DNA of 64,000 bases, taken from Rubrivivax sp. (GTDB lineage: Bacteria > Pseudomonadota > Gammaproteobacteria > Burkholderiales > Burkholderiaceae_C). Shown here piece by piece: positions 1 to 64,000 of the stretch. The stretch is from positions 1 to 64,000 of the forward strand of contig JALHPF010000029.1 of assembly GCA_022842595.1 (NCBI GenBank), given 5' to 3'. Position numbers and translations under genes: made by a program. Numbering within the stretch: position 1 is the first letter of the stretch; every line of letters starts with the position of its first letter. The notes below the pieces were generated by a model. That model did no database searches. It was given only the letters and a program-made list of their open reading frames with translations, and had not been told where the DNA came from.

Positions 1-2
1 CG

Positions 3-1370
3 CGGCTGCGAGACCGCGCGCTGGCGCAGGCCCAGGCCGCAACGCCAGCGGCTGGCCCGGCGGCCACGGCGACGCCGGGTCTGGCCGCCGCACCCCGGCA
101 ACTGCTGTCCACTTTCAAGCAAGCGCTGCATGCGGCCTTGACCGCCCCGGCACGACTGCGCACCTACCTGCAGGCAGCCCGCCAGCAGCGCGCGCAGGCA
201 CGCCTGCGCGCCCAGGCCCTGCTGCCAGCCTTCAGCGAAGACTTCATCAGCCCGCTCAGACCGCGCCAGGTGGCGCGCTGGGCGCTGCGCCACGGCCGGC
301 TGCATGCACGCATCGCCAGCCTGCCCTTGCGCGAGGTCCGTGCCGACGCCCAGTGGGGCCGGCAGGACAGCGGTCTGGTCACCTTGTACCTGGCCACGGC
401 CGCGGTGGAAGTGGGCGCGCGGCGCGCGCGCGTGCTGCTGCCGCCAGGCGGAGCCGGGGGCCTGCTGGGGCCGCGACTCATGAGCCCGCAGCGCAGCGCG
501 GCCGTGCTGGGCCTGCTGGCCGCGGTGGCGCTGGGCATTGCCCGGCCGCCCTTGCCAGCGCCGGCCGACTGGCCCGGCGTCGCCGCCGTACAGAACGTGC
601 TGGCGCGCTGGTCGGCACTGGCTGCCGGGGGTGGCGCCGGCGAACCCGTGGCGCCGGTGGCTTCGGCGGCTTCAGCGGTTTCAGCGGCTGCATCAGGGTC
701 TGCCGCCGACGCCACCTGGGCGGCGGCAGAACCGGCATCGGCCGCGACCGAAGCCGCCCCTGCCTGGGCCGAGGCGGCCTCTATGCCCGACGTCAGCGGC
801 GCCGCGGTTGCGGTGGCTGCCGCGGCGCCCGCGAGCCAGGCGTTGGCGCAGGCCGGCCTTCCGCTCGCCGGCGCCGACCCGGAAGGCGGCGCTGCCACCC
901 TGCCACCCGACGACCCACCACCGCGGCCGCCGGCCGAACCCTTCCGCCCCGGCCAGCGCCTGGTGCCGCCGCTCGACGAAGCCACCAAGACGGCGGCGCG
1001 CGAGACAGTGGCCGCGCTGCGCGTGGCGCGCGGCGAACCGCCGCCGTCGGCGAAGCCCGCCGCCGCCGGCGTACTGGCGCTGGCGCCCAACCTGGCGCGC
1101 CCGCCCCTTGCCGACCCCGGCCCCGAGCTCGGCCCGGCCTATGCGCTGACCACGCGGCCGCTGCGCACCCGGGCCGAATCCGAGCAGGTGCAGATGGCGG
1201 TGCGCGCCCTGCTGGCCCAGCACACGGCCGAGCCGCTGCTGGTGGAACTGATGCCCGCCGGCGACGACTGGCGTGTCGTCTGCTGGCCTTTTTCGCGCCG
1301 CCAGGACGCGCAGCTGGCGCGGGCGCTGCTGCTCACACGCGGCCTGCGCATGGAAGCGGTGGAGTTCTGA
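3..1370 (+). CDS. Hypothetical protein with C-terminal SPOR-like region, 5' truncated by the window edge
   Basis: The reading frame is open from base 3, so the track start (TTG at 138) is not the real start and the gene begins outside the window. The visible 455 residues have an Arg/Ala-rich N-terminal part, one hydrophobic segment after LMSPQRSAAVLGLLAAVALG (a probable transmembrane helix), a long Pro/Ala-rich linker, and a compact C-terminal part of about 75 residues (RAESEQVQMAVRALL to RMEAVEF). That last part resembles a SPOR-type peptidoglycan-binding fold. This is inferred from pattern only, so the function is unknown. A large opposite-strand ORF here (164..1090) is a codon-bias shadow. 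Confidence 0.7.
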   Translation, partial: RLRDRALAQAQAATPAAGPAATATPGLAAAPRQLLSTFKQALHAALTAPARLRTYLQAARQQRAQARLRAQALLPAFSEDFISPLRPRQVARWALRHGRLHARIASLPLREVRADAQWGRQDSGLVTLYLATAAVEVGARRARVLLPPGGAGGLLGPRLMSPQRSAAVLGLLAAVALGIARPPLPAPADWPGVAAVQNVLARWSALAAGGGAGEPVAPVASAASAVSAAASGSAADATWAAAEPASAATEAAPAWAEAASMPDVSGAAVAVAAAAPASQALAQAGLPLAGADPEGGAATLPPDDPPPRPPAEPFRPGQRLVPPLDEATKTAARETVAALRVARGEPPPSAKPAAAGVLALAPNLARPPLADPGPELGPAYALTTRPLRTRAESEQVQMAVRALLAQHTAEPLLVELMPAGDDWRVVCWPFSRRQDAQLARALLLTRGLRMEAVEF

Positions 1371-1391
1371 TCCGCCGCGCCGCGGGCGGCT

Positions 1392-1982
1392 TCAGTCGGC
1401 CGTGAACTGCCGGGCCCGGCGGCCCTTGAAGGGCGCGTAGAAGCGCTTGATCTCGGCCATGTCGGCCTCGATGTCGCCGGTGGGCGTGAACACCGGCCCC
1501 AGGCCGCTGAGCTTGCGTTCGTAGTCCATGTAGGCCAGCACGATGGGCACCTTGGCCTGCAGCGCGATGTAGTAGAAGCCGGTCTTCCAGTGCCGCGTCT
1601 TGCCACGCGTGCCTTCGGGCGGCACCACCAGCTGCAGCGGGCCGTCGGCCGCGACGATGGCCGCGGCCGACGCCGCCACCAGGTTGTTGCTGGTTTCGCG
1701 GTTCACCGGGATGCCACCCAGCCAGCGCATCACCGGCCCGAATGGCCAGCGGAAGATGCTGGCCTTGCCCATCCAGTAGATGTTCAGGCGCAGCTCGAAC
1801 GCCACCATCAGCGTGTAGGGCAGGTCCCAGTTGCTGGTGTGCGGCGCGGCGATCAGCACCGACTTGACGGCCCCTGCTGGCAGGCTGCCTTCGATGCGCC
1901 AGCCCAGCGCCCGCAGCAGCCCGTGCGACAGCGTGCGCAGGGCGGTGTTGACCAGTGGTGTGTCGAAAATGGTTCTGTGCAT
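1392..1982 (-). CDS. 1-acyl-sn-glycerol-3-phosphate acyltransferase family protein
   Basis: This 196-aa protein belongs to the PlsC/lysophospholipid acyltransferase superfamily. Members transfer an acyl chain to a lysophospholipid at the inner membrane. The catalytic HX4D box is visible as HTSNWD at about residue 48, and the acceptor-binding PEGTR motif as PPEGTRGK at about residue 122. The second block has GGIPVNRE. It is shorter than E. coli PlsC (about 245 aa) and lacks an N-terminal transmembrane segment. It matches the short family often annotated as glycerol acyltransferase in betaproteobacteria. The acyl acceptor cannot be told from sequence. It converges with the truncated gene at the window start and diverges from the hydrolase gene. 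Confidence 0.88.
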   Translation of the reverse strand: MHRTIFDTPLVNTALRTLSHGLLRALGWRIEGSLPAGAVKSVLIAAPHTSNWDLPYTLMVAFELRLNIYWMGKASIFRWPFGPVMRWLGGIPVNRETSNNLVAASAAAIVAADGPLQLVVPPEGTRGKTRHWKTGFYYIALQAKVPIVLAYMDYERKLSGLGPVFTPTGDIEADMAEIKRFYAPFKGRRARQFTAD

Positions 1983-2092
1983 GCGGCCGGGCGAGGCGCC
2001 CGCGCCCGCGCTTCGAAAAGGTGGGCGATTGTCGGTGCCGCCGCTGCAGCTACGATGCAGCGCTTTCCCGCAAACGCAAAGGACTCTGCCCG

Positions 2093-3019
2093 ATGACGCC
2101 CGTGCCCGCCGAGATGCTGGCCCTTGCGGGCGAAAGGTTCGAATTCACCGGCCGCGCCGGCCGTCTGTCGGGCTATTTTTCGGTTCCCGACGCCCCTGCC
2201 GCCACCGCCGCGCCGCCACTGCTGCTGGTGCACAGCATGAATGCTGCGGCTTCAGCGGCCGAGGTGCGGCCGCTGTACGACCATGCCCGCCGCACGCGGC
2301 CGGTGCTGGCGCTGGACCTGCCGGGCTTCGGCCTCAGCGAGCGGAGCGACCGCGCCTACACCCCGCGGCTGATGACCGACGCCCTGCACGACGGTCTGGA
2401 CTGGCTGGCGCGCCGCCATGGGCCCGCGCCGGTAGACGCCCTGGGCGTGTCGCTGGGCTGCGAGTTCGTGGCCCGCGCCGCGGTCGAGGCACCGGCGCGT
2501 TTCCGACGCCTGGCGCTGGTCAGCCCCACCGGCTTTCGCGGCAGCAAGCTGCGCTACGCGCCTGCGGGCGGTTCGGTTGGCCCGCCCTGGCTGTTGAAGT
2601 GCTTCCAGGGGCCGGGTTTCCACACGGGGGGTGGCTGGGGCGCCGGCCTGTTCCGCGGCCTGACGCGGCCCGGGGTGATCCGCTACTTCCTGGAACGCAC
2701 CTGGGGCAGCAAGGCCATCGACGAAGCCTTGTGGCGCTATTGCGTGGTCACCACACGCCAGAGCGGCGCGCACTTTGCGCCGCTGCACTTCCTGGGCGCG
2801 GTGCTGTTCAGCAGCGACGTCAACACGCTCTACGAAGCCTTGCCCCACCCGGTCTGGATGAGCCACGGCACGCGCGGGGACTTCACCGACTACCGCGGCA
2901 AGCACACCGTCGAGAATCGGCCCAACTGGCGCATCCGCGTGTTCAAGGACACTGGTGCTCTGATGTACTTCGAGCAGCCGGCCGCATTCTGCGCCGAACT
3001 CGACGCCTTCCTGGACTGA
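2093..3019 (+). CDS. Alpha/beta fold hydrolase
   Basis: This 308-aa alpha/beta hydrolase shows LLLVHSMNAAAS (oxyanion region), the strand LALDLPGFGLSERS, and a nucleophile elbow read as GVSLGCEF (G-x-S-x-G). The substrate is unknown. The start is placed at ATG 2093, because the longer track ORF from 1955 would overlap the divergent acyltransferase start and its extra residues are Arg-rich and unlike a hydrolase. The C-terminal part (WMSHGTRGDFTDYRGK) probably carries the catalytic Asp/His, with the last His not clearly placed. The BLUF gene follows after 5 bases, so the two are likely co-transcribed. Confidence 0.85.
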   Translation: MTPVPAEMLALAGERFEFTGRAGRLSGYFSVPDAPAATAAPPLLLVHSMNAAASAAEVRPLYDHARRTRPVLALDLPGFGLSERSDRAYTPRLMTDALHDGLDWLARRHGPAPVDALGVSLGCEFVARAAVEAPARFRRLALVSPTGFRGSKLRYAPAGGSVGPPWLLKCFQGPGFHTGGGWGAGLFRGLTRPGVIRYFLERTWGSKAIDEALWRYCVVTTRQSGAHFAPLHFLGAVLFSSDVNTLYEALPHPVWMSHGTRGDFTDYRGKHTVENRPNWRIRVFKDTGALMYFEQPAAFCAELDAFLD

Positions 3020-3024
3020 ACACC

Positions 3025-3495
3025 ATGCCCGCACACGACGCCGAGACGCCCGACGAGCCGGGCTTGAACCCTGGCGGTCCGCTGCTCTACAACCTGGTCT
3101 ATTGCAGCCGTGCCGCGCCCGGCGTGGGCGAGGCCGCGGTCGACACCATCATCAGCACCGCGCGCCGCGCCAATCCGCTGCATGGCGTCACCGGCATGCT
3201 GGTGTTTGGCAGCGGCATCTTCTTCCAGTGGCTCGAAGGCCCGCGTGCCGCGGTGCAGCGGCTGATGGGGCTGATCAAGGCCGACCCGCGTCACCTGCAG
3301 GTGGTGCTGCTCAGCGAAACCGAGGAGTCGCGTGAACGCCTGTTTCCCACCTGGGACATGGAACGCGTCGAGCCCGAGGACATCCGCGACGTGCTCGCCG
3401 ATGCCATCGACTCCGCCGAAGACGAGAACAACGCTGCGGCGCTGCGCACCCTGCTGATCGAAGTGGAGACTAGAGCGCTTTTGTCGCGATCTTGA
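3025..3495 (+). CDS. BLUF-domain blue-light photoreceptor
   Basis: This 156-aa stand-alone BLUF protein would bind FAD and sense blue light. The flavin-site residues are all present. Tyr26 is in LVYCSR, Asn50 in ARRANPLHGVTG, and Gln68 in FFQWLEGP. Their spacing (24 and 18 residues) is exactly that of Y21, N45 and Q63 in AppA. The W-x-M pair of the last strand is also present in FPTWDM. No EAL, GGDEF or DNA-binding output domain is fused, so it should act through a partner protein, as short BLUF proteins do. The track merges it with upstream sequence as one 554-aa ORF; ATG 3025 is the sensible start. It overlaps the convergent pat-like gene by 26 bases. Confidence 0.92.
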   Translation: MPAHDAETPDEPGLNPGGPLLYNLVYCSRAAPGVGEAAVDTIISTARRANPLHGVTGMLVFGSGIFFQWLEGPRAAVQRLMGLIKADPRHLQVVLLSETEESRERLFPTWDMERVEPEDIRDVLADAIDSAEDENNAAALRTLLIEVETRALLSRS

Positions 3496-6181
3496 AGTCC
3501 GGGTCTTCCGGGCAGGGCCCGATGGTGAAGCCCAGGCTCGTCATCAGGCGCAGCATGCCGCTGTTGTTCGCCAGGATCAGGCCCATGATCTCCGCCAGGC
3601 CCTTGCTGCGCGCCTGATCGATGATCGCAGCCATCAGCCGCGACCCCAGGCCCTGGCCCTTGAAGTCGTCGGCCACCACCAGGCTGAACTCGCAACTGGT
3701 GCCGTCGGGGTTGGTGACGATGCGCGACACGCCGATCATGCGTTCGCTTTCTTCGCCTTCGGCCGGCCCCGCGGTTTTCACCACCGCCACCAGCGCCATC
3801 TCGCGGTCGTAGTCGATCAGGGTGAAGCGGGACAGCACCCGCGCCGGCAGTTCGTTGATGGCGCTGGCAAAGCGGAAGTACCGGCTTTCCTGCGACAGGC
3901 CGCGCACGAAGCTCTGCAGCATGTCGGCGTCGTCGGGGCGGATCGGCCGCACGGAGGCGAGCACGCCGCCCTTCAGCGGCCATTCCTGTTCGATGCTGGC
4001 CGGGTAGGGCAGGATGGCCAGGTGCGGGTAGGCACCGGTGTGGCCGCCCGACCCCGTCTGCGAGGCGTGGGGCAGGCTGTCGATCACGATGCGTGCATCC
4101 ACCGCCACCGCGCCGCTGTCGTCGACGATGATCGGGTTGATGTCCATCTCGCGCAGCTGCGGCAGCGCGCAGATCATCTCGCTCACGCGCAGCAGCACCT
4201 GCTCCAGCACCTCGTGGTGCGCAGCCGGAGCGCCACGCCATTCGCCGAGCATGGCCGCGGCGCGGGACCTTTCGATCAGACGCCTGGCCAGGAACTGGTT
4301 CAGCGGGGGCAGTTCCAGTGCGCGGTCGCGGAACAGCTCGACCATCGTGCCGCCGGCGCCGAAGGTGATGACCGGACCGAAGGGTTCTTCGGTCGACAGG
4401 CCCACGAACACCTCGCGCGGCGGGCTGCCTGCAGCGCCCCCGGCCGCACCGCTGGCCCGGGTCTTGGGCAACGCTGCCATCGGCTGCACGGTGATGCCAT
4501 TGATGCGGGCCCCGGGCTGGGCGCGGGCCACCGCAGCCAGCATCTCGTTGTAGCGATCGCGGACTTGCGTGGCCGTGTGCACATTGAGCATCACGCCCTG
4601 GACGTCGCTCTTGTGCGTGATGTCGGGTGAATCGATCTTCAATGCCACCGGGTAGCCCAGCTGGCTGGCAATGAGCATGGCCTCGTTGGCGCTGCGCGCG
4701 AGCATCGTGCGCGTCACCGGGATGTGGAAGGCCGCCAGCAGCGCCTTGCTTTCCATCTCCGTCAGCACCTTGCGGCGCTCGGCGAGCACCCCTTCGATGA
4801 GCAGCCGCGCGCCCTCGGTGTCGGGTTCCAGCAGGTGGCTCAGCGGCGGCGGCGTCTGCTGCAGCAGCTGCTGGTTGCGGTAGAAGCTGGCGATGCTGTG
4901 GAAGGCATCGACCGCGGCCTCGGGCGTGCGGAACACCGGCATCTGGCGCGCCGCCAGCAGTTCACGCGAGGGCCGGGCGGTGGCCTCGCCCATCCAGCAG
5001 GCCAGCACCGGCTTGCCGGCCGGCGCGAAGGCCTCGGCCACCGCGCGGGCGACGGCCTCGGGGTCGATGTCCAGACCGTCGGCGCCGATGCGCTGCTTCG
5101 GCGAATGGATCAGCAGCACGCCGTCGACACCACGGTCCTGCACGGCACGTTCCAGCGCGGCCACGAAGGCCGGGCCGTCGGCTTCTTCGCCCAGGTCCTG
5201 CACGCTCGCCACCTTCAGGCCGATTTCGTCGGCCCAGTCGGCGGCCAGAACGGCCGGGCCGCCGCCGTTGGTGATGATGGCCAGGAACTGCCCGGCCGGG
5301 CGGAAGCGCGAGGCCAGGCATTGCGCGGCCGAGAACAGCTGCGTGAACTGGCGGACGCGGACGACACCAGCGCGGCGCAGCGCGGCGTCGAACACCTCGT
5401 CGCTGCCGACGATGGCGGCGGAATGCGTCAGCGCCACCTTCGAGCCGGTCTTCTGCCGGCCTGCCTTCATCACCACCACCGGCTTGGCCGAAGCCGCCGC
5501 GCGCAGCGCGCTCATGAAGCGGCGGGCGTGGCGGATGCCTTCCATGTAGACCAGGATGCTCTGCGTCTTGCCGTCGCTGGCCAGGAAGTCCAGCACCTGC
5601 GGCAGCTCGACGGCAGTGTTGGGGCCCAGCGAGACCACGGCTGAAAAGCCGACGTTGTGCTGGCGCGCCCAGTCGAGGATCGACGAGGTCAGCGCCCCTG
5701 ACTGCGACACCAGCGCCAGCGGCCCGGGTGGCGCCAGCGGCCCCAGCGTGCTGGCGTTCAGGCCCAGCCCGGGGCGCTGCAGGCCCTGGCAGTTGGGGCC
5801 GAGCAGTTGCACGCCGTAGCGCCGCGCCGTGGCATGCAGCTCGGTGCACGCCGCCGCCGGCAGGCCGGTGGTCAGGATGAGTGCCGCCCGGCAGCGGATG
5901 CGGCCGACGATTTCCAGCGCTGCGCCGACCTGGTCCGGGGCCAGCGCGATCAGCGCCAGGTCGGCGCGTGAGCTGGCCAGGTCGGCCAGGGTGCCCGTCA
6001 TGGTGATGTCGAGCCAGGTGACGGTGCCGCCATAGCCGCTGCCGCCCGGTGTGGCAGCGCCCGCCGCGAGTGAACGGCGCAGCGCATGGGCCGCAGGCGT
6101 TGGCGCCGCGCCGTCGGGGTCGCCGGCAAATACGACGATCGAGCGCGGGTCGAACAACGGGGTCAGGAAATGGCGGTCCAC
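3470..6181 (-). CDS. Bifunctional NDP-forming acyl-CoA synthetase/GNAT acetyltransferase (Pat-like)
   Basis: This protein of about 903 aa has the architecture of the bacterial protein lysine acetyltransferase Pat/YfiQ family. In order it has a CoA-binding Rossmann domain (LTPLFDPRSIVVFAG), a succinyl-CoA-synthetase-like ligase region (GPNCQGL; ALTHSAAIVGSDEVFD, where the phospho-His loop lies), an ATP-grasp domain (about 480-690; SQLGYPVALKIDSPDITHKSD), and a C-terminal GNAT domain (KGQGLGSRLMAAIIDQARSKG). Pat proteins acetylate lysines, classically of acetyl-CoA synthetase. Whether the synthetase half is active is unclear. The start is set at GTG 6181, just before DRHFLTPLF. The longer track start at 6475 would run through the divergent Crp/Fnr gene. 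Confidence 0.88.
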   Translation of the reverse strand: MDRHFLTPLFDPRSIVVFAGDPDGAAPTPAAHALRRSLAAGAATPGGSGYGGTVTWLDITMTGTLADLASSRADLALIALAPDQVGAALEIVGRIRCRAALILTTGLPAAACTELHATARRYGVQLLGPNCQGLQRPGLGLNASTLGPLAPPGPLALVSQSGALTSSILDWARQHNVGFSAVVSLGPNTAVELPQVLDFLASDGKTQSILVYMEGIRHARRFMSALRAAASAKPVVVMKAGRQKTGSKVALTHSAAIVGSDEVFDAALRRAGVVRVRQFTQLFSAAQCLASRFRPAGQFLAIITNGGGPAVLAADWADEIGLKVASVQDLGEEADGPAFVAALERAVQDRGVDGVLLIHSPKQRIGADGLDIDPEAVARAVAEAFAPAGKPVLACWMGEATARPSRELLAARQMPVFRTPEAAVDAFHSIASFYRNQQLLQQTPPPLSHLLEPDTEGARLLIEGVLAERRKVLTEMESKALLAAFHIPVTRTMLARSANEAMLIASQLGYPVALKIDSPDITHKSDVQGVMLNVHTATQVRDRYNEMLAAVARAQPGARINGITVQPMAALPKTRASGAAGGAAGSPPREVFVGLSTEEPFGPVITFGAGGTMVELFRDRALELPPLNQFLARRLIERSRAAAMLGEWRGAPAAHHEVLEQVLLRVSEMICALPQLREMDINPIIVDDSGAVAVDARIVIDSLPHASQTGSGGHTGAYPHLAILPYPASIEQEWPLKGGVLASVRPIRPDDADMLQSFVRGLSQESRYFRFASAINELPARVLSRFTLIDYDREMALVAVVKTAGPAEGEESERMIGVSRIVTNPDGTSCEFSLVVADDFKGQGLGSRLMAAIIDQARSKGLAEIMGLILANNSGMLRLMTSLGFTIGPCPEDPDFKIATKAL

Positions 6182-6308
6182 GGCGGGGGTTGAAGCAAGA
6201 AGACTGCCAGCATAGGGCAAACCCGGCTCCGGACGATGACGATCGAAGGTCGACGCTGTGACGTGCGTCGCTGCGCACGCGCTCATGGCCATGGCACCAT
6301 CCAGCCCC

Positions 6309-6959
6309 ATGGCCAGCACGCGCAACCCACCCACCGGCCCAGAGCCGCTCCAGGACAGCCTGCTGCAGGCCATCGCCAACCGCGGAGGCGTGCGCCATTT
6401 CCCCGCCAATGCGGTGCTCGTGACCGAAGACGACCAGAGCGACTCGCTCTTCATCATCCTGCGCGGCCGCATCAAGGCCTATGGTGCCGGGGCCGACGGA
6501 CGCGAGGTGGTCTACAGCACCCAGGGCGCGGGCGAGTATTTCGGCGAGATGACTCTCGACGGCGGGCCCCGTTCAGCCAGCGTCATGACACTGGAGCCCA
6601 CCACCTGCGCCGTGGTGCCCGGCGCCGAGGTGCGCGATTTCCTGGCCCACCACCCCGACTTCGCCCTGCACCTGGTGAAAAAGCTCATCCGGCTGGCGCG
6701 CGCTTCGACCGACCAGGTGAAGAGCCTGGCGCTGGACGACGTCTACGGCCGCATTGCCCGTCTGCTGCGCAAGCTGGCGCGCGACGAGGGTGGCGTGCTC
6801 GTGCTGCCCGACAAGCTGACGCAGCAGGACATTGCCGAACGGGTGGGTTCGTCACGCGAGATGGTCAGCCGTATCTTCAAGCCGCTGACCGAGGGCGGCT
6901 ACGTTGAACTGCGCGGCGGGCGCATCGCCTTGCTGAAGAAGCTGCCGGCGCGCTGGTAG
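6309..6959 (+). CDS. Crp/Fnr family transcriptional regulator
   Basis: This protein of about 216 aa has an N-terminal cyclic-nucleotide-binding beta-roll (GRIKAYGAGADGREVV, GEYFGEMTLDGGPRSASV) and a C-terminal winged helix. The recognition helix reads ERVGSSREMVSRIFKPL, the usual E-x-x-S-R type contact helix. The R-S-A-S stretch after FGEM suggests a phosphate-binding cassette, so cAMP or another nucleotide ligand is plausible, and there is no Fnr-type Cys cluster. It starts divergently from the pat-like gene. That pairing resembles the cAMP-controlled acetyltransferase theme in other bacteria, so it may regulate that gene. ATG 6309 is preferred over GTG 6258. Confidence 0.87.
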   Translation: MASTRNPPTGPEPLQDSLLQAIANRGGVRHFPANAVLVTEDDQSDSLFIILRGRIKAYGAGADGREVVYSTQGAGEYFGEMTLDGGPRSASVMTLEPTTCAVVPGAEVRDFLAHHPDFALHLVKKLIRLARASTDQVKSLALDDVYGRIARLLRKLARDEGGVLVLPDKLTQQDIAERVGSSREMVSRIFKPLTEGGYVELRGGRIALLKKLPARW

Positions 6960-6969
6960 GGCGCGGGTT

Positions 6970-7677
6970 TTGAGCGTGCTGCAGTCCGTCGCCGACGCCG
7001 CGGCGCACCATCTGGCGGCGCTGGCGGTCACGCTGGCCGACCCCTGGCAACGGCTGGCGCTGGGGGCGGCGGTCGTGGCTGCAGCGCTGATCGTCGTCAG
7101 CGCCTTCGTCAAGACCATCATCCCGCTGCGCTGGCTGGCCGTGGCCAGCAACATCGGTTTCATGATCTACGGTGCCGTGCATCCCAGCCCGCTCATCCTG
7201 GCGCTGCATGCCACGCTGCTGCCGGTGAACCTGTGGCGGGTGCTGGAAATGGAACGGTTGACGCGCCGCGTGCGCCGCGCCAGCGCGGCCGACGCGCGGT
7301 CCGGCCTGTGGCTGCAGCCGCACATGCGGCGCCGGCGCATGCCGGCCGGCAGCGTGCTCTTCCGCAAGGGCGACCTGGCCGACCGGCTTTACCTGCTGGC
7401 CGAAGGCGAGATGGAACTCGTCGAGAGCGGTCGCCGCCTGGAACCCGGCCGGATGTTCGGCGAGATCGCCTTTTTCGCCCCTGACCGCCGGCGCACGGCC
7501 ACGGCGCGCTGCACCACGGCCTGCACCGTGCTTTCCATCGACGAGACCAGCTTCAAGCAGCTGTACTTCCAGAACCCGGAATTCGGTTTCGAGATCGTGC
7601 GCCTGATAGCCGGCCGGCTGACCGAGGACGTGCAGCGGCTGCAGGGCGAACTGGCCTCGCAGCAGCGACCGGTCTGA
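6970..7677 (+). CDS. Membrane-anchored cyclic nucleotide-binding domain protein
   Basis: This 235-aa protein has two to three N-terminal hydrophobic helices (LALGAAVVAAALIVVSAFV; LRWLAVASNIGFMIYGAV; LILALHATLLPVNLWRV) followed by a cNMP-binding beta-roll (VLFRKGDLADRLYLLAEGEMELVESG; FGEIAFFAPDRRRTATARC). The layout recalls Popeye-like membrane cNMP sensors. There is no DNA-binding helix, so it is not a transcription factor. It lies 10 bases after the Crp/Fnr gene and is likely co-transcribed. The start is the TTG at 6970, as no in-frame ATG precedes the first helix. Ligand and output are unknown. Confidence 0.8.
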   Translation: MSVLQSVADAAAHHLAALAVTLADPWQRLALGAAVVAAALIVVSAFVKTIIPLRWLAVASNIGFMIYGAVHPSPLILALHATLLPVNLWRVLEMERLTRRVRRASAADARSGLWLQPHMRRRRMPAGSVLFRKGDLADRLYLLAEGEMELVESGRRLEPGRMFGEIAFFAPDRRRTATARCTTACTVLSIDETSFKQLYFQNPEFGFEIVRLIAGRLTEDVQRLQGELASQQRPV

Positions 7678-7770
7678 ACGCGCAGCGGGTTGGTGATTAC
7701 ACTCCGGCCGAGATTTCGAGACCCCAGCTTGCGGGCCTGGCCCGCGCTTCAACCCAACCACCGAACCACC

Positions 7771-8205
7771 ATGAGCATCGTGCTGAAGTCGACCGCCGTT
7801 CTTGTCCTGCTGGCCACCATGGCAGGCGGCGCCTGGTCCCAGGGTGCCCGGAACGTGGAGTTGCTGGACTATTCCACCCGCTCGCTGATTTCAGACGAAG
7901 CGGCCAAGAAGGTCATGGCCGAGCTCATCCCGGAAAAGCTCTGGAAGGTCTACCCGGCCAGCAAGTACGTGTTCATCAGCCAGGTCGAAGGCGGCATCAC
8001 GCCGGCGGGCGCCTGCGCCGTGACCGCGCGCGTGATGCTGATGCCGCTGACACCCACGGCCAAGGCGGTGTTGTTCCGCCCGCAGAAGACGGCCACCACT
8101 TTCGACGCTCTGCCAGCCGCCACCGCCGACCAGTGCAAGGCGGCCGCGGTCGCGAAGCTGAAGGAAGCCACCACCGCCGTCGTCTCAGGCCTCGTCAAGA
8201 ACTGA
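7771..8205 (+). CDS. Hypothetical exported protein
   Basis: This 144-aa protein has a clear Sec signal peptide (MSIVLKSTAVLVLLATMAGGAWSQ) with cleavage likely after Ala-Trp-Ser-Gln. The mature part holds two cysteines, ACAVTARVM and DQCKAAAV, which could form a disulfide. I do not recognise a family. The track start at 7690 is upstream in frame but lacks a signal-like start; ATG 7771 puts the signal peptide at the N-terminus. It converges on the PEP-CTERM gene. The function is unknown. Confidence 0.78.
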   Translation: MSIVLKSTAVLVLLATMAGGAWSQGARNVELLDYSTRSLISDEAAKKVMAELIPEKLWKVYPASKYVFISQVEGGITPAGACAVTARVMLMPLTPTAKAVLFRPQKTATTFDALPAATADQCKAAAVAKLKEATTAVVSGLVKN

Positions 8206-8228
8206 ACGGCAGCGGTCGGCCTCGAGCG

Positions 8229-9134
8229 TCAGTGGCCGCGCCTGCGCGCCAGCCAGCCGACGCCCAGCAGGCCCCCCAGCCACATCAGCCAGGTCGCGGG
8301 TTCCGGAATGGCGGGAATCGGCGACTCGATGATCGACGGCGGCGTGGGCGGGGGCGGGGGCGGCACGACGATGCCGCCACCGCCGACGGTGCCGCTGCCG
8401 ATGGGCGCCACGCCCACGGGAACGTCGAGTGCACTGCCGGGCGGCACGAAAGACGGCCCCGAGCCCCCGCCGATCGGAATGCCGGCGACGGTGTACGGGA
8501 TCGAACTGCCGGTGCCGCCCCCGGGCACCAGCCCCGGGACCGGCTGGCTGTTTTCGGCGAACGTGTTGCCGGCACCGGGGGGGTCGAATACCAGTTCACC
8601 CGGGCCGTCGGCGTCCTTGGCCGCCAGAGGCCCCGCCTTGCCATCGGCCAGGGCGCCGGGGTCGACGGGGCCGGCGGTCAGGGTTCCGGGCAAACCCGGT
8701 TCGCCACCGGCTGCTGCCGCAGGCGGGCCTTTCAGCCGGGTGACGCGGCTGACGTTGCGGCACACGGTGGGCACGATGACGCAATGTTCGGATTCGCAAT
8801 ACACCAGACCGCGCTCGACCATGTCGGGCGCCCAGCGTGTGCGCGTCACGGTGCGGCAGACGCGGCCCTGGCCGAAGTGCATGTCGCGGAGCTCGTCGCT
8901 GTATTGGTGGCGGCCGGCAATGCTGTCGCGGCGGATGGTCGCGATCTCGTCGTACTGGCGCTTGACCATGCGCGCCTTCAGGCGCTCGCGCACCTCGGCC
9001 GGGATGTCGGTGTAGCGGTCGACAGCGGCTGGAACGTTGCCCATGAACGGGTCTACACCCGGACGGTCCCAGGAACACTGGGCCGCCGTGGCGGCGGGCG
9101 AAAGGGCAAGTGCGGCAATCAGGGCCAGGGACAT
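8229..9134 (-). CDS. MHFG-type PEP-CTERM sorting domain protein
   Basis: This 301-aa secreted protein has an N-terminal signal sequence (MSLALIAALALSPAATAAQ), then a conserved block containing the MHFGQG motif followed by paired cysteines (GRVCRTVTR, YCESEHCVIVPTVCRNVSR). After a Gly/Pro-rich low-complexity stretch comes a C-terminal PEP-CTERM sorting tag: PEPATWLMWLGGLLGVGWLARRRGH (Pro-Glu-Pro, hydrophobic helix, Arg cluster). PEP-CTERM proteins are processed by exosortase in organisms that make exopolysaccharide or biofilm. No exosortase gene is in this window. The CVIVP/CRNVSR block matches the MHFG family by memory only. Confidence 0.86.
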   Translation of the reverse strand: MSLALIAALALSPAATAAQCSWDRPGVDPFMGNVPAAVDRYTDIPAEVRERLKARMVKRQYDEIATIRRDSIAGRHQYSDELRDMHFGQGRVCRTVTRTRWAPDMVERGLVYCESEHCVIVPTVCRNVSRVTRLKGPPAAAAGGEPGLPGTLTAGPVDPGALADGKAGPLAAKDADGPGELVFDPPGAGNTFAENSQPVPGLVPGGGTGSSIPYTVAGIPIGGGSGPSFVPPGSALDVPVGVAPIGSGTVGGGGIVVPPPPPPTPPSIIESPIPAIPEPATWLMWLGGLLGVGWLARRRGH

Positions 9135-9197
9135 GGTGGGTTCGGGGTTCCGCTTCTGCGTGTCCGGGTATTGTCGGGAGGGCCGACGAGCCCGATA

Positions 9198-9234
9198 CGC
9201 TTCTCGAGTCTAGGGTGCTCGAAGTTGAGAAGCG
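9198..9234. other. 8-bp inverted repeat between divergent PEP-CTERM and lysE-type genes
   Basis: CGCTTCTC at 9198-9205 pairs with GAGAAGCG at 9227-9234, with a second short pairing CGAG/CTCG inside. It lies in the 155-bp divergent intergenic region. It could be an operator or an RNA hairpin. The function is inference. Confidence 0.5.
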
Positions 9235-9289
9235 GCTTTGCAGCTTGCCGCTGCGCCATAGCTCACGGTTCTAAGTCACGGCGCCAGGC

Positions 9290-9946
9290 ATGTTGTATCT
9301 GAATGCATCCGGCCTGTTGTCCTCGGCCTGGCTGGCGCCGGCGCTGACCGGCCTGTCGCTCGGCCTGACGCTGATCATCGCCATCGGTGCGCAGAATGCT
9401 TTCGTGCTGCGCCAGGGCCTGCGGCGGGAACATGTGGGGCCGGTCGTGGCGGTGTGTGCGCTGATAGACGCGCTGCTCATCGCTGCAGGAGTGGCCGGCT
9501 TGGCGCGACTGCTCGGCACCCGCCCGGCGCTGGCCACCGCGCTGACGCTGGGCGGCGCCCTGTTCCTGGCCTGGTACGGGCTGCGCGCGCTGTGGCGCGC
9601 CGCCAGGCCGGGCCAGTTGCACGCTGCAGCCGGCAGCAGCGGGCTCACGCGCCGCCAGGCGGTGGCGCAGGCGCTGGCCTTCACCGTGCTGAACCCGCAT
9701 GTCTACCTCGACACGGTGCTGCTGGTGGGCTCGGTCGGCGCACAGCAGTCTGCAGGCGTCGCCCGCTGGGCGTTCACCACCGGGGCCTGCGCCGCCAGCC
9801 TGCTGTGGTTCGCTTCGCTGGGCTACGGCGCGCGCTGGCTGGCACCGGTGTTTGCCCGTCCGCGGGCCTGGCAGGTGCTTGACGGCCTGATCGGGCTGAC
9901 GATGCTGCTGCTGTCGGCCTTGCTCTGGCGACGGCTGCTGGCCTGA
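9290..9946 (+). CDS. LysE/ArgO family amino-acid exporter
   Basis: This 218-aa integral membrane protein has about six hydrophobic helices. The family signature is visible near the N-terminus, LTLIIAIGAQNAFVLRQGLRREHV, together with the mid-protein LGGALFLAWYGLRALWRA and the later FTVLNPHVYLDTVLLVGS. These match LysE/ArgO proteins, which export basic amino acids from the cytoplasm. The length is typical (about 210 aa). No LysG/ArgP-type regulator is adjacent, so the substrate (Lys, Arg or another amino acid) is not determined. Confidence 0.9.
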   Translation: MLYLNASGLLSSAWLAPALTGLSLGLTLIIAIGAQNAFVLRQGLRREHVGPVVAVCALIDALLIAAGVAGLARLLGTRPALATALTLGGALFLAWYGLRALWRAARPGQLHAAAGSSGLTRRQAVAQALAFTVLNPHVYLDTVLLVGSVGAQQSAGVARWAFTTGACAASLLWFASLGYGARWLAPVFARPRAWQVLDGLIGLTMLLLSALLWRRLLA

Positions 9947-10025
9947 CACGCGGGGCCCGGGCGCGGGATACTTGCGCTGGTCGCCCTCTTTCTTCCCAAC
10001 GTTCTTCCACCTGCCGCCGCCCGCC

Positions 10026-11633
10026 ATGCACTTCGACTGGACCAACCCCTACCCCACCGTGCGCAGCCCGCTGTTCGCTCGCAATGTCGTCGCCACCTCG
10101 CAGCCGCTGGCGGCCCAGGCCGGCCTGCAGATGCTGCGGGCCGGCGGCAATGCCGTCGACGCAGCGATTGCCACTGCCGCGGCCATGACCATCGTCGAGC
10201 CGGTGAGCAACGGCCTGGGCAGCGACAACTTCGCCATCCTCTGGGACGGCCAGCAGCTGCACGGGCTGAACTCGTCGGGCGTGGCGCCGGCGGCGTGGAC
10301 GCCGGCCTACTTCGACAAGGTCCATGGCGGTGTCTTCCCGATCCGCGGCTGGGACAGCGTCACCACCCCCGGCGCCGTTGCCGGCTGGGTGGCCCTGTCG
10401 CAGCGCTTCGGCAAGCTGCCCTTCGCCGACCTGCTGCAGCCCGCCATCGAGCTGGCCGAACGTGGCTACGGCGTGGGCGTGGTCACCGCCGACAAGTGGG
10501 AACGCCAGGTGCCCGGCCTGTTCGACCAGCCCGGTTTCGCCGACACCTTCATGCCGCGCGGCCGCGCGCCAGCCCCGGGTGAACGCTTCACCTTCGCCGA
10601 CGCAGCGCGTTCGCTGCGCCTCATCGCGCAAAGCAAGGGTGACGCCTTCTACCGTGGCGAGATCGCTGAAAAGCTGGTGGCCCATGCCAAGGCCCATGGC
10701 GGCGTGATGACGCTGGCCGACCTGGACGGCTACCGCGCCGAATGGGTGACCCCCATCCGGAAGGACTTCGCCGGCCACACCGTGCACGAGATCCCGCCGA
10801 ACGGCCAGGGCATCGCCGCGCTGATGGCCATGGGCATGCTCGAGCACACGAACTTCCGCGACTTCGCGCCCGACAGCCTGGAAAGCCAGCACCTGCAGAT
10901 CGAGGCCATGAAGCTCGCCTTCGCCGACACCTACCGCTGGGTGGCCGACGAGCGCTACATGCTCGAGGTGAAGGCCGCCGACCTGCTGAGCAGCGCCTAC
11001 CTGGCCGAGCGCGCGCGCCTGATCAACCCGGCCGCCGCCGCCGACCCCGGCCACGGCCAGCCGCCGCGCGGCGGCACCATCTACCTGACCGCAGCCGACG
11101 AGAGCGGCATGATGGTCAGCCTGATCCAGAGCAACTACATGGGCTTCGGCAGTGGCGTGGTGGTGCCGGGCACCGGCGTCAGCCTGCAGAACCGCGGCCA
11201 CTGCTTCACGCTGCAGCCCGGCCACCCGAACCAGGTGGCGCCGGGCAAGCGGCCTTTCCACACCATCATCCCGGCCTTCCTGACGAAGGATGGCCAGCCG
11301 GTGATGAGCTTCGGCGTGATGGGCGGCAACATGCAGCCCCAGGGCCATCTGCAGACGCTGGTGCGCATGCTCGTGCACAAGCAGCAGCCGCAGGCGGCCT
11401 GCGACGCGCCGCGCTGGAAGGTGGCCAGCGGCCGCCAGATCGACTGCGAAGTGACCATGGCCCCCGCCTTGCAGCAGGGCCTGCGCGGCCTGGGCCACGA
11501 GATCGTGGCCACGCCCGACGCCTACATGGATTACGGCTCGGGCCAGTTCATCGCCCGGCTGACCGACGACTTCGAGGACGGGTACGTGGCGGCCAGCGAT
11601 TCGCGCCGAGAGGGCCAGGCGGTCGGGTTCTAG
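10026..11633 (+). CDS. Gamma-glutamyltransferase family protein
   Basis: This 535-aa Ntn-hydrolase would be made as a proenzyme and cleaved before a catalytic threonine. The N-terminal signature is visible (AAQAGLQMLRAGGNAVDAAIATAAAMTIVEPVSNGLGSDNF). The likely processing site is the Thr in PPRGGTIYLTAADESG at about residue 350, followed by the family-typical SLIQSNYMGFGSGVVVPGTGVSLQNRG. No signal peptide is seen at ATG 10026 (MHFDWTNPYP), so it is probably cytoplasmic. That suits the acylase/hydrolase-like branch rather than the periplasmic glutathione-degrading one. The stop codon overlaps the convergent GNAT gene by 4 bases. Confidence 0.9.
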   Translation: MHFDWTNPYPTVRSPLFARNVVATSQPLAAQAGLQMLRAGGNAVDAAIATAAAMTIVEPVSNGLGSDNFAILWDGQQLHGLNSSGVAPAAWTPAYFDKVHGGVFPIRGWDSVTTPGAVAGWVALSQRFGKLPFADLLQPAIELAERGYGVGVVTADKWERQVPGLFDQPGFADTFMPRGRAPAPGERFTFADAARSLRLIAQSKGDAFYRGEIAEKLVAHAKAHGGVMTLADLDGYRAEWVTPIRKDFAGHTVHEIPPNGQGIAALMAMGMLEHTNFRDFAPDSLESQHLQIEAMKLAFADTYRWVADERYMLEVKAADLLSSAYLAERARLINPAAAADPGHGQPPRGGTIYLTAADESGMMVSLIQSNYMGFGSGVVVPGTGVSLQNRGHCFTLQPGHPNQVAPGKRPFHTIIPAFLTKDGQPVMSFGVMGGNMQPQGHLQTLVRMLVHKQQPQAACDAPRWKVASGRQIDCEVTMAPALQQGLRGLGHEIVATPDAYMDYGSGQFIARLTDDFEDGYVAASDSRREGQAVGF

Positions 11634-12145
11634 AGGCCAACAGCCGGTGGCCGCTCGCGCAGCGGCCGCTGCAGCCAGGTGATGTCGTGCCAGGCACCGA
11701 ACTTCCACCCGGCGCGCTGGAAGGTGCCCACGGTCGTGAAGCCCACGGCCTGGTGCATCGCGATGCTGGCCGGGTTGGGCTGGGCCACGCCGGCCAGCGC
11801 CGTGCACAGGCCACGTTCGGCCAGGCGTTCGAACAGCGCGCCGTAGAGCAACCGCCCCAGCCCGCGGCCACGCTGCTGCGGCGCGATGTAGGCCGAGACC
11901 TCGCAGGTGTAGCGGTAGGCCGCGCGCTCGCGGTGTGCGCTGCCGTAGGCGTAGCCCACGCATTCGCCATCGGTCTCGGCCACCAGCCAGTCCCAGCCGG
12001 CGATCGACTTGCGGATACGCTCGGAAAAGGCCGCAGCCGTCGGCACCTCGGTCTCGAAGGACACCGCCGTGCCTTCGACGAAGGGTGCGTAGATCGCCAG
12101 CAGGGCCGGGGCGTCGTCGGGCCGGGCCTGGCGAATCTCGAACAC
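11630..12145 (-). CDS. GNAT family N-acetyltransferase (phosphinothricin acetyltransferase-like)
   Basis: This 171-aa acetyltransferase opens with FEIRQARPDDAPALLAIYAPFVEGTAVSFE and has the acetyl-CoA pyrophosphate loop QQRGRGLGRLLY. The region TALAGVAQPNPASIAMHQAVGFTTVGTF and the following KFGAWHDITW are typical of the Pat/Bar/MnaT subgroup, which acetylates methionine sulfoximine, phosphinothricin or related amino acids. GTG 12145 is taken as the start because upstream codons belong to the DUF4019 gene. That gene lies 14 bases upstream, so the two may be co-transcribed. Confidence 0.87.
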   Translation of the reverse strand: MFEIRQARPDDAPALLAIYAPFVEGTAVSFETEVPTAAAFSERIRKSIAGWDWLVAETDGECVGYAYGSAHRERAAYRYTCEVSAYIAPQQRGRGLGRLLYGALFERLAERGLCTALAGVAQPNPASIAMHQAVGFTTVGTFQRAGWKFGAWHDITWLQRPLRERPPAVGL

Positions 12146-12159
12146 GGCGCGGCGGCCGT

Positions 12160-12567
12160 TCAGCGGATGAAGTAGCCGACCACCCGCCAGGTGCCGTCGG
12201 GTTCCTGCGCAGCCGTGACGGTTTCGACCGCCTGGGCCTTCTTCTCGAACGCGGTGTCGAACTGCAGCACGGCGTACTGGCCGTCGGGCGCGCCGGGCAG
12301 GCTGCGCGTGAAGGTCGTGTTCTTGTCTTTGCGCTCGCGCACCGCGCCCAGCGGTCCCCGCACACCCTGCACGGCCTGCTGCCACTGCGCGGCAGTGACG
12401 GCGGCCTTGAAGGCACTGCCGGCGCTGGCCCAGGCGGCCGCGTTTTCGCCTGCGTCGGTCTGCTTCAGCCAGGCCACGGCCGCCACCCTGGCCTCGGGAA
12501 ACTCGGCTGTGGCCCGGGCCAGCGCTGGCAGGGCCAGCACCAGGCACATCACGTTTCTGCGATTCAT
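12160..12567 (-). CDS. DUF4019-like exported protein
   Basis: This 135-aa protein has a short N-terminal signal sequence (MNRRNVMCLVLALPALARA). The body matches DUF4019 proteins: AWLKQTDAGENAAAWASAGSAFKAAVTAAQWQQAVQGVRGPLGAV, then the closing strand TWRVVGYFIR. A good Shine-Dalgarno sequence (AAGGAGAA) precedes ATG 12567. The function of the family is unknown. It sits between the DUF2059 gene and the GNAT gene on the same strand. Confidence 0.83.
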   Translation of the reverse strand: MNRRNVMCLVLALPALARATAEFPEARVAAVAWLKQTDAGENAAAWASAGSAFKAAVTAAQWQQAVQGVRGPLGAVRERKDKNTTFTRSLPGAPDGQYAVLQFDTAFEKKAQAVETVTAAQEPDGTWRVVGYFIR

Positions 12568-12608
12568 GGCGTTCTCCTTGAACTGGGTTGATCTGCCTTC
12601 CACCGACA

Positions 12609-13124
12609 TCAGCCGGCCGACCGTGCGTGGGCCACGGCGCGCTCCATGGCTGCGCGCATCTTCTCGGCCATAGGAGCGGCCAGCACCTGCATCACCTGGC
12701 CCGAGCGCTGCGTCACCTGCGGCATCTTGCGCACGAAGGCCTGTCCCACCGGGCTCTTGTAGAACACCAGCATGCCGTCGATTTCTTCCTGGGTGAAGCT
12801 CTCGCGGTAGATACCCACGTAGATGCCCTGGATCCTGGCCCAGGACAGTTCCTCGCGCAGCACCGCGGCGAACTCGCGCGGCGCGTTGTCCAGGATGCTC
12901 TGCTGCTTGTCCGACAAGCGCTGGCCGGCCACGGCCTGCTGCATGCCGGCGCGCATGCCGCTTTCGAACTGGCCGTAGATCGTCTCCAGCATCGACTCGG
13001 GCTGCGTCACCCGCAGCAGTTCCTCGACCGACTCGGCCGTGGGTTCGGTGGCCCGCGCCGGCAGGCACAGCAGGGCGGCGGTGGCCAGTGTCAGGGCCAC
13101 GCTGGAAAGGCGTTGGCTGCGCAT
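12609..13124 (-). CDS. DUF2059 domain exported protein
   Basis: This 171-aa protein has a signal peptide (MRSQRLSSVALTLATAALLCLPARA). The DUF2059 body is seen in SVEELLRVTQPESMLETIYGQ, then the helix pair ending in FTQEEIDGMLVFYKSPVGQAFVRKMPQV. The FYKSPVGQ stretch is the most conserved part of this family. The protein is likely periplasmic and of unknown function. The track extends this frame to 13625 through the neighbouring DUF1415 gene; ATG 13124 is chosen for the signal peptide. Confidence 0.86.
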   Translation of the reverse strand: MRSQRLSSVALTLATAALLCLPARATEPTAESVEELLRVTQPESMLETIYGQFESGMRAGMQQAVAGQRLSDKQQSILDNAPREFAAVLREELSWARIQGIYVGIYRESFTQEEIDGMLVFYKSPVGQAFVRKMPQVTQRSGQVMQVLAAPMAEKMRAAMERAVAHARSAG

Positions 13125-13147
13125 GATCGTGCTCCCGGCGTGATGGG

Positions 13148-13684
13148 CTAATCCCTTTTCGACACGGCAGTGTGCCAGCCTTCCCAGCCCAGCTGGCGCA
13201 GTGTTTCCTGGTTGCGCTCGAAGATGGCCTCGGCTTGCGGAAATGCGGCCACGGCGGCGTCGATGCTGGCCTCGCGCAGCAGGTGCAGGGTGGGGTAGGG
13301 CGAACGGTTGGTGCAGTTCTCGATGTCGTCGGGCTCGGTGCCGGCGAACTGGTAGTCGGGGTGGAAGCTGGCGATCTGCAGCACGCCTTCCAGGTCCAGT
13401 TCGGCCAGGGCGGCGTCGGCGATGTCGAGGAAGTCGTTGTAGTCCATGAAGTCGCCCAGCACGCCCGGGTGCACCAGCAGCGTGGTGTCGACCTGGTCCG
13501 GGTCGGCCTCGGACAGGAACTGCAGTTCGCGCAGCAGGTCCTGCAGCAGGGCCTCGGTGTCGGTGGCCGGGCTCAGCACCCAGCGGATGCGTTCCTTGCC
13601 GTGCACGGCCTTCGCAAACGGGCACAGGTTCAGGCCGATGACGGCGGTTTCCAGCCAGTGGCGGGTGGTGGCGAGTGGGTCCAT
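13148..13684 (-). CDS. DUF1415 domain protein
   Basis: This 178-aa protein is recognisable as DUF1415 from TRHWLETAVIGLNLCPFAKAV, LLVHPGVLGDFMDYNDFLDIADAAL, and FHPDYQFAGTEPDDIENCTNRSPYPTLHLLRE. It has no signal peptide and is probably cytoplasmic. The family's biochemical role is unknown. It starts 10 bases after the soxA stop codon on the same strand, where soxB would often be found, so it may be transcribed with the sox genes. Confidence 0.87.
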   Translation of the reverse strand: MDPLATTRHWLETAVIGLNLCPFAKAVHGKERIRWVLSPATDTEALLQDLLRELQFLSEADPDQVDTTLLVHPGVLGDFMDYNDFLDIADAALAELDLEGVLQIASFHPDYQFAGTEPDDIENCTNRSPYPTLHLLREASIDAAVAAFPQAEAIFERNQETLRQLGWEGWHTAVSKRD

Positions 13685-13694
13685 GGCCGGGACT

Positions 13695-14456
13695 TTACGG
13701 CCGGACTGCAGGCGTCTCCAGCGGCATGCCGGCAGCGCGCTGCATCAGCCAGGCTTCGAGCGCGGTGAACTCGTCCGAACCCGGGGCGAAGGGCTCCGCG
13801 CGCACCCCGGTCATGCAGTTGCGCAGCCGGCGCTGCAGTGAACCCAGGCCCTGCCATTCCAGCCGATACAGCGGGTAGCCGGTGGCGTGGCCCTGCGGGA
13901 TGGTGCTGCCTGCCAGCTTGCCCCCGGCGTTGTCGTCGTGGCATTGCGCGCAGCTCAGCGCCAGCTGGCCCAGTGGCTGCCGGAAGATCTGTTCACCGCG
14001 GTCGCGCCAGGGCTGCAGGCGCGGGTCGGCAGGTGGTGCGATCGGCTGGCCGCGCGAGGCGTGGGCGACGAAGGCCTCGAGCCCGAGCAAAGCGTCGCTT
14101 TCCGCGCGCAGGGCGGGTTGTTCCAGATGGCGGATGCGGCATTGCTGGATCCGGCCCTGCAGCGTCAGCGGTTTGCCCAGCATCTCGTCCCAGGCGGGGT
14201 AGCGTGGCGCCGCGCCGCGCAGGCTGGCTGTAGTGTGGCAGCGCACGCAGTCGCGCTGGAAGTCCTGTTCGCCGCCCTTCAGCCACAGCCAGCCCGGGTT
14301 CTGGCCGTCGTCGCGCTGCAGCGCCTGGGTGGCCGGTTGCATGTCGAGCAGGCCGCTGCGGCGGGTGTCGGGTGCCGTCGGTGGGGCGGATGGCGGGGCA
14401 CTGCTGGCCATGCCGCAGGCCAGCAGCAGGGCCACACCCAGCGGCGTGCGTCTCAC
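13695..14456 (-). CDS. soxA: Sulfur oxidation diheme c-type cytochrome SoxA
   Basis: This 253-aa periplasmic cytochrome has a signal peptide (MRRTPLGVALLLACGMASSA). Two haem-binding motifs are present, CVRCH (Cys70-His74) and CAQCH (Cys169-His173). The conserved active-site cysteine that ligates the second haem is Cys214 in LRNCMTGVRAE. With SoxX it attaches inorganic sulfur compounds to the SoxYZ carrier cysteine. The start is GTG 14456, inside the soxZ stop codon (GTGA), giving translational coupling. It is the last sox gene; no soxB follows. Confidence 0.9.
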   Translation of the reverse strand: MRRTPLGVALLLACGMASSAPPSAPPTAPDTRRSGLLDMQPATQALQRDDGQNPGWLWLKGGEQDFQRDCVRCHTTASLRGAAPRYPAWDEMLGKPLTLQGRIQQCRIRHLEQPALRAESDALLGLEAFVAHASRGQPIAPPADPRLQPWRDRGEQIFRQPLGQLALSCAQCHDDNAGGKLAGSTIPQGHATGYPLYRLEWQGLGSLQRRLRNCMTGVRAEPFAPGSDEFTALEAWLMQRAAGMPLETPAVRP

Positions 14457-14776
14457 GCCACCTCGAAGCGCACGGTCTCGCTGTGTTCGAAGCCGTTGTC
14501 GCCGCGCCAGATCAGCACCAGCGGGCCGCTGGCCGCAGCGCGCAGCGGGAAGGCGACGTACGGGTTGGCCGCCAGGGCCGGGTGCATGTCGGCGGCGAAC
14601 ACCAGTTCGCCGTTCAGCCGCGCCTCGAGCCTGCGCACGATGTTGCGCGGCAGCAGTTCGCCGCCGTTGCCACGGCGGTGGCCGGTTTCCATGGGGTGCG
14701 CGACGGTCGCGCGCACTTCCACGATCTGGCCGCGCTGGATGTCGCGCGGCAGGTTGACGAGGGCACGTGTGCTCAT
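14453..14776 (-). CDS. soxZ: Thiosulfate oxidation carrier complex protein SoxZ
   Basis: This 107-aa protein has no signal peptide, as usual for SoxZ, which is exported bound to SoxY. The family-typical stretches are VEVRATVAHPMETGHRRG, NIVRRLEARLNGELVFAADMHPALAANPYVAFPLRA, and LIWRGDNGFEHSETVRFEVA. It forms the SoxYZ heterodimer that carries sulfur intermediates on the SoxY cysteine. It lies 3 bases after soxY and overlaps soxA by 4 bases. Confidence 0.92.
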   Translation of the reverse strand: MSTRALVNLPRDIQRGQIVEVRATVAHPMETGHRRGNGGELLPRNIVRRLEARLNGELVFAADMHPALAANPYVAFPLRAAASGPLVLIWRGDNGFEHSETVRFEVA

Positions 14777-14779
14777 CGT

Positions 14780-15223
14780 TCAGCCCTCGATGCAGGCGGC
14801 CAGCGTCACGATCACGTCGGCCTGGGCCTGCCACCAGCTGCCGTCGTTCATCTGCGCCAGCGCCAGCACACGCTGCGATGTGGCCAGCCGCATGCGCGTG
14901 GCCACCCGCGCCACGCCGTTGTGCGGGCCCAGGTGGAACACAGCCACCTCGGGCTGGGGGTTGGCCTCGTTGAAGAGGCCGATGCGCTGCACATGGTCGG
15001 CCGGGCTCATCGGGCTGGTGACTTCGACTGTGACGGGCACCGTGTTGCCGTTGTCCACCAGCGTGGCGATGTCGAGTTTCACGCGCCCGCTGCGAACGGC
15101 GGCGCCTGCGGTGAAGGCCTGGATGGCGGCGCGCATCGTCTCTGGCGTGGCCTGGGCGGCAGGCAGCAGCTGCCAGCTGACCAGGCCGGCGCTGGCCTGC
15201 AGAAGGCGGCGGCGGGTGTTCAT
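14780..15223 (-). CDS. soxY: Sulfur carrier protein SoxY with atypical C-terminus
   Basis: This 147-aa protein has an N-terminal export signal (MNTRRRLLQASAGLVSWQLLPAAQA; an RR-containing Tat-like start). The SoxY fold is seen in GRVKLDIATLVDNGNTVPVTVEVTSPMSPADHVQRIGLFNEANPQPEVAVFHLGP. The substrate-carrying cysteine is present, but the C-terminus reads VTLAACIEG instead of the canonical GGCGG. The swinging-arm Cys is Cys144, four residues from the end rather than three. The gene sits between soxX and soxZ with 3 to 4 base gaps. Confidence 0.88.
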   Translation of the reverse strand: MNTRRRLLQASAGLVSWQLLPAAQATPETMRAAIQAFTAGAAVRSGRVKLDIATLVDNGNTVPVTVEVTSPMSPADHVQRIGLFNEANPQPEVAVFHLGPHNGVARVATRMRLATSQRVLALAQMNDGSWWQAQADVIVTLAACIEG

Positions 15224-15227
15224 GGGT

Positions 15228-15671
15228 TCACTTCAGCGTCTGCAGGTAGGCCACGACGTCTTCGAGCTGCTGTGCGTCCAGGATCGGCTGGCCGCGCCAG
15301 GCGGCGCCGACGCGTTGCCGGGCCTCGATGGCGGCATCGGGCACGGCGTGGAAGGGCGGCATCAGGCTGGCCGGGTTCAGGCGCCGCGCATCGGCCACGC
15401 GCAGCCGCAGTTGTGCGGCCGTGTAGCGGCTGCCGGCGCCGTCCAGCGGTGGCGCCAGGTTGCCCTGGAACCGCTCTTCCGGAATCGGCCCGCTATGGCA
15501 CAGCAGGCACAGGCCCTGCTGGCGCTGCGCCACGATCGCGCGGCCGCGCTCGGCGTCGCCCGGGGTGGCGGTGAATGCTGCGGGGATGCCGTCGTCCACG
15601 ACCGTGGCCGCCGCCGCCGCTGGCGCCAGGCCGGCGATGGCCAGCCCGGCGATGGCCACCTGAGCGATCAC
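15228..15671 (-). CDS. soxX: Sulfur oxidation monohaem cytochrome SoxX
   Basis: This 147-aa c-type cytochrome has a signal peptide (MIAQVAIAGLAIAGLAPAAAAA). The haem site is CLLCHSGP (Cys55-His59), which with the following EERFQGNLAPPLDGAGSRYTAAQLRLRVADARRLNP fits SoxX; a likely Met ligand is in SLMPPFH. It accepts electrons from SoxA during sulfur binding to SoxYZ. The start is GTG 15671, overlapping the stop of the molybdenum hydroxylase large subunit (GTGA). This ties the sox genes to the oxidoreductase genes in one operon. Confidence 0.9.
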   Translation of the reverse strand: MIAQVAIAGLAIAGLAPAAAAATVVDDGIPAAFTATPGDAERGRAIVAQRQQGLCLLCHSGPIPEERFQGNLAPPLDGAGSRYTAAQLRLRVADARRLNPASLMPPFHAVPDAAIEARQRVGAAWRGQPILDAQQLEDVVAYLQTLK

Positions 15672-17866
15672 GCCCGCTTCAGGCTCTGCGCGGCCAGCGG
15701 CAAGTCGCGGATGCGCTTGCCGGTGGCGGCGAAGATGGCATTCAGCACCGCCGGCGCGGCCACCGCGATCGTCGGTTCGCCGACGCCACCCCAGAAGCCG
15801 CCGCTGGGCACCAGCACGGTTTCCACCTTGGGCATCTGGTTCATGCGCATCACCGGGTAGGTGTCGAAGTTGCGCTGCTCGATGCGGCCGTCCTTCACCG
15901 TGCAGGCGCCGTACAGCGCGGCTGTCAGGCCATAGGCGAAGCTGCCCTCGACCTGGGCTTCGATCTGCTGCGGGTTGACGGCATGGCCCGGGTCGGTGGC
16001 GGCGACGATGCGGTGGATCTTCAGTTCACCGGCGTCGCTCACCGAGACCTCGGCCACCGCCGCCACGTAGCTGCCGAAGCCATGGGTCTGCGCCAGGCCG
16101 CGGTAGACCTTCTGGCCGCCCACGTCCGGCGCCGGCTTGCCCCAGCCGGCACGCTCGGCCGCGGCGTTCAGCACGGCCAGGTGCTTGGGGTGCTTGCCCA
16201 TCAGGCTGCGGCGCAGGGCCAGCGGGTCCTGCTTCGTGGCGTGCGCGACTTCGTCGAGGAAGCATTCCAGGTAGACGGCGTTCTGGTTCAGGTTCACGCC
16301 GCGCCAGAAACCCGGGGGCACATGCGGGTTGCGCATGGCGTGGTCGACCAGGATGGCGGGGAATCCGTAGCCGATCATGGCTTCGCCGCCGCCTTCGTTC
16401 AGGCCCTGGAAGACAACCGGGTCCTTGCCGTCCTTGACGTTCTGCGGAAACACGCCCGCCAGGATGGACTGGCCGCTGATGCGCATGTGCAGCCCGGTGA
16501 TCTGGCCCTTGGCGTCGAGACCGGCCGTCAGCTTGCACTGGGTGACGGGGTGGTAGCGGCCCTGCGTCATGTCTTCTTCGCGCGACCACATCAGCTTCAC
16601 CGGGGTGCCCGGGAATTCCTTGGCCGTCTCCTTGGCAATCACCACCGCCTGGCGCACCCAGTCGTGGATCGCGCCACGGCGGCCGAAACCACCGCCCAGC
16701 GGCAGCTTGTAGACCTCGCACTGCGCCGGCGGCAGGCCCGAGGCTTCCGAAGCTGCTGCCAGCGCCGCTTCGCCGTTCTGCGTCGGCGTCCAGACCTCGC
16801 AGCGCTCGGGCGTGAAGCGCACGGTGGCGTTCATCGTCTCCATCGTCGCGTGGTTCTGGAAGGGGTAGGCATACACCGCCTCGATGGTCCTGGCGCTGCC
16901 GGCCAGGGCGGCCTGGATGTCGCCGCCACGATTGCCGTCGACCGCCTGCGCGGCCGTCAGCCCGGCCTTCAGCGTGGCCGCGATGTCGGCCTGCTGAACG
17001 CCCGCGTTGGCGCCAAAGTCCCATTCGATGGGCAGCGCGTCGAGCGCCTTCTTCGCCTGCCACCAGGTGTCGGCGACCACGGCCACGGCACTGTCGCCCA
17101 CCCGAACCACCTTCTTGACACCCGGGCGGCTGGCCACTGCCGCAGAGTCGACGCTCTTGAGCTTGCCGCCGAACACCGGGCAAGCGGCGATGGCGGCGTT
17201 GAGCATGCCGGGCAGCTTCAGGTCGCTGCCGTAGACGAGGGCGCCGTTGGTCTTTTCCACCGTGTCCAGGCGTGCCAGGCGCTTGCCGGCCAGCGTCCAG
17301 GTCTTCGGGTCCTTCAAGGCGACCTCGGTGGGCACCGGCAGCTTGGCCGCGGCTTCCGCCAGCGCGCCGTAGCCGATGCGCCGGCCGCTGGCGGCATGGC
17401 TGACCACGCCCTTGGCCACCGAGCATTCGGCCACGGGCACGTTCCAGGCCGTGGCCGCCGCCTGCACGAGCATCATGCGGGCGGCGGCGCCGCCCTTGCG
17501 CACGTAGTCCTGGCTTTCGCGAATGCCGCGGCTGCCGCCGGTGCTGAAGTTGCCCCAGGCCCGCTTGCGTGCCAGGTTCTGGCCCGGCGTGGGGTATTCG
17601 GTGGTGACCCGCGCCCAGTCGCATTCCAGTTCTTCGGCCACCAGCTGGGCCAGGCCGGTGAGCGTGCCCTGGCCCATTTCGCTGCGGGCGATGCGGATGA
17701 CGACGGTGTCGTCGGGCTTGACCACGACCCAGGCGTTGATCTCGGGCGCCATGGCCTGCCCCTGAGCCTGGCCCTGGGCCAATGCCGGCACGTGGAAACC
17801 GACGACCAGCGAACCGGCAGCCGCCACGCTGCCCATGAATCCGCGGCGCGAAAGCGTGGCGCTCAT
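15668..17866 (-). CDS. Molybdenum hydroxylase large subunit, IorB/aldehyde dehydrogenase-like
   Basis: This 732-aa protein is of the xanthine oxidase superfamily, isoquinoline 1-oxidoreductase beta type. It has a Tat signal (LSRRGFMGSVAAAGSLVVGFHVPALA), repeated molybdopterin-cytosine-dinucleotide binding regions (GSEMGQG-like SEMGQGTLTGLAQLVAEEL; LGGGFGRRGAIHDW), and the catalytic glutamate region VGEPTIAVAAPAVLNAI. The length is typical for periplasmic IorB-type subunits. The substrate (N-heterocycle, aldehyde or other) cannot be assigned. The start ATG 17866 overlaps the small-subunit stop by one base, and its stop overlaps soxX. Confidence 0.88.
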   Translation of the reverse strand: MSATLSRRGFMGSVAAAGSLVVGFHVPALAQGQAQGQAMAPEINAWVVVKPDDTVVIRIARSEMGQGTLTGLAQLVAEELECDWARVTTEYPTPGQNLARKRAWGNFSTGGSRGIRESQDYVRKGGAAARMMLVQAAATAWNVPVAECSVAKGVVSHAASGRRIGYGALAEAAAKLPVPTEVALKDPKTWTLAGKRLARLDTVEKTNGALVYGSDLKLPGMLNAAIAACPVFGGKLKSVDSAAVASRPGVKKVVRVGDSAVAVVADTWWQAKKALDALPIEWDFGANAGVQQADIAATLKAGLTAAQAVDGNRGGDIQAALAGSARTIEAVYAYPFQNHATMETMNATVRFTPERCEVWTPTQNGEAALAAASEASGLPPAQCEVYKLPLGGGFGRRGAIHDWVRQAVVIAKETAKEFPGTPVKLMWSREEDMTQGRYHPVTQCKLTAGLDAKGQITGLHMRISGQSILAGVFPQNVKDGKDPVVFQGLNEGGGEAMIGYGFPAILVDHAMRNPHVPPGFWRGVNLNQNAVYLECFLDEVAHATKQDPLALRRSLMGKHPKHLAVLNAAAERAGWGKPAPDVGGQKVYRGLAQTHGFGSYVAAVAEVSVSDAGELKIHRIVAATDPGHAVNPQQIEAQVEGSFAYGLTAALYGACTVKDGRIEQRNFDTYPVMRMNQMPKVETVLVPSGGFWGGVGEPTIAVAAPAVLNAIFAATGKRIRDLPLAAQSLKRA

Positions 17867-18363
17867 CAGACGGCCCTCACGACGTGGATGATGTCCAGAC
17901 CGGCCGACTTCGGTCCGCCGGCGGCTTCCTTGATGGCGGCGCGCACGCGGTTGTAGGTGCCGCAGCGGCAGATGTTGGTGATGGCCGCGTCGATGTCGGC
18001 GTCGGTGGGCCTCGGCTTGTCCTTCAGCAGCGCGGTGGCGGCCATGATCATGCCGCTCTGGCAGTAGCCGCATTGCGGCACGTCGTTGGCCACCCAGGCC
18101 TTCTGCAGCGCAGCGCCCACCGGGTCGGGCGCAATGCCTTCAATGGTGGTGATCTTCGCGCCGGCCTGCACGGCAGAAATCGGCATCGCGCAGCTGCGCA
18201 CCGGGTTGCCGTCGATATGCACGGTGCAGGCGCCGCACTGGGCAATGCCGCAGCCGTACTTCGTGCCGGTCAGTCCCAGCTGTTCACGCAGGACCCACAG
18301 CAGCGGGGTGTCGGGGTCGGCGGAGTGCGTCAGCGCGCGGCCGTTCACGGTCAATGTGGCCAT
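17866..18363 (-). CDS. (2Fe-2S)-binding small subunit of molybdenum hydroxylase (IorA-like)
   Basis: This 165-aa protein carries two [2Fe-2S] clusters. The plant-ferredoxin-type site is [17 protein letters not shown] (Cys38, Cys43, Cys46) with Cys58 in VRSCAMP. The second site has CGYCQSGM and CRCGTYNRV. It passes electrons from the molybdenum subunit. Unlike xanthine dehydrogenase there is no FAD subunit nearby, so a cytochrome c is expected as acceptor, as in IorAB-type enzymes. It is the first gene of the iorAB-soxXYZA operon. Confidence 0.92.
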
Positions 18364-18456
18364 GGGTTCTCTCGTGGTGGCGTCGGGGGTCGGTGGATGA
18401 TGCGCAAAGCAGCAACCCTTGCATCAGGTCGGGTTTATGCGCCTGGGGTGGCCCGG

Positions 18457-18855
18457 TCAGGTGCCGGGCTGGATCAGGTCCCAGAGGTTGCCATACAGAT
18501 CGGCGAAGACGACGACACGGCCGTAGGCTTCCCGGCGCGGAGTTTCGATGAAGCGCACGCCCTCGGCCTGCATGTGCCGGATGTCGCCTTCGAAGTCGTC
18601 GGTGTGCAGGAAGAAGGCCACGCGGCCCCCGGTCTGCTCGCCAATGGCGCGGAACTGCGCGTCGTCGCGGGCCTGGGCCAGCAGCAGGCCCGCGGCGCCG
18701 GGCGCACTGCCGCGTGGCGCCACGACAACCCAGCGCTTGCCGGCGCCCAAGAGCGTGTCTTCACGCAGTTCGAAGCGCAGCGCGCGGGTGAAGAAGTCGA
18801 TGGCTTCGTCGTAGTCGGTCACCACCAGGGTGGCCAGGGCGATGTGGCTGGACAT
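18457..18855 (-). CDS. VOC family (glyoxalase-like) protein
   Basis: This 132-aa single-domain vicinal oxygen chelate protein has the two beta-alpha-beta-beta-beta modules visible: IALATLVVTDYDEAIDFFTRALRFELRED and VAFFLHTDDFEGDIRHMQAEGVRFIE, ending in VVFADLYGNLWDLIQP. Family members include glyoxalases, dioxygenases and resistance proteins, so the reaction is not predictable. The track extends the frame far upstream; ATG 18855 gives the standard N-terminus. Confidence 0.88.
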   Translation of the reverse strand: MSSHIALATLVVTDYDEAIDFFTRALRFELREDTLLGAGKRWVVVAPRGSAPGAAGLLLAQARDDAQFRAIGEQTGGRVAFFLHTDDFEGDIRHMQAEGVRFIETPRREAYGRVVVFADLYGNLWDLIQPGT

Positions 18856-18962
18856 GCTGCTCGGAAGTGCGCGAAAGTTCGGGTAGGGGCTTTGCACAGA
18901 TTTACGCAGCGGCCGGTCAACCCGCTGGCCGCCACTGCGTTGCAAGGGGCATGATGCCTGCA

Positions 18963-19538
18963 ATGAAAACAGCACCGCGCCATCGCTTCGCCTGGGCACG
19001 CCTGGGCGCCGGCTTCTTGTCACTGGCCCTGCTGGCGGGCTGTGTGGTGGCGCCGATCGGACCGCCGCGCCAGGTGGTGCGGGCCGCGCCGCCGCCCCTG
19101 GCCTCCGCGCCTGTCTACTTCTACCCGGCGCGCGCCCAGACCGAAGCGCTGCAGGACCGTGACCGCTACGAGTGCTACCGCTGGGCCGTGCGTGAAACCG
19201 GCAGCGACCCCGGCATGACGCCGCTGCGCCAGGCCCCCGTGCGGATGGCCCAGGCGGGCGTGGTCCGCAGCGACGCTGGCGACGTGCTCGGCGGCGCCGC
19301 CACTGGCGCGCTGCTGGGCGCGGCGCTGTCTTCGCCGCGGCATGCCGGCGGTGCGGCGGTGCTGGGCGCCATCTTCGGCGCCGCCGTGGGTGCGGCATCG
19401 GGCGAGGCCCGCAACCGCGCCATCGATGCCGCCCAGGCGCGCCAGGACGCGGCCTACGCCCGGGCCAGCGCGCCACAGGACAACTTCCGCCGCGCCATGT
19501 CTGCCTGCATGCAGGGCCGCGGCTACACCATCCAGTGA
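18963..19538 (+). CDS. Glycine-zipper lipoprotein
   Basis: This 191-aa predicted outer-membrane lipoprotein has a signal peptide with a lipobox, FLSLALLAGC, so Cys is the acylated residue. A glycine-zipper stretch is visible in VLGGAATGALLGAALSS and VLGAIFGAAVGAASGEA. It also has a motif RYECYRWAVRETGSDP and a C-terminal CMQGRGYTIQ. Both are repeated in the next gene, suggesting a shared domain. The function is unknown. ATG codons at 18951 and 18954 are also in frame. Confidence 0.82.
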   Translation: MKTAPRHRFAWARLGAGFLSLALLAGCVVAPIGPPRQVVRAAPPPLASAPVYFYPARAQTEALQDRDRYECYRWAVRETGSDPGMTPLRQAPVRMAQAGVVRSDAGDVLGGAATGALLGAALSSPRHAGGAAVLGAIFGAAVGAASGEARNRAIDAAQARQDAAYARASAPQDNFRRAMSACMQGRGYTIQ

Positions 19539-19546
19539 GGCTGCCG

Positions 19547-20149
19547 ATGCCACGTCTGCGTTCCGCCCTGTCTGGCGCCTTTGCCGGCCTGCCCGCCGCC
19601 GTCGCACTGGCACTGCTGTGCGCCGCCGCCTTGCCCGCGCAGGCCGACCGTGGCGGGCGCGGCCCACATGCCGACCGGGGGGGGTCAGGCCACTGGCACG
19701 GAGCCGTTGTCGTGAGGCCGGCGGTGCGTGGCGGCTGGGTGCGCCCGATCGCCCCCTACTACCCGCGGCACGGTCTCGTCATCCACCATCGCCCCGCGCT
19801 GTGGACCTTGGTGACGGTGGGCGCTCTGAGCTACATCTACGCCAACGGCGTGTATTACCGCGAACACGACAGCGGAGGCTACGAGGTCGTTTCACCACCG
19901 GTCGGCGACCTGACCGCCCTGGCCCCGGCTCCTGCAGACGCCCACTACGTCTACCCGCGCCAGGGCCAGACCGCTGAACGCCAGGCCAGCGACGAATACG
20001 AATGCCACCGCTGGGCCACGCAGCAGACCGGCTTCGACCCCAGCAGCGTGGCGGCCGGCACGGCGCGCCAGGCCAATGCCGAGCAGCGCGCCGGCTACCC
20101 GCGGGCCCGCAACGCCTGCCTCGAAGGCCGCGGCTACAGCGTGCGCTGA
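19547..20149 (+). CDS. DUF6515-like exported protein
   Basis: This protein of about 200 aa has a signal peptide (ALALLCAAALPAQA) and a His/Gly/Arg-rich region. Next is a hydrophobic segment LWTLVTVGALSYIYANGVYYREH, followed by EYECHRWATQQTGFDP and the C-terminus CLEGRGYSVR. The last two echo the neighbouring lipoprotein. The layout matches DUF6515 proteins of Burkholderiales as I remember them. The start is ATG 19547; GTG 19535, overlapping the upstream stop, is the alternative. It overlaps the convergent LysR gene by 16 bases. Confidence 0.75.
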   Translation: MPRLRSALSGAFAGLPAAVALALLCAAALPAQADRGGRGPHADRGGSGHWHGAVVVRPAVRGGWVRPIAPYYPRHGLVIHHRPALWTLVTVGALSYIYANGVYYREHDSGGYEVVSPPVGDLTALAPAPADAHYVYPRQGQTAERQASDEYECHRWATQQTGFDPSSVAAGTARQANAEQRAGYPRARNACLEGRGYSVR

Positions 20150-21096
20150 AGCGCGGCCGGCATGGCGCCGGCCAGATGCGCCTGCAGCAGCCCCGCCAGC
20201 AGCGTGCTGGCCTGGTCCAGCAGCGGCCCGCGTGGCCGTTGCGCCGAGGTCGCGATCGACAGGCTGGTCGTCAGCGGCTGCCGCCGGGCCGCGGCGCTGG
20301 CCAGGTGGATCGGGCGTGCGACGAAAGCCTGCTCGCGCCCGCTGCCGTGAATGGCATTCAGCGACAACACGGCGTGCCAGCGCTGCTCGGGGTGGCGTTG
20401 CACCAGGTCCAGGATGGCCGGCACGCTTTCGATCTCCAGCCCGACCCGCGGTTTCAGGCCGGCTTCGGCCAGCACCGTTTCCAGGCGCATGCGGATGGCA
20501 TGCGGCCGGCTCGGGATCAGCAGCGCCTGCTGCGCCACCTGCGCCAGCGTGGCCGGGCGGCCGACGCCGCCGGCACCTTCGCGGCGGGCTCCTACAAGGT
20601 AGAGCTTCTCGTCCAGCACCGGCAGCAGCTGGATGGCGGGCGTCGGCGCGGTGTTATAGACCACGGCGCAATCGATGCGGCCTTGCGCCAGCCACTCCAG
20701 CGTGTAGGTCGACAAGCCTTCGACCATGGTCAGCGTGGCCTTGGGAAAACGCAGCGCGAAGGCTTCGACCAGGGGCGCCGTCAACACCCGCCCGATGCTC
20801 GGCGGCAGGCCCACCGACAGCAGCCCGGCCGCCACGCCGCGCAGGTCTTCCAGGTCCTGCCGGGCGCGTTCCAGCTGCTGCAGGATGCCGCGGCCGTGGG
20901 CCAGCAGGCGCTGGCCGGCGGGTGTCAGGGTCACGCCACGGCCATTGCGGTCGAACAGAGGCTGGCGCAGTTCCACCTCCAGGGCCCGCACCTGGCGGCT
21001 CAGCGCCGGCTGCGCCACCCGCAACACGCTGGCCGCGCGGCTGAAACTGCCGTGTTCGGCGACCTGCACGAAGGTGGCGATCTGCTTGATGTCCAT
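20134..21096 (-). CDS. LysR family transcriptional regulator, probable regulator of the protocatechuate 4,5-cleavage operon
   Basis: This 320-aa LysR-type regulator has its helix-turn-helix at residues 1-60 (MDIKQIATFVQVAEHGSFSRAASVLRVAQPALSRQVRALE) and then a co-inducer-binding domain (ATLTMVEGLSTYTLEWLAQGRIDCAVVYN). It is transcribed divergently from the adjacent aromatic-degradation operon, the classical arrangement for an activator of the operon. The 115-bp intergenic region holds a T-N11-A dyad (21139-21153). The inducer is not known; in Comamonas the equivalent regulator responds to pathway intermediates. Confidence 0.88.
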   Translation of the reverse strand: MDIKQIATFVQVAEHGSFSRAASVLRVAQPALSRQVRALEVELRQPLFDRNGRGVTLTPAGQRLLAHGRGILQQLERARQDLEDLRGVAAGLLSVGLPPSIGRVLTAPLVEAFALRFPKATLTMVEGLSTYTLEWLAQGRIDCAVVYNTAPTPAIQLLPVLDEKLYLVGARREGAGGVGRPATLAQVAQQALLIPSRPHAIRMRLETVLAEAGLKPRVGLEIESVPAILDLVQRHPEQRWHAVLSLNAIHGSGREQAFVARPIHLASAAARRQPLTTSLSIATSAQRPRGPLLDQASTLLAGLLQAHLAGAMPAALQRTL

Positions 21097-21138
21097 GCCG
21101 GTATTGTTATGCCAGACCCGGTGGCGTAGCGGCAAGCC

Positions 21139-21153
21139 ATGCCGAACCGGCAT
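21139..21153. promoter_or_regulatory. Candidate LysR-type operator (T-N11-A dyad)
   Basis: ATGCCGAACCGGCAT is a perfect dyad with 6-base arms. It contains the T-N11-A core expected of a LysR recognition site. It lies midway between the LysR gene and the divergent operon. Confidence 0.65.
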
Positions 21154-21175
21154 AGCAGCTAGTGGCGGCATCGGC

Positions 21176-21204
21176 TTGATTGCGCCGGTGGGCGGCTGAA
21201 GAAT
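21176..21204 (+). promoter_or_regulatory. Candidate sigma-70 promoter of the protocatechuate operon
   Basis: TTGATT, a 17-base spacer and AAGAAT are found just upstream of the first operon gene (ATG 21212). A start site 6 to 8 bases after the -10 box would fall at or next to the ATG, implying a leaderless or near-leaderless mRNA. Each box matches the consensus at four of six positions, so this is tentative. Confidence 0.35.
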
Positions 21205-21211
21205 CCACGGC

Positions 21212-21928
21212 ATGGCCATCACGCTTCAAGGCATCTCGTCCAAAGCCACCCAGCAGCTGCTGGGCGAGCTGGCGCGCGCGTTCGAAGTCGCCGGAATCGA
21301 AGCCGCTGGCGGCGCGCGCGTGCAGATCGAAAGCGTCGGCGGTGTCGACGCTGCCCGGCGCGTGCAGGCCGGGGAACCCTTCGACCTCGTGTTCCTGGCG
21401 TCCGACGCCATCGACAAGCTCATCGCCAGCGGCCATGTGCATGCCGGCAGCCGTGTCGACCTGGTTCGTTCGCCCGTGGCCGTGGCGGTACGCGAAGGTG
21501 CGCCGAGGCCCGACATCAGCACTGGCGCAGCGCTGCGCGCAGCGGTGTTGGCGGCCCCGAGCATCAGTTTTTCCACCGGCCCCAGTGGCACCTATCTGAC
21601 CCAGCTGTTCGAACGCTGGGGCCTGACCGACACCCTGAAGCCGCGCCTGGTGCAGGCCCCGCCCGGCGTGCCGGTGGGCAGTCTGGTGGCCGGCGGCCAG
21701 GTGGCGCTGGGCTTCCAGCAGCTCAGCGAACTGCTGCACCTGCCCGGCATCTGCGTGCTGGGCACCTTGCCGCCGGACTTGGCCTGCGTCACCACCTTTT
21801 CTGCCGCCCTGCCGGCCACCCTGGACCTGGGCAGCGCTCGCGCCGACGCTGCGCGTGCGCTGCTGACCTTCCTGCAGTCCGACGCCACGCTCGCGGCCAA
21901 GCGCCGCCAGGGCATGGAACCCGCCTGA
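21212..21928 (+). CDS. Cytoplasmic ModA-like substrate-binding-fold protein, candidate isomerase of the pathway
   Basis: This 238-aa protein has the periplasmic-binding-protein fold of the molybdate-binding (ModA) family: LQGISSKATQQLLGELARAFE at the start, then FDLVFLASDAIDKLIASGHV and STGPSGTYLTQLFERWGL. It has no signal peptide, so it is unlikely to be a transporter component. Aconitate isomerase is a known enzyme of this fold. The operon lacks a PrpF-type oxalomesaconate tautomerase (LigU/GalD), so this gene may supply that step. That role is inference. It is the first gene of the operon. Confidence 0.75.
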   Translation: MAITLQGISSKATQQLLGELARAFEVAGIEAAGGARVQIESVGGVDAARRVQAGEPFDLVFLASDAIDKLIASGHVHAGSRVDLVRSPVAVAVREGAPRPDISTGAALRAAVLAAPSISFSTGPSGTYLTQLFERWGLTDTLKPRLVQAPPGVPVGSLVAGGQVALGFQQLSELLHLPGICVLGTLPPDLACVTTFSAALPATLDLGSARADAARALLTFLQSDATLAAKRRQGMEPA

Positions 21929-21950
21929 GAACTTTCGTGGACCCCAGCGC

Positions 21951-22979
21951 ATGATCATCGACATTCACGGCCACTACACCACCGCACCCAAGGCTCTGGA
22001 AGCCTGGCGCAACGCGCAGATCGCCGGTATCCAGGACCCTCCGGTGATGCCGAAAGTGGCCGACCTGAAGATCAGCGACGACGAGCTGCGCGAGAGCATC
22101 GAGACCAATCAGCTGGCAAAGATGCGTGAACGTGGCAGCGACCTCACCATCTTCAGCCCGCGCGCCAGCTTCATGGCCCACCACATCGGCGACTTCAATG
22201 TCAGCAGCACCTGGGCGGCCATCTGCAACGAGCTGTGCTTCCGCGTGGCGCAGCTGTTCCCCGACAGCTTCATTCCTGCGGCGATGCTGCCGCAGAGCCC
22301 GGGCGTCGACCCGGCCACCTGCATCCCAGAACTGGTGAAGTGCGTTGAACAGTACGGCAACGTGGCGATCAACCTGAACCCCGACCCCAGCGGCGGCCAC
22401 TGGACGAGCCCGCCGCTGAGCGACCGCCACTGGTACCCCGTCTACGAAAAGATGATCGAGTACGACATTCCGGCCATGGTGCATGTCAGCACCAGCTGCA
22501 ATGCCTGCTTCCACACCACCGGCGCGCACTATCTGAACGCCGACACCACGGCCTTCATGCAGTGCCTCACGAGCGACCTGTTCAAGGATTTCCCGAGGTT
22601 GAAGTTCGTCATCCCGCATGGCGGCGGCGCCGTGCCCTACCACTGGGGCCGTTTTCGCGGGCTGGCACAGGAAATGAAGAAGCCCCTGCTCAAGGACCAC
22701 CTTTTGAACAACATCTTCTTCGACACCTGCGTCTACCACCAGCCCGGCATCGACCTGCTGACGAAGGTGATTCCGGTCGACAACATCCTGTTTGCCAGCG
22801 AGATGATCGGCGCGGTGCGCGGCATCGACCCCGAAACCGGCTTCTACTACGACGACACCAAGCGCTACATCGAGGCCAGCACGCAGTTGAGCGCTGAAGA
22901 CCGCTTCAAGGTCTATGAAGGCAACGCACGCCGTGTCTACCCGCGGCTGGACGCCGCACTGAAGAGCAGGGGGCTCTAG
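21951..22979 (+). CDS. ligJ: 4-oxalomesaconate hydratase (LigJ-type amidohydrolase)
   Basis: This 342-aa amidohydrolase-fold enzyme hydrates 4-oxalomesaconate to 4-carboxy-4-hydroxy-2-oxoadipate in the protocatechuate 4,5-cleavage pathway. The metal-binding start MIIDIHGHYTTAP, the conserved IPHGGGAVPYHWGRFRG, and the tail FASEMIGAVRGIDPETGFYYDDTKRYIE match LigJ/PmdE. The length equals Sphingobium LigJ (about 341 aa). It is followed 3 bases later by the aldolase that uses its product. Confidence 0.93.
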   Translation: MIIDIHGHYTTAPKALEAWRNAQIAGIQDPPVMPKVADLKISDDELRESIETNQLAKMRERGSDLTIFSPRASFMAHHIGDFNVSSTWAAICNELCFRVAQLFPDSFIPAAMLPQSPGVDPATCIPELVKCVEQYGNVAINLNPDPSGGHWTSPPLSDRHWYPVYEKMIEYDIPAMVHVSTSCNACFHTTGAHYLNADTTAFMQCLTSDLFKDFPRLKFVIPHGGGAVPYHWGRFRGLAQEMKKPLLKDHLLNNIFFDTCVYHQPGIDLLTKVIPVDNILFASEMIGAVRGIDPETGFYYDDTKRYIEASTQLSAEDRFKVYEGNARRVYPRLDAALKSRGL

Positions 22980-22982
22980 AAC

Positions 22983-23666
22983 ATGTTCGAACTGGGCGTC
23001 GTCTACCGCAACATCACCCGTGCCGAGCGCATCTCCGCCGACGGCCTGGGCGCCTTCGGCAGCGCCACCGTGCACGAAGCGCAAGGCCGGGTCGGCCTGC
23101 TCAAGCCGTTCATGCGGCCCATCTACCCGGGCGCACGTATCTCGGGCACCGCTGTCACCGTGCTGCTGCAGCCGGGTGACAACTGGATGATGCATGTCGC
23201 GGCCGAGCAGATCCAGCCGGGCGACATCGTCGTTGCCGCGGTCACCGCCGAGTGCACCGACGGCTATTTCGGCGACCTGCTGGCCACTTCGTTCCAGGCA
23301 CGCGGCGCGCGCGGCCTCGTCATCGACGGCGGCTGCCGCGACGTGCGCGACCTGCAGGCCATGGGGTTCCCGGTGTGGTGCCGGGCCATCAGCAGCAAGG
23401 GCACGATCAAGGCGACGCTGGGCTCGGTGAATGTCCCGGTGGTCTGCGCCGGGGCTTACGTGACGCCCGGCGACGTGATCGTGGCCGACGACGACGGCGT
23501 GGTCGTGGTGCCCGCAGCCAACGCCGCCAAGACCCTGGACGCTGCCGCGAAACGCGAAGCACTGGAAGCCGACAAGCGCGCCAAGCTCGCCGCCGGCGTG
23601 CTCGGCCTGGACATGTACAAGATGCGCGAGCCCTTGGCCCAGGCCGGGCTGCGCTACATCGACTGA
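22983..23666 (+). CDS. ligK: 4-carboxy-4-hydroxy-2-oxoadipate aldolase/oxaloacetate decarboxylase
   Basis: This 227-aa class II aldolase of the RraA-like fold cleaves 4-carboxy-4-hydroxy-2-oxoadipate to pyruvate and oxaloacetate, and can decarboxylate oxaloacetate. The family motifs are [57 protein letters not shown] (the G-x-R-D region binds the divalent metal and substrate) and [15 protein letters not shown]. It is the last catabolic step and feeds the TCA cycle. Confidence 0.93.
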
Positions 23667-23683
23667 ACTCGGGACACCGGACG

Positions 23684-24613
23684 ATGCTGCGCATCACCCT
23701 CATCGGCTATGGCGAGGTCGGCCGCATCCTGGCCGAAGACCTGCGCGCCCAGGACCTCGCGGTCGAGGCCTTCGACCTGCGCCTGTCGCCCGCGATGCAG
23801 GCGCATGCCGCGCAGCATGGCGTGGTGCTGGCGGCCAGCGCGCTGAAGGCGGTGGCCGCGGCCGACCTCGTCATCAGTGCCGTCACCGCCAGCCAGACCG
23901 TGGCCGTGGCCCGGGCCTGCGCGGCTGCGCTGCGGTCGGCGGCCTTCTTCCTCGACCTCAACAGCGCCTCGCCAGGCGCGAAGCAGCGCGCCGCCGCGGT
24001 CGTGCATGGCGCGGGCGCACGCTTCGTCGAAGGCGCGGTAATGACCAGCGTGCCGCCTTACCGCAGCCAGGTGCCCTTGTTGCTGGGCGGCCCGCATGCC
24101 GAAGCCCTGCTGGAACCGCTGAACGAGCTGGGCTTCCGCGCCCGCGTCGCCAGCACCACCCTGGGCGTGGCCAGTGCCACGAAGATGAGCCGCAGCGTGA
24201 TGATCAAGGGTCTGGAGGCGATGGTCATCGAAAGCTTCACGACGGCACGGCACTACGGCGTCGAGGACGCGCTCATCGCTTCCTTGCGCGAGACCTTCCC
24301 CGGCATCGAATGGGAAAAGCAGGCCGCCTATTTCTTCCAGCGCGTCATCGAACATGGCCGCCGCCGCAGCGAGGAAGTGCGCGAGGTGGCGCAGACCGTG
24401 CGCGAGGCGGGCCTCGAGCCCTGGTCCGCCAGCGGTACCGCCGAACGCCAGGCCTGGATGGCTGATCTCGCCGATGCCGGGCTGTTCGGCCCGCGTGGCG
24501 AACCCGGCTTTGCGCGAAGCGCGGACTGGCGGGTGGAGGCCGACCGCATTCTTGCGAATGCGGGGGCTGACCGTATCCTGCACCCGACCAAGAAGGCCGA
24601 CGATGAGCTTTGA
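23684..24613 (+). CDS. NAD(P)-binding oxidoreductase with DUF1932 C-terminal domain
   Basis: This 309-aa protein of the 6-phosphogluconate dehydrogenase/3-hydroxyisobutyrate dehydrogenase type has a Rossmann start LRITLIGYGEVGRILAEDL. Its C-terminal DUF1932 domain contains the conserved SATKMSRSVMIKGLEAMVIESFTTA. No reaction in the standard protocatechuate 4,5 pathway needs such an enzyme, so its role is unassigned; it might reduce an off-pathway or shunt intermediate. It overlaps the next gene by 11 bases and is firmly inside the operon. Confidence 0.82.
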   Translation: MLRITLIGYGEVGRILAEDLRAQDLAVEAFDLRLSPAMQAHAAQHGVVLAASALKAVAAADLVISAVTASQTVAVARACAAALRSAAFFLDLNSASPGAKQRAAAVVHGAGARFVEGAVMTSVPPYRSQVPLLLGGPHAEALLEPLNELGFRARVASTTLGVASATKMSRSVMIKGLEAMVIESFTTARHYGVEDALIASLRETFPGIEWEKQAAYFFQRVIEHGRRRSEEVREVAQTVREAGLEPWSASGTAERQAWMADLADAGLFGPRGEPGFARSADWRVEADRILANAGADRILHPTKKADDEL

Positions 24614-25529
24614 GAAGACACCCGGCTGGCTGGACTGGTTCGCCGGCCCCAGCCGCCCGAAGTTCCAGGTGCCCGCCGGCAGCGTCGACGCGCACTGCCA
24701 TGTCTTCGGCCCGGGTGATGAATTTCCCTTTGCGCCTGAACGCAAGTACACGCCGTGTGACGCGAGCAAGGCGCAGCTGTTTGCGCTGCGCGACCACCTG
24801 GGCTTTGCCCGCAACGTCATCGTGCAGGCCACCTGCCATGGCGCCGACAACCGTGCATTGGTCGACGCCTGCGTCGCCAGCGGCGGCAAGGCGCGCGGAG
24901 TGGCCACCGTCAGGCGCAGCATCAGCGACGCCGAACTGCAGGCCCTGCATGCCGCAGGCGTGCGCGGCGTGCGCTTCAATTTCGTCAAGCGGCTGGTGGA
25001 CTTCACACCGCGCGACGAACTGATGGAGATCGCCTCGCGCATTGCGCCGCTGGGCTGGCATGTCGTCATCTACTTCGAGGCCGTGGACCTGCCCGAGTTG
25101 TGGGACTTCTTCACCGCCTTGCCCACCACGGTGGTGGTGGACCACATGGGCCGGCCGGACGTGGGCCTGCCGGTGGATGGCCCGCAGTTCGCCCTGTTCG
25201 AACGTTTCATGCGCGAGTACCCCAACGTCTGGAGCAAGGTCAGCTGCCCGGAACGCCTGAGCCTGTCGGGCCCGAAGGCGCTGAACGGGGAACATGCCGC
25301 GAGCCTGCCCAGCTATCGCGACGTCGTACCCTTCGCCCGCCGCATCGTCGAGCAGTTTCCCGAGCGTGTGCTCTGGGGCACCGACTGGCCGCACCCCAAC
25401 CTGAAGGACCACATGCCCGACGACGGCCTGCTGGTGGACTTCGTTCCCCACATCGCGGTGACGGCCGAGCTGCAGCGCAAGCTGCTGGTGACGAACCCGA
25501 TGCGCCTGTACTGGCCAGAGGAAACCTGA
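24603..25529 (+). CDS. ligI: 2-pyrone-4,6-dicarboxylate hydrolase (LigI-type)
   Basis: This 308-aa amidohydrolase opens the PDC lactone to 4-oxalomesaconate. The signature is visible as AGSVDAHCHVFGPGDEFPFAPERKYTPCDASK, with VRGVRFNFVKRLVD, TTVVVDHMGRPDV and the C-terminal WGTDWPHPNLKDHMPDDG. LigI is metal-independent although it has the TIM-barrel amidohydrolase fold. The length agrees with Sphingobium LigI and Comamonas PmdD (about 290-310 aa). Confidence 0.94.
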   Translation: MSFEKTPGWLDWFAGPSRPKFQVPAGSVDAHCHVFGPGDEFPFAPERKYTPCDASKAQLFALRDHLGFARNVIVQATCHGADNRALVDACVASGGKARGVATVRRSISDAELQALHAAGVRGVRFNFVKRLVDFTPRDELMEIASRIAPLGWHVVIYFEAVDLPELWDFFTALPTTVVVDHMGRPDVGLPVDGPQFALFERFMREYPNVWSKVSCPERLSLSGPKALNGEHAASLPSYRDVVPFARRIVEQFPERVLWGTDWPHPNLKDHMPDDGLLVDFVPHIAVTAELQRKLLVTNPMRLYWPEET

Positions 25530-25531
25530 CG

Positions 25532-27701
<2,170 letters not shown>

Positions 27702-27741
27702 TCCCGTCCAGCGCAGGAAAACCCCCAATTAGTTTGTTTTC

Positions 27742-27769
27742 ATGGCATCATCTTTCACATGAATGCCAT
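27742..27769. promoter_or_regulatory. Inverted repeat over the toxin-antitoxin start, candidate autoregulatory operator
   Basis: ATGGCAT (27742-27748) pairs with ATGCCAT (27763-27769) across a 14-base spacer containing the antitoxin ATG. The region (AATTAGTTTGTTTTCATGG) is strikingly AT-rich for this genome, as expected of a promoter. Autoregulation is known for Xre/RES modules. Confidence 0.5.
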
Positions 27770-28154
27770 TTTGCAGCCGTATTCCCCCGGGCAGACGCCT
27801 GCGCCCGACCCGACGCAGGTGCTGGGCAAAGCCACCGTGCGGGCGGCAGAACTGCTGGGTCTGTCGGGGGCGGCATTGGCCCGTGTGGTGGGTGTCAGCG
27901 AACCCACGGTCTCGCGGCTGCTGCATGGGCAGCGCGGGCTGAACCCGCGCAGCAAGGAAGGCGAACTGGCCGCGTTGCTGGTGCGTGTCTACCGTTCGCT
28001 CGACGCGCTGGTGGGCAACAGCGCCGCACAGCGTCTGGTCTGGATGAACAGCCACCATCTGGCCCTGGGCGGCGTTCCACGCGATCTGGTGCAGACCGCG
28101 CAAGGCTTGGTGGCCACGCTGGCGTACCTGGACGGCATGCGCGCGCCGTCGTGA
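27759..28154 (+). CDS. Xre/MbcA/ParS family antitoxin (DUF2384)
   Basis: This 131-aa antitoxin of a type II module has an N-terminal Xre-like helix-turn-helix (KATVRAAELLGLSGAALARVVGVSEPTVSRLLHGQRGLNP) and a C-terminal DUF2384 toxin-binding domain (ALLVRVYRSLDALVGNSAAQRLVWMNSHHLALGGVPRDLVQTAQGLVATLAYLD). It would neutralise the RES toxin and bind the operon promoter. Its stop overlaps the toxin start (GTGA), giving translational coupling. Confidence 0.92.
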   Translation: MNAILQPYSPGQTPAPDPTQVLGKATVRAAELLGLSGAALARVVGVSEPTVSRLLHGQRGLNPRSKEGELAALLVRVYRSLDALVGNSAAQRLVWMNSHHLALGGVPRDLVQTAQGLVATLAYLDGMRAPS

Positions 28155-28906
28155 GCGCAGACGCCGGCCCGGCCTGGCCTGCAGCCTGGCTGGCGGACAC
28201 CGTGCAGCCCCGCAGCAGCCTGCTGTGGCGCGGCGTCGAAGCTCAGCACATCGTCGCCACCATGCGCCTGGTCGACACGCTGGAGGAACAGGCCGTGCTC
28301 GAGCGCCTGCTCGAAGACAGCAAGCCAGCGCTGCCGGGCGCTGTGGCCGGCCCGGCGTCGGCAGCAGCACGCACCGCACCCGAAGCCCAAGCCCCGGCTC
28401 ACTACCTGCTGGCCACGCCCTTCCGCTACCGCAACCCCTTCCCCAGCCGCTTCCGGCGCCCACACCACGCCGGCATCTGGTACGGCGCGGAGACCTTGCG
28501 TGCCGCTGCGGCCGAGGTCGCCTACTGGCGCTGGCGCTTCCTGGTCGACAGCGAGGGCCTGCGCGGGGGCGAACTCCACACCGAGCACAGCTTCTTCCAG
28601 GCCCGGGTGGCCGGGCCGGCCATCGACTTGAGTGCACCGCCCTGGGACAGCCTGGCTCCGCTGTGGACGCAGGACCGCGACTACACCGGTACGCACACGC
28701 TGGCCGACGCTGCGCGCGCGGCTGGGCTTCACTGGCTGCGCTATGCGTCGGTTCGTGAACCCGGCGCCCACTGTGGCGCCGTGTTCACGGTGCAGGCCCT
28801 GGCCCTGCACGCCCCGCACTGGCCGCAGACCTGGCATTGCAAGACCACTGCGCACAACGTCTGGCTGGTGCGTGAAGAACAAGGTTTCGCCTGGAATTTC
28901 GCCTGA
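28151..28906 (+). CDS. RES family toxin (NAD-depleting)
   Basis: This 251-aa RES-domain toxin starts at GTG 28151. RES toxins related to ADP-ribosyltransferases degrade NAD+ or use it to modify targets. The domain's Arg, Glu and Ser signature residues are plausibly those in SLLWRGVEA, FRYRNPFPSRFRRPHHAGIWYGAETLRAAAAEVAYWRWRF and the later SFFQARV. The layout with an upstream DUF2384 antitoxin is diagnostic. The protein is somewhat longer than many RES toxins (150-230 aa) owing to an Ala/Pro-rich insertion at about residues 55-85. The track joins it to the ligC frame. Confidence 0.88.
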   Translation: MSADAGPAWPAAWLADTVQPRSSLLWRGVEAQHIVATMRLVDTLEEQAVLERLLEDSKPALPGAVAGPASAAARTAPEAQAPAHYLLATPFRYRNPFPSRFRRPHHAGIWYGAETLRAAAAEVAYWRWRFLVDSEGLRGGELHTEHSFFQARVAGPAIDLSAPPWDSLAPLWTQDRDYTGTHTLADAARAAGLHWLRYASVREPGAHCGAVFTVQALALHAPHWPQTWHCKTTAHNVWLVREEQGFAWNFA

Positions 28907-28929
28907 TCGACCACCCGTTCCAACCTGCC

Positions 28930-29949
28930 ATGAATCCAGATTCCACGCCACGCCGCATCGGCCCCTTCAGCGTCGCCCCCATCGGCCTGGGTTGCATGAA
29001 CCTGAGCCACGCCTACGGCACGCCGCCGCCGGTGGCCGACGCCGAGCGCCTGCTGCTGGCCGCGCTGGACCTGGGAGTGACGCTCTTCGACACCGCCGCG
29101 CTGTATGGCTTCGGCGCCAACGAAAGCCTGGTGGGGCGTGTCTTGCAGGCCCATCGCAGCCGCATCGTGCTGTGCAGCAAGGGCGGCATGACGGGCCAGC
29201 CCGTGGGCCCGGGCGGTGTCCTGCAACGTGTCATCGACGGCCGCCCCGAGGCCATTCGCCGCGACTGCGAAGCCAGCCTGAAGCGCCTGGGCACCGAGGT
29301 CATCGACCTGTACTACCTGCACCGCTGGGACAAGCGCGTGCCGATCGAGGAGTCGGTGGGCGCGATGGCAAGGCTGAAGGAAGAAGGCAAGCTGCGGGCG
29401 CTGGGCCTGTCCGAAGTCTCGGCCAGCACGCTGCTGAAGGCGCAGCGCGAACACCCGATCGCCGCCGTGCAGAGCGAGTTTTCGCCCTGGTCACGCAATG
29501 TCGAGATCGGCGTCCTTCAGGCCTGCCGCGACATCGGCGCGGCCCTGGTTGCCTTCAGCCCGGTGGCGCGGGGTTTCCTGACCAGCGACCCACCCGACCC
29601 AGCCAAGTTCGACGCCAGGGACATCCGGTGCACGATGCCGCGCTTCGAGCCTGCGGCTTACGCTTCGAACCTGAAGCTCTGGCAGGCCGTGCAGTCGCTG
29701 GCGCAACGCGCCGGGTGCACACCGGCACAGCTGTCGCTGGCCTGGGGGCTGTCGAAAGGCGAGCACGTGGTGGCGATTCCCGGCACCACGCAGCTGCCGC
29801 ACTTGCGCGAGAACCTGGCCGCGGCGGCCATCAGCCTGGCGCCCGGCACCGCCGCAGAACTGGAAGAGCTGCTGCAAGAAGGCCAGGTGCTGGGCGGTCG
29901 CTACAGCGCGGCCAGCCAGGCCGAGGTGGACACCGAGCAGTTCCAGTAG
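28930..29949 (+). CDS. Aldo/keto reductase
   Basis: This 339-aa NADPH-dependent aldo/keto reductase shows IGLGCMNLSHAYG, the catalytic Asp/Tyr in LFDTAALYGFGANESLVG, Lys in RIVLCSKGG and His in DLYYLHRWD. The ending VVAIPGTTQLPHLRENLAAAAISL is the cofactor-binding C-terminal part. It resembles the AKR subfamily that includes YakC/AKR13 and the L-glyceraldehyde 3-phosphate reductases. Substrate unknown. It lies 23 bases after the toxin gene. Confidence 0.9.
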   Translation: MNPDSTPRRIGPFSVAPIGLGCMNLSHAYGTPPPVADAERLLLAALDLGVTLFDTAALYGFGANESLVGRVLQAHRSRIVLCSKGGMTGQPVGPGGVLQRVIDGRPEAIRRDCEASLKRLGTEVIDLYYLHRWDKRVPIEESVGAMARLKEEGKLRALGLSEVSASTLLKAQREHPIAAVQSEFSPWSRNVEIGVLQACRDIGAALVAFSPVARGFLTSDPPDPAKFDARDIRCTMPRFEPAAYASNLKLWQAVQSLAQRAGCTPAQLSLAWGLSKGEHVVAIPGTTQLPHLRENLAAAAISLAPGTAAELEELLQEGQVLGGRYSAASQAEVDTEQFQ

Positions 29950-30012
29950 CGGGTTCGCGCTGTCCCGGGCGGCACAATGCGCCGCAGCCGAACCGGCTGC
30001 CCGGAGCCCCGC

Positions 30013-31662
30013 ATGCCCGACCACGTCAACCGCCGCAAGTTCGTCACCCGCAGCCTGCCGATGGGGGCCGCGGTCGGCGCCGCGCTGGGTGGCGCGGCAC
30101 CGCCGGCGCGTGCTGCCGAGCCCAGCGCCGCGGCACGCGCGTTGGAAGGGCTGGACGCCGCCGGCCTGCAGGCCGAGCTGTCGGCCGGCAGGCTGACTTC
30201 GCAGGCCCTGGTGCGTGAATGCCTGAAGCGCATTGCCGCCATCGACCAGCGCGGGCCGAAGCTGCGTTCGGTCATCGAACTGAACCCCGATGCGCTGGCC
30301 CAGGCCAAGGCGCTCGACGCCGAACGCCGCGGGCCGAACGCCCGCGTGCGCGGCTCGCTGCACGGCCTGCCGGTGCTGCTGAAGGACAACATCGCCACGG
30401 GCGACGCCATGGCCACCACCGCCGGTTCTCTGGCGCTGGCCGGCCTGCGTGCAAAGCGCGACGCTTTCATCAGCCAGCGCCTGCGCGATGCCGGCGCGGT
30501 GATCCTGGGCAAGACCAACCTCAGCGAATGGGCCAACATCCGCAGCAGCCGGTCCACCAGCGGCTGGAGCAGCCGTGGCGGCCAGACGCGCAACCCGCAT
30601 GTGCTGGACCGCAACACCAGCGGCAGCAGCTCGGGTTCGGCCGCGGCGGTGGCCGCCGGCCTGTGCCCGCTGGCGGTGGGCACTGAGACCGACGGCAGCA
30701 TCATCAGCCCGTCCAACGTCTGCGGCATCGTCGGGCTGAAACCCACGCTGGGGCTGGTCAGCCGCGACGGCATCATCCCCATCGCCGCTTCGCAGGACAC
30801 GGCCGGCCCGATGGTGCGCCATGTGCGCGACGCCGCCTTGCTGCTGCAGGTGCTGGCCGGCGCTGACGCCCGCGACGCGGCCACCGCCGCCATTCCGGCC
30901 GCGCTGGCGCGCCAACTGGCACTGGACGCCACCGCCACGCTGCGGCCTGACGCCTTGCGCGGTGCGCGCATCGGTGTCGTGCGCGCCTCGGTGCCGGCCC
31001 AGTCGGGCGTGGCCGCGCTGTTCGAGGCCGCGCTGGCCGTCTTGCAGGCGCAGGGCGCGGTGCTCGTCGACCCGGTGCTCATCCCGAACCAGGACAGATA
31101 CGGTGAGACCGAATTCACCGCCCTGCTGTGCGAGTTGAAGGACCTGCTGCCGAAGTACCTGCGCGAATTCCAGCCCGACGCGCCGGTCCAGGACCTGGCC
31201 AGCCTGATCGCCTGGAACAGCCGCCACGCCACCCGGGTGATGCCGCATTTCGGCCAGGAACTGTTCGAGCAGGCCCAGGCCACCGAGGGCATGTCTGGCA
31301 AGGCCTACCGGGAAGCGCTGGCGACCAACCAGCGCTACGCCCGCGCAGAAGGGCTGGACGGCCTGTTTGCCGAACACCGGCTCGACGCCGTGGTGGCCCC
31401 CAGCGGCAACCTGGGCTGGCCCATCGACCGGCTGCTGGGCGACCACTACACCCCGGGCGGCTTCACCAGCCCGTTTGCGGTGGCCGGCTACCCGCACCTG
31501 ACGGTGCCGATGGGCCAGGTGGGCGGGCTGCCGGTGGGCCTGTCGCTCGGTGCCCTGGCCTGGCAGGACCTGCGGCTGCTGGGCCTGGGCTACGCCTATG
31601 AACAGGCCAGCCGGATGCGCCCGACCCCACGCTACCTGCGCACCGTGGCCATCGACGACTGA
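30013..31662 (+). CDS. Amidase signature family protein, Tat-exported
   Basis: This 549-aa amidase has the catalytic Lys in [16 protein letters not shown], the Ser-cisSer-Ser region in [40 protein letters not shown], and the usual substrate-binding ends. The N-terminus has a Tat motif, [22 protein letters not shown], so it should be exported folded to the periplasm. It hydrolyses an unknown amide. ATG 30013 is chosen over the track's 29977 because it puts the Tat motif at the N-terminus. The long minus-strand ORF opposite (29491..31689) is a shadow. Confidence 0.9.
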
Positions 31663-31673
31663 AGACCGCCGGC

Positions 31674-31699
31674 CTTGAAAAGGCGGCAATGCCCCTCAT
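31674..31699 (+). promoter_or_regulatory. Candidate sigma-32 (heat shock) promoter of htpG
   Basis: CTTGAAA (31674-31680), 11 bases, then CCCCTCAT (31692-31699) closely resemble the RpoH consensus CTTGAAA-N11/16-CCCCATnT. The site is 76 bases upstream of the htpG ATG, as expected for a heat-shock chaperone. Confidence 0.7.
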
Positions 31700-31775
31700 C
31701 ATTCAGGGTTGCGCTGTCGGGCAAGCCCTGGCGGGCTGCGCCCCTGTTCCTGAAACCACTTCAAAAACGTCGCCC

Positions 31776-33680
31776 ATGGACAAGCAAACCCTGTCATTCC
31801 AGGCCGAGGTCAAGCAGATCCTGCACCTCGTCACGCATTCGCTTTATTCGAACAAGGAAATTTTCCTGCGCGAGTTGGTCAGCAACGCGTCCGACGCCTG
31901 CGACAAGCTGCGCTTCGAGGCGCTGGACAAACCCGAGTTGTTCGAAGACGCGCCGAACCTCGACGTGCGCGTGTTCTATGACGCCGAGGCCAAGACGATC
32001 ACGATCCGCGACAACGGCATCGGCATGAGTGCCGACGAAGCCGTGGCCCACCTGGGCACCATCGCGAAGAGCGGTACGCGCGAATTCATGAACAAGCTGG
32101 AAGGCGACCAGAAGAAGGACGCCAACCTCATCGGCCAGTTCGGCGTGGGCTTCTACAGCGGCTTCATCGTCGCCGACCGCATGACGGTGGAAACCCGCCG
32201 CGCCGGCGCATCGCCTGAGGAAGGCGTGCGCTGGAGCAGCGAAGGCACCGGCGACTTCGAGGTCGAGACCATCACCCGCGCCGAACGCGGCACCGACGTC
32301 ATCCTTCACCTGCGCGAAGGCGAGGAAGAGTTCCTCAGCGCCTGGAAGCTGAAGTCGATCATCAGCAAGTACAGCGACCACATCAGCCTGCCGGTGCTGA
32401 TGCCCAAGACGAAGTGGGACGACGAGAAGAAGGACACCGTTGCCACCGACGAATGGGAAACGGTGAACAAGGCCGCGGCGCTGTGGACACGCAGCAAGAG
32501 CGACATCACAGACCAGCAGTACCAGGACTTCTACAAGCAGATCAGCTACGACCAGGAAGCGCCCCTGGCCTACACCCACAACCGGGTCGAGGGCCGCAGC
32601 GAATACACCCAGCTGCTCTACGTGCCGGCGAAGGCGCCGATGGACATGTGGAACCGCGACAAGCGCGGCGGCGTGAAGCTGTACGTGAAGCGTGTCTTCA
32701 TCATGGACGACGCCGAGGCCCTGATGCCGGTGTACCTGCGCTTCGTGAAGGGCGTGATCGACAGCGCCGACCTGCCGCTGAACGTCAGCCGCGAACTGCT
32801 GCAGGAAAGCCGGGACGTCAAGGCCATTCGCGAAGGCAGCACCAAGCGTGTGCTGGGCATGCTGGAAAGCCTGGCCGACAGCGACGACGCCGAAGAGCGC
32901 GAGAAGTACGCCAGGTTCTGGAGCGAGTTCGGCGCCGTGCTGAAGGAAGGCATCGGCGAGGACCACGCCAACCAGGAACGCCTGGCCAAGCTGCTGCGTT
33001 TCGCCAGCACAGCGGCTGCTGATTCGAGCCAGAGCGTGAGCCTGGCCGACTATGTCAAGCGCATGAAGGAAGGGCAGGAAGAGATCTTCTACATCACCGC
33101 CGACACGCTGTCGGCGGCGAAGAACAGCCCGCAGCTGGAGATCTTCCGCAAGAAGGGCCTGGAAGTGCTTCTGCTGACCGACCGCGTCGACGAGTGGATG
33201 CTGAGCCACCTGTATGAATTCGACGGCAAGCCGCTGCAGAGCGTGGCCAAGGGCGGCGTCGACCTGGGCAAGCTGCAGGACGAGGAGGAAAAGAAGCAGG
33301 CCGAAGCGACCGCCGAGGCCTTCAAGCCCGTGCTGGACAAGCTGAAGGAAACGTTGAAGGACCGCGCCAAGGACGTGCGCACGACCACGCGCCTGGTCGA
33401 TTCACCGGCCTGCATCGTGGTGGACGAAGGCGACATGAGCTCGCATCTGGCGCGCCTGCTCAAGCAGTCCGGCCAGGCCGCGCCGGCGGGCAAGCCCATC
33501 CTGGAAGTGAATCCCGAGCACGCCCTGGTCAAGCGCCTCGACGGCATGGAGAACGGCAACAGCAGTTTCGATGAGCTGGCCCACATCCTCTTCGACCAGG
33601 CCCTGCTGGCCGAAGGCGGGCAGCTCGAAGACCCGGCCGCTTACGTGGCGCGGGTCAACCGGCTGCTGACTGCGGCCTGA
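31776..33680 (+). CDS. htpG: Molecular chaperone HtpG (bacterial Hsp90)
   Basis: This 634-aa Hsp90 chaperone shows the GHKL ATP site: [51 protein letters not shown], and [18 protein letters not shown]. The middle-domain signature [40 protein letters not shown] follows, and the C-terminal dimerisation domain is complete. ATG 31776 gives the standard start; the upstream in-frame ATG 31689 lies within the sigma-32-like promoter. It is convergent with the ABC permease genes, with a 9-base gap. Confidence 0.97.
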
Positions 33681-33689
33681 TGCCTGGCC

Positions 33690-34976
33690 TCAGTCCCCGG
33701 CCGCCGTGCCGGGGAACTGGGGCAGGCCTTCCAGCGCCGCAGGGTCGAAAGGCTCGTTGCGGAAGAGCATGGGGTAGTAGAAGTTGCGCAGCTCAGCGTG
33801 GAAGGCGCGCACCCGGGCCTCGTAGGCCAGGGTGGCCGGCACGTCCGTACCGGCAAGGGCTTGCAGCGAACGTTCGAGCAGCACGGGCGGCGCCACCCAG
33901 GCCAGCCAGCCGGCGAGCCGGTCGCGCTGCTGCCGCCCTGCGGCATAGGCCTCGGACAGCGCCTGCGCCTTCTGGTCGCCCACCTGCTGGAAGGCGAAGT
34001 ACCACTTCCATTCGAAAGGCCGCTGCATGGCCGTGAAGTCGGCCCATTGCGGATGGCGTTCAACGAAGGCCGCCATCGTCGTCGTCTTGGGCAGGTCCCA
34101 GGCGTCGTTCACGGCCTCGCGCTGGGCCATGATGATGTCGGCGCCGCTGGGCACCGGCACGGCACGGTCGATGGCCATGCGGCCGGCACCGGGCAGCACC
34201 ACGCCGAGCAGGATCCACAGCGCCACCAGCACCGCCAGGATCACTTCCCCGGTCTGCCGCCAGGCCGCCAGGCCGGCGCACAGCAGGGTCCAGAACAGCA
34301 GATAGACCAGCAGCAGCCCGCCCGCGGCAAGCAGGCTGGGCGCCGCCGTGCCGCTGACGCCACCGGCCACCAGCAGGGGCAGGGCCGCAGCGACGAACAC
34401 GCCGCCGGCGCGCAGCGCTGCCCGCATGTGCCACAGTCGCGCTGCGCCGCCGGCGGTGGCCACCAGCAGGTCGTGGCGCCCGGCCACGCGTTCGCTGGCG
34501 CGCAGGTCGTGCAGCAGCACGATCAGCACCAGCGGCAGCACGAAAGCAGCGAAGAAGGCGAAGTCGAAGCGCCCGATCAGGGCCAGCACCGGATGGCCGG
34601 CATCACGTTCGTGGATCTGCCCTTCCAGCGCCAGCATGCGCACCCGGTGTTTCCAGGCGGCGTCGTCGCGGCGGCCCAGCGCAGCGAAGGCGAAGTCCGA
34701 CGGCGGGTCCACCGTCAGATGGAAGCTGTAGTAGGCCGCGCCGCCCCAGTCCTTCTGCGCCTTCAGCACCGCACTGCGGTCCTGGAGGTCGGCCTCGACC
34801 AGCCGCGCGATCGTGGCCTTCTGCTGCCGCACTTCTGCGAGCCCCGCCGTCACTGCCAGCACCGAAAGGCACAGCACCAGGCCCCACCAGGCCCAGACCG
34901 CGCGGTCGCGCATCAGGAACGCGGTCTCGCGCCGCAGCGCTGCCCACAGGCCCACGGTCGTCCGTCCGGCGCTCAT
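33690..34976 (-). CDS. ABC transporter permease (DUF3526 family), second
   Basis: This 428-aa membrane protein has an N-terminal helix (WAWWGLVLCLSVLAVTAG), a large soluble domain, and then several helices: FAAFVLPLVLIVLLHD, GGVFVAAALPLLVAG, LLLVYLLFWTLLCAGL and AVLVALWILLGVVLPG. The pattern matches DUF3526 ABC-2-type permeases. The final part (RAFHAELRNFYYPMLFRNEPF) fits the family too. The start ATG 34976 overlaps the upstream permease stop (ATGA). What it exports is unknown. Confidence 0.82.
   Translation of the reverse strand: MSAGRTTVGLWAALRRETAFLMRDRAVWAWWGLVLCLSVLAVTAGLAEVRQQKATIARLVEADLQDRSAVLKAQKDWGGAAYYSFHLTVDPPSDFAFAALGRRDDAAWKHRVRMLALEGQIHERDAGHPVLALIGRFDFAFFAAFVLPLVLIVLLHDLRASERVAGRHDLLVATAGGAARLWHMRAALRAGGVFVAAALPLLVAGGVSGTAAPSLLAAGGLLLVYLLFWTLLCAGLAAWRQTGEVILAVLVALWILLGVVLPGAGRMAIDRAVPVPSGADIIMAQREAVNDAWDLPKTTTMAAFVERHPQWADFTAMQRPFEWKWYFAFQQVGDQKAQALSEAYAAGRQQRDRLAGWLAWVAPPVLLERSLQALAGTDVPATLAYEARVRAFHAELRNFYYPMLFRNEPFDPAALEGLPQFPGTAAGD
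33695..33714. other. GC-rich hairpin at the htpG/permease convergence
   Basis: CCCCGGC pairs with GCCGGGG (7 bp, 6-base loop), 15 bases after the htpG stop and inside the 3' end of the permease gene. There is no T-run, so a terminator role is uncertain. Confidence 0.35.
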
Positions 34977-36409
34977 GGCTTGAGCCTTCCGCCGACCCAG
35001 AACGCCATGGCCAGCAGGCCGGCGCACCACACGCCCAGCATCAGCCACTGCGGCCGCGCCTGGGTGATGCGGGTGCCGGCAGCATCGGGCTCGAAGCGGA
35101 AGCGGTCCAGCAGCTGCCAGTTCGCCGCACCGACGCGTGTGCGGCGCTCGGCTTCGCTGTCGCTGCTGCGCCGGATGTCGTCGGCATAGGCCAGCTGCTC
35201 GGCATGCACGCGGTTCAGGCCCTGCACGAAGGCATAGCGCAGGGCCTCGGATTCCCGCAGAAAGCGGTGGTGGTGGGCCAGGTCGGTGCCTGCCAGGGCA
35301 CGTGATGCGTCGGCCACCGCCAGCACCGGCGTGATCCAGCCATGGCTGGCCAGCACCTGCGCTTGCCGGGTCTCGGTGGCCATCTGGGCCTGCGCATAAC
35401 GATTCAGGGTCTCGGTGAGCTTCTGTTCGCCGAATTGCGCCACCACGCCGCGCAGGTTCACCGGCAGGTCTTCGACACGTTGCACCCCATGCCGGGCCAG
35501 CAGGTCGGCGCGCAGCTGGGCGAACGCCGGGTCGTTGGCGTTGTGGCCGTCACCCAGCTGTCGTACGTCGGCCAGCATCACCAGGTCGGTCTCGAGCTTG
35601 CCGGCCATCGGCGCGGCGTTCGAAGCCGCGCTGACGGCCAGTGCCGGCAGCACCAGGGTCAGGCCTATCCACAACGTGGCCAGTGTCGCCAGCACCGCTG
35701 AACGGCGCCGGACCAGCGCCGTGGCCAGCAAGGCCAGCCCGGCCCAGGCCGACAGATACAGCCCGTACGCGCCCACCAGGGCCCAGGCCGCGAGCGGGCT
35801 CTCGCCCGCACGCACAGCCAGGCCTGCGCTCACGGCCAGCGGCAGCAGCAGCAAAGCCACGAAGGCCAGCAGCGCCAGCGCCTTGCCCGCCAGCAGCACC
35901 CGGCCCGGCAGCCCCTGCGCGAGCAAGGTGGCCAGGGTGCCGGATTCACGTTCGCGGGCGAGCAGGCCATGCCCCAGCAGGATCAGCAGCAACGGCCCGA
36001 ACAGCTGGTAGACCATCGCCGGGCTCAGCCAGCTCAGCCCGCCGAGATCGGCGCTGGCGCCAGCCGCGGCGAACATGGCCGTGTTCTGGCGGTGGCCCTC
36101 GAGGAAGATCGCCTGCCCCGTGACGGCGTCCAGGCCGGGGTCGAACAGGGCCAGCGGCGCCGGCGTGCGGAAGACGTAGTGCCCGTAATGCACCATGCGG
36201 TGCGGATGGCGGTCGGGCTGCGTGAGGAAGGCCGTTTCGGCCTCGGCCTGGTGGTGGGCCCGTTCTGCAGCGGCGCCCTGCATGCGCAGCGAGGTCAGCA
36301 CGGTGGTCGCGACCAGCAGCCCGGCCAGCAGCAGGGCGCCGCTCAAGGCCAGGCGCGAGCGCAGCCAGTAGCGCCACTCGGCTGCGGCAATGCTCAGCAG
36401 GCGCTTCAT
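34973..36409 (-). CDS. ABC transporter permease (DUF3526 family), first
   Basis: This 478-aa permease has an N-terminal helix (LALSGALLLAGLLVATTVL), an extracytoplasmic region, and transmembrane segments such as MVYQLFGPLLLILLGHGLLARERESGTLATLLAQG, LALLAFVALLLLPLAVSAGLAV and LATLATLWIGLTLVLPALAVSA. The RERESGTLATLL stretch is the coupling-helix-like motif of ABC-2 exporters. It is paralogous to the next gene. The ATPase gene upstream overlaps it by 4 bases, so the three make one exporter. Confidence 0.83.
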   Translation of the reverse strand: MKRLLSIAAAEWRYWLRSRLALSGALLLAGLLVATTVLTSLRMQGAAAERAHHQAEAETAFLTQPDRHPHRMVHYGHYVFRTPAPLALFDPGLDAVTGQAIFLEGHRQNTAMFAAAGASADLGGLSWLSPAMVYQLFGPLLLILLGHGLLARERESGTLATLLAQGLPGRVLLAGKALALLAFVALLLLPLAVSAGLAVRAGESPLAAWALVGAYGLYLSAWAGLALLATALVRRRSAVLATLATLWIGLTLVLPALAVSAASNAAPMAGKLETDLVMLADVRQLGDGHNANDPAFAQLRADLLARHGVQRVEDLPVNLRGVVAQFGEQKLTETLNRYAQAQMATETRQAQVLASHGWITPVLAVADASRALAGTDLAHHHRFLRESEALRYAFVQGLNRVHAEQLAYADDIRRSSDSEAERRTRVGAANWQLLDRFRFEPDAAGTRITQARPQWLMLGVWCAGLLAMAFWVGGRLKP

Positions 36410-37134
36410 GCGGCCTGCCTCGCCGAGAAAGCGCGGTGCACGCTTTCGGTGTCGATGCGGCCGCCCGCAGGCGCGGCGAACTGGTCCACCAGCTGCCCGC
36501 CGCGCAGCAGACCGATGCGGTCGGCCACCTGGCAGGCGCCGTAGACGTCGTGCGTCACCATCAGGATGGCCTTGCCGGCGTCGGCCAGGCCGCGCACCAG
36601 GTCATGGAATTCGTCGATCGCCGTCGGGTCCAGGCCCGACGTGGGCTCGTCGAGCAGCAGGATGCCGGTGTCGCGCAGGATGGCCAGGGCGATGGCCACT
36701 TTCTGGCGCATGCCCTTCGAGTAGTCACGCAGCCTGCGGCCACGTGCGTCCGCGTGCAGCGAAACGCGGTCCAGGGCCGCTTCGATGCTGGCGGCGCCGG
36801 ATGCAACACCCGCCAGCTGCAGGAAGTAGTGCAGGTTCTCGCGCGCGTCCAGGTGTTCGTAGAGCGAGGCCGCTTCCGGCAGGTAGGCGATGGCGCTGCG
36901 CGCCGCCGCCAGGTCGGCGCCGACATCACGGCCTTGCACCAGCACCCGCCCTGAGGCGGGCTGCAGGAAGCCGAGGAAGGTGGCCAGCGTGGTCGACTTG
37001 CCGGCGCCGTTGCCGCCCAGCAGCCCGTAGACCTCGCCGCCGGCGACGGCGAAACTGATGCCCGAGAGCACCTCTTTGCCGGAGCGCAGCACGCGCAGTT
37101 GATCGGCCTGCAGCTTCATGACGGGGCTGCCCAT
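36406..37134 (-). CDS. ABC transporter ATP-binding protein
   Basis: This 242-aa ATPase has Walker A LLGGNGAGKSTTLATFLGF, signature YSKGMRQKVAIALAI, Walker B GILLLDEPTSGLDP and the switch His in MVTHDVYG. It energises the two DUF3526 permeases. The start ATG 37134 (MGSPVMKLQ) overlaps the TonB receptor stop codon by one base (TGATG). This couples receptor and exporter synthesis. Confidence 0.93.
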   Translation of the reverse strand: MGSPVMKLQADQLRVLRSGKEVLSGISFAVAGGEVYGLLGGNGAGKSTTLATFLGFLQPASGRVLVQGRDVGADLAAARSAIAYLPEAASLYEHLDARENLHYFLQLAGVASGAASIEAALDRVSLHADARGRRLRDYSKGMRQKVAIALAILRDTGILLLDEPTSGLDPTAIDEFHDLVRGLADAGKAILMVTHDVYGACQVADRIGLLRGGQLVDQFAAPAGGRIDTESVHRAFSARQAA

Positions 37135-39287
37135 CAGAACTTGAACGCGGCCGAGACGCGCGCGCTGCGTGGCGTGCCCGGCTGCACCCACAGCGCCGAG
37201 AACGAGTTCGTGTAGTAGGCCTTGTCGAACAGGTTGTCGACGTCCAGGCGCAGCGTGGCGGTCTTCGTCAGTTCATGAGCGACGAAGGCCCGGGCCACGG
37301 TGTAGGCCGGCAGCTTGAAATTGGTGATGAACTCGCCCGCACGCTGGCCGACGTGGACGAGGCCACCGCCGAACTGCAGGCCGCGGCCGGCCACGGGCAT
37401 CGACTTGACGAGCTGCAGGCTCAGGCTGTGCTCGGGCACGTTGAGCAGACGCGTACCGGCCGGCACCGGTGCGCCGAAGTTGGCGTCGTTGAAGGTGTTG
37501 GCGGTCTTCGCGTCGACATAGGCATACGAGGCCCAGAGGCTCAGGCCCGGCGCGATCTCGCCGTTCAGGTCGAGCTCCAGGCCCTGGCTCTTGGCCTTGC
37601 CGATGGCCGCCAATGTGAAGGCACTGGGGTCGTCGACGACCAGGATGTTCTTCTGCTCGACCCGGAACACGGCCAGCGTGCCGTCGATGGCGCCGCCGGC
37701 CAGCGAGAACTTCATGCCGGCCTCGACCGCGGTGGACTGGTTGGGTTCGAAGCCGTTGCCGCGTGCGTCGGCGCCGGACAGCGGGCGGAAGTTCTCGCCA
37801 TAGGTGGCGTAGAGCGCGAGCGCGTCGCTGGGCTGGAAGACGAAACCCAGCTGCGGGCTGACCTGCCTTTCCTTCTGCTCTGACACGCGGTTGGCGGCGC
37901 GGTCGTGCAGCCTTTGCTGGTAGTCGTCGAAACGTGCGCCGATGCGCAGCTGGAAACGCTGGCTCAGGTGGATCTGGTCCTGCGCGAACACACCCACCGA
38001 CTTCTGCGTCTCGACCCGGTTGGTCAAGGACGTGGGCGTGGGCAAGGGGTAGCTGCCGTAGACCGGGTTGAAGATGTTGATGGCCTGCAGTTGCGTCAGC
38101 GTCGGGTTGCTGGCGAGCGTGGGTGCACGGGCGCGCAGGAAGACTTGGTCGTTCTCGAACCGGTCGGCATCGACACCGACGATCAGGCGATGCTGCAGCC
38201 CGGCCAGCTGGAAGCGGCCATTGAGCTCGCCGCGCACCACCTGATAGTTCGCGTCGTAGTCACGGAAGCGGCGCTGGCGCGTGAGCGTCTGGCCGTCCAC
38301 CAACAGGCGCTGGCGGTTGGCGGTGAGCTCGGCTTCGGTGGAGAAGCCTTCGAGCGAGGTCTTGCGCGTGGTGAAACCCACGAGCGCGTTCCAGTCCCGG
38401 CTGAAGTCGTGCTGGAACTCGAGCTGGTGGCCGCGCACGTCGGCTTTCAGCGGGCCGTCGCCCGGCTCGCCGAGGAAACGGCTCTCGGGGATGCGGCCGA
38501 GCTCGCCGTTGGTGGCCAGCACGCCCCGGTCGAACGGGATTTCCTGGTGGCTGACTTCCAGCTCGTAGACCAGGCGGCTGTTCGCACCGATGCGCCAGGC
38601 CAGCGATGGGCTCGCACCGTATTTGCGGGTCTCGACCGTGTCGCGGAAGCTGCCCGCGTCTTCGAAGAAGCCCACGAGGCGCACGGCCACGGCGTCCGAG
38701 AGCGGCGTGGTCCAGTCGGCGTCGGCGCGGGTGGTCTCGAAGCTGCCGGCCGACAGGCGCAGTTCGCCGGCGGTCTTGAAGGTCGGGCGCTTGGTCACGA
38801 GGTTGACCGTGCCGCCAGGCTCGCCGCGCCCGAACAGCGCCGCGCGTGGCCCCTTCAGGACGTCGACCGACTCGATGCCCGACAGGTCGCGTGGCCCGCC
38901 GAAGCCGCGCCCGGCGTTGAAGCCGTTGACGAGGTAGTTGCTGGGCAGGTTTTCGTCGCCGACGAAGCCACGCAGGGCGAAGGCGTTCCACAGCCCGCCG
39001 AAGTTGTTCTGGCGGGCAACCGAAGCCGACAGGTCCAGCGCCTGGTTCAGGTCGACGGCGCCGGATGCGCGCAGCGTCTGGGCGTCGAGCGACTGCTCGG
39101 CCTGCGGTGTTTCCAGGCGCTTGAAGTCGCCCTGGTAGGCCTGGCGCGTGCCGGTGATGGTGATGGTGTCCTGGGGTGCGGTGGCGCCCGGTGCCACCTG
39201 GGCAACGGCCGGGAAGGCCAGTGCGACCAGAGAAGCCAGCAGGGACGACGGGCGCAGCGACAGCGCTGCGCGGGGGGAGTTCTTCAC
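37134..39287 (-). CDS. TonB-dependent siderophore-type receptor
   Basis: This 717-aa outer-membrane receptor has a signal peptide (ALSLRPSSLLASLVALAFPAVA), a TonB box near QDTITITGT, a plug domain (DLNQALDLSASVARQNNFGGLWNAFALRGF; VDVLKGPRAALFGRGEPGGTVNLVTKRP), and a 22-strand barrel ending in ARVSAAFKF with a terminal Phe as required for the BAM machinery. No STN signalling domain is present. The ligand is probably a siderophore, but this is inference. GTG 39287 is used as the start. The gene leads the ABC exporter operon. Confidence 0.9.
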   Translation of the reverse strand: MKNSPRAALSLRPSSLLASLVALAFPAVAQVAPGATAPQDTITITGTRQAYQGDFKRLETPQAEQSLDAQTLRASGAVDLNQALDLSASVARQNNFGGLWNAFALRGFVGDENLPSNYLVNGFNAGRGFGGPRDLSGIESVDVLKGPRAALFGRGEPGGTVNLVTKRPTFKTAGELRLSAGSFETTRADADWTTPLSDAVAVRLVGFFEDAGSFRDTVETRKYGASPSLAWRIGANSRLVYELEVSHQEIPFDRGVLATNGELGRIPESRFLGEPGDGPLKADVRGHQLEFQHDFSRDWNALVGFTTRKTSLEGFSTEAELTANRQRLLVDGQTLTRQRRFRDYDANYQVVRGELNGRFQLAGLQHRLIVGVDADRFENDQVFLRARAPTLASNPTLTQLQAINIFNPVYGSYPLPTPTSLTNRVETQKSVGVFAQDQIHLSQRFQLRIGARFDDYQQRLHDRAANRVSEQKERQVSPQLGFVFQPSDALALYATYGENFRPLSGADARGNGFEPNQSTAVEAGMKFSLAGGAIDGTLAVFRVEQKNILVVDDPSAFTLAAIGKAKSQGLELDLNGEIAPGLSLWASYAYVDAKTANTFNDANFGAPVPAGTRLLNVPEHSLSLQLVKSMPVAGRGLQFGGGLVHVGQRAGEFITNFKLPAYTVARAFVAHELTKTATLRLDVDNLFDKAYYTNSFSALWVQPGTPRSARVSAAFKF

Positions 39288-39486
39288 GATGGAAACCTCG
39301 AGGGAAGCAGGTGGCGCGGCAAGGGGAGGGGGCCGAAACGGGCAGGCGGGCGCGCGTGCTGCCCAGGGCTCCGTTCTGTCCCGTGCCGGTGTGCCAGCGT
39401 GGCCGAGGCGCGGCTGCGTCGACCGCCTGTTGCACAGAACAGGGAGGACGCGGCCGCGGATCAGGCCTTGCTGGAAACGGGGTGGG

Positions 39487-39816
39487 TCAGTGTCCGGGCG
39501 CTGCCCGTGGCGGCGCTCTGGCCTGCCAGCCGGCGCGCACGGCCTGCTGCGCACCAGGCTCGGCGCGGGCGAAGGCCCGCGCCAGCTCGACCAGAAGCGG
39601 CAGCGCCACCACCGCACCTGGCGGCAGCGGTGCGGCCCCGTCCTGGCCCGCCGTCTTGAACAGGCAGATGGCGCAGACCTGGGTCGCCTCATCGCCGCCA
39701 TGCTCGTCGTCATGCAGGTGGACATGGCTGACCAGCAGCAGCTGCAGGCACAGCAGCCAGGCCGCGCCGAACATCACGGCCCACCGGGTCACGGCCGAGG
39801 CGGTTCGAATTCGCAA
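39487..39816 (-). CDS. DUF2946-like small membrane protein
   Basis: This 109-aa protein has one N-terminal transmembrane helix or signal (AVMFGAAWLLCLQLLLVSH), a His-rich patch VHLHDDEHGG, and a CxxC motif in TQVCAICLF, then a Pro/Ala-rich tail. The layout recalls DUF2946 proteins found near copper or other metal genes. It lies about 200 bases upstream of the TonB receptor on the same strand, so a role in metal handling for the same system is possible. The family assignment is by pattern only. Confidence 0.65.
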   Translation of the reverse strand: MRIRTASAVTRWAVMFGAAWLLCLQLLLVSHVHLHDDEHGGDEATQVCAICLFKTAGQDGAAPLPPGAVVALPLLVELARAFARAEPGAQQAVRAGWQARAPPRAAPGH

Positions 39817-40045
39817 GGTCTGCGCCCGCTTCAGCCTTGGCCGAGCCGGCGCGTCACGGCTGGCGTGTCGCTACCCGGCAGGGGCGCGACAGGAGGCGCG
39901 GCGATGTGGCATGTCGGTCGGTGCATGGTCTGGGAAGGCAAGTGGTCCGGCAACCGTCTGCGACGATCTGCTCGACATGATATTGCCTTCTCACTAACAG
40001 AGTGCGCTCCGAGACCACGCAAGTGGGTGTTCCGGCGCCCCCGCT

Positions 40046-41059
40046 TCAGGGGCCCATGGCCTCGAGCTGCTCGTGCAGCTGGGTGGTTTGCTGGCTCCAG
40101 TAGGCTGGCGTGCCGAAATAGGGGAAGTGCAGCGGGAAGGTCGGGTCGCCCCAGCGCTCGGCCAGCCAGGCGCTGTGACGCAGCATGCGCAGGGTGCGCA
40201 GGGGCTCGATCAGCGCACGTTCGCGGTCGTCGAAGTCGCTGAACTGTTCGTAGCCTTCGAGCAGGGTGTTCAGTTGCGTCGCCATGGTCTGGCGGTCACC
40301 CGAGACCAGCATCCACAGGTCCTGCACGGCGGGGCCTTGCATGGCGTCATCCAGGTCGACGACATGCGGGCCTGCGGCCTCCCCGGTCTGGCGCCAGAGC
40401 ACGTTGCCAGGATGGCAGTCGCCATGCAGGCGCAAGGTAGCCAGCGGCTGCAGGGCGTCGAATGCGGCCACCGTGGCGGCCAGCGCCCGCTGGCAGGTGT
40501 CGTTCCAGGCCGGGCGTTCGGCATCGGTGACAAAACCGCCGTCGAGCAGCACACGGCGTGCGCGTGCGCCGTCGGTCTGCGCGTCGAGCACATGGCGGTG
40601 GGCAAAGGGCTGGCGGCGGCCGACGGCATGCAGCCGGCCGATGAAGCGGCCGATCTGGCGCAGCACAGCGGGGTCGTCCAGTTCGGGCTGGCGGCCGGCA
40701 CAACGTGCGGCCACGGCCATGCGGTGGGGTGGGCCGCCGACCGCCGGCAAGGTGGCCAGGGTGGGCGGGCTGCCTTGCACCAGCAGGCCGTCGGCGGCCG
40801 CCTGCAGCACCAGCGGCGGCACGACCGGCACTTCGGCCGCGGCGAGTTCCAGCGCGAAGCTGTGTTCTTCCAGGATCTGCGTGTCTGTCCAACGGCCGGG
40901 GCGATAGAACTTGGCCACCACCGCGCCGCCGTCCTCCAGCATGACCTGGAAGACGCGGTTCTCGTACGAATTCAGCTGCAGGATGCGCCCGTCGCCGCGC
41001 AGGCCCACGGCGTCGAGTGCGTCCAGCACTTGCTGGGGGGTCAGGTCGGCGTAATTCAC
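40046..41059 (-). CDS. srkA: Stress response serine/threonine protein kinase SrkA (YihE family)
   Basis: This 337-aa protein kinase-like protein of the APH/YihE type is recognised by GDGRILQLNSYENRVFQVMLEDGGAVVAKFYRPGRWTDTQILEEHSFALELAAAEVPVVPPL and the catalytic RLHGDCHPGNVLWR, then HVVDLDDAMQGPAVQDLWMLVSG. SrkA protects cells from stress-induced death. The loop before MAVAARCAGRQPELDDP is divergent but in frame. The start is GTG 41059 (VNYADLTPQQVLDALDAVG); the track's longer version reads through unrelated upstream sequence. Confidence 0.9.
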   Translation of the reverse strand: MNYADLTPQQVLDALDAVGLRGDGRILQLNSYENRVFQVMLEDGGAVVAKFYRPGRWTDTQILEEHSFALELAAAEVPVVPPLVLQAAADGLLVQGSPPTLATLPAVGGPPHRMAVAARCAGRQPELDDPAVLRQIGRFIGRLHAVGRRQPFAHRHVLDAQTDGARARRVLLDGGFVTDAERPAWNDTCQRALAATVAAFDALQPLATLRLHGDCHPGNVLWRQTGEAAGPHVVDLDDAMQGPAVQDLWMLVSGDRQTMATQLNTLLEGYEQFSDFDDRERALIEPLRTLRMLRHSAWLAERWGDPTFPLHFPYFGTPAYWSQQTTQLHEQLEAMGP

Positions 41060-41097
41060 CGCCTGAGGATAGCCGCGCGCCAGTGGCGCGCCGTCGC

Positions 41098-41913
41098 TCA
41101 GTGCCGCAGCGGCGAGGCGGAGGCGATCGGCCCGATGACTTCGACGGGTTCGCGCGGGGGCTCGGCGCGGGGCGTCTCGATCACGACACCGCCGACATCG
41201 TCGAGGTCGGCGGCGATGTCGCGCCACTGGCCCAGGCCGGAGCGGGCAGGGTTGAAGCTGCTGTTCATGCCGCCTTCCTGGCGGCTGTCGACGTTGAAGA
41301 ACGAATCCTGCAGGTAGGCCGAATCCTGCCAGAGCGTGGTGAATTCGCGGCGCTTGCCCGCCGCCGCGCCGGCAGGCTCGTTCAAGCGATAGGCCGCGGC
41401 CGCGGCCTGCGGGCCGCGGGCTGCCATGGCGGCCTGGGGCACCAGCAGCTGCAATTCCGGGATCGACGGCAGATGGTCGGCCGGGCAGCGCAGGTAGCGC
41501 ACCCGGCAGGCCGCCAGCACCGACTGCTTGATCTGACTGCTGCGGCGCGAGGGGCTGCGGTCGTTGTCCAGGTCGATGGCGGCCAGCACTCGCCCGTTGG
41601 CACTGCAGACGGCAAAACTCACATGCGTGCCGCCGAGCAACCCGTACCAGTAGCGCACCTGGTTCGGGTCGACGGGCTGGCAGAAGCGCACCAGCGGAAG
41701 CTTGGCCAACACGATGTGGTGGGGCAGGGCTTCACGCAGCTGGCGGTAGGCGCGGCGTTCTTCGGTGCTGAAAACCGGGCGCGCCGACAGGGCCCATTCG
41801 GTGGGCAAGGCGCGCTCATGCGGCTTGCGCTGATTCATCCGCCATAGGACCGCCGCCCCCAGGAAAAGTACGGCGGAAAGCGTGGCGAGAATCCAGGGAA
41901 GTGTCAGCTGCAT
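41098..41913 (-). CDS. DUF2726-domain membrane-anchored protein
   Basis: This 271-aa protein has an N-terminal transmembrane helix (LPWILATLSAVLFLGAAVLW). A DUF2726 domain follows (REALPHHIVLAKLPLVRF; THVSFAVCSANGRVLAAIDLDND; CRVRYLRCPADHLPS). DUF2726 is a restriction-endonuclease-like fold often fused to helicases or nucleases, but here it is anchored to the membrane. The C-terminal 90 residues are low-complexity. Function unknown. It diverges from the ribosomal protein operon. Confidence 0.82.
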   Translation of the reverse strand: MQLTLPWILATLSAVLFLGAAVLWRMNQRKPHERALPTEWALSARPVFSTEERRAYRQLREALPHHIVLAKLPLVRFCQPVDPNQVRYWYGLLGGTHVSFAVCSANGRVLAAIDLDNDRSPSRRSSQIKQSVLAACRVRYLRCPADHLPSIPELQLLVPQAAMAARGPQAAAAAYRLNEPAGAAAGKRREFTTLWQDSAYLQDSFFNVDSRQEGGMNSSFNPARSGLGQWRDIAADLDDVGGVVIETPRAEPPREPVEVIGPIASASPLRH

Positions 41914-42131
41914 CTTGTGGGTCCTGCACGGGGCGGGGCCGCTGGGTTCAGAGTGTGCCGGGCTTGGCGTCCAACCTCGAGGGTGTTGACCGCGCCGACG
42001 TGGTGAGAATTTGTTACGAGTCTAGCGGCGAGGCTGCCAGCCGCCATCCCGTGTCCGGGTGCGAGCGACCGGCGATCCGTGCTGTCCTGCACTGCGTTCG
42101 GAACCTCCGGCTTGCCGTGGCCCTGAACAGC

Positions 42132-42137
42132 TATACT
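42132..42137 (+). promoter_or_regulatory. Candidate -10 box of the rplM-rpsI promoter
   Basis: TATACT in CAGCTATACTCGAAGG matches the -10 consensus at five of six positions and would give a 5' leader of about 190 bases before rplM. The nearest -35-like element (TTGCCG) is at a 14-base spacing, so the pairing is doubtful. Confidence 0.4.
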
Positions 42138-42301
42138 CGAAGGCTTTTCCGACGTCGGCCGGGAAAGATGTTTTGAGACTGGCCCGATCCCCGAGAGGCT
42201 GCCCTGCCCGCCGATGGACCGCAAACACCATGCGACCATCGACTGCAGAACAAGCGGCGCCGAAGGGCTGGGAACAGTCAAGCCATAGTGCCGACACCCA
42301 C

Positions 42302-42317
42302 GCGCGGTTCGCCGCGC
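42302..42317 (+). promoter_or_regulatory. UUCG-capped hairpin in the rplM leader
   Basis: GCGCGG-TTCG-CCGCGC is a perfect 6-bp stem with the extra-stable UUCG tetraloop, ending 15 bases before the rplM ATG. A leader hairpin at this place suits L13 autoregulation or ribosome-access control. The role is inference. Confidence 0.55.
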
Positions 42318-42332
42318 ACCCTGAAAGACCCC

Positions 42333-42761
42333 ATGAAGACCTTCAGCGCCAAGCCGGCCGAAGTGACGCATGACTGGTTTGTGATTGACGCCACCGATAA
42401 GGTGCTCGGACGTGTTGCCAGCGAAGTGGCACTCCGTTTGCGCGGCAAGCACAAAGCCATTTATACGCCTCACGTCGATACCGGCGATTTCATCGTCATC
42501 GTCAACGCCGAAAAGATCCGCGTCACCGGGGCCAAGGCCACCGACAAGATCTACTACCGGCACTCCGGCTACCCGGGCGGCATCTATGCCACCGCGTTCA
42601 AGGACATGCAGGCCAAGCACCCTGGCCGTGCCATCGAGAAGGCTGTCAAGGGCATGCTGCCCAAGGGCCCGCTCGGTTACGCCATGGTCAAGAAGCTGAA
42701 GGTGTATGCGGGCCCCACGCATCCGCACACCGCCCAGCAGCCCAAGCCGCTCGAGATCTGA
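42333..42761 (+). CDS. rplM: 50S ribosomal protein L13
   Basis: This 142-aa ribosomal protein L13 shows the standard [66 protein letters not shown] and the signature [14 protein letters not shown] 42333 gives the universal start; the track extends to GTG 42288 through the leader hairpin. It forms an operon with rpsI, 10 bases downstream, as in most bacteria. Confidence 0.98.
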
Positions 42762-42771
42762 GGACGCAGCG

Positions 42772-43164
42772 ATGATCGGTCAATACAACTACGGCACCGG
42801 CCGCCGCAAATCCAGCGTCGCCCGGGTCTTCATCAAGAAGGGCGAGGGCAAGATCGTCATCAACGGCAAGACCGTCGACGACTATTTTGGCCGCCAGACC
42901 TCGATCATGATCGTTAAGCAGCCTCTGCTGCTGACGGGCAACGAACTGGCCTTCGACATCAAGATCAACGTGCACGGTGGCGGCGAAAGCGGCCAGGCCG
43001 GCGCGGTGCGTCATGGCATCACGCGCGCACTGATCGACTACGACGCAGCGCTGAAGCCCGACCTCAGCCACGCCGGCTTCGTGACGCGCGATGCGCGTGA
43101 AGTCGAACGGAAGAAGGTCGGCTTGCACGGCGCCCGTCGCCGGAAGCAGTTCAGCAAGCGCTGA
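42772..43164 (+). CDS. rpsI: 30S ribosomal protein S9
   Basis: This 130-aa ribosomal protein S9 is identified by [54 protein letters not shown] and the basic C-terminal tail [18 protein letters not shown], whose end reaches the decoding P site. The length is standard. It is the last gene of the rplM-rpsI operon, followed by an intrinsic terminator. Confidence 0.98.
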
Positions 43165-43192
43165 TCGAGGTCCCGAACGGGATGTGTACGAG

Positions 43193-43218
43193 AAGGCGGC
43201 CTGCGGGTCGCCTTTTTT
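43193..43218 (+). terminator. Intrinsic terminator after rpsI
   Basis: AAGGCG and CGCCTT form a 6-bp stem around a 10-base loop (GCCTGCGGGT). The stem's closing T-pair runs into TTTTTT in all. It lies 29 bases after the rpsI stop and is the clearest terminator in the window. Confidence 0.85.
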
Positions 43219-43303
43219 CATCCGGCCTTTTCCCTGTCGTCGAAGCGCCTTTGTCGCGGTCGGCGTACTATCGGCTCCAAGAAACGCCCAAGAAGGAGCC
43301 CCC

Positions 43304-43678
43304 ATGAATGCCGTTGCCGAAACCCAGATGCCCACCCTGGACGAAATGCCCCCGCCGCTGGTCTTCACCGACAGCGCCGCCGACAAGGTCAAGCAGCTGG
43401 TCGACGAAGAAGGCAATCCCGACCTGAAGCTGCGTGTCTTCGTGCAGGGCGGTGGCTGCTCGGGCTTCCAGTACGGATTCACCTTCGACGAAGTCGTCAA
43501 CGAAGACGACACGCAGATGGCGAAGAACGGCGTCACCCTGCTGATCGACGCGATGAGCCTGCAGTACCTGGGTGGCGCCGAGATCGACTACAAGGAAGAC
43601 CTGCAGGGCGCCCAGTTCGTCATCAAGAACCCGAACGCCACGACCACCTGCGGCTGCGGGTCTTCGTTCACGGTCTGA
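43304..43678 (+). CDS. erpA: Iron-sulfur cluster insertion protein ErpA
   Basis: This 124-aa A-type carrier has the three cysteines that hold the cluster: [11 protein letters not shown] at about residue 50 and TTCGCGSSF at the end. The [30 protein letters not shown] region is typical of ErpA. It delivers Fe-S clusters to apoproteins, such as IspG. A strong Shine-Dalgarno (AAGGAG) precedes ATG 43304. Placement downstream of rpsI is common in Burkholderiales. Confidence 0.95.
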
Positions 43679-43700
43679 CGCGGCAGAAGGGCCCTCGCGG

Positions 43701-44810
43701 CTAGCCCGCGGGGTACAGCGCACCCAGCACACGCGGACCCCTCGCACCGGTCACCTGGGGCAGGTTGCCCGGTCGGCGCGCCATGAATGCCTGCGCAAGC
43801 CAGGCGAACGCCAGGGCTTCGACACGATCGGGCGCCATGCCCACGCTGGCGGTGGACTCGACCGCGACACCCATCAAAGCACCCAAGCGCATCAGCAGAT
43901 GCGCATTGTGGGCACCGCCACCACAGACCAGCACCCGCCGCGCCTGCGGCATGTGTCGCTGCAGAGCCTGCGCCGCCGTCACTGCCGTGACCTCGGCCAG
44001 GGTGGCGGCAATGTCCTCGTCGCGCCATCTCTGCGTGGCCTGAGCGGCCAGCCAGCGTTGCACCCAGGCATCGTCGAAGAGGTCCCGGCCGGTGCTTTTT
44101 GGCGGCGGCAAGGCGTAATAGGGCTCGGCCAGCGCGGCCGCCAGCAACCCAGGCTGTACTCGGCCCTTCGCAGCCCACGCGCCACCTGAGTCGAAAGCCT
44201 GGCCCCGCCGCTGCTGGCACCACTGGTCCATCAACACATTGCCCGGGCCGCAATCGAAGCCGATGGCAGGCCCGGTGGCAGGCAGCAGGCTGAAGTTGGC
44301 GATGCCGCCCAGGTTCAATACGGCCACGTCTTCCCCCGGCCGGGCAAAACGCGCGGCGTGGAAGGCTGGCACCAAAGGTGCACCCTGGCCGCCGGCGGCC
44401 ACGTCGCGGCTGCGTAGGTCGCATACCACGTCGATGCCGCTCAGCTCGGCGAGCAGGGCCCCATTCAGCAGCTGGCAGGTGTAGCCAGTCTCGTCATGAG
44501 TCTGCGGCTGGTGACGCACGGTCTGACCGTGGGCGCCGAGCGCACGAACCTGCGTAGGCGCCACGCCGGCCTGGGCAAGAACGTCGGCCGTGGCTTTTGC
44601 GTAGACCCTGGCCAACGCATTGCCAGCCAAGGCCGCGCGATGCAGCTCATCGGGCCCGCTGCGGTTCAAGGCCAGCAATTCGGCGCGCAAGGCCGGTGCG
44701 AAAACCTGATGGCTGAACGCCAGGTCGTGGCCCTCGCTGTCGGCAAGCACGGCGTCGACGCCATCCAGCGAAGTGCCCGACATCAGACCCACAAACCACT
44801 CTGCCGCCAT
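43701..44810 (-). CDS. anmK: Anhydro-N-acetylmuramic acid kinase
   Basis: This 369-aa AnmK opens 1,6-anhydro-MurNAc from recycled peptidoglycan and phosphorylates it to MurNAc-6-phosphate. The ATP and sugar binding signatures are visible: FVGLMSGTSLDGVDAVL, GAHGQTVRHQP, LNLGGIANFSLLP, GFDCGPGNVLMDQW and VCGGGAHNAHLL. It lies downstream of the M23 peptidase gene, a conserved pairing linking wall hydrolysis with recycling. Confidence 0.96.
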   Translation of the reverse strand: MAAEWFVGLMSGTSLDGVDAVLADSEGHDLAFSHQVFAPALRAELLALNRSGPDELHRAALAGNALARVYAKATADVLAQAGVAPTQVRALGAHGQTVRHQPQTHDETGYTCQLLNGALLAELSGIDVVCDLRSRDVAAGGQGAPLVPAFHAARFARPGEDVAVLNLGGIANFSLLPATGPAIGFDCGPGNVLMDQWCQQRRGQAFDSGGAWAAKGRVQPGLLAAALAEPYYALPPPKSTGRDLFDDAWVQRWLAAQATQRWRDEDIAATLAEVTAVTAAQALQRHMPQARRVLVCGGGAHNAHLLMRLGALMGVAVESTASVGMAPDRVEALAFAWLAQAFMARRPGNLPQVTGARGPRVLGALYPAG

Positions 44811-44895
44811 GCGCTTGCCCTTGGGTGCGAGGCTCGAGGACTTCGTTCGCCCCGGCTGGCCCGCAGCTGAGCGCTGCGAAGCCCCGGGTGCCAGC

Positions 44896-46275
44896 CTATT
44901 CGACCCGAACGGCCGAAGCAGCGCTGACGGTCGCCGCCATGTCCAGCTTGGCGCGAAGCGTCTGCACGGTGTCCTTGAAGCGCAGGCGTGACAGGTCGTC
45001 CAGCACGAGCGAGTCGCCGGCCTTCGACACCTGCATCGGGTCGTGGTGCTCGCCGTCGATGCGGAATTCGAAATGCAGATGCGGGCCGGTGCTCCAGCCT
45101 GTGGAACCCACCGCGCCGATGTGATGGCCTTGCTCGACCCGCTCGCCCTTGCTGACGTCGATGCGGCTCAGGTGGGCATACAGGGTTTCGCGGTTGCGGG
45201 CATGCCGTACCTGCACCACGTTGCCGTAGCCGTTCTGCCAGCCGGCAAACTCGACCACGCCGGCGCCGACGCTGCGCACCGGGGTACCCGTCGGTGCGCT
45301 GTAGTCGACGCCCAGATGCTGCCGCCAGGTGTTCAGGATCGGGTGAAGGCGATTGGCAAAGCCGGACGTGATGCGCGAGAACTCGACCGGGCTGGCGAGG
45401 AAACTGCGGTTGCGGCTTTGGCCGTCGAGCCCGAAGTAGCCGCCACGGCCGTCGGCCGGAGTGAACCAGACGGCATGATGGGCCCGGCCAGCGGCCACGA
45501 ACTCGGCGGCCAGCACGCGGCCGGCGCCTTCGTTCCAGGGCACGGGCTCGCCATCGGCGGTGAGCGCTTCGTAGACGATGCTGAAGCTGTCGCCCCTGCG
45601 CAATTCGCGGTGGAAGTCGATGTCGCCGGCAAAGATGTCGGCCAGCTGCGCTGCCACGACGTCGGGCACCTGGGCGCTGTCGGTGGCGGCGAAGAGCGAA
45701 GTCTTGACCGTGCCGCTGGCCATGACGGAACGGGTGGCGTACGGCACGGTGCGGATCTGGGCCAGCCAGCGGCCCTCGACCTGGGCCAGCTCGAGGCGCT
45801 TGAAGTGCGTTCTTGCTTCTTCCGCACGATCCGACGGATACCGGGCGACGAGAGTGACGAGGCGGCCGTCGTCGTTCACTTCGGCTTGCACCATCTTGCC
45901 GCCACGCCCCGTTAGCAGCATGCGGGCCACCGGGTCACTGCGCAGGTACTGGGCGGCGGCGCGGTCGGCCGCGCCCAGGCGGGCCAGGAGGCCTTCGGCG
46001 GTTTCGGCCTGGCGCGTGAGCTCGCCGCGGCGCAGCACGATGTCCTGCGCCTCCAGTGCTTCGACCTGGCCGGCAAGGTCCAGCGGCTCGACCACCTGGG
46101 TGACCAGACGCTGCGGCAGTTCGCTGGCATCGGGCGCGAGCGGGGCGATGGCCACTGCCGTCACCGCAAAACCGGCCATGAGCGCCACTGCGCCGGCGAC
46201 CAGAGACAGCCTGTGTTGTTGTGCCAGTGTGACCAGCCGCGCCAGGGCAGGCTGGAGAGTCGTTTCAAGGCTCAC
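44896..46275 (-). CDS. M23 family metallopeptidase (peptidoglycan DD-endopeptidase)
   Basis: This 459-aa inner-membrane-anchored LytM/M23 peptidase has an N-terminal transmembrane helix (LVAGAVALMAGFAVTAVAIAPLA), a middle domain containing SDRAEE and DFHRELRRGDSFSIVYEAL, and a C-terminal M23 domain. The zinc ligands are H in RQHLGVDYSAPTGTPV (HxxxD) and HLHFEF. MepM/Csd3-type enzymes cleave cross-links to allow wall growth. It is divergent from tyrS and upstream of anmK. Confidence 0.92.
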   Translation of the reverse strand: MSLETTLQPALARLVTLAQQHRLSLVAGAVALMAGFAVTAVAIAPLAPDASELPQRLVTQVVEPLDLAGQVEALEAQDIVLRRGELTRQAETAEGLLARLGAADRAAAQYLRSDPVARMLLTGRGGKMVQAEVNDDGRLVTLVARYPSDRAEEARTHFKRLELAQVEGRWLAQIRTVPYATRSVMASGTVKTSLFAATDSAQVPDVVAAQLADIFAGDIDFHRELRRGDSFSIVYEALTADGEPVPWNEGAGRVLAAEFVAAGRAHHAVWFTPADGRGGYFGLDGQSRNRSFLASPVEFSRITSGFANRLHPILNTWRQHLGVDYSAPTGTPVRSVGAGVVEFAGWQNGYGNVVQVRHARNRETLYAHLSRIDVSKGERVEQGHHIGAVGSTGWSTGPHLHFEFRIDGEHHDPMQVSKAGDSLVLDDLSRLRFKDTVQTLRAKLDMAATVSAASAVRVE

Positions 46276-46310
46276 TGTGATCGGCGGCCAGGAGAACCGC
46301 TTGGATGCAA

Positions 46311-46338
46311 CGGCGCCCGGGAGGGCGCCGCCTAGAAT
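46311..46338. promoter_or_regulatory. 8-bp GC hairpin and -10 box upstream of tyrS
   Basis: CGGCGCCC-GGGA-GGGCGCCG is a perfect 8-bp stem (46311-46330). It is followed at once by TAGAAT (46333-46338), a good -10 box on the plus strand. The dyad overlaps the expected -35/spacer region, so it might be an operator. Confidence 0.45.
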
Positions 46339-46455
46339 CGTGGATCACGGGGCGGCGCGCAGAAAAGCAGGCTCGTCCACGTGAATGAGGGGTTGGAGTA
46401 TAGCCAAGCCATTCTTCCCGGCCACCGGGAAACCACGCTCGATGACGAATTTCCC

Positions 46456-47742
46456 ATGACCTTGCCTGTTTCCGCGTCCGCCGTCCTGAGCCCAGCCGTG
46501 AACGATGTCTCGGCCCAGCCGGGCGCCAGCCCGGCGTTGAGCGAGCGCGTGCGCGAGGCACTGGCCGTGTCGCTGCGCGGCTGCGAGGAGCTTCTGCCCG
46601 AAACCGAGTGGGTGCGCAAACTGCAGCGATCGGAAGCCAACGGGCAGCCTCTGCGCATCAAACTCGGCCTGGACCCGACCGCTCCCGACATCCACATCGG
46701 CCACACGGTGGTGCTGAACAAGCTGCGCCAGCTGCAGGACCTGGGCCACACCGTCATTTTCCTGATCGGCGACTTCACCTCGATGATCGGTGACCCTTCC
46801 GGGCGCAACGCCACGCGTCCGCCGCTCACGCGCGAGCAGATCACCGCCAACGCGCAGACCTACTACGCCCAGGCCAGCCTGGTGCTGGACCCGGCACGCA
46901 CCGAAATTCGCTACAACAGCGAATGGAGTGACCCGCTGGGCGCACGCGGGCTGATCGAGCTGGCCGCGAAATACACCCTGGCCCGGCTGCTGGAGCGTGA
47001 CGACTTCACCAAGCGCTTCAAGGCGGGCAGCCCGATCAGCATCCACGAACTGCTGTACCCGCTGATGCAGGGCTACGACTCGGTGGCCTTGAAGTCCGAC
47101 CTGGAGCTGGGCGGCACCGACCAGAAATTCAACCTGCTGGTGGGCCGAGCGCTGCAGCAGGAATATGGCCAGGAACCGCAGTGCGTGCTCACCATGCCCT
47201 TGCTGGAAGGGCTGGACGGCGTCGAGAAGATGTCGAAGAGCAAGAACAATTACATCGGCATCACCGAGCCCGCCAACAGCATGTTCGCCAAGGTGCTGAG
47301 CATCAACGACGTGCAGATGTGGAAGTGGTTCACCCTGCTCAGCTTCCGCCCGGAAGCCGAGATCGCGGCGCTGAAACGCGAAGTCGAGGCCGGCCGCAAC
47401 CCGAAGGACGCGAAGGTGCAGCTGGCCCACGAGATCACGGCGCGCTTTCATGGCCCGGCTGCTGCGGCTGCGGCAGAGGAAGACTTTCAGCGCCGCGCCG
47501 CCGGTGGTGTGCCCGACGACATCTCCGAAGTCAGCCTGGCTGGCGGTCCGCTGGCCATCGGCGCGCTGCTGAAGCAGGCCGGCCTGGTGCCGTCGACCAG
47601 CGAAGGTCTGCGCCTGGTCGAGCAGGGCGGTGTGCGCATCGACGGCGGTGTGGTCAGCGACAAGGCGTTGAAAGTGGCGCCGGGCACGTTCGTCGTGCAG
47701 GTGGGCAAGCGCAAGTTTGCGCGTGTGGTGCTGGCCGGCTGA
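46456..47742 (+). CDS. tyrS: Tyrosyl-tRNA synthetase
   Basis: This protein of about 428 aa is a class I synthetase that charges tRNA-Tyr. The HIGH-type motif is DIHIGHTVVLNKLRQLQ and the KMSKS motif is VEKMSKSKNNYIG. Substrate residues are in LELGGTDQKFNLLVGR. A C-terminal S4 RNA-binding domain is present (STSEGLRLVEQGGVRIDGGVVSDKALKV). It is the proteobacterial TyrZ-like long form. The start at ATG 46456 is a choice; GTG 46381 is also in frame. Confidence 0.96.
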   Translation: MTLPVSASAVLSPAVNDVSAQPGASPALSERVREALAVSLRGCEELLPETEWVRKLQRSEANGQPLRIKLGLDPTAPDIHIGHTVVLNKLRQLQDLGHTVIFLIGDFTSMIGDPSGRNATRPPLTREQITANAQTYYAQASLVLDPARTEIRYNSEWSDPLGARGLIELAAKYTLARLLERDDFTKRFKAGSPISIHELLYPLMQGYDSVALKSDLELGGTDQKFNLLVGRALQQEYGQEPQCVLTMPLLEGLDGVEKMSKSKNNYIGITEPANSMFAKVLSINDVQMWKWFTLLSFRPEAEIAALKREVEAGRNPKDAKVQLAHEITARFHGPAAAAAAEEDFQRRAAGGVPDDISEVSLAGGPLAIGALLKQAGLVPSTSEGLRLVEQGGVRIDGGVVSDKALKVAPGTFVVQVGKRKFARVVLAG

Positions 47743-47747
47743 AGCCT

Positions 47748-48197
47748 GTGCTGGCGTTGCTGCAGCGCGTGCGTGAAGCACGTGTCGACGTCGACGGGCA
47801 GACCGTGGGCGCCATCGGGCCGGGCCTGCTGGTGCTGGTGTGCGCCGAACCGGCCGACACGCCCCAGCATGCCGTGCGCCTGGTCGACAAGGTGTTGAAG
47901 CTTCGCATCTTCGGCGACGAGGCAGGCAAGATGAACCGCAGCGTGCAGGACGTGGCCGGCGGTCTGCTCATCGTCAGCCAGTTCACGCTGGCTGCCGACA
48001 CCAGCAGCGGCAACCGGCCCAGCTTCACCGGCGCGGCGCCGGCCGAACTGGGGCGCCAGCTCTATGAAGCCGTGCTGGCCGAAGCCCGCCAACGACACAC
48101 GCCGGCTGGACAAGTCCAGGCCGGCGTGTTCGGGGCCGACATGGCGGTCAGCCTGGTGAATGCGGGACCGGTGACGATCCCGCTGCGAATCACCTAG
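47748..48197 (+). CDS. dtd: D-aminoacyl-tRNA deacylase
   Basis: This 149-aa Dtd hydrolyses D-aminoacyl-tRNA and glycyl-tRNA-Ala to prevent chirality errors. The catalytic motifs are visible: LIVSQFTLAADTSSGNRPSF (SQxxL) and SLVNAGPVTIPL (NxGPxT). It begins with GTG 47748 (VLALLQRVREARVDVDGQ), 5 bases after the tyrS stop, giving a logical tyrS-dtd pair for tyrosine tRNA quality control. It overlaps the convergent binding-protein gene by 4 bases. The track lists it only as the end of a frame from 47181. Confidence 0.93.
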   Translation: MLALLQRVREARVDVDGQTVGAIGPGLLVLVCAEPADTPQHAVRLVDKVLKLRIFGDEAGKMNRSVQDVAGGLLIVSQFTLAADTSSGNRPSFTGAAPAELGRQLYEAVLAEARQRHTPAGQVQAGVFGADMAVSLVNAGPVTIPLRIT

Positions 48198-49165
48198 TCC
48201 GCATACTGGCCAGCGGCCTTGATGGCCGGGCCCCACTTGTCGATCTCGGCGGCGACGAACTTCTTGTGCTCGGCGCCGTTCAGACGACTGTCGGTCACGA
48301 CCACCGCGCCCAGGGCTTCCTGGCGCTTGATGAACTCAGGGTCCTTCAGCGCAGCCTTCATCGCGGTATTGACCTGGTCGACGATGGCCTTCGGCGTGCC
48401 CTTCGGTGCGTACATGCCATGCCAGATCGACACGTTGAAGCCCTTCAGCCCGGACTCGTCCAGCGTCGGCAGCTTGGCCAGGGCCGGCGTCGCCAGGCGC
48501 TTGGTGGTGGTGACGGCGAAGGCCTTCACCTTGCCGGCTTCGATCTGGCCCGTGGTGTTGGTCGTCTGGTCGCACATGATGTCGACTTGGCCGCCGAGCA
48601 GGTCGGTCATGGCCGGCGCCGTGCCCTTGTACGGCACGGTGGTCATGTCGATCTTCAGCGCCTGCTGGAACAGCAGGCCGCACAGGTGCGAAGCGGCGCC
48701 CAGGCCGGCGTTGGCCAGGTTGATCTTGCCCTTGTTGGCTTCCAGCCACTTCACCAGTTCCGGGTAGGTGTTGGCGGGCAGGGTGCTGCGGCCGATCAAG
48801 GTCATCGGCACTTCGTTGACCATGCCGATGTACTCGAAGTCGTTCAGCGTGTCATAGGGCATCTTGCGGTACAGCGCCGGGGAAGTCGCCATGCCGATGT
48901 GGTGCAGCAGCAGCGTGTAGCCGTCTGGTGCGGCCTTGGCCACCTTCGCGGCGCCGAGCGTGCCGCCGGCACCGCCGACGTTTTCGATGATCACGGTCTG
49001 GTTGTTCAGGCCCTTGGCCAGAACCACGGCCAGGTCGCGAGCCACCTTGTCGGTGGGGCCACCGGCTGCGAAAGGCACGACGATGGTGATGGGCTTTTCC
49101 GGGTAGGCCGCAGCCGCCGCGCCGGCGATGGCAGCAAGGGTCAGGGCGAGCAGGGTCTTTTTCAT
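48194..49165 (-). CDS. Tripartite tricarboxylate transporter substrate-binding protein (Bug/TctC family)
   Basis: This 323-aa periplasmic binding protein has a signal peptide (MKKTLLALTLAAIAGAAAA). The Bug family signature YPEKPITIVVPFAAGGPTDKVARDLA opens the mature part, with ENVGGAGGTLGAAKVAKAAPDGYTLLLHHIG and VPYKGTAPAMTDLLGGQVDIMCD further on. These proteins bind carboxylates for TctAB-type transporters or signal their presence. No TctAB is here, as is usual for orphan Bug genes in Burkholderiales. It follows the PaaK-like gene after 140 bases. Confidence 0.93.
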   Translation of the reverse strand: MKKTLLALTLAAIAGAAAAAYPEKPITIVVPFAAGGPTDKVARDLAVVLAKGLNNQTVIIENVGGAGGTLGAAKVAKAAPDGYTLLLHHIGMATSPALYRKMPYDTLNDFEYIGMVNEVPMTLIGRSTLPANTYPELVKWLEANKGKINLANAGLGAASHLCGLLFQQALKIDMTTVPYKGTAPAMTDLLGGQVDIMCDQTTNTTGQIEAGKVKAFAVTTTKRLATPALAKLPTLDESGLKGFNVSIWHGMYAPKGTPKAIVDQVNTAMKAALKDPEFIKRQEALGAVVVTDSRLNGAEHKKFVAAEIDKWGPAIKAAGQYAD

Positions 49166-49305
49166 GGGCTTGTCTCCGAAAACGGGCGTGAGGTGATGAA
49201 ACCGGGCCGAATGGTAGGGTCCGCGGCGGCCCATGCCGACGTGGGAACTACGTAATCAGCAACCCTGATGCGGGTATCGGTCAGCAAGGCCGCGGCGGCT
49301 GATGG

Positions 49306-50577
49306 TCATCGGTAGCTGCGCGCGTCCTCGATCACCTTGCCGTCGTTGGGCAGGCTGCCTGGCCCCGCGATCACCACGTCTGCACGCAGCTTGGTCACAT
49401 CGCGTACCGACGCCGCCACGGCTTCGGCCAGGTTTTCGGCGGGCGCGGCGCACTCCACGTGCAGGGTCATCGTGTCGTTGGCCATCTCGCCGGCCACCAC
49501 CAGCCGGCCGCGCGCCAGTTCGGGGTGCCGGCGCAGCACCTCGGCCACCTGGCTGGGGTGCACGAACATGCCGCGTACCTTGGCCGTCTGGTCGGCCCGG
49601 CCCAGCCAGCCGCGGATGCGCTGGTTGCTGCGGCCGGTGGGGCAGGGGCCGGGCAGCACCGCACTCAGGTCGCCGGTGCCGAAGCGCAGCATCGGGTAGT
49701 CGGGCTGCAGGGCGGTGACGACGACTTCGCCGACCTCGCCGTCAGGTACCGGGTCGCCGGTGCCAGGGCGCACGATCTCGACGATCACGCCTTCGTCGAC
49801 GATCAGGCCTTCTCGGGCCGCGGTCTCGAACGCGATCATCCCCACGTCGGCCGTGGCGTAGGCTTGGTAGGCGTGCACGCCACGCTCGGCCAGCCAGTCG
49901 CGCAGCGACGGCGGGAAGGCCTCGCCGGTGACCAGGGCTTTCTTCAGTGTCGGCAGCGCAACGCCTTCGGCTGCGGCTTTCTCCATCACGATGCGCAGGA
50001 AGCTGGGCGTGCCGACATAGGCGTCGGGGCGCAGGTCCTGCATCGCCTGCAGCTGCAGTTCGGTATTGCCCACGCCGCCGGCAAACACCGTGCAGCCCAG
50101 CGCATGGGCGCCGGTTTCCATCATCGAGCCGGCCGGGGTCAGGTGGTAGCTGAAGCTGCTGTGCACCAGGTCGCCACTGCGCAGGCCGGCGGCGAAGAGG
50201 GCACGGGCGACGCGCCAGTAGTCGGCGGCAGTGCCCTCGGGTTCGTAGATCGGGCCGGGCGACTGGAAAACGCGCCGGGCCGGCCGCAAGCCACCCAGGG
50301 CCCGCCAGCCGATGGCCGAGAAGCCACCGAAGGGGTCGCGGCTGGCCGGGTCGGCGCGCAGGGCCTTCTGGCGTTCCAGCAGTTCGGGCTTGCGCAGTAC
50401 CGGCAGGCGCTGCAGCGCGCCGCGCGTGCAGACGCCGGTGGCGTCGACACCCGCCAGGGCTGCGGCAAAACCGGGCACGCCTTGTGCGGCCCGCACCTGC
50501 GCCGGCAATGCCGCCAGCAGTGCGGCTTCACGCACGGCCGGGTCGCGCGTTTCCAGCGCATCGTAGAACTCAGTCAT
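49306..50577 (-). CDS. AMP-dependent acid-CoA ligase, phenylacetate-CoA ligase-like
   Basis: This 423-aa PaaK-type ligase activates a carboxylic acid (probably aromatic) to the CoA thioester through an acyl-adenylate. Visible parts are the phosphate loop region in VHSSFSYHLTPAGSMMETGAHALG, ATADVGMIAFE, LRFGTGDLSAVLPGPCPTGRSNQRIRGWLGRADQTAKVRGMFVHPSQV and the C-terminal GSLPNDGKVIEDARSYR. Catalytic Lys is expected in the last domain. It overlaps the small 107-aa gene by 8 bases and belongs to the transport operon. Confidence 0.86.
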   Translation of the reverse strand: MTEFYDALETRDPAVREAALLAALPAQVRAAQGVPGFAAALAGVDATGVCTRGALQRLPVLRKPELLERQKALRADPASRDPFGGFSAIGWRALGGLRPARRVFQSPGPIYEPEGTAADYWRVARALFAAGLRSGDLVHSSFSYHLTPAGSMMETGAHALGCTVFAGGVGNTELQLQAMQDLRPDAYVGTPSFLRIVMEKAAAEGVALPTLKKALVTGEAFPPSLRDWLAERGVHAYQAYATADVGMIAFETAAREGLIVDEGVIVEIVRPGTGDPVPDGEVGEVVVTALQPDYPMLRFGTGDLSAVLPGPCPTGRSNQRIRGWLGRADQTAKVRGMFVHPSQVAEVLRRHPELARGRLVVAGEMANDTMTLHVECAAPAENLAEAVAASVRDVTKLRADVVIAGPGSLPNDGKVIEDARSYR

Positions 50578-50893
50578 CGCTGTCGCTCCAGGCGGCGAGT
50601 TGTTTCTTCAGGTCGCTGCAGAAGCGGCTGACGGCGCCGTCGCTGGCCAGCGCCTGGGCCTGCCAGACGGGGCTGTTGCGACTGGGTTTCTTCACCACCT
50701 GGGCCTTCAAGGCCGCGCCGTCGACGGCGACGCGGGCCATCGCGATGCCCCGCCGCTCGAAGGTGCCGGCGCGCTCGACCAGGCCCAGCGCGCGCAGTTC
50801 GCGCTGCACACGCTGCAGCGCGGCGTCGGGCTTGAAGGGCGGTGGTGCGAAGCCGAAGCCCTCGCTGTCCTTGTCGCCGGTGTCGCCGCTCAT
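50570..50893 (-). CDS. Small conserved-looking hypothetical protein of the ligase/transporter operon
   Basis: This 107-aa soluble protein contains FAPPPFKPDAALQRVQRELRALGLVERAGTFERRGIAMARVAVDGAALKAQVVKKPSRNSPVWQ. I do not recognise a family. It is translationally coupled on both sides: its ATG overlaps the livF-type stop by 4 bases, and its stop overlaps the PaaK-like start. That argues for a real gene working with the transporter or ligases. It is only visible in the track as part of a longer ORF. Confidence 0.7.
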   Translation of the reverse strand: MSGDTGDKDSEGFGFAPPPFKPDAALQRVQRELRALGLVERAGTFERRGIAMARVAVDGAALKAQVVKKPSRNSPVWQAQALASDGAVSRFCSDLKKQLAAWSDSDD

Positions 50894-51696
50894 GACAGCC
50901 AGCGCTTGCGGCGCTTGTAGCTTTTCACGTCCTTGAAGCTCTTGCGGTCGCCGCCGCCCACGCCCAGGTAGAACTCCTTGACGTCCTCGTTCTCGCGCAG
51001 GTCCTTCGCGGCACCTTCCATCACGACACGCCCGCTTTCCAGGATGTAGCCGTGGTCGGCATAACGCAGCGCCATGTTGGTGTTCTGCTCGGCCAGCAGG
51101 AAGGTGACGCCTTCGCGCTGGTTCAGGTCTTTCACGATCTCGAACACCTCTTCGACGATCTGCGGCGCCAGGCCCATGCTGGGCTCGTCGAGCAGCACCA
51201 TCTTCGGGTTGGCCATCAGCGCCCGGCCGATGGCGCACATCTGCTGCTCGCCGCCGCTGGTGTAGGCGGCCTGCGAAGTGCGGCGTGTCTTCAGGCGCGG
51301 AAAGTAGTTGTAGACCTTCTCCAGCGTCGCTGCGACAGCGGCTTTCCCGTCCTTGCGGGTGTAGGCGCCGGTCATCAGGTTGTCCTCGATGCTCAGGTGC
51401 GCAAAGCAATGCCGACCTTCCATGACCTGGATCACGCCGCGGTTGACCATCTCGCTGGTGCTCAGCTTTTCGATGCGTTCACCGCGCAGTTCGATGCTGC
51501 CCTTGGTGACCTCGCCGCGCTCGCCCGCCAGCAGGTTGCTGACAGCTCGCAGCGTGGTGGTCTTGCCGGCGCCGTTGCCGCCGAGCAGGGCCACCACGCC
51601 GCCTTCGGGCACCTGCAGGCTGACGCCCTTCAGCACCAGGATCACGTGGTTGTAGATGACCTCGATGCCGTTGACGTTGAGGAGGATGTTGCTCAC
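50890..51696 (-). CDS. Branched-chain amino acid-type ABC transporter ATP-binding protein (LivF-like)
   Basis: This 268-aa ATPase of the HAAT family has Walker A ALLGGNGAGKTTTLRAVSNLL, signature YTSGGEQQMCAIGRALMANP, Walker B KMVLLDEPSMGLAP and switch region AEQNTNMALRYADHGYILE. LivF-type proteins pair with LivG to drive import. The C-terminal tail GVGGGDRKSFKDVKSYKRRKRWLS is longer than in amino-acid transporters and is typical of aromatic-acid HAAT systems. A repeat element separates it from the binding-protein gene. Confidence 0.92.
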   Translation of the reverse strand: MSNILLNVNGIEVIYNHVILVLKGVSLQVPEGGVVALLGGNGAGKTTTLRAVSNLLAGERGEVTKGSIELRGERIEKLSTSEMVNRGVIQVMEGRHCFAHLSIEDNLMTGAYTRKDGKAAVAATLEKVYNYFPRLKTRRTSQAAYTSGGEQQMCAIGRALMANPKMVLLDEPSMGLAPQIVEEVFEIVKDLNQREGVTFLLAEQNTNMALRYADHGYILESGRVVMEGAAKDLRENEDVKEFYLGVGGGDRKSFKDVKSYKRRKRWLS

Positions 51697-51759
51697 AAGG
51701 TCTCCAGAATGCTCGGAGGACCCGCGGCGAAGCCGAGGCCCGACACCTCAAGCGGACGC

Positions 51760-51831
51760 CGCGGAACCGGCTCTGCCGGGCCGCTGGCGTCGCCCCCTTG
51801 AGGGGGAAGCGGCGAAGCCGCTTCGGGGGTG
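51760..51831. repeat. Intergenic palindromic repeat element, copy 1
   Basis: CGGAACCGGCTCTGCCGGGCCG is followed by CCCCC-TTGA-GGGGG and the stem AAGCGGC-GAA-GCCGCTT. Three small hairpins lie in tandem between the binding-protein and livF-type genes. The 22-base core is identical to copy 2 at 54316-54337. Confidence 0.8.
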
Positions 51832-51833
51832 GG

Positions 51834-53162
51834 TCATGACTGGCAGTCCTTGGGATCGCGCTTCGTCAGCTTCTTTTCGCCGGCGTACTTCTCGGCCGAG
51901 CTCCTGACCATTGGCTTGATGATCTGCTCGTCGGCCTGCAGCCAGTCGGAAGCCCAGGTGAACTTGGCGCCGTCCCAGGTGTGCACACGCGCCCAGGCTG
52001 AACCCATGTGGTCGAAGCAGCTGGTCGACACCGGGCGCATCACGCCCTTGAAGCCCAGCGCGTCGAGCTTGGCCTGCGTCAGGTTCAGGTTCTCGTAGCC
52101 CCAGCGGGCCTGGTCGCCCGTCATCACCTTGCTCTTGCCGAAGCGCTCCTGTGCCGCGCGCACGCCTTCCACGGCCAGCATCGCACCGACCACGCCGCGC
52201 ATGTACAACACCTGGCCGACTTCGTCCTTCGGCCCGGTGCCCTGGCCCTTGGCGTGCACCTTGTCGAGGATCTCCTTGACCACCGCCGCCTCGGGCTCGG
52301 CACCGTGCTGCATCATCACCGCGCTGTAGCCCTTGGCGGCGGCGCCGATGTCGCGCAGGTCGGGCTCGGCACCGCTCCACCAGGTGCCGAACATCTTCTC
52401 GCGCGGGTAGCCGGTGGCCACGGCTTCCTTGATGGCGGTGGCCGTCATCACGCCCCAGGTCTGCATCACCACGAAGTCGGGCCGCTGCTGGCGCACCTGC
52501 AGCCAGATGGCCTTCTGCTCGACGCCCGGCGCCGGCACCGGCAGCAGCTGGATTTCGAAGCCGTGCATCTTCTGGCGTTCCTGGATGATCGGCAGCAACT
52601 CCTTGCCGAACGGGCTGTCGTGGTACACCACGGCGATCTTCTTGCCCTTGAGCTTGTCCCACCCACCCTGCGTCTTGGCGATGTGCTGCAGCACCGTGTC
52701 GCCGGCCACCCAGTAGTGACCGATGAGCGGGAAGTTCCACTTGAAGACGCTGCCGTCCTGGCTGTCGCTGCGACCATAGCCCGAGGTGATCATCGGGATC
52801 TTGTCGGCCGGGATCTTCTCGGTCAGCGCGAAGGTGATGCCGGTGGACAGCGGCTGGAACACCGTGGCGCCGCCGTGTTTGCCCTTCAGGCGTTCGTAGC
52901 ATTCGACGCCGCGGTCGGTGGCGTAGGCGGTCTCGCATTCCTCGACCAGCGTCTTCACGCCGTTGATGCCGCCGCGGATGTTGACCAGCTTCATGTAGTC
53001 GGCATAGCCGTTGGCAAACGGCGTGGCGTTCGGTGCCACCGGACCGGTGCGGCCGGTCAGGCTCGGGAAGAACTGGACCTTGTCCTGCGCGAATGCAGCG
53101 GGTGCCAGGGTGCCGGCCGTGGCAGCCACGACGGCAGCCAGGGCGAGAGTCTTGAGTCGCAT
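51834..53162 (-). CDS. ABC transporter substrate-binding protein (branched-chain/aromatic acid type)
   Basis: This 442-aa periplasmic binding protein has a signal peptide (MRLKTLALAAVVAATAGTLAPAAFA). The HAAT-type fold is seen in VQFFPSLTGRTGPVAPNATPFANGYADYMKLVNIRGGINGVKTLVEECETAYATDRGVECYERLKGKHGG. Longer than amino-acid-binding LivJ (about 370 aa), it fits binding proteins for aromatic acids near CoA ligases. The ligand is unknown. It has a 32-base gap to the livM-type gene. Confidence 0.87.
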   Translation of the reverse strand: MRLKTLALAAVVAATAGTLAPAAFAQDKVQFFPSLTGRTGPVAPNATPFANGYADYMKLVNIRGGINGVKTLVEECETAYATDRGVECYERLKGKHGGATVFQPLSTGITFALTEKIPADKIPMITSGYGRSDSQDGSVFKWNFPLIGHYWVAGDTVLQHIAKTQGGWDKLKGKKIAVVYHDSPFGKELLPIIQERQKMHGFEIQLLPVPAPGVEQKAIWLQVRQQRPDFVVMQTWGVMTATAIKEAVATGYPREKMFGTWWSGAEPDLRDIGAAAKGYSAVMMQHGAEPEAAVVKEILDKVHAKGQGTGPKDEVGQVLYMRGVVGAMLAVEGVRAAQERFGKSKVMTGDQARWGYENLNLTQAKLDALGFKGVMRPVSTSCFDHMGSAWARVHTWDGAKFTWASDWLQADEQIIKPMVRSSAEKYAGEKKLTKRDPKDCQS

Positions 53163-53194
53163 GTTGTTTGTCTCCAGGGGTGTCGGGAATGGGT

Positions 53195-54271
53195 TCAATG
53201 CGGGAAGGGCCACAGCCGCATCTTTTCCTTGGCGGTCGACCAGAGTCGTGCCAGGCCGTGCGGTTCGACGATCAGGAAGAAGACGATCAGCGCGCCGAAG
53301 ATCATCAGTTCGGCATGGGCCACGCCCGCGGTGCTGATGGTGACGCCGACCAGGTTGCCCAGGGCGGGCAGGAACTGGTTCAGGAAGATCGGCAGAACGA
53401 CGATGAAGGCCGCGCCGAAGAAGCTGCCCATCACGCTGCCCAGGCCGCCGATGATGATCATGAACAGCAGCTGGAAGCTGCGGTCGATGCTGAAGGCGGC
53501 CGGCTCCCAGCTGCCCAGGTGCACGAAGCCCCAGAGCGCGCCTGCCACGCCCACGAAGAAGCTGCTGACGGCAAAGGCCGTGAGCTTGGCGTAGACCGGG
53601 CGGATGCCGATGACGGCGGCGGCCACGTCCATGTCGCGGATGGCCATCCATTCGCGGCCGATGTGGCTGCGCACCAGGTTCTTGGCCATCCAGGCGAAGA
53701 CGACGAGGATGCCCAGGCAGAACAGGTACTTCTCGTGCGGCGTGTCGATGGCGATGCCGAACAGGTTCAGGCTGCTCACCGACACCGAGCCCGAGGACGA
53801 GTTGTTGGTGAACCAGGAAATGCGCAGGAAGGCCCAGTCGACGAAGAACTGCGCGGCCAGCGTCGCCACGGCCAGGTACAGGCCCTTGATGCGCAGGCTG
53901 GGAATGCCGAAGAGCACGCCCACCACGGTGGCGCACAGGCCGCCCAGCAGGATGGCGGGCAGCAAGGGCATGCCGTCGATGCGCACCATGAAGTTGTAGG
54001 TGGCATAGGCACCCACCGCCATGAAGGCGCCCGTGCCCAGCGACACCTGGCCGCAGTAGCCCACCAGGATGTTCAGGCCCAGGGCTGCGAGCGCCAGGAT
54101 CAGGAACGGAATGAGGATGGCGCGGAAGGCGTATTCGTCGGCCATCAAAGGCACGCCGATGACGGCAAAGGCCAGCAGCAGCCAGATGCCGATGCGGTCT
54201 TGCCGGATGGCGAAGACCTGCTGGTCGGCGGCATAGCTGGTCTTGAACTGGCCGTTTTCTCTGTACAGCAA
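53195..54271 (-). CDS. Branched-chain amino acid-type ABC transporter permease (LivM-like)
   Basis: This protein of about 358 aa is a permease with many transmembrane helices: IGIWLLLAFAVIGVPLMA, FLILALAALGLNILVGYCGQVSLGTGAFMAVGAYATYNF, AILLGGLCATVVGVLFGIPSLRIKGLYLAVATLAAQF and the EAA-like GGLGSVMGSFFGA. The start is put at TTG 54271 (LLYRENGQFKTSY), with a GGGAGA Shine-Dalgarno sequence at fitting distance. The track's 54373 start would read through the repeat element. Confidence 0.9.
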   Translation of the reverse strand: MLYRENGQFKTSYAADQQVFAIRQDRIGIWLLLAFAVIGVPLMADEYAFRAILIPFLILALAALGLNILVGYCGQVSLGTGAFMAVGAYATYNFMVRIDGMPLLPAILLGGLCATVVGVLFGIPSLRIKGLYLAVATLAAQFFVDWAFLRISWFTNNSSSGSVSVSSLNLFGIAIDTPHEKYLFCLGILVVFAWMAKNLVRSHIGREWMAIRDMDVAAAVIGIRPVYAKLTAFAVSSFFVGVAGALWGFVHLGSWEPAAFSIDRSFQLLFMIIIGGLGSVMGSFFGAAFIVVLPIFLNQFLPALGNLVGVTISTAGVAHAELMIFGALIVFFLIVEPHGLARLWSTAKEKMRLWPFPH

Positions 54272-54315
54272 CTCAGTTCTCCCGGCGCGCCGCGCATGAT
54301 CCAAGCTTCCCGCCA

Positions 54316-54386
54316 CGGAACCGGCTCTGCCGGGCCGTAGGCGGACGGCCCCCTTGGGGGGTAGCGAGCGCAAGCGAGCTTGGGGG
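54316..54386. repeat. Intergenic palindromic repeat element, copy 2
   Basis: The CGGAACCGGCTCTGCCGGGCCG core is followed by CCCCC-TT-GGGGGG and an AGCGAGCGCAAGCGAGCTT segment, between livH- and livM-type genes. Same order of parts as copy 1, with the second hairpin arm diverged. Confidence 0.8.
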
Positions 54387-54388
54387 CT

Positions 54389-55318
54389 TCATACTCTGTC
54401 GATGATCTTTTCGCCGAACAAGCCCTGCGGCCGTACCAGCAGGACGAACAGCACCAGCACGTAGCCGAACCAGATCTCGATGCCTCCACCCAGCATCGGG
54501 CCGGCATAGACCTCGGACAGCTTCTCGCCGACGCCGATGATCAGTCCCCCGACGATGGCACCGGGCACACTCGTCAGCCCGCCGAGGATGACGACCGGCA
54601 GCGCCTTCAGCGCCACCAGCGACAGCGAGAACTGCACGCCGAGCTTGCTGCCCCAGATCATGCCGGCGACCAGCGCCACGAAGCCGGCGACGGACCACAC
54701 GATGACCCAGATGCGCGACAGCGGGATGCCGATGCTCTGCGCCGCCTGGTGGTCGTCGGCCACGGCACGCAGCGCGCGCCCGGTGCTCGTGTACTGGAAG
54801 AACAGGCTCAGCCCGATGACCAGGGCCGCGGCAATGCCGGCGGCGTAGAGGTCTTCCTTGCTGACGAGGATGCCGCCCTGGAAGGTGCTTTCGAACAGGA
54901 ACATCGGGTCCTTCGGCAGGCCGATGTCGATCTTGTAGATCTCGCTGCCGAACAGCGTCTGCCCGAAGCCGTCCAGGAAATAGGCGATGCCCAGCGTGGC
55001 CATCAGCAGGGTGATGCCTTCCTGGTTCACCAGCTTGCCCAGCACCCAGCGTTCGATGACCCAGGCCACCGCCACCATCAGCACCATCGCCGCGGCAAAG
55101 GCCAGGACATTGGCAAGCACCTTGTTGTCGAAGCCCAGCAGCGCCGGGAACCATTCCGAGAAGCGTGCCATGGCCAGGGCCGCGAACAGCACCATCGCGC
55201 CTTGCGCGAAGTTGAAGACGCCGCTGGCCTTGAAGATGAGCACGAAGCCGAGCGCGATCAGCGAATACAGCATGCCGGCCATCAGCCCGCCGATCAATGC
55301 TTCGATGAAGAATGCCAT
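54389..55318 (-). CDS. Branched-chain amino acid-type ABC transporter permease (LivH-like)
   Basis: This 309-aa permease opens with FFIEALIGGLMAGMLYSLIALGFVLIFKASGVFNFAQGAMVLFAALA, the family's most conserved stretch. Further helices and the loop KALPVVILGGLTSVPGAIVGGLIIGVGEKL contact the ATPases. With LivM it forms the transmembrane channel. The opposite-strand ORF of 622 aa (54380..56248) is a shadow. Confidence 0.93.
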   Translation of the reverse strand: MAFFIEALIGGLMAGMLYSLIALGFVLIFKASGVFNFAQGAMVLFAALAMARFSEWFPALLGFDNKVLANVLAFAAAMVLMVAVAWVIERWVLGKLVNQEGITLLMATLGIAYFLDGFGQTLFGSEIYKIDIGLPKDPMFLFESTFQGGILVSKEDLYAAGIAAALVIGLSLFFQYTSTGRALRAVADDHQAAQSIGIPLSRIWVIVWSVAGFVALVAGMIWGSKLGVQFSLSLVALKALPVVILGGLTSVPGAIVGGLIIGVGEKLSEVYAGPMLGGGIEIWFGYVLVLFVLLVRPQGLFGEKIIDRV

Positions 55319-55336
55319 GCTGGTTCCCTGGTGCCG

Positions 55337-56134
55337 TCAGTGAGACGTGCCGAGATAGGCACTGATGACTTCAGGATTCGCCCGCACTTCCGCGGGCGTG
55401 CCGTCACCGATCTTCTTGCCGTAGTCCAGCACCACGACGCGGTCGCTGATGTCCATGACCACGCCCATGTCGTGTTCGATCAGCACGATGGTGGTGCCGT
55501 ATTCGTCGTTCACGTCCAGGATGAAGCGGCTCATGTCCTGCTTCTCCTCGACGTTCATGCCGGCCATGGGTTCGTCGAGCAGCAGCAACTGCGGTTCCAT
55601 CGCCAGCGCGCGGCCCAGGTCCACGCGCTTCTGCAGGCCGTAGGGCAGGCGGCCCACGGGTGTCTTGCGGTAGGCCTGGATCTCGAGGAAATCAATGATC
55701 TTCTCGACGAATTCGCGATGTTCGCTTTCCTCGCGCTCGGCCGCACCCCAGCGGATGGCCTGCTGGAAGAGGTTGGTCTTCATGCGCAGGTTGCGCCCGG
55801 TCATGATGTTGTCGAGCACGCTCATGCCCTTGAACAGTGCCAGGTTCTGGAAGGTGCGTGCCACGCCCATCTCGGCCACCTGGCGGCTGTTCATGTGGCT
55901 GAAGGTCTGGCCGCGAAAGCTGATCTGCCCTTCCTGCGGCGTGTAGACACCGTTGATGCAGTTCAGCATGCTGCTCTTGCCCGCGCCGTTCGGGCCGATG
56001 ATGGCCCGCACCTCGTGTTCGCGCACGTCGAAGCTGATGTCGGTGAGCGCCTTCACGCCGCCGAAGCGCAGGCTGATGTGCTTCACCTCGAGCAGGATGC
56101 CGCCGATCTTGCGGCCGGGGTTTTCTGCGCTCAT
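55337..56134 (-). CDS. Branched-chain amino acid-type ABC transporter ATP-binding protein (LivG-like)
   Basis: This 265-aa ATPase has Walker A IIGPNGAGKSSMLNCINGVYTPQEG, signature LPYGLQKRVDLGRALAMEP, Walker B LLLLDEPMAGMN and switch His in IVLIEHDMGVVMD. The C-terminal YGKKIGDGTPAEVRANPEVISAYLG is typical LivG. It overlaps the upstream acyl-CoA ligase gene by 4 bases, tying transport and activation together. Confidence 0.94.
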   Translation of the reverse strand: MSAENPGRKIGGILLEVKHISLRFGGVKALTDISFDVREHEVRAIIGPNGAGKSSMLNCINGVYTPQEGQISFRGQTFSHMNSRQVAEMGVARTFQNLALFKGMSVLDNIMTGRNLRMKTNLFQQAIRWGAAEREESEHREFVEKIIDFLEIQAYRKTPVGRLPYGLQKRVDLGRALAMEPQLLLLDEPMAGMNVEEKQDMSRFILDVNDEYGTTIVLIEHDMGVVMDISDRVVVLDYGKKIGDGTPAEVRANPEVISAYLGTSH

Positions 56135-58077
56135 GCCGCCACCTTCACGCTCGGAAACAGCTTGGCATCGACGATCTTCAGCGTGGCGCTGACGCTGCCG
56201 CTGCGGCCGTCCTCGAACTTCACCGCGGTCTCGATGAACTGTTCCTGAAGGCCGCCGTAGAGCGCGTCGACCAGCACCTGGTACTTGTCGGCGATGCTGC
56301 CGCGGCGCACCTTGCGCGTGCGCGTCAGTTCGCCGTCGTCGGCGTCCAGTTCCTTGTGCAGGACCAGGAAGCGGCTGATCTGGCTGCCGGCCAGCATGGC
56401 GTCTGCTGCCAGGTCGGCATTGACCTTTTCGACGCAGTCACGCACCAGTTCCAGCACCTCGGGCTTGGCCGCCAGGTCGGTGTAACCGGCATAGGGCAGG
56501 TTGCGACGTTCGGCCCAGTTGCCCACGGCCTCGAAGTCGATGTTGATGAAGGCGCAGACCTTCTCGCGCTGGTTGCCGAAAGCCACGGCTTCCTTGATGA
56601 ACGGGAAGAACTTGAGCTTGTTCTCGACGTACTTGGGAGCGAACATCGCCCCGCTGTTGGGGCCGCCCTGCAGCTTGCCCACGTCCTTGGCGCGGTCGAT
56701 GATCTTCAGGTGCCCGCCCGCGTCCAGGAAGCCGGCGTCGCCGGTGTGGTACCAGCCGTCGGCGGTCAGCACCTCGGCCGTGGCCGTGGGGTTCCTGTAG
56801 TAGGCCTTCAGCAGGCCCGGGCTCTTCACCATGATCTCGCCGTTGTCGGCCACGCGGATCTCGACGCCGTCGATGGGCACGCCGACGGTGTCGGCCTTCA
56901 CTTCATGGTCGGGCTGAAGGCACACGAACACCGCGGTTTCGGTCGAGCCGTACAGCTGCTTCAGGTTGATGCCGATGCTGCGGTAGAAGGTGAACAGGTC
57001 GGGCCCGATGGCTTCCCCGGCGGTGTAGGCCACACGCACCCGGCTGAAGCCCAGGGTATTGCGCAAGGGGCCGTAGACGAGCGCGTTGCCCAGCGCGTAG
57101 GCGATGCGGTCGCTCAGGGACACGGCCTTGCCGTCCATGATGGCGGGGCCGACGCGGCGCGCCACTTCCATGAAGCGCTGGAACATCCAGCGCTTGATGC
57201 GGCCGGCGTCTTCCATGCGGATCATCACGCTGGTCAGCAGCCCCTCGAACACGCGCGGCGGCGCGAAGTAGTAGGTGGGCCCGATCTCCTTCAGGTCGAT
57301 CATCACCGTGGCGCTGCTCTCGGGGCAGTTCACCACGTAGCCGCAGGCCAGCCACTGCGCATAGCTGAAGATGTTCTGGCCGATCCAGGCCAGCGGCATG
57401 TAGGCCAGCACTTCCTCGGCGTTCGTCAGCTTGTCGAAGCGCTGGCCGGCCTGGGCGCGGTCGAGCAGGGTGTGGTGGGTGTGGACCACACCCTTGGGGT
57501 TGCCGGTGGTGCCGCTGGTGAAGAACATCGCGGCCACGTCGTCGGGCTTGCCGGCGGCCACGGCCTCGTCGAACAGCTTCGGCTGGGCTGCCAGATGCGC
57601 GTCGCCGGCCAGCAGCAGCGCGTCGACGCTGTCCAGCCCGGCTTCGCCGTAATGACGCAGCCCGCGCGGGTCGTCGAACCAGATGCGCTTCAGGCCCGGG
57701 CAGGCCTCGCGCAGTTCCAGCAGCTTGTCGACCTGCTCCTGGTCTTCGACGACGGCATAGGCGACGTCGGCGTTGTTGATGGGGAAGGTGTATTCGGTGG
57801 CCGCCGCGTCCTGGTACAGCGGTACCGGCACGGCGCCCAGGGCTTGCGCGGCCAGCATCGTGGCATACAGGCGCGGCCGGTTCTCGCCGACGATGACGAT
57901 GTGGTCGTCACGCTGGATCCCCGCCTGCGCCAGCCCGGCAGCCAGGCGCCGCACCATCGCCGCCAGTTCGGCCCAGGTGGTGGTCTGCCAGATGCCGTAC
58001 ACCTTCTCGCGCAAGGCAGCGGCCTGCGGCCTGGCTTGTGCGTGGTCGAGCATCAGACGGGGAAACGTCGTCGGCAC
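56131..58077 (-). CDS. Long-chain-type acyl-CoA synthetase (AMP-binding)
   Basis: This protein of about 648 aa is in the ANL superfamily. The P-loop is AAMFFTSGTTGNPKGVVHTHHTLLD, the A5 motif QLYGSTETAVFV, and the hinge region DGWYHTGDAGFLDAGGHLKIIDRAKD. The C-terminal LTRTRKVRRGSIADKY carries the expected catalytic region, in which a Lys or Arg takes the usual position. It resembles FACL-type ligases found next to HAAT transporters in aromatic degraders. The start is GTG 58077. It heads the operon, divergent from the Crp/Fnr gene. Confidence 0.9.
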   Translation of the reverse strand: MPTTFPRLMLDHAQARPQAAALREKVYGIWQTTTWAELAAMVRRLAAGLAQAGIQRDDHIVIVGENRPRLYATMLAAQALGAVPVPLYQDAAATEYTFPINNADVAYAVVEDQEQVDKLLELREACPGLKRIWFDDPRGLRHYGEAGLDSVDALLLAGDAHLAAQPKLFDEAVAAGKPDDVAAMFFTSGTTGNPKGVVHTHHTLLDRAQAGQRFDKLTNAEEVLAYMPLAWIGQNIFSYAQWLACGYVVNCPESSATVMIDLKEIGPTYYFAPPRVFEGLLTSVMIRMEDAGRIKRWMFQRFMEVARRVGPAIMDGKAVSLSDRIAYALGNALVYGPLRNTLGFSRVRVAYTAGEAIGPDLFTFYRSIGINLKQLYGSTETAVFVCLQPDHEVKADTVGVPIDGVEIRVADNGEIMVKSPGLLKAYYRNPTATAEVLTADGWYHTGDAGFLDAGGHLKIIDRAKDVGKLQGGPNSGAMFAPKYVENKLKFFPFIKEAVAFGNQREKVCAFINIDFEAVGNWAERRNLPYAGYTDLAAKPEVLELVRDCVEKVNADLAADAMLAGSQISRFLVLHKELDADDGELTRTRKVRRGSIADKYQVLVDALYGGLQEQFIETAVKFEDGRSGSVSATLKIVDAKLFPSVKVAA

Positions 58078-58145
58078 GGTCGGGGTCTCCTGCTGCGCGG
58101 TGTTGCGCTGCTGCCCACCATTCTGAGCAGGACTTTGACGTCTGG

Positions 58146-58163
58146 TTGTCGTTCTGACGACAA
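58146..58163. promoter_or_regulatory. 18-bp dyad, candidate Crp/Fnr-type operator
   Basis: TTGTCGT-TCTG-ACGACAA is a perfect palindrome with 7-base arms and 4-base centre, located between the divergent ligase and Crp/Fnr genes. The TGTCG-N6-CGACA core has the Crp site geometry. The likely ligand is the adjacent regulator. Confidence 0.7.
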
Positions 58164-58188
58164 TCCTCGGGTTCGTACTGTCAGGCCT

Positions 58189-58235
58189 TTCCCTCAAGGT
58201 TCGCCTCAAGATTCGCCTCAAAGTTCGCCGCAAAG
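58189..58235 (+). repeat. 12-bp tandem repeat before the Crp/Fnr start
   Basis: Three 12-base units TTCGCCTCAAGA, TTCGCCTCAAAG and TTCGCCGCAAAG follow an 11-base partial unit TTCCCTCAAGG. They end 5 bases upstream of ATG 58240 and contain the untranslated leader. Confidence 0.75.
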
Positions 58236-58239
58236 TCCG

Positions 58240-58983
58240 ATGCCCTCGACCACTTTCCCCACCGCCGCCCGCGCGCAGGCCGTGCGCACGTCGCGGGCGC
58301 GCGACGCTGACCGTGCCGACCTCGACCTGATCCCCTGGCTCACCCGCCTGGCCGAGCCCGAGCGCACGCGCGTGGTGGCCGACCTCCGCGTCGTCGACGT
58401 CGCCCCGGGCGAACTGGTCTGCCGTGTCGGCAAGCCCGTGACCTACTGGTTCGGCGTCATCGACGGCCTGCTGAAGATGAGCAACGACAGCGCCGGCGCG
58501 AGCGGCGGCATTCCCATCACTTTCACCGGCGTGCCCCCTGGCGGCTGGTTCGGCGAAGGCACGGTGCTCAAGGGCGAGAGCTACCGCTACAACATCCAGG
58601 CCCTGCGCAAGAGCGTGGTGGCCGGCATCCCGGCGGCCACCTTCCACTGGCTGCTGGACCGCAGCATCGGCTTCAACCGTTTCGTGATGAACCAGCTGAA
58701 CGAACGCCTGGGCCAGTTCATTGCCGCGCGCGAAATCGACCGGTTGACCCAGCCCGACGCCCGCGTCGCACGCAGCCTCGCAGCGCTGTTCCACCCCGTG
58801 CTGTACCCGGGGGTGGGCGAGGTGCTGCGCATCACCCAGCAGGAACTGGGGTATCTCGTCGGCCTGAGCCGACAGCGCGTGAACGAGGCGCTGACCGCCC
58901 TGCAGGCAGCGGGCGCCATCCGCGTGGAATACGGTGGCGTGCGTGTGCTCGACCTGGAGCGGCTGCGTGCGTGGCGGGTCTGA
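58240..58983 (+). CDS. Crp/Fnr family transcriptional regulator of the divergent ligase/transporter operon
   Basis: This 247-aa regulator has a cNMP-binding-like beta-roll (PGELVCRVGKPVTYWFGVIDGLLKMSN; GGWFGEGTVLKGESYRYNIQAL) and a C-terminal winged helix with recognition helix QQELGYLVGLSRQRVNEALTALQ. There is no N-terminal Cys cluster, so it is not an oxygen sensor of the Fnr type. Its position suggests control of the adjacent acid-uptake operon and of itself through the 58146-58163 dyad. The track joins it to a long shadow ORF (56356..58983); ATG 58240 is the right start. Confidence 0.9.
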   Translation: MPSTTFPTAARAQAVRTSRARDADRADLDLIPWLTRLAEPERTRVVADLRVVDVAPGELVCRVGKPVTYWFGVIDGLLKMSNDSAGASGGIPITFTGVPPGGWFGEGTVLKGESYRYNIQALRKSVVAGIPAATFHWLLDRSIGFNRFVMNQLNERLGQFIAAREIDRLTQPDARVARSLAALFHPVLYPGVGEVLRITQQELGYLVGLSRQRVNEALTALQAAGAIRVEYGGVRVLDLERLRAWRV

Positions 58984-59056
58984 GCCCTGACCCCGGCCGC
59001 GCCGGGGCCGCGCCGGGGCCGGCACCGGGGCTGCTAAGGTCGCCCCGGTGAGAGAC

Positions 59057-60490
59057 ATGGAGCCCGACTTCTGGCGCAACCTGCGCGACGAACTGTCCGC
59101 CAGCCGCGCCTGGATCGACCGTGCCGTGGTGCTGGGCTATGCGGTGCTGACCGGGCTGGTGGTGGTGTGCTTCACGCTGCTGTCGGAACTGGCCACGCAT
59201 GCCTTCGAACTGCTGCGCGGCACCAACGCCTGGACACCCTACGCCATGCTGTTGTGGACACCGCTGCTGACGGTGGCCGTGCTCTGGATCACCCGCCGCT
59301 ACGTGCCCGCGGCCCTGGGCTCGGGCATCCCGCAGGTGGTGCGCGCGCTCGACGACGACCTGCCACCTGCGCAGCAGCAATGGCTGGTGTCGCTGCGCGT
59401 GGCACTCAGCAAGATCGGCCTGGTCTCGGGCGGCTTGCTGGCCGGCCTGTCGATCGGCCGTGAAGGCCCCACGGTCCAGGTGGGTGCCGGGGTGATGGTG
59501 CATGCGCGGCGATGGCTGTCGCCAGCCTCGGGCATCGACGCGCACGACCTCATGGTCGCCGGTGCAGCCGCCGGCATCGCCGCAGCCTTCAACACGCCGC
59601 TGGGCGGCATCATCTTCGCGCTGGAGCAGCTGTCGCGGCGGCGCAGCATGTCGCACAGCGCATTGATCATCGTCAGCATCGTCATCGCCGGCCTGGTCGC
59701 CGTGTCGGTGTTCGGCAACCTCACCTATTTCGGCCAGCTGCGTGTGCCGGCGCTGGACTGGTCGTTGCTCGGCCCGGGCCTGCTGGTGGCGCTGGTGGCC
59801 GGGCTGGCAGGTGGCCTGTTCACGCGCCTGATCGTGGCTTCGGTGCGCGGTACACCCGACGTCTTCAGCCATTGGCGCCGCACCTACCCGCTGCGCTTTG
59901 CCGCCGGCTGCGCGCTGGGCGTGGCCGTGATCGGCCTGGTCACCAGCGGCGCCACGGCCGGTGCCGGCTACGCGCCCACGCGCGCCCTGCTCGAAGGCAC
60001 GGCCACCACCGGCGGCGAAGCCGGCCTGCTGCCCGGCATCTACACACTACTGAAGTTCTGCGCCACCTGGCTGTCGGCGTGGACGGGTGTGCCTGCCGGC
60101 GTCTTCGCGCCATCGCTGTCGATCGGTGCGGGCATCGGCAGCGACATCGCCCGCCTCACCGGCCTGAACCAGGAGATGGCCATTCCCCTGATCGCGCTGG
60201 GGATGGTGGGTTTCCTGTCGGCCACCACCCAGGGCCCGATCACTGCGTTCATCATCGTCATGGAAATGGTCGCAGGCCAGGCCATGGTGCTGAGCCTGAT
60301 GGCCTGCGCGCTGCTGGCCAGCGGCGTGGCCCGGCTGATCTCGCGGCCGATGTATGGGGAACTCGCTGCCCTGCTCGTGCTCCCACCTTCCCCGAAGGAG
60401 GAGACCGAGCCATGCCCGAAGCTCACCGAAACCGAGCCGGAACCGCCGCCCGGCCCGGCGCCTGCGTCAGCGTCGTCATCCCCGCGCTGA
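59057..60490 (+). CDS. ClC family chloride channel/transporter
   Basis: This 477-aa ClC protein has the selectivity motifs GSGIPQ (residues 88-93), GREGP (134-138, gating Glu136) and GVFAP, and a Tyr in RPMYGEL. The internal proton glutamate of ClC-ec1 (E203) aligns to Gln191, at exactly the 55-residue spacing from the gating Glu. This may alter Cl-/H+ coupling. The Pro/Glu-rich tail (PKEETEPCPKLTETEPEPPPGP) is encoded where the gene overlaps the next gene by 79 bases. GTG 59048 is an alternative start. Confidence 0.92.
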   Translation: MEPDFWRNLRDELSASRAWIDRAVVLGYAVLTGLVVVCFTLLSELATHAFELLRGTNAWTPYAMLLWTPLLTVAVLWITRRYVPAALGSGIPQVVRALDDDLPPAQQQWLVSLRVALSKIGLVSGGLLAGLSIGREGPTVQVGAGVMVHARRWLSPASGIDAHDLMVAGAAAGIAAAFNTPLGGIIFALEQLSRRRSMSHSALIIVSIVIAGLVAVSVFGNLTYFGQLRVPALDWSLLGPGLLVALVAGLAGGLFTRLIVASVRGTPDVFSHWRRTYPLRFAAGCALGVAVIGLVTSGATAGAGYAPTRALLEGTATTGGEAGLLPGIYTLLKFCATWLSAWTGVPAGVFAPSLSIGAGIGSDIARLTGLNQEMAIPLIALGMVGFLSATTQGPITAFIIVMEMVAGQAMVLSLMACALLASGVARLISRPMYGELAALLVLPPSPKEETEPCPKLTETEPEPPPGPAPASASSSPR

Positions 60491-61917
60491 ACGAGGCCCG
60501 GCGCATTGCCAGTGTCGTGGCCTATGCGCTGGCCGATCCGGCCACCGCCGAGGTCATCGTCATCGACGACAGTTCCATCGACGACACCGCAGCCTTGGCC
60601 CGCGGTGCCGGTGCGCGCGTCATCACCAGCACCATGCTGGGCAAGGGCGCCTCGATGCACGACGGCGCGCTGGCCGCCAGCCATGACCTGGTGGCCTACC
60701 TGGACGGCGACCTGGCCGGCCTGCGTCCCGGCATCATCAGCGACCTGTGCCGCCCGCTGCGCGAGGGCCAGGCCGACTTCGTCAAGGCCCGCTTCGGCCG
60801 TGGCGGCGGACGCGTCACCGAGCTCACGGCCAAGCCGATGCTCAAGGTCTTCTTCCCGGAGCTGGCGCACCTCGGCCAGCCGCTGGGCGGCATCGTCGCG
60901 GCGCGTCGAGCGCTGTTGCTGCAGCTGCCGTTCGAGGACGGCTACGGTGTCGACATCGGCCTGCTCGTCGACGCCCATCGCGCCGGCGCGCGCGTCGTCG
61001 AAGTCGACATCGGCTCGCTCGAGCACGACAGCCAGCCGCTGCTGGACCTGACGCTGATGGCCAACGAGGTGGCCCGCGTGCTTTATTCGCGCGCCCGTGC
61101 CGCCGGCCGGCTGAACGTCGACCAGATCGTGGCGATGTACGAGAGCCAGCGCCAGGCCACGGCCGAACTCGACTTCATCCTCACCCGCCGCCGCGGCCGC
61201 CAGCGCCTTCTGCTTCTGGACATGGACGGCACCCTCACGACCCAGCGCTTTGCCGTCGAAATGGCTCGCGCCACCGGCCAGGAACAGGCGCTGGCCGCGC
61301 TGCTGGACAGCCCCACCGATGACGCGGCGGCGCGCAGCGAAAGCATCGCCAGCCTCTTCCGCTTCGTCCACAAGCAGCAGTTCGAACGCGTGGCGCGGGC
61401 CGCGCCCATCCGGCCCGGGGTCATCGAGTTCATCAACCGCATGCGCCGCGCCGGCTTCATGGTGGGCGTGCTCAGCGACAGCTATTTCGTCGCCGCCGAC
61501 ATCGTGCGTCGCCGTGTCTTCGCCGACTTTGCACTGGCCCATACGCTGCACTTCGACGGCGACGTCTGCACCGGCCAGGTTCGTGTCAACGCCGCCTTCA
61601 TGCCGCTGGTGCCGGGCCAGGGCCCGGCCATCTGCAAGAGCCATGTGCTGGCGCGCTTCAAGGCCGACACCGCCGGCTCGCCACTCATCAGCTGCTGGGC
61701 GGTGGGTGACAATCTGAACGACCTGGGCCTGCTGCGTGCGGCCGACCACGCCTTCGCGATCGACCCGAAGTCGCCGCAGCTGGCCGAGGTACCGGGCCTG
61801 CGCGTCATTGGGCACTTCGAGGAATTGCTGCCGCTGGTGCCGCTGGCGCGCATTTCGGCGGCGCTGGCGAATGTGGAAACCCCGACCGAAGCGCTGCAGG
61901 ATGCACCCAGTGCATGA
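60412..61917 (+). CDS. Fusion: glucosyl-3-phosphoglycerate synthase (GpgS-like, GT81) and HAD phosphatase
   Basis: This 501-aa protein has two domains. Residues 1 to about 245 are a GT-A glycosyltransferase: VSVVIPALNEARRIASV, the metal motif YLDGDLAG (about residue 98), and GGGRVTELTAKPMLK with QPLGGIVAARR and EDGYGVDIGLLVD, which closely match mycobacterial GpgS. Residues about 265 to 485 are a HAD-IB phosphatase: motif I LLDMDGTLTT, Ser in GVLSDSYF, Lys in KSHVLARF, and motif IV GDNLNDLGLL. The pair should make glucosylglycerate, a compatible solute. A strong Shine-Dalgarno (AAGGAGGAG) precedes ATG 60412, inside the ClC gene. The phosphatase role is inferred. Confidence 0.85.
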   Translation: MPEAHRNRAGTAARPGACVSVVIPALNEARRIASVVAYALADPATAEVIVIDDSSIDDTAALARGAGARVITSTMLGKGASMHDGALAASHDLVAYLDGDLAGLRPGIISDLCRPLREGQADFVKARFGRGGGRVTELTAKPMLKVFFPELAHLGQPLGGIVAARRALLLQLPFEDGYGVDIGLLVDAHRAGARVVEVDIGSLEHDSQPLLDLTLMANEVARVLYSRARAAGRLNVDQIVAMYESQRQATAELDFILTRRRGRQRLLLLDMDGTLTTQRFAVEMARATGQEQALAALLDSPTDDAAARSESIASLFRFVHKQQFERVARAAPIRPGVIEFINRMRRAGFMVGVLSDSYFVAADIVRRRVFADFALAHTLHFDGDVCTGQVRVNAAFMPLVPGQGPAICKSHVLARFKADTAGSPLISCWAVGDNLNDLGLLRAADHAFAIDPKSPQLAEVPGLRVIGHFEELLPLVPLARISAALANVETPTEALQDAPSA

Positions 61918-61933
61918 GCACCGACGCTGACCG

Positions 61934-63526
61934 ATGACGGCCGCCGACTGGGCCGTCATCACCGTCTACCTGGCGGCCACCTTGGGCCTGAGCGCCTGGC
62001 TGGCGCGGCGCCAGGGCAGCCCCGAGGACTACTACGTCGGCGGCCGCGACCTCCCGGCCTGGGCGCTGGCCCTGTCGATCCTGGCCACGCAGTCCTCGGC
62101 CAATTCCTTTCTCGGCATTCCGGCCTACGTGGCCCTGGTGCCTGGCGGCGGCCTGACCTGGCTGCAGTACGAACTGGTGCTGCCGCTGGCGATGATCGTC
62201 GTCATGCTCGTCTTCGTGCCGGTGCTGCGCGGGCTGGAACTGGTCAGCGTCTACGAATACCTGGAACGGCGCTTCGACCGGCCGACCCGGCTGCTGCTGA
62301 GCGCGGTGTTCCAGCTGTCGCGCGGCCTGGCAGCGGGGGTGGCGGTGTATGCCGCGGCGGTGGTGGTGCAGGTCTGCACCGGGCTGCCGCTGGCCTGGTG
62401 CATCGTCGGCGTGGGCGGCATGACGGTGCTCTACGACACGATGGGCGGCATGCGCGCCGTGGTCTGGACCGACGTGATGCAGATGGCCGTGCTGTTGCTC
62501 GGCATCGTCGTCTGCGGCGTCTACGCCTGGCAGATCGCCGGTGGTGGCGCGGCCATCCTCGCCAGCCTGGCGCCGGAACGCCTGGCCGCGGTCGAGCTCG
62601 CCCATGGCCTGGGCGACGGCGCACGGGCGCCGGTCTGGGGCTTCGTGGTCGGCGGGCTGGTGCTGTACGTGGCGTACTACGGGGTCGACCAGGGCCAGGC
62701 CCAGCGCAGCCTGGCCGCGCGCAACGTGCCGGCGGCACAGCAGGCGCTGTGGATGAACGGCCTGGCGCGGTTCCCGCTGACGCTGCTGTACTGCGGCCTG
62801 GGCCTGGCCATCGGTGCGGTGTACGCCGGCAGCGAGGCCTTGCGCGCGGCCGTGCCGGCCGGGCGGCTGGACTACCTGGTGCCGCGCTTCATCGAGCTCT
62901 ACCTGCCCGCGGGCGTGCGCGGGCTGCTGGTGGCGGCCATCCTCGCCGCGGCGATGTCCAGCCTGGATTCGCTGCTCAACAGCCTGTCGGCGGCGACGCT
63001 GCGCGACTTCGTCGAGCCGCGGCTGGGCGCGCAGGCGCCGGCCTCCAGGCGGCTGCTGGCCTCGCGCCTGGTGACGGCCGGCTGGGGTGTGCTCATCGTC
63101 GGCTTCGGGCTGCTGGTGGGCGACCTGGCGAGCAGCGTCGTGGAAGGCATCAACCGCATCGGTGCGCTGTTCTATGGCCCGCTGCTCGCGGCCTTTGGCT
63201 GCGGCATCCTGGACCGGCGGGCGCGCGGGCCGGGTGTGCTGGCGGGCGTGGTGGCCGGGCTCGGGCTGAATGCCGTGCTTGCCTGGGGGCTGGGGCCGCA
63301 ACTGTTCTGGATGTGGTGGAACCTGAGCGGGCTGCTGGCGGCCGTGTTCGTCACCTGCATCGTTAGCCGCCTGCTGGCGCCGCCGCGCCACGAACAGCTG
63401 CAAGGCACCACGCTGACCCTGGCCGCGCTGCGCGCCGGCTGGGCGGCCCAGCGCCGCACCTTCCACGCCCTGTTGGCCGCCAGCGCGGTGATGACCGCCG
63501 CTGCGCTGGCACTGGGTACCCGCTGA
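61934..63526 (+). CDS. Sodium:solute symporter family protein
   Basis: This 530-aa membrane transporter of the SSS family has about 13 hydrophobic segments. The signature is visible in YYVGGRDLPAWALALSILATQSSANSFLGIPAYV, ITVLYDTMGGMRAVVWTDVMQM (read as VLYDTMGGMRAVVWTDVMQ), and VDQGQAQRSLAARN. A Na+-site Ser/Ala pattern appears in LLVAAILAAAMSSLDSLLNSLSAA. The substrate may be a sugar, polyol or organic acid. It starts 16 bases after the GT/HAD fusion. Confidence 0.9.
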   Translation: MTAADWAVITVYLAATLGLSAWLARRQGSPEDYYVGGRDLPAWALALSILATQSSANSFLGIPAYVALVPGGGLTWLQYELVLPLAMIVVMLVFVPVLRGLELVSVYEYLERRFDRPTRLLLSAVFQLSRGLAAGVAVYAAAVVVQVCTGLPLAWCIVGVGGMTVLYDTMGGMRAVVWTDVMQMAVLLLGIVVCGVYAWQIAGGGAAILASLAPERLAAVELAHGLGDGARAPVWGFVVGGLVLYVAYYGVDQGQAQRSLAARNVPAAQQALWMNGLARFPLTLLYCGLGLAIGAVYAGSEALRAAVPAGRLDYLVPRFIELYLPAGVRGLLVAAILAAAMSSLDSLLNSLSAATLRDFVEPRLGAQAPASRRLLASRLVTAGWGVLIVGFGLLVGDLASSVVEGINRIGALFYGPLLAAFGCGILDRRARGPGVLAGVVAGLGLNAVLAWGLGPQLFWMWWNLSGLLAAVFVTCIVSRLLAPPRHEQLQGTTLTLAALRAGWAAQRRTFHALLAASAVMTAAALALGTR

Positions 63527-63556
63527 ATTCAACGCACCACGAGGTCGAGCCCCACC

Positions 63557-64000
63557 ATGTCCCTGCGCCAGTTCATTTCCGCCCGCAGCCTGCTGCGTAC
63601 ATTGAGCACGCTGAAGAACAGCATCGTCTACAGCTGGGACGAGGCCGCGCGCATGCTCGGCCTGCAGCAAGACCTGTACACGCACCCGCTGCACCGCGAA
63701 CTGGAGCAGCCGGTGCGCGTGGTGCTGATCGGCGCCGGCCACCGCGGCAGCATCTATGCCGACTTCGCGAAGAAGAGCCCGCGCGAGATGCGCCTGGTCG
63801 GCGTGGCCGACCCCAACCCGGCAAGGCGCAATCGCACGGCCGCGACCCATGGCATCCCGCCCGAGCGCTGCCTCACCGACTGGAAGGGCGTGTTCGACGG
63901 CCCCGACGGCGCCATTCCGAAGTGGGCCGACGCCGTGATCATCGCCACGCCCGACCGCGTGCACACCGCGCCCTGCCTGCGCGCGCTGCAGGCCGGCTAC
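63557..64000 (+). CDS. Gfo/Idh/MocA family oxidoreductase, 3' truncated by the window edge
   Basis: The frame from ATG 63557 is open to the window end (148 codons). After a short helical lead (MSLRQFISARSLLRTLSTLKNSIVYSWDEAARMLG) the Rossmann fold begins with RVVLIGAGHRGSIYADFAKKSPREMRLVGVADPNPARR and continues through WADAVIIATPDRVHTAPCLRALQAGY. These are the NAD(P)-binding parts of sugar or inositol dehydrogenases. It follows the symporter by 30 bases, so the transporter may supply its substrate. It is absent from the ORF track because it has no stop in the window. Confidence 0.88.
   Translation, partial: MSLRQFISARSLLRTLSTLKNSIVYSWDEAARMLGLQQDLYTHPLHRELEQPVRVVLIGAGHRGSIYADFAKKSPREMRLVGVADPNPARRNRTAATHGIPPERCLTDWKGVFDGPDGAIPKWADAVIIATPDRVHTAPCLRALQAGY

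Follow-up and report, generated by a model that had tools for sequence, protein, structure and literature searches.

A GT81–HAD-IB fusion protein in Rubrivivax sp. is a candidate bifunctional hexosyl-3-phosphoglycerate synthase/phosphatase

In a contig of Rubrivivax sp. we identified a protein that is composed of a GT81 glycosyltransferase of the GpgS/MpgS type in its N-terminal half and a HAD-IB domain of the SerB fold in its C-terminal half, with the catalytic residues of both halves complete. The window, that is, the whole 64,000-nucleotide stretch of DNA that was analysed, encodes both intact catalytic domains in one ORF. The same fusion occurs across phyla, and genes connected with ion transport or osmotic stress recur beside it. 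Judging from its sequence, the protein is probably a bifunctional hexosyl-3-phosphoglycerate synthase/phosphatase that yields a compatible solute, most likely glucosylglycerate. We infer the donor, the acceptor, the product, the order of steps and the physiological role as follows. The GT81 half would glycosylate the 2-OH of D-3-phosphoglycerate with a hexose, most probably glucose donated by an NDP-glucose, and the HAD-IB half would remove the phosphate from the resulting hexosyl-3-phosphoglycerate. One protein would then deliver a hexosylglycerate, most likely glucosylglycerate, which would stay in the cell and act as an anionic compatible solute when osmotic or ionic conditions change.

The fusion gene, its parts and its neighbours in the window are:
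59048 to 60490, forward strand: gene for a ClC-type chloride channel/antiporter, probable first gene of the operon (Pfam Voltage_CLC, 4.6e-76; a ClC neighbour is found elsewhere too)
60395 to 60403, forward strand: Shine-Dalgarno-like AAGGAGGAG for the fusion gene (direct reading of the sequence)
60412 to 61917, forward strand: GT81–HAD-IB fusion gene (501 amino acids; profile matches, predicted model)
60466 to 61140, forward strand: GT81 half, residues 19–243 (GpgS profile match; Foldseek match to GpgS, 1.7e-19)
61198 to 61836, forward strand: HAD-IB half, residues 263–475, with a helical cap between motifs I and II (profile matches, model)
61219 to 61221, forward strand: codon of D270, the predicted HAD nucleophile (DMDGT motif, conserved in 88 of 91 fused sequences)
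61934 to 63526, forward strand: gene for an SSF sodium:solute symporter (Pfam SSF, 4.5e-37; TIGR00813, 4.4e-60)
63557 to 64000, forward strand: gene for a Gfo/Idh/MocA-type oxidoreductase, which leaves the window and ends at contig position 64948

Translation of positions 60412–61917 on the forward strand runs for 501 residues without an internal stop. The start of the gene overlaps the upstream ClC ORF (59048–60490) by 79 nt. This overlap looks real, because AAGGAGGAG is spaced 8 nt from the ATG and no other in-frame ATG, GTG or TTG is present upstream of the homology start. Downstream, the SSF symporter gene starts 16 nt past the fusion stop, and an SSF gene directly follows the fusion in five related loci as well. 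A Gfo/Idh/MocA-type gene 66% identical to that of the window was also found near the fusion in a Bacteroidota locus (L085, 78–1356). We infer that the ClC, fusion, SSF and Gfo/Idh/MocA-type genes form one operon. The ClC protein retains the gating Glu (GREGP), but Gln stands at the site equivalent to Glu203, the inner proton Glu of E. coli ClcA, and the protein may therefore depart from standard Cl/H exchange. An assembly join was ruled out as the origin of the fusion, given single-ORF full-length homologues in unrelated genomes, and so was chance, given homologues at 92 other loci, nearly all of them one full-length ORF.

The best NCBIfam match of the N-terminal half was glucosyl-3-phosphoglycerate synthase PRK13915 (E 5.6e-56, residues 12–246), and its nearest PDB sequences by phmmer were mycobacterial GpgS (5e-33) and Rubrobacter MpgS (1.3e-28). 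The PRK13915 equivalog score of 189.9 bits falls below the curated cut-off of 262, hence the protein counts as a GpgS relative without being annotated as GpgS by this model; the cut-off was not reached in any of 15 fusion genomes. We then mapped ligand residues of M. tuberculosis GpgS onto the fusion protein. The residues described for nucleotide, sugar and acceptor carboxylate, namely Glu54, Lys114, Asp134/136, Val186/Thr187, Tyr229, His258 and Met269 (PMC2581804), correspond to E28, K78, D98/D100, V135/T136, Y178, H205 and M216. The residues that mark GT81 membership are therefore in place: the DxD motif (D98/D100), the lysine (K78) and the acceptor-carboxylate pair (V135/T136). Across 91 fused sequences the ligand residues are nearly invariant except for H205, in place of which 44 of the 45 Bacteroidota-side sequences and three other fused sequences have Asn. 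Y178 is replaced by Phe in three sequences, and four Bacteroidota sequences deviate at position 98, 136 or 158.

Other parts of the pocket depart from GpgS. The fusion protein reads PLGGI where M. tuberculosis GpgS reads PLSGE, carries Asp181 in place of Glu232 (Asp192 in MgS), and has Ser for Asn260. The acceptor-site residues Arg134 and Thr136 are retained. A loop of ~11 residues ahead of GGGRVTEL, through which GpgS has been proposed to reach the phosphate of its acceptor, is missing throughout the family, which weakens the case for a 3-phosphoglycerate acceptor.

The C-terminal half scored above the cut-off of the Pfam HAD model (50.2 bits vs 27), and below those of SerB TIGR00338 (1.7e-12, 47.4 bits vs 144) and HAD-IB TIGR01488 (36.5 vs 45); phmmer against the PDB aligned it with M. 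avium SerB (5e-11). The MPGP model matched over 30 residues only (E 0.0055), and the HAD-IB models matched far better. The HAD motifs are DMDGT (D270, D272), S355, K409 and GDNLND (D433), and five helices between motifs I and II form a helical C1 cap in the predicted model. Arg279 occupies the position of the serine-binding Glu of SerB, and phosphoserine is thus an unlikely substrate; a second SerB pocket residue, an Arg, aligns with S311, a variable position. That the HAD half is the cell's own SerB was ruled out by its sub-cut-off score, by Arg279 and by another SerB-like gene (L002).

The set D270, D272, S/T355, K409 and D433 is complete in 77 of the 91 fused sequences. HAD catalytic residues are missing in the other 14, some of which are fragments, on several separate branches, while the GT residues remain. 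This loss shows a phosphatase step that would be dispensable, or supplied otherwise, in some relatives. Loci with HAD catalytic residues gone and the GT half intact are L019, L020, L023, L030, L053, L056, L115 and L117; Aquabacterium humicola (G340) carries two fusion copies (L019 and L020), with a decayed HAD half in both. Many relatives have C-x2-H-x2(3)-C-K just before the motif III Lys (residues 402–409 of the window's protein), possibly a metal or redox site. Only the last Cys (C408) is retained in the fusion protein itself.

An AlphaFold2 model built on 63 fused homologues (mean pLDDT 89.7, pTM 0.85) was compared with the PDB by Foldseek, which returned GpgS (1.7e-19), MpgS and then phosphoserine phosphatase (7.9e-13); among the 50 matches listed, none spanned both halves. 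MpgS superposed more tightly on the model than GpgS (rmsd 1.9–2.2 vs 2.6–3.1), at a lower rank. Collectively, these results bear out much of a sequence-only reading of the window. The GT–HAD fusion ORF that it had placed at 60412–61917 is one 501-residue ORF with homologues at 92 other loci, and the linked gene does encode a ClC protein (Pfam, 4.6e-76). The N-terminal half, proposed as GpgS-like, is closest to GpgS by sequence and predicted fold, domain searches having led to GpgS (E 5.6e-56) and not to an unrelated family; the C-terminal half, credited with all four SerB-like HAD motifs, shows the SerB fold, with its catalytic residues all in place.

A scan of genome contigs returned at least 455 related stretches. 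The best 80 of these came from Burkholderiales, Methylomonas, Acidobacteriota, Verrucomicrobiota, Planctomycetota, Bacteroidota and Thermodesulfobacteriota, with one contig binned as an archaeon, and nearly all were one ORF. Among close relatives the fusion is sporadic (10 of 200 sampled genomes of the order, 7 of 201 of the family). In Pseudarcicella hirudinis (L103:7980–9430) the GT and HAD parts are two adjacent in-frame ORFs with a stop in the linker and intact motifs, reflecting either two genes or a recent mutation. Formosimonas limnophila (L081:8001–8852) has only the end of the GT half and the HAD half, and the DNA upstream is unrelated. Standalone GpgS in the same class is of a different type, with longer loops, and fused and standalone sequences separate in a tree, with a support of only 88/57 and long branches meeting, which is too little to establish a single origin of the fusion. 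A plasmid collection gave only partial matches of the actinobacterial GpgS type, and we found no dedicated GT81–HAD-IB model in Pfam or NCBIfam.

To survey the gene neighbourhood, we dereplicated 62 loci at 80% identity and scanned 108 adjacent genes, with 104 genes more than 4 kb from the fusion in the same 62 loci as controls. With gene calls that are heuristic and loci that are not independent, the adjacent genes included 10 for Usp, seven for ClC, five for MarR, and three each for Na/H exchangers, CitMHS, MscS and SSF; the CitMHS neighbour at L077, when tested, was NhaD-like. Among the controls, ClC, Usp, MscS, Na/H exchanger and CitMHS each numbered fewer than two. The antiporter family PF07399 appeared twice there, and at those loci it is also present no more than 6 kb from the fusion. 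Four of the 11 ClC genes in 15 fusion genomes are located within about 1 kb of the fusion, compared with ~0.01 estimated by chance. In Sphaerotilaceae the ClC gene precedes the fusion and shares its strand; in G061 and G105 it follows on the other strand, and in Methylomonas and Bacteroidota it is likewise found downstream. That the arrangements differ between groups argues for repeated retention of the ClC–fusion pair. A salt or osmotic role had been suggested from the linked ClC gene, and it gains weight from the genes for ClC, MscS, Usp and NhaD-like or NHE-type antiporters that flank the fusion in several phyla.

Single loci offered further associations. At L085, a glycerate 2-kinase gene is directly upstream of the fusion and a ClC gene directly downstream; glycerate kinase genes are frequent companions of glucosylglycerate phosphorylase and GpgS (PMC7178133). 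At L061, sucrose-phosphate synthase-like and phosphatase-like genes directly follow the fusion. In Chitinophagaceae-type Bacteroidota (L084, L086, L095–L099, L106–L114) a Usp gene comes directly after the fusion, and a gene for an RRM protein is often upstream. No glucosylglycerate-degrading enzyme was found in the Rubrivivax genome, which speaks against the proposed pathway. A GH13_18 gene was rejected as a glucosylglycerate phosphorylase on account of its NLDLYQ loop, as in sucrose phosphorylases, the absence of (T/S)ETN and its sucrose-use-like neighbours. The sucrose phosphorylase gene with the NLDLYQ loop, at L124:2880–4427 (contig C65 of G000), stands beside fructokinase-like, porin-like and regulator-like genes, apparently a sucrose-use cluster in the same genome.

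Glucose is the favoured donor because of the GpgS scores. A GDP-mannose donor, which would give mannosylglycerate by the same two-step chemistry, is unlikely in our view, even though Rubrobacter xylanophilus MpgS is itself a GT81 enzyme with the tighter superposition, and PLGG and Asp181 of the fusion protein are like PLGGE and Asp192 of MgS. Ser210 in the PLSGE of GpgS has been proposed as a discriminator against mannose (PMC2581804), but PLGGE is found in M. hassiacum GpgS too, hence the glycine is indecisive, and the sequence scores fall on the GpgS side. It also seems improbable that the GT half uses another acceptor, such as D-glycerate or a small acid, with the HAD half acting on a different phosphate or having a role of its own. 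The missing acceptor-site loop and the decay of the HAD half in several lineages with an intact GT half are consistent with such an acceptor, as is MgS, whose similar pocket takes unphosphorylated glycerate (PMC2581804). Nevertheless, most members, from several phyla, have an intact HAD half, pointing to a phosphorylated intermediate, and Arg134 and Thr136 are kept.

The possibility we rate lowest, and as very improbable, is that glucosylglycerate, instead of being a free solute, primes the assembly of a polysaccharide or lipid in the manner of mycobacterial methylglucose lipopolysaccharide. Priming is a known role of GpgS in mycobacteria (PMC2581804, PMC2674218), but no glycan-assembly gene recurs beside the fusion; the genes that do recur there encode ion transporters, MscS and Usp. 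The earlier proposal of glucosylglycerate synthesis by one polypeptide stands as regards the GpgS-like and HAD halves, whereas PLGGI, Asp181 and the missing loop make its donor and acceptor less certain.

Mycobacterial GpgS (GT81; PDB 4ddz, 7pdo) shares the GT fold and the nucleotide, sugar and carboxylate residues with the fusion protein, and differs in being standalone with a separate phosphatase, in two longer loops, in PLSGE/PLGGE vs PLGGI and in Glu232 vs Asp181. The mycobacterial phosphatase GpgP is a histidine phosphatase, and MpgP-type phosphatases are HADs of another subclass. Rubrobacter xylanophilus MpgS (GT81; PDB 3f1y) resembles the GT half in fold and sequence family but is unfused and uses a mannose donor. 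SerB has the same HAD core, helical cap and catalytic residues as the HAD half, which is set apart by an identity of about 20% (structural match), Arg279 in place of Glu and sub-cut-off scores. MgsD combines another GT family with an MpgP-type phosphatase. The HAD half of the fusion protein is not an MpgP-type domain. Nevertheless, MgsD of Dehalococcoides mccartyi, a bifunctional mannosylglycerate synthase/phosphatase (PMC8490865), is likewise one protein that joins a 3-phosphoglycerate-based synthase to a phosphatase and makes a compatible solute. The fusion GgpPS, a glucosylglycerol-phosphate phosphatase/synthase (PMC10873239), also unites synthase and phosphatase in one protein, here for a glucosyl solute made by heterotrophic bacteria. 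GgpPS differs in that its phosphatase domain comes first, its acceptor is glycerol 3-phosphate and its GT belongs to another family. The sequence-only reading had called the fused SerB-like phosphatase a different solution; the HAD-IB type stands, but the claim was somewhat overstated, since MpgP is also a HAD, and MgsD and GgpPS were known. We found no description of a GT81–HAD-IB fusion in the open-licence literature searched.

More broadly, we put forward, tentatively and with somewhat more doubt than conviction, that proteins with this fusion are one-protein hexosylglycerate synthases and make up a family that is widespread and so far undescribed, part of a recurrent osmotic module with ClC and Na/H antiporters, with repeated loss of the phosphatase. 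Such a family might serve many non-halophilic bacteria, with another phosphatase perhaps taking over where the HAD half is lost. If so, glucosylglycerate (or mannosylglycerate) would be made by many bacteria in which present models do not predict it, since these proteins score too low for the curated GpgS threshold and bear a phosphatase that was not expected. The fusion would also be one more case of synthase and phosphatase united in a single protein for a glycosyl solute, assembled from parts unlike those of MgsD and GgpPS, and its gene may offer a one-gene production route. The recurrent link to ClC, Na/H antiporter and MscS genes provides a concrete hypothesis of a role in osmotic or ionic stress.
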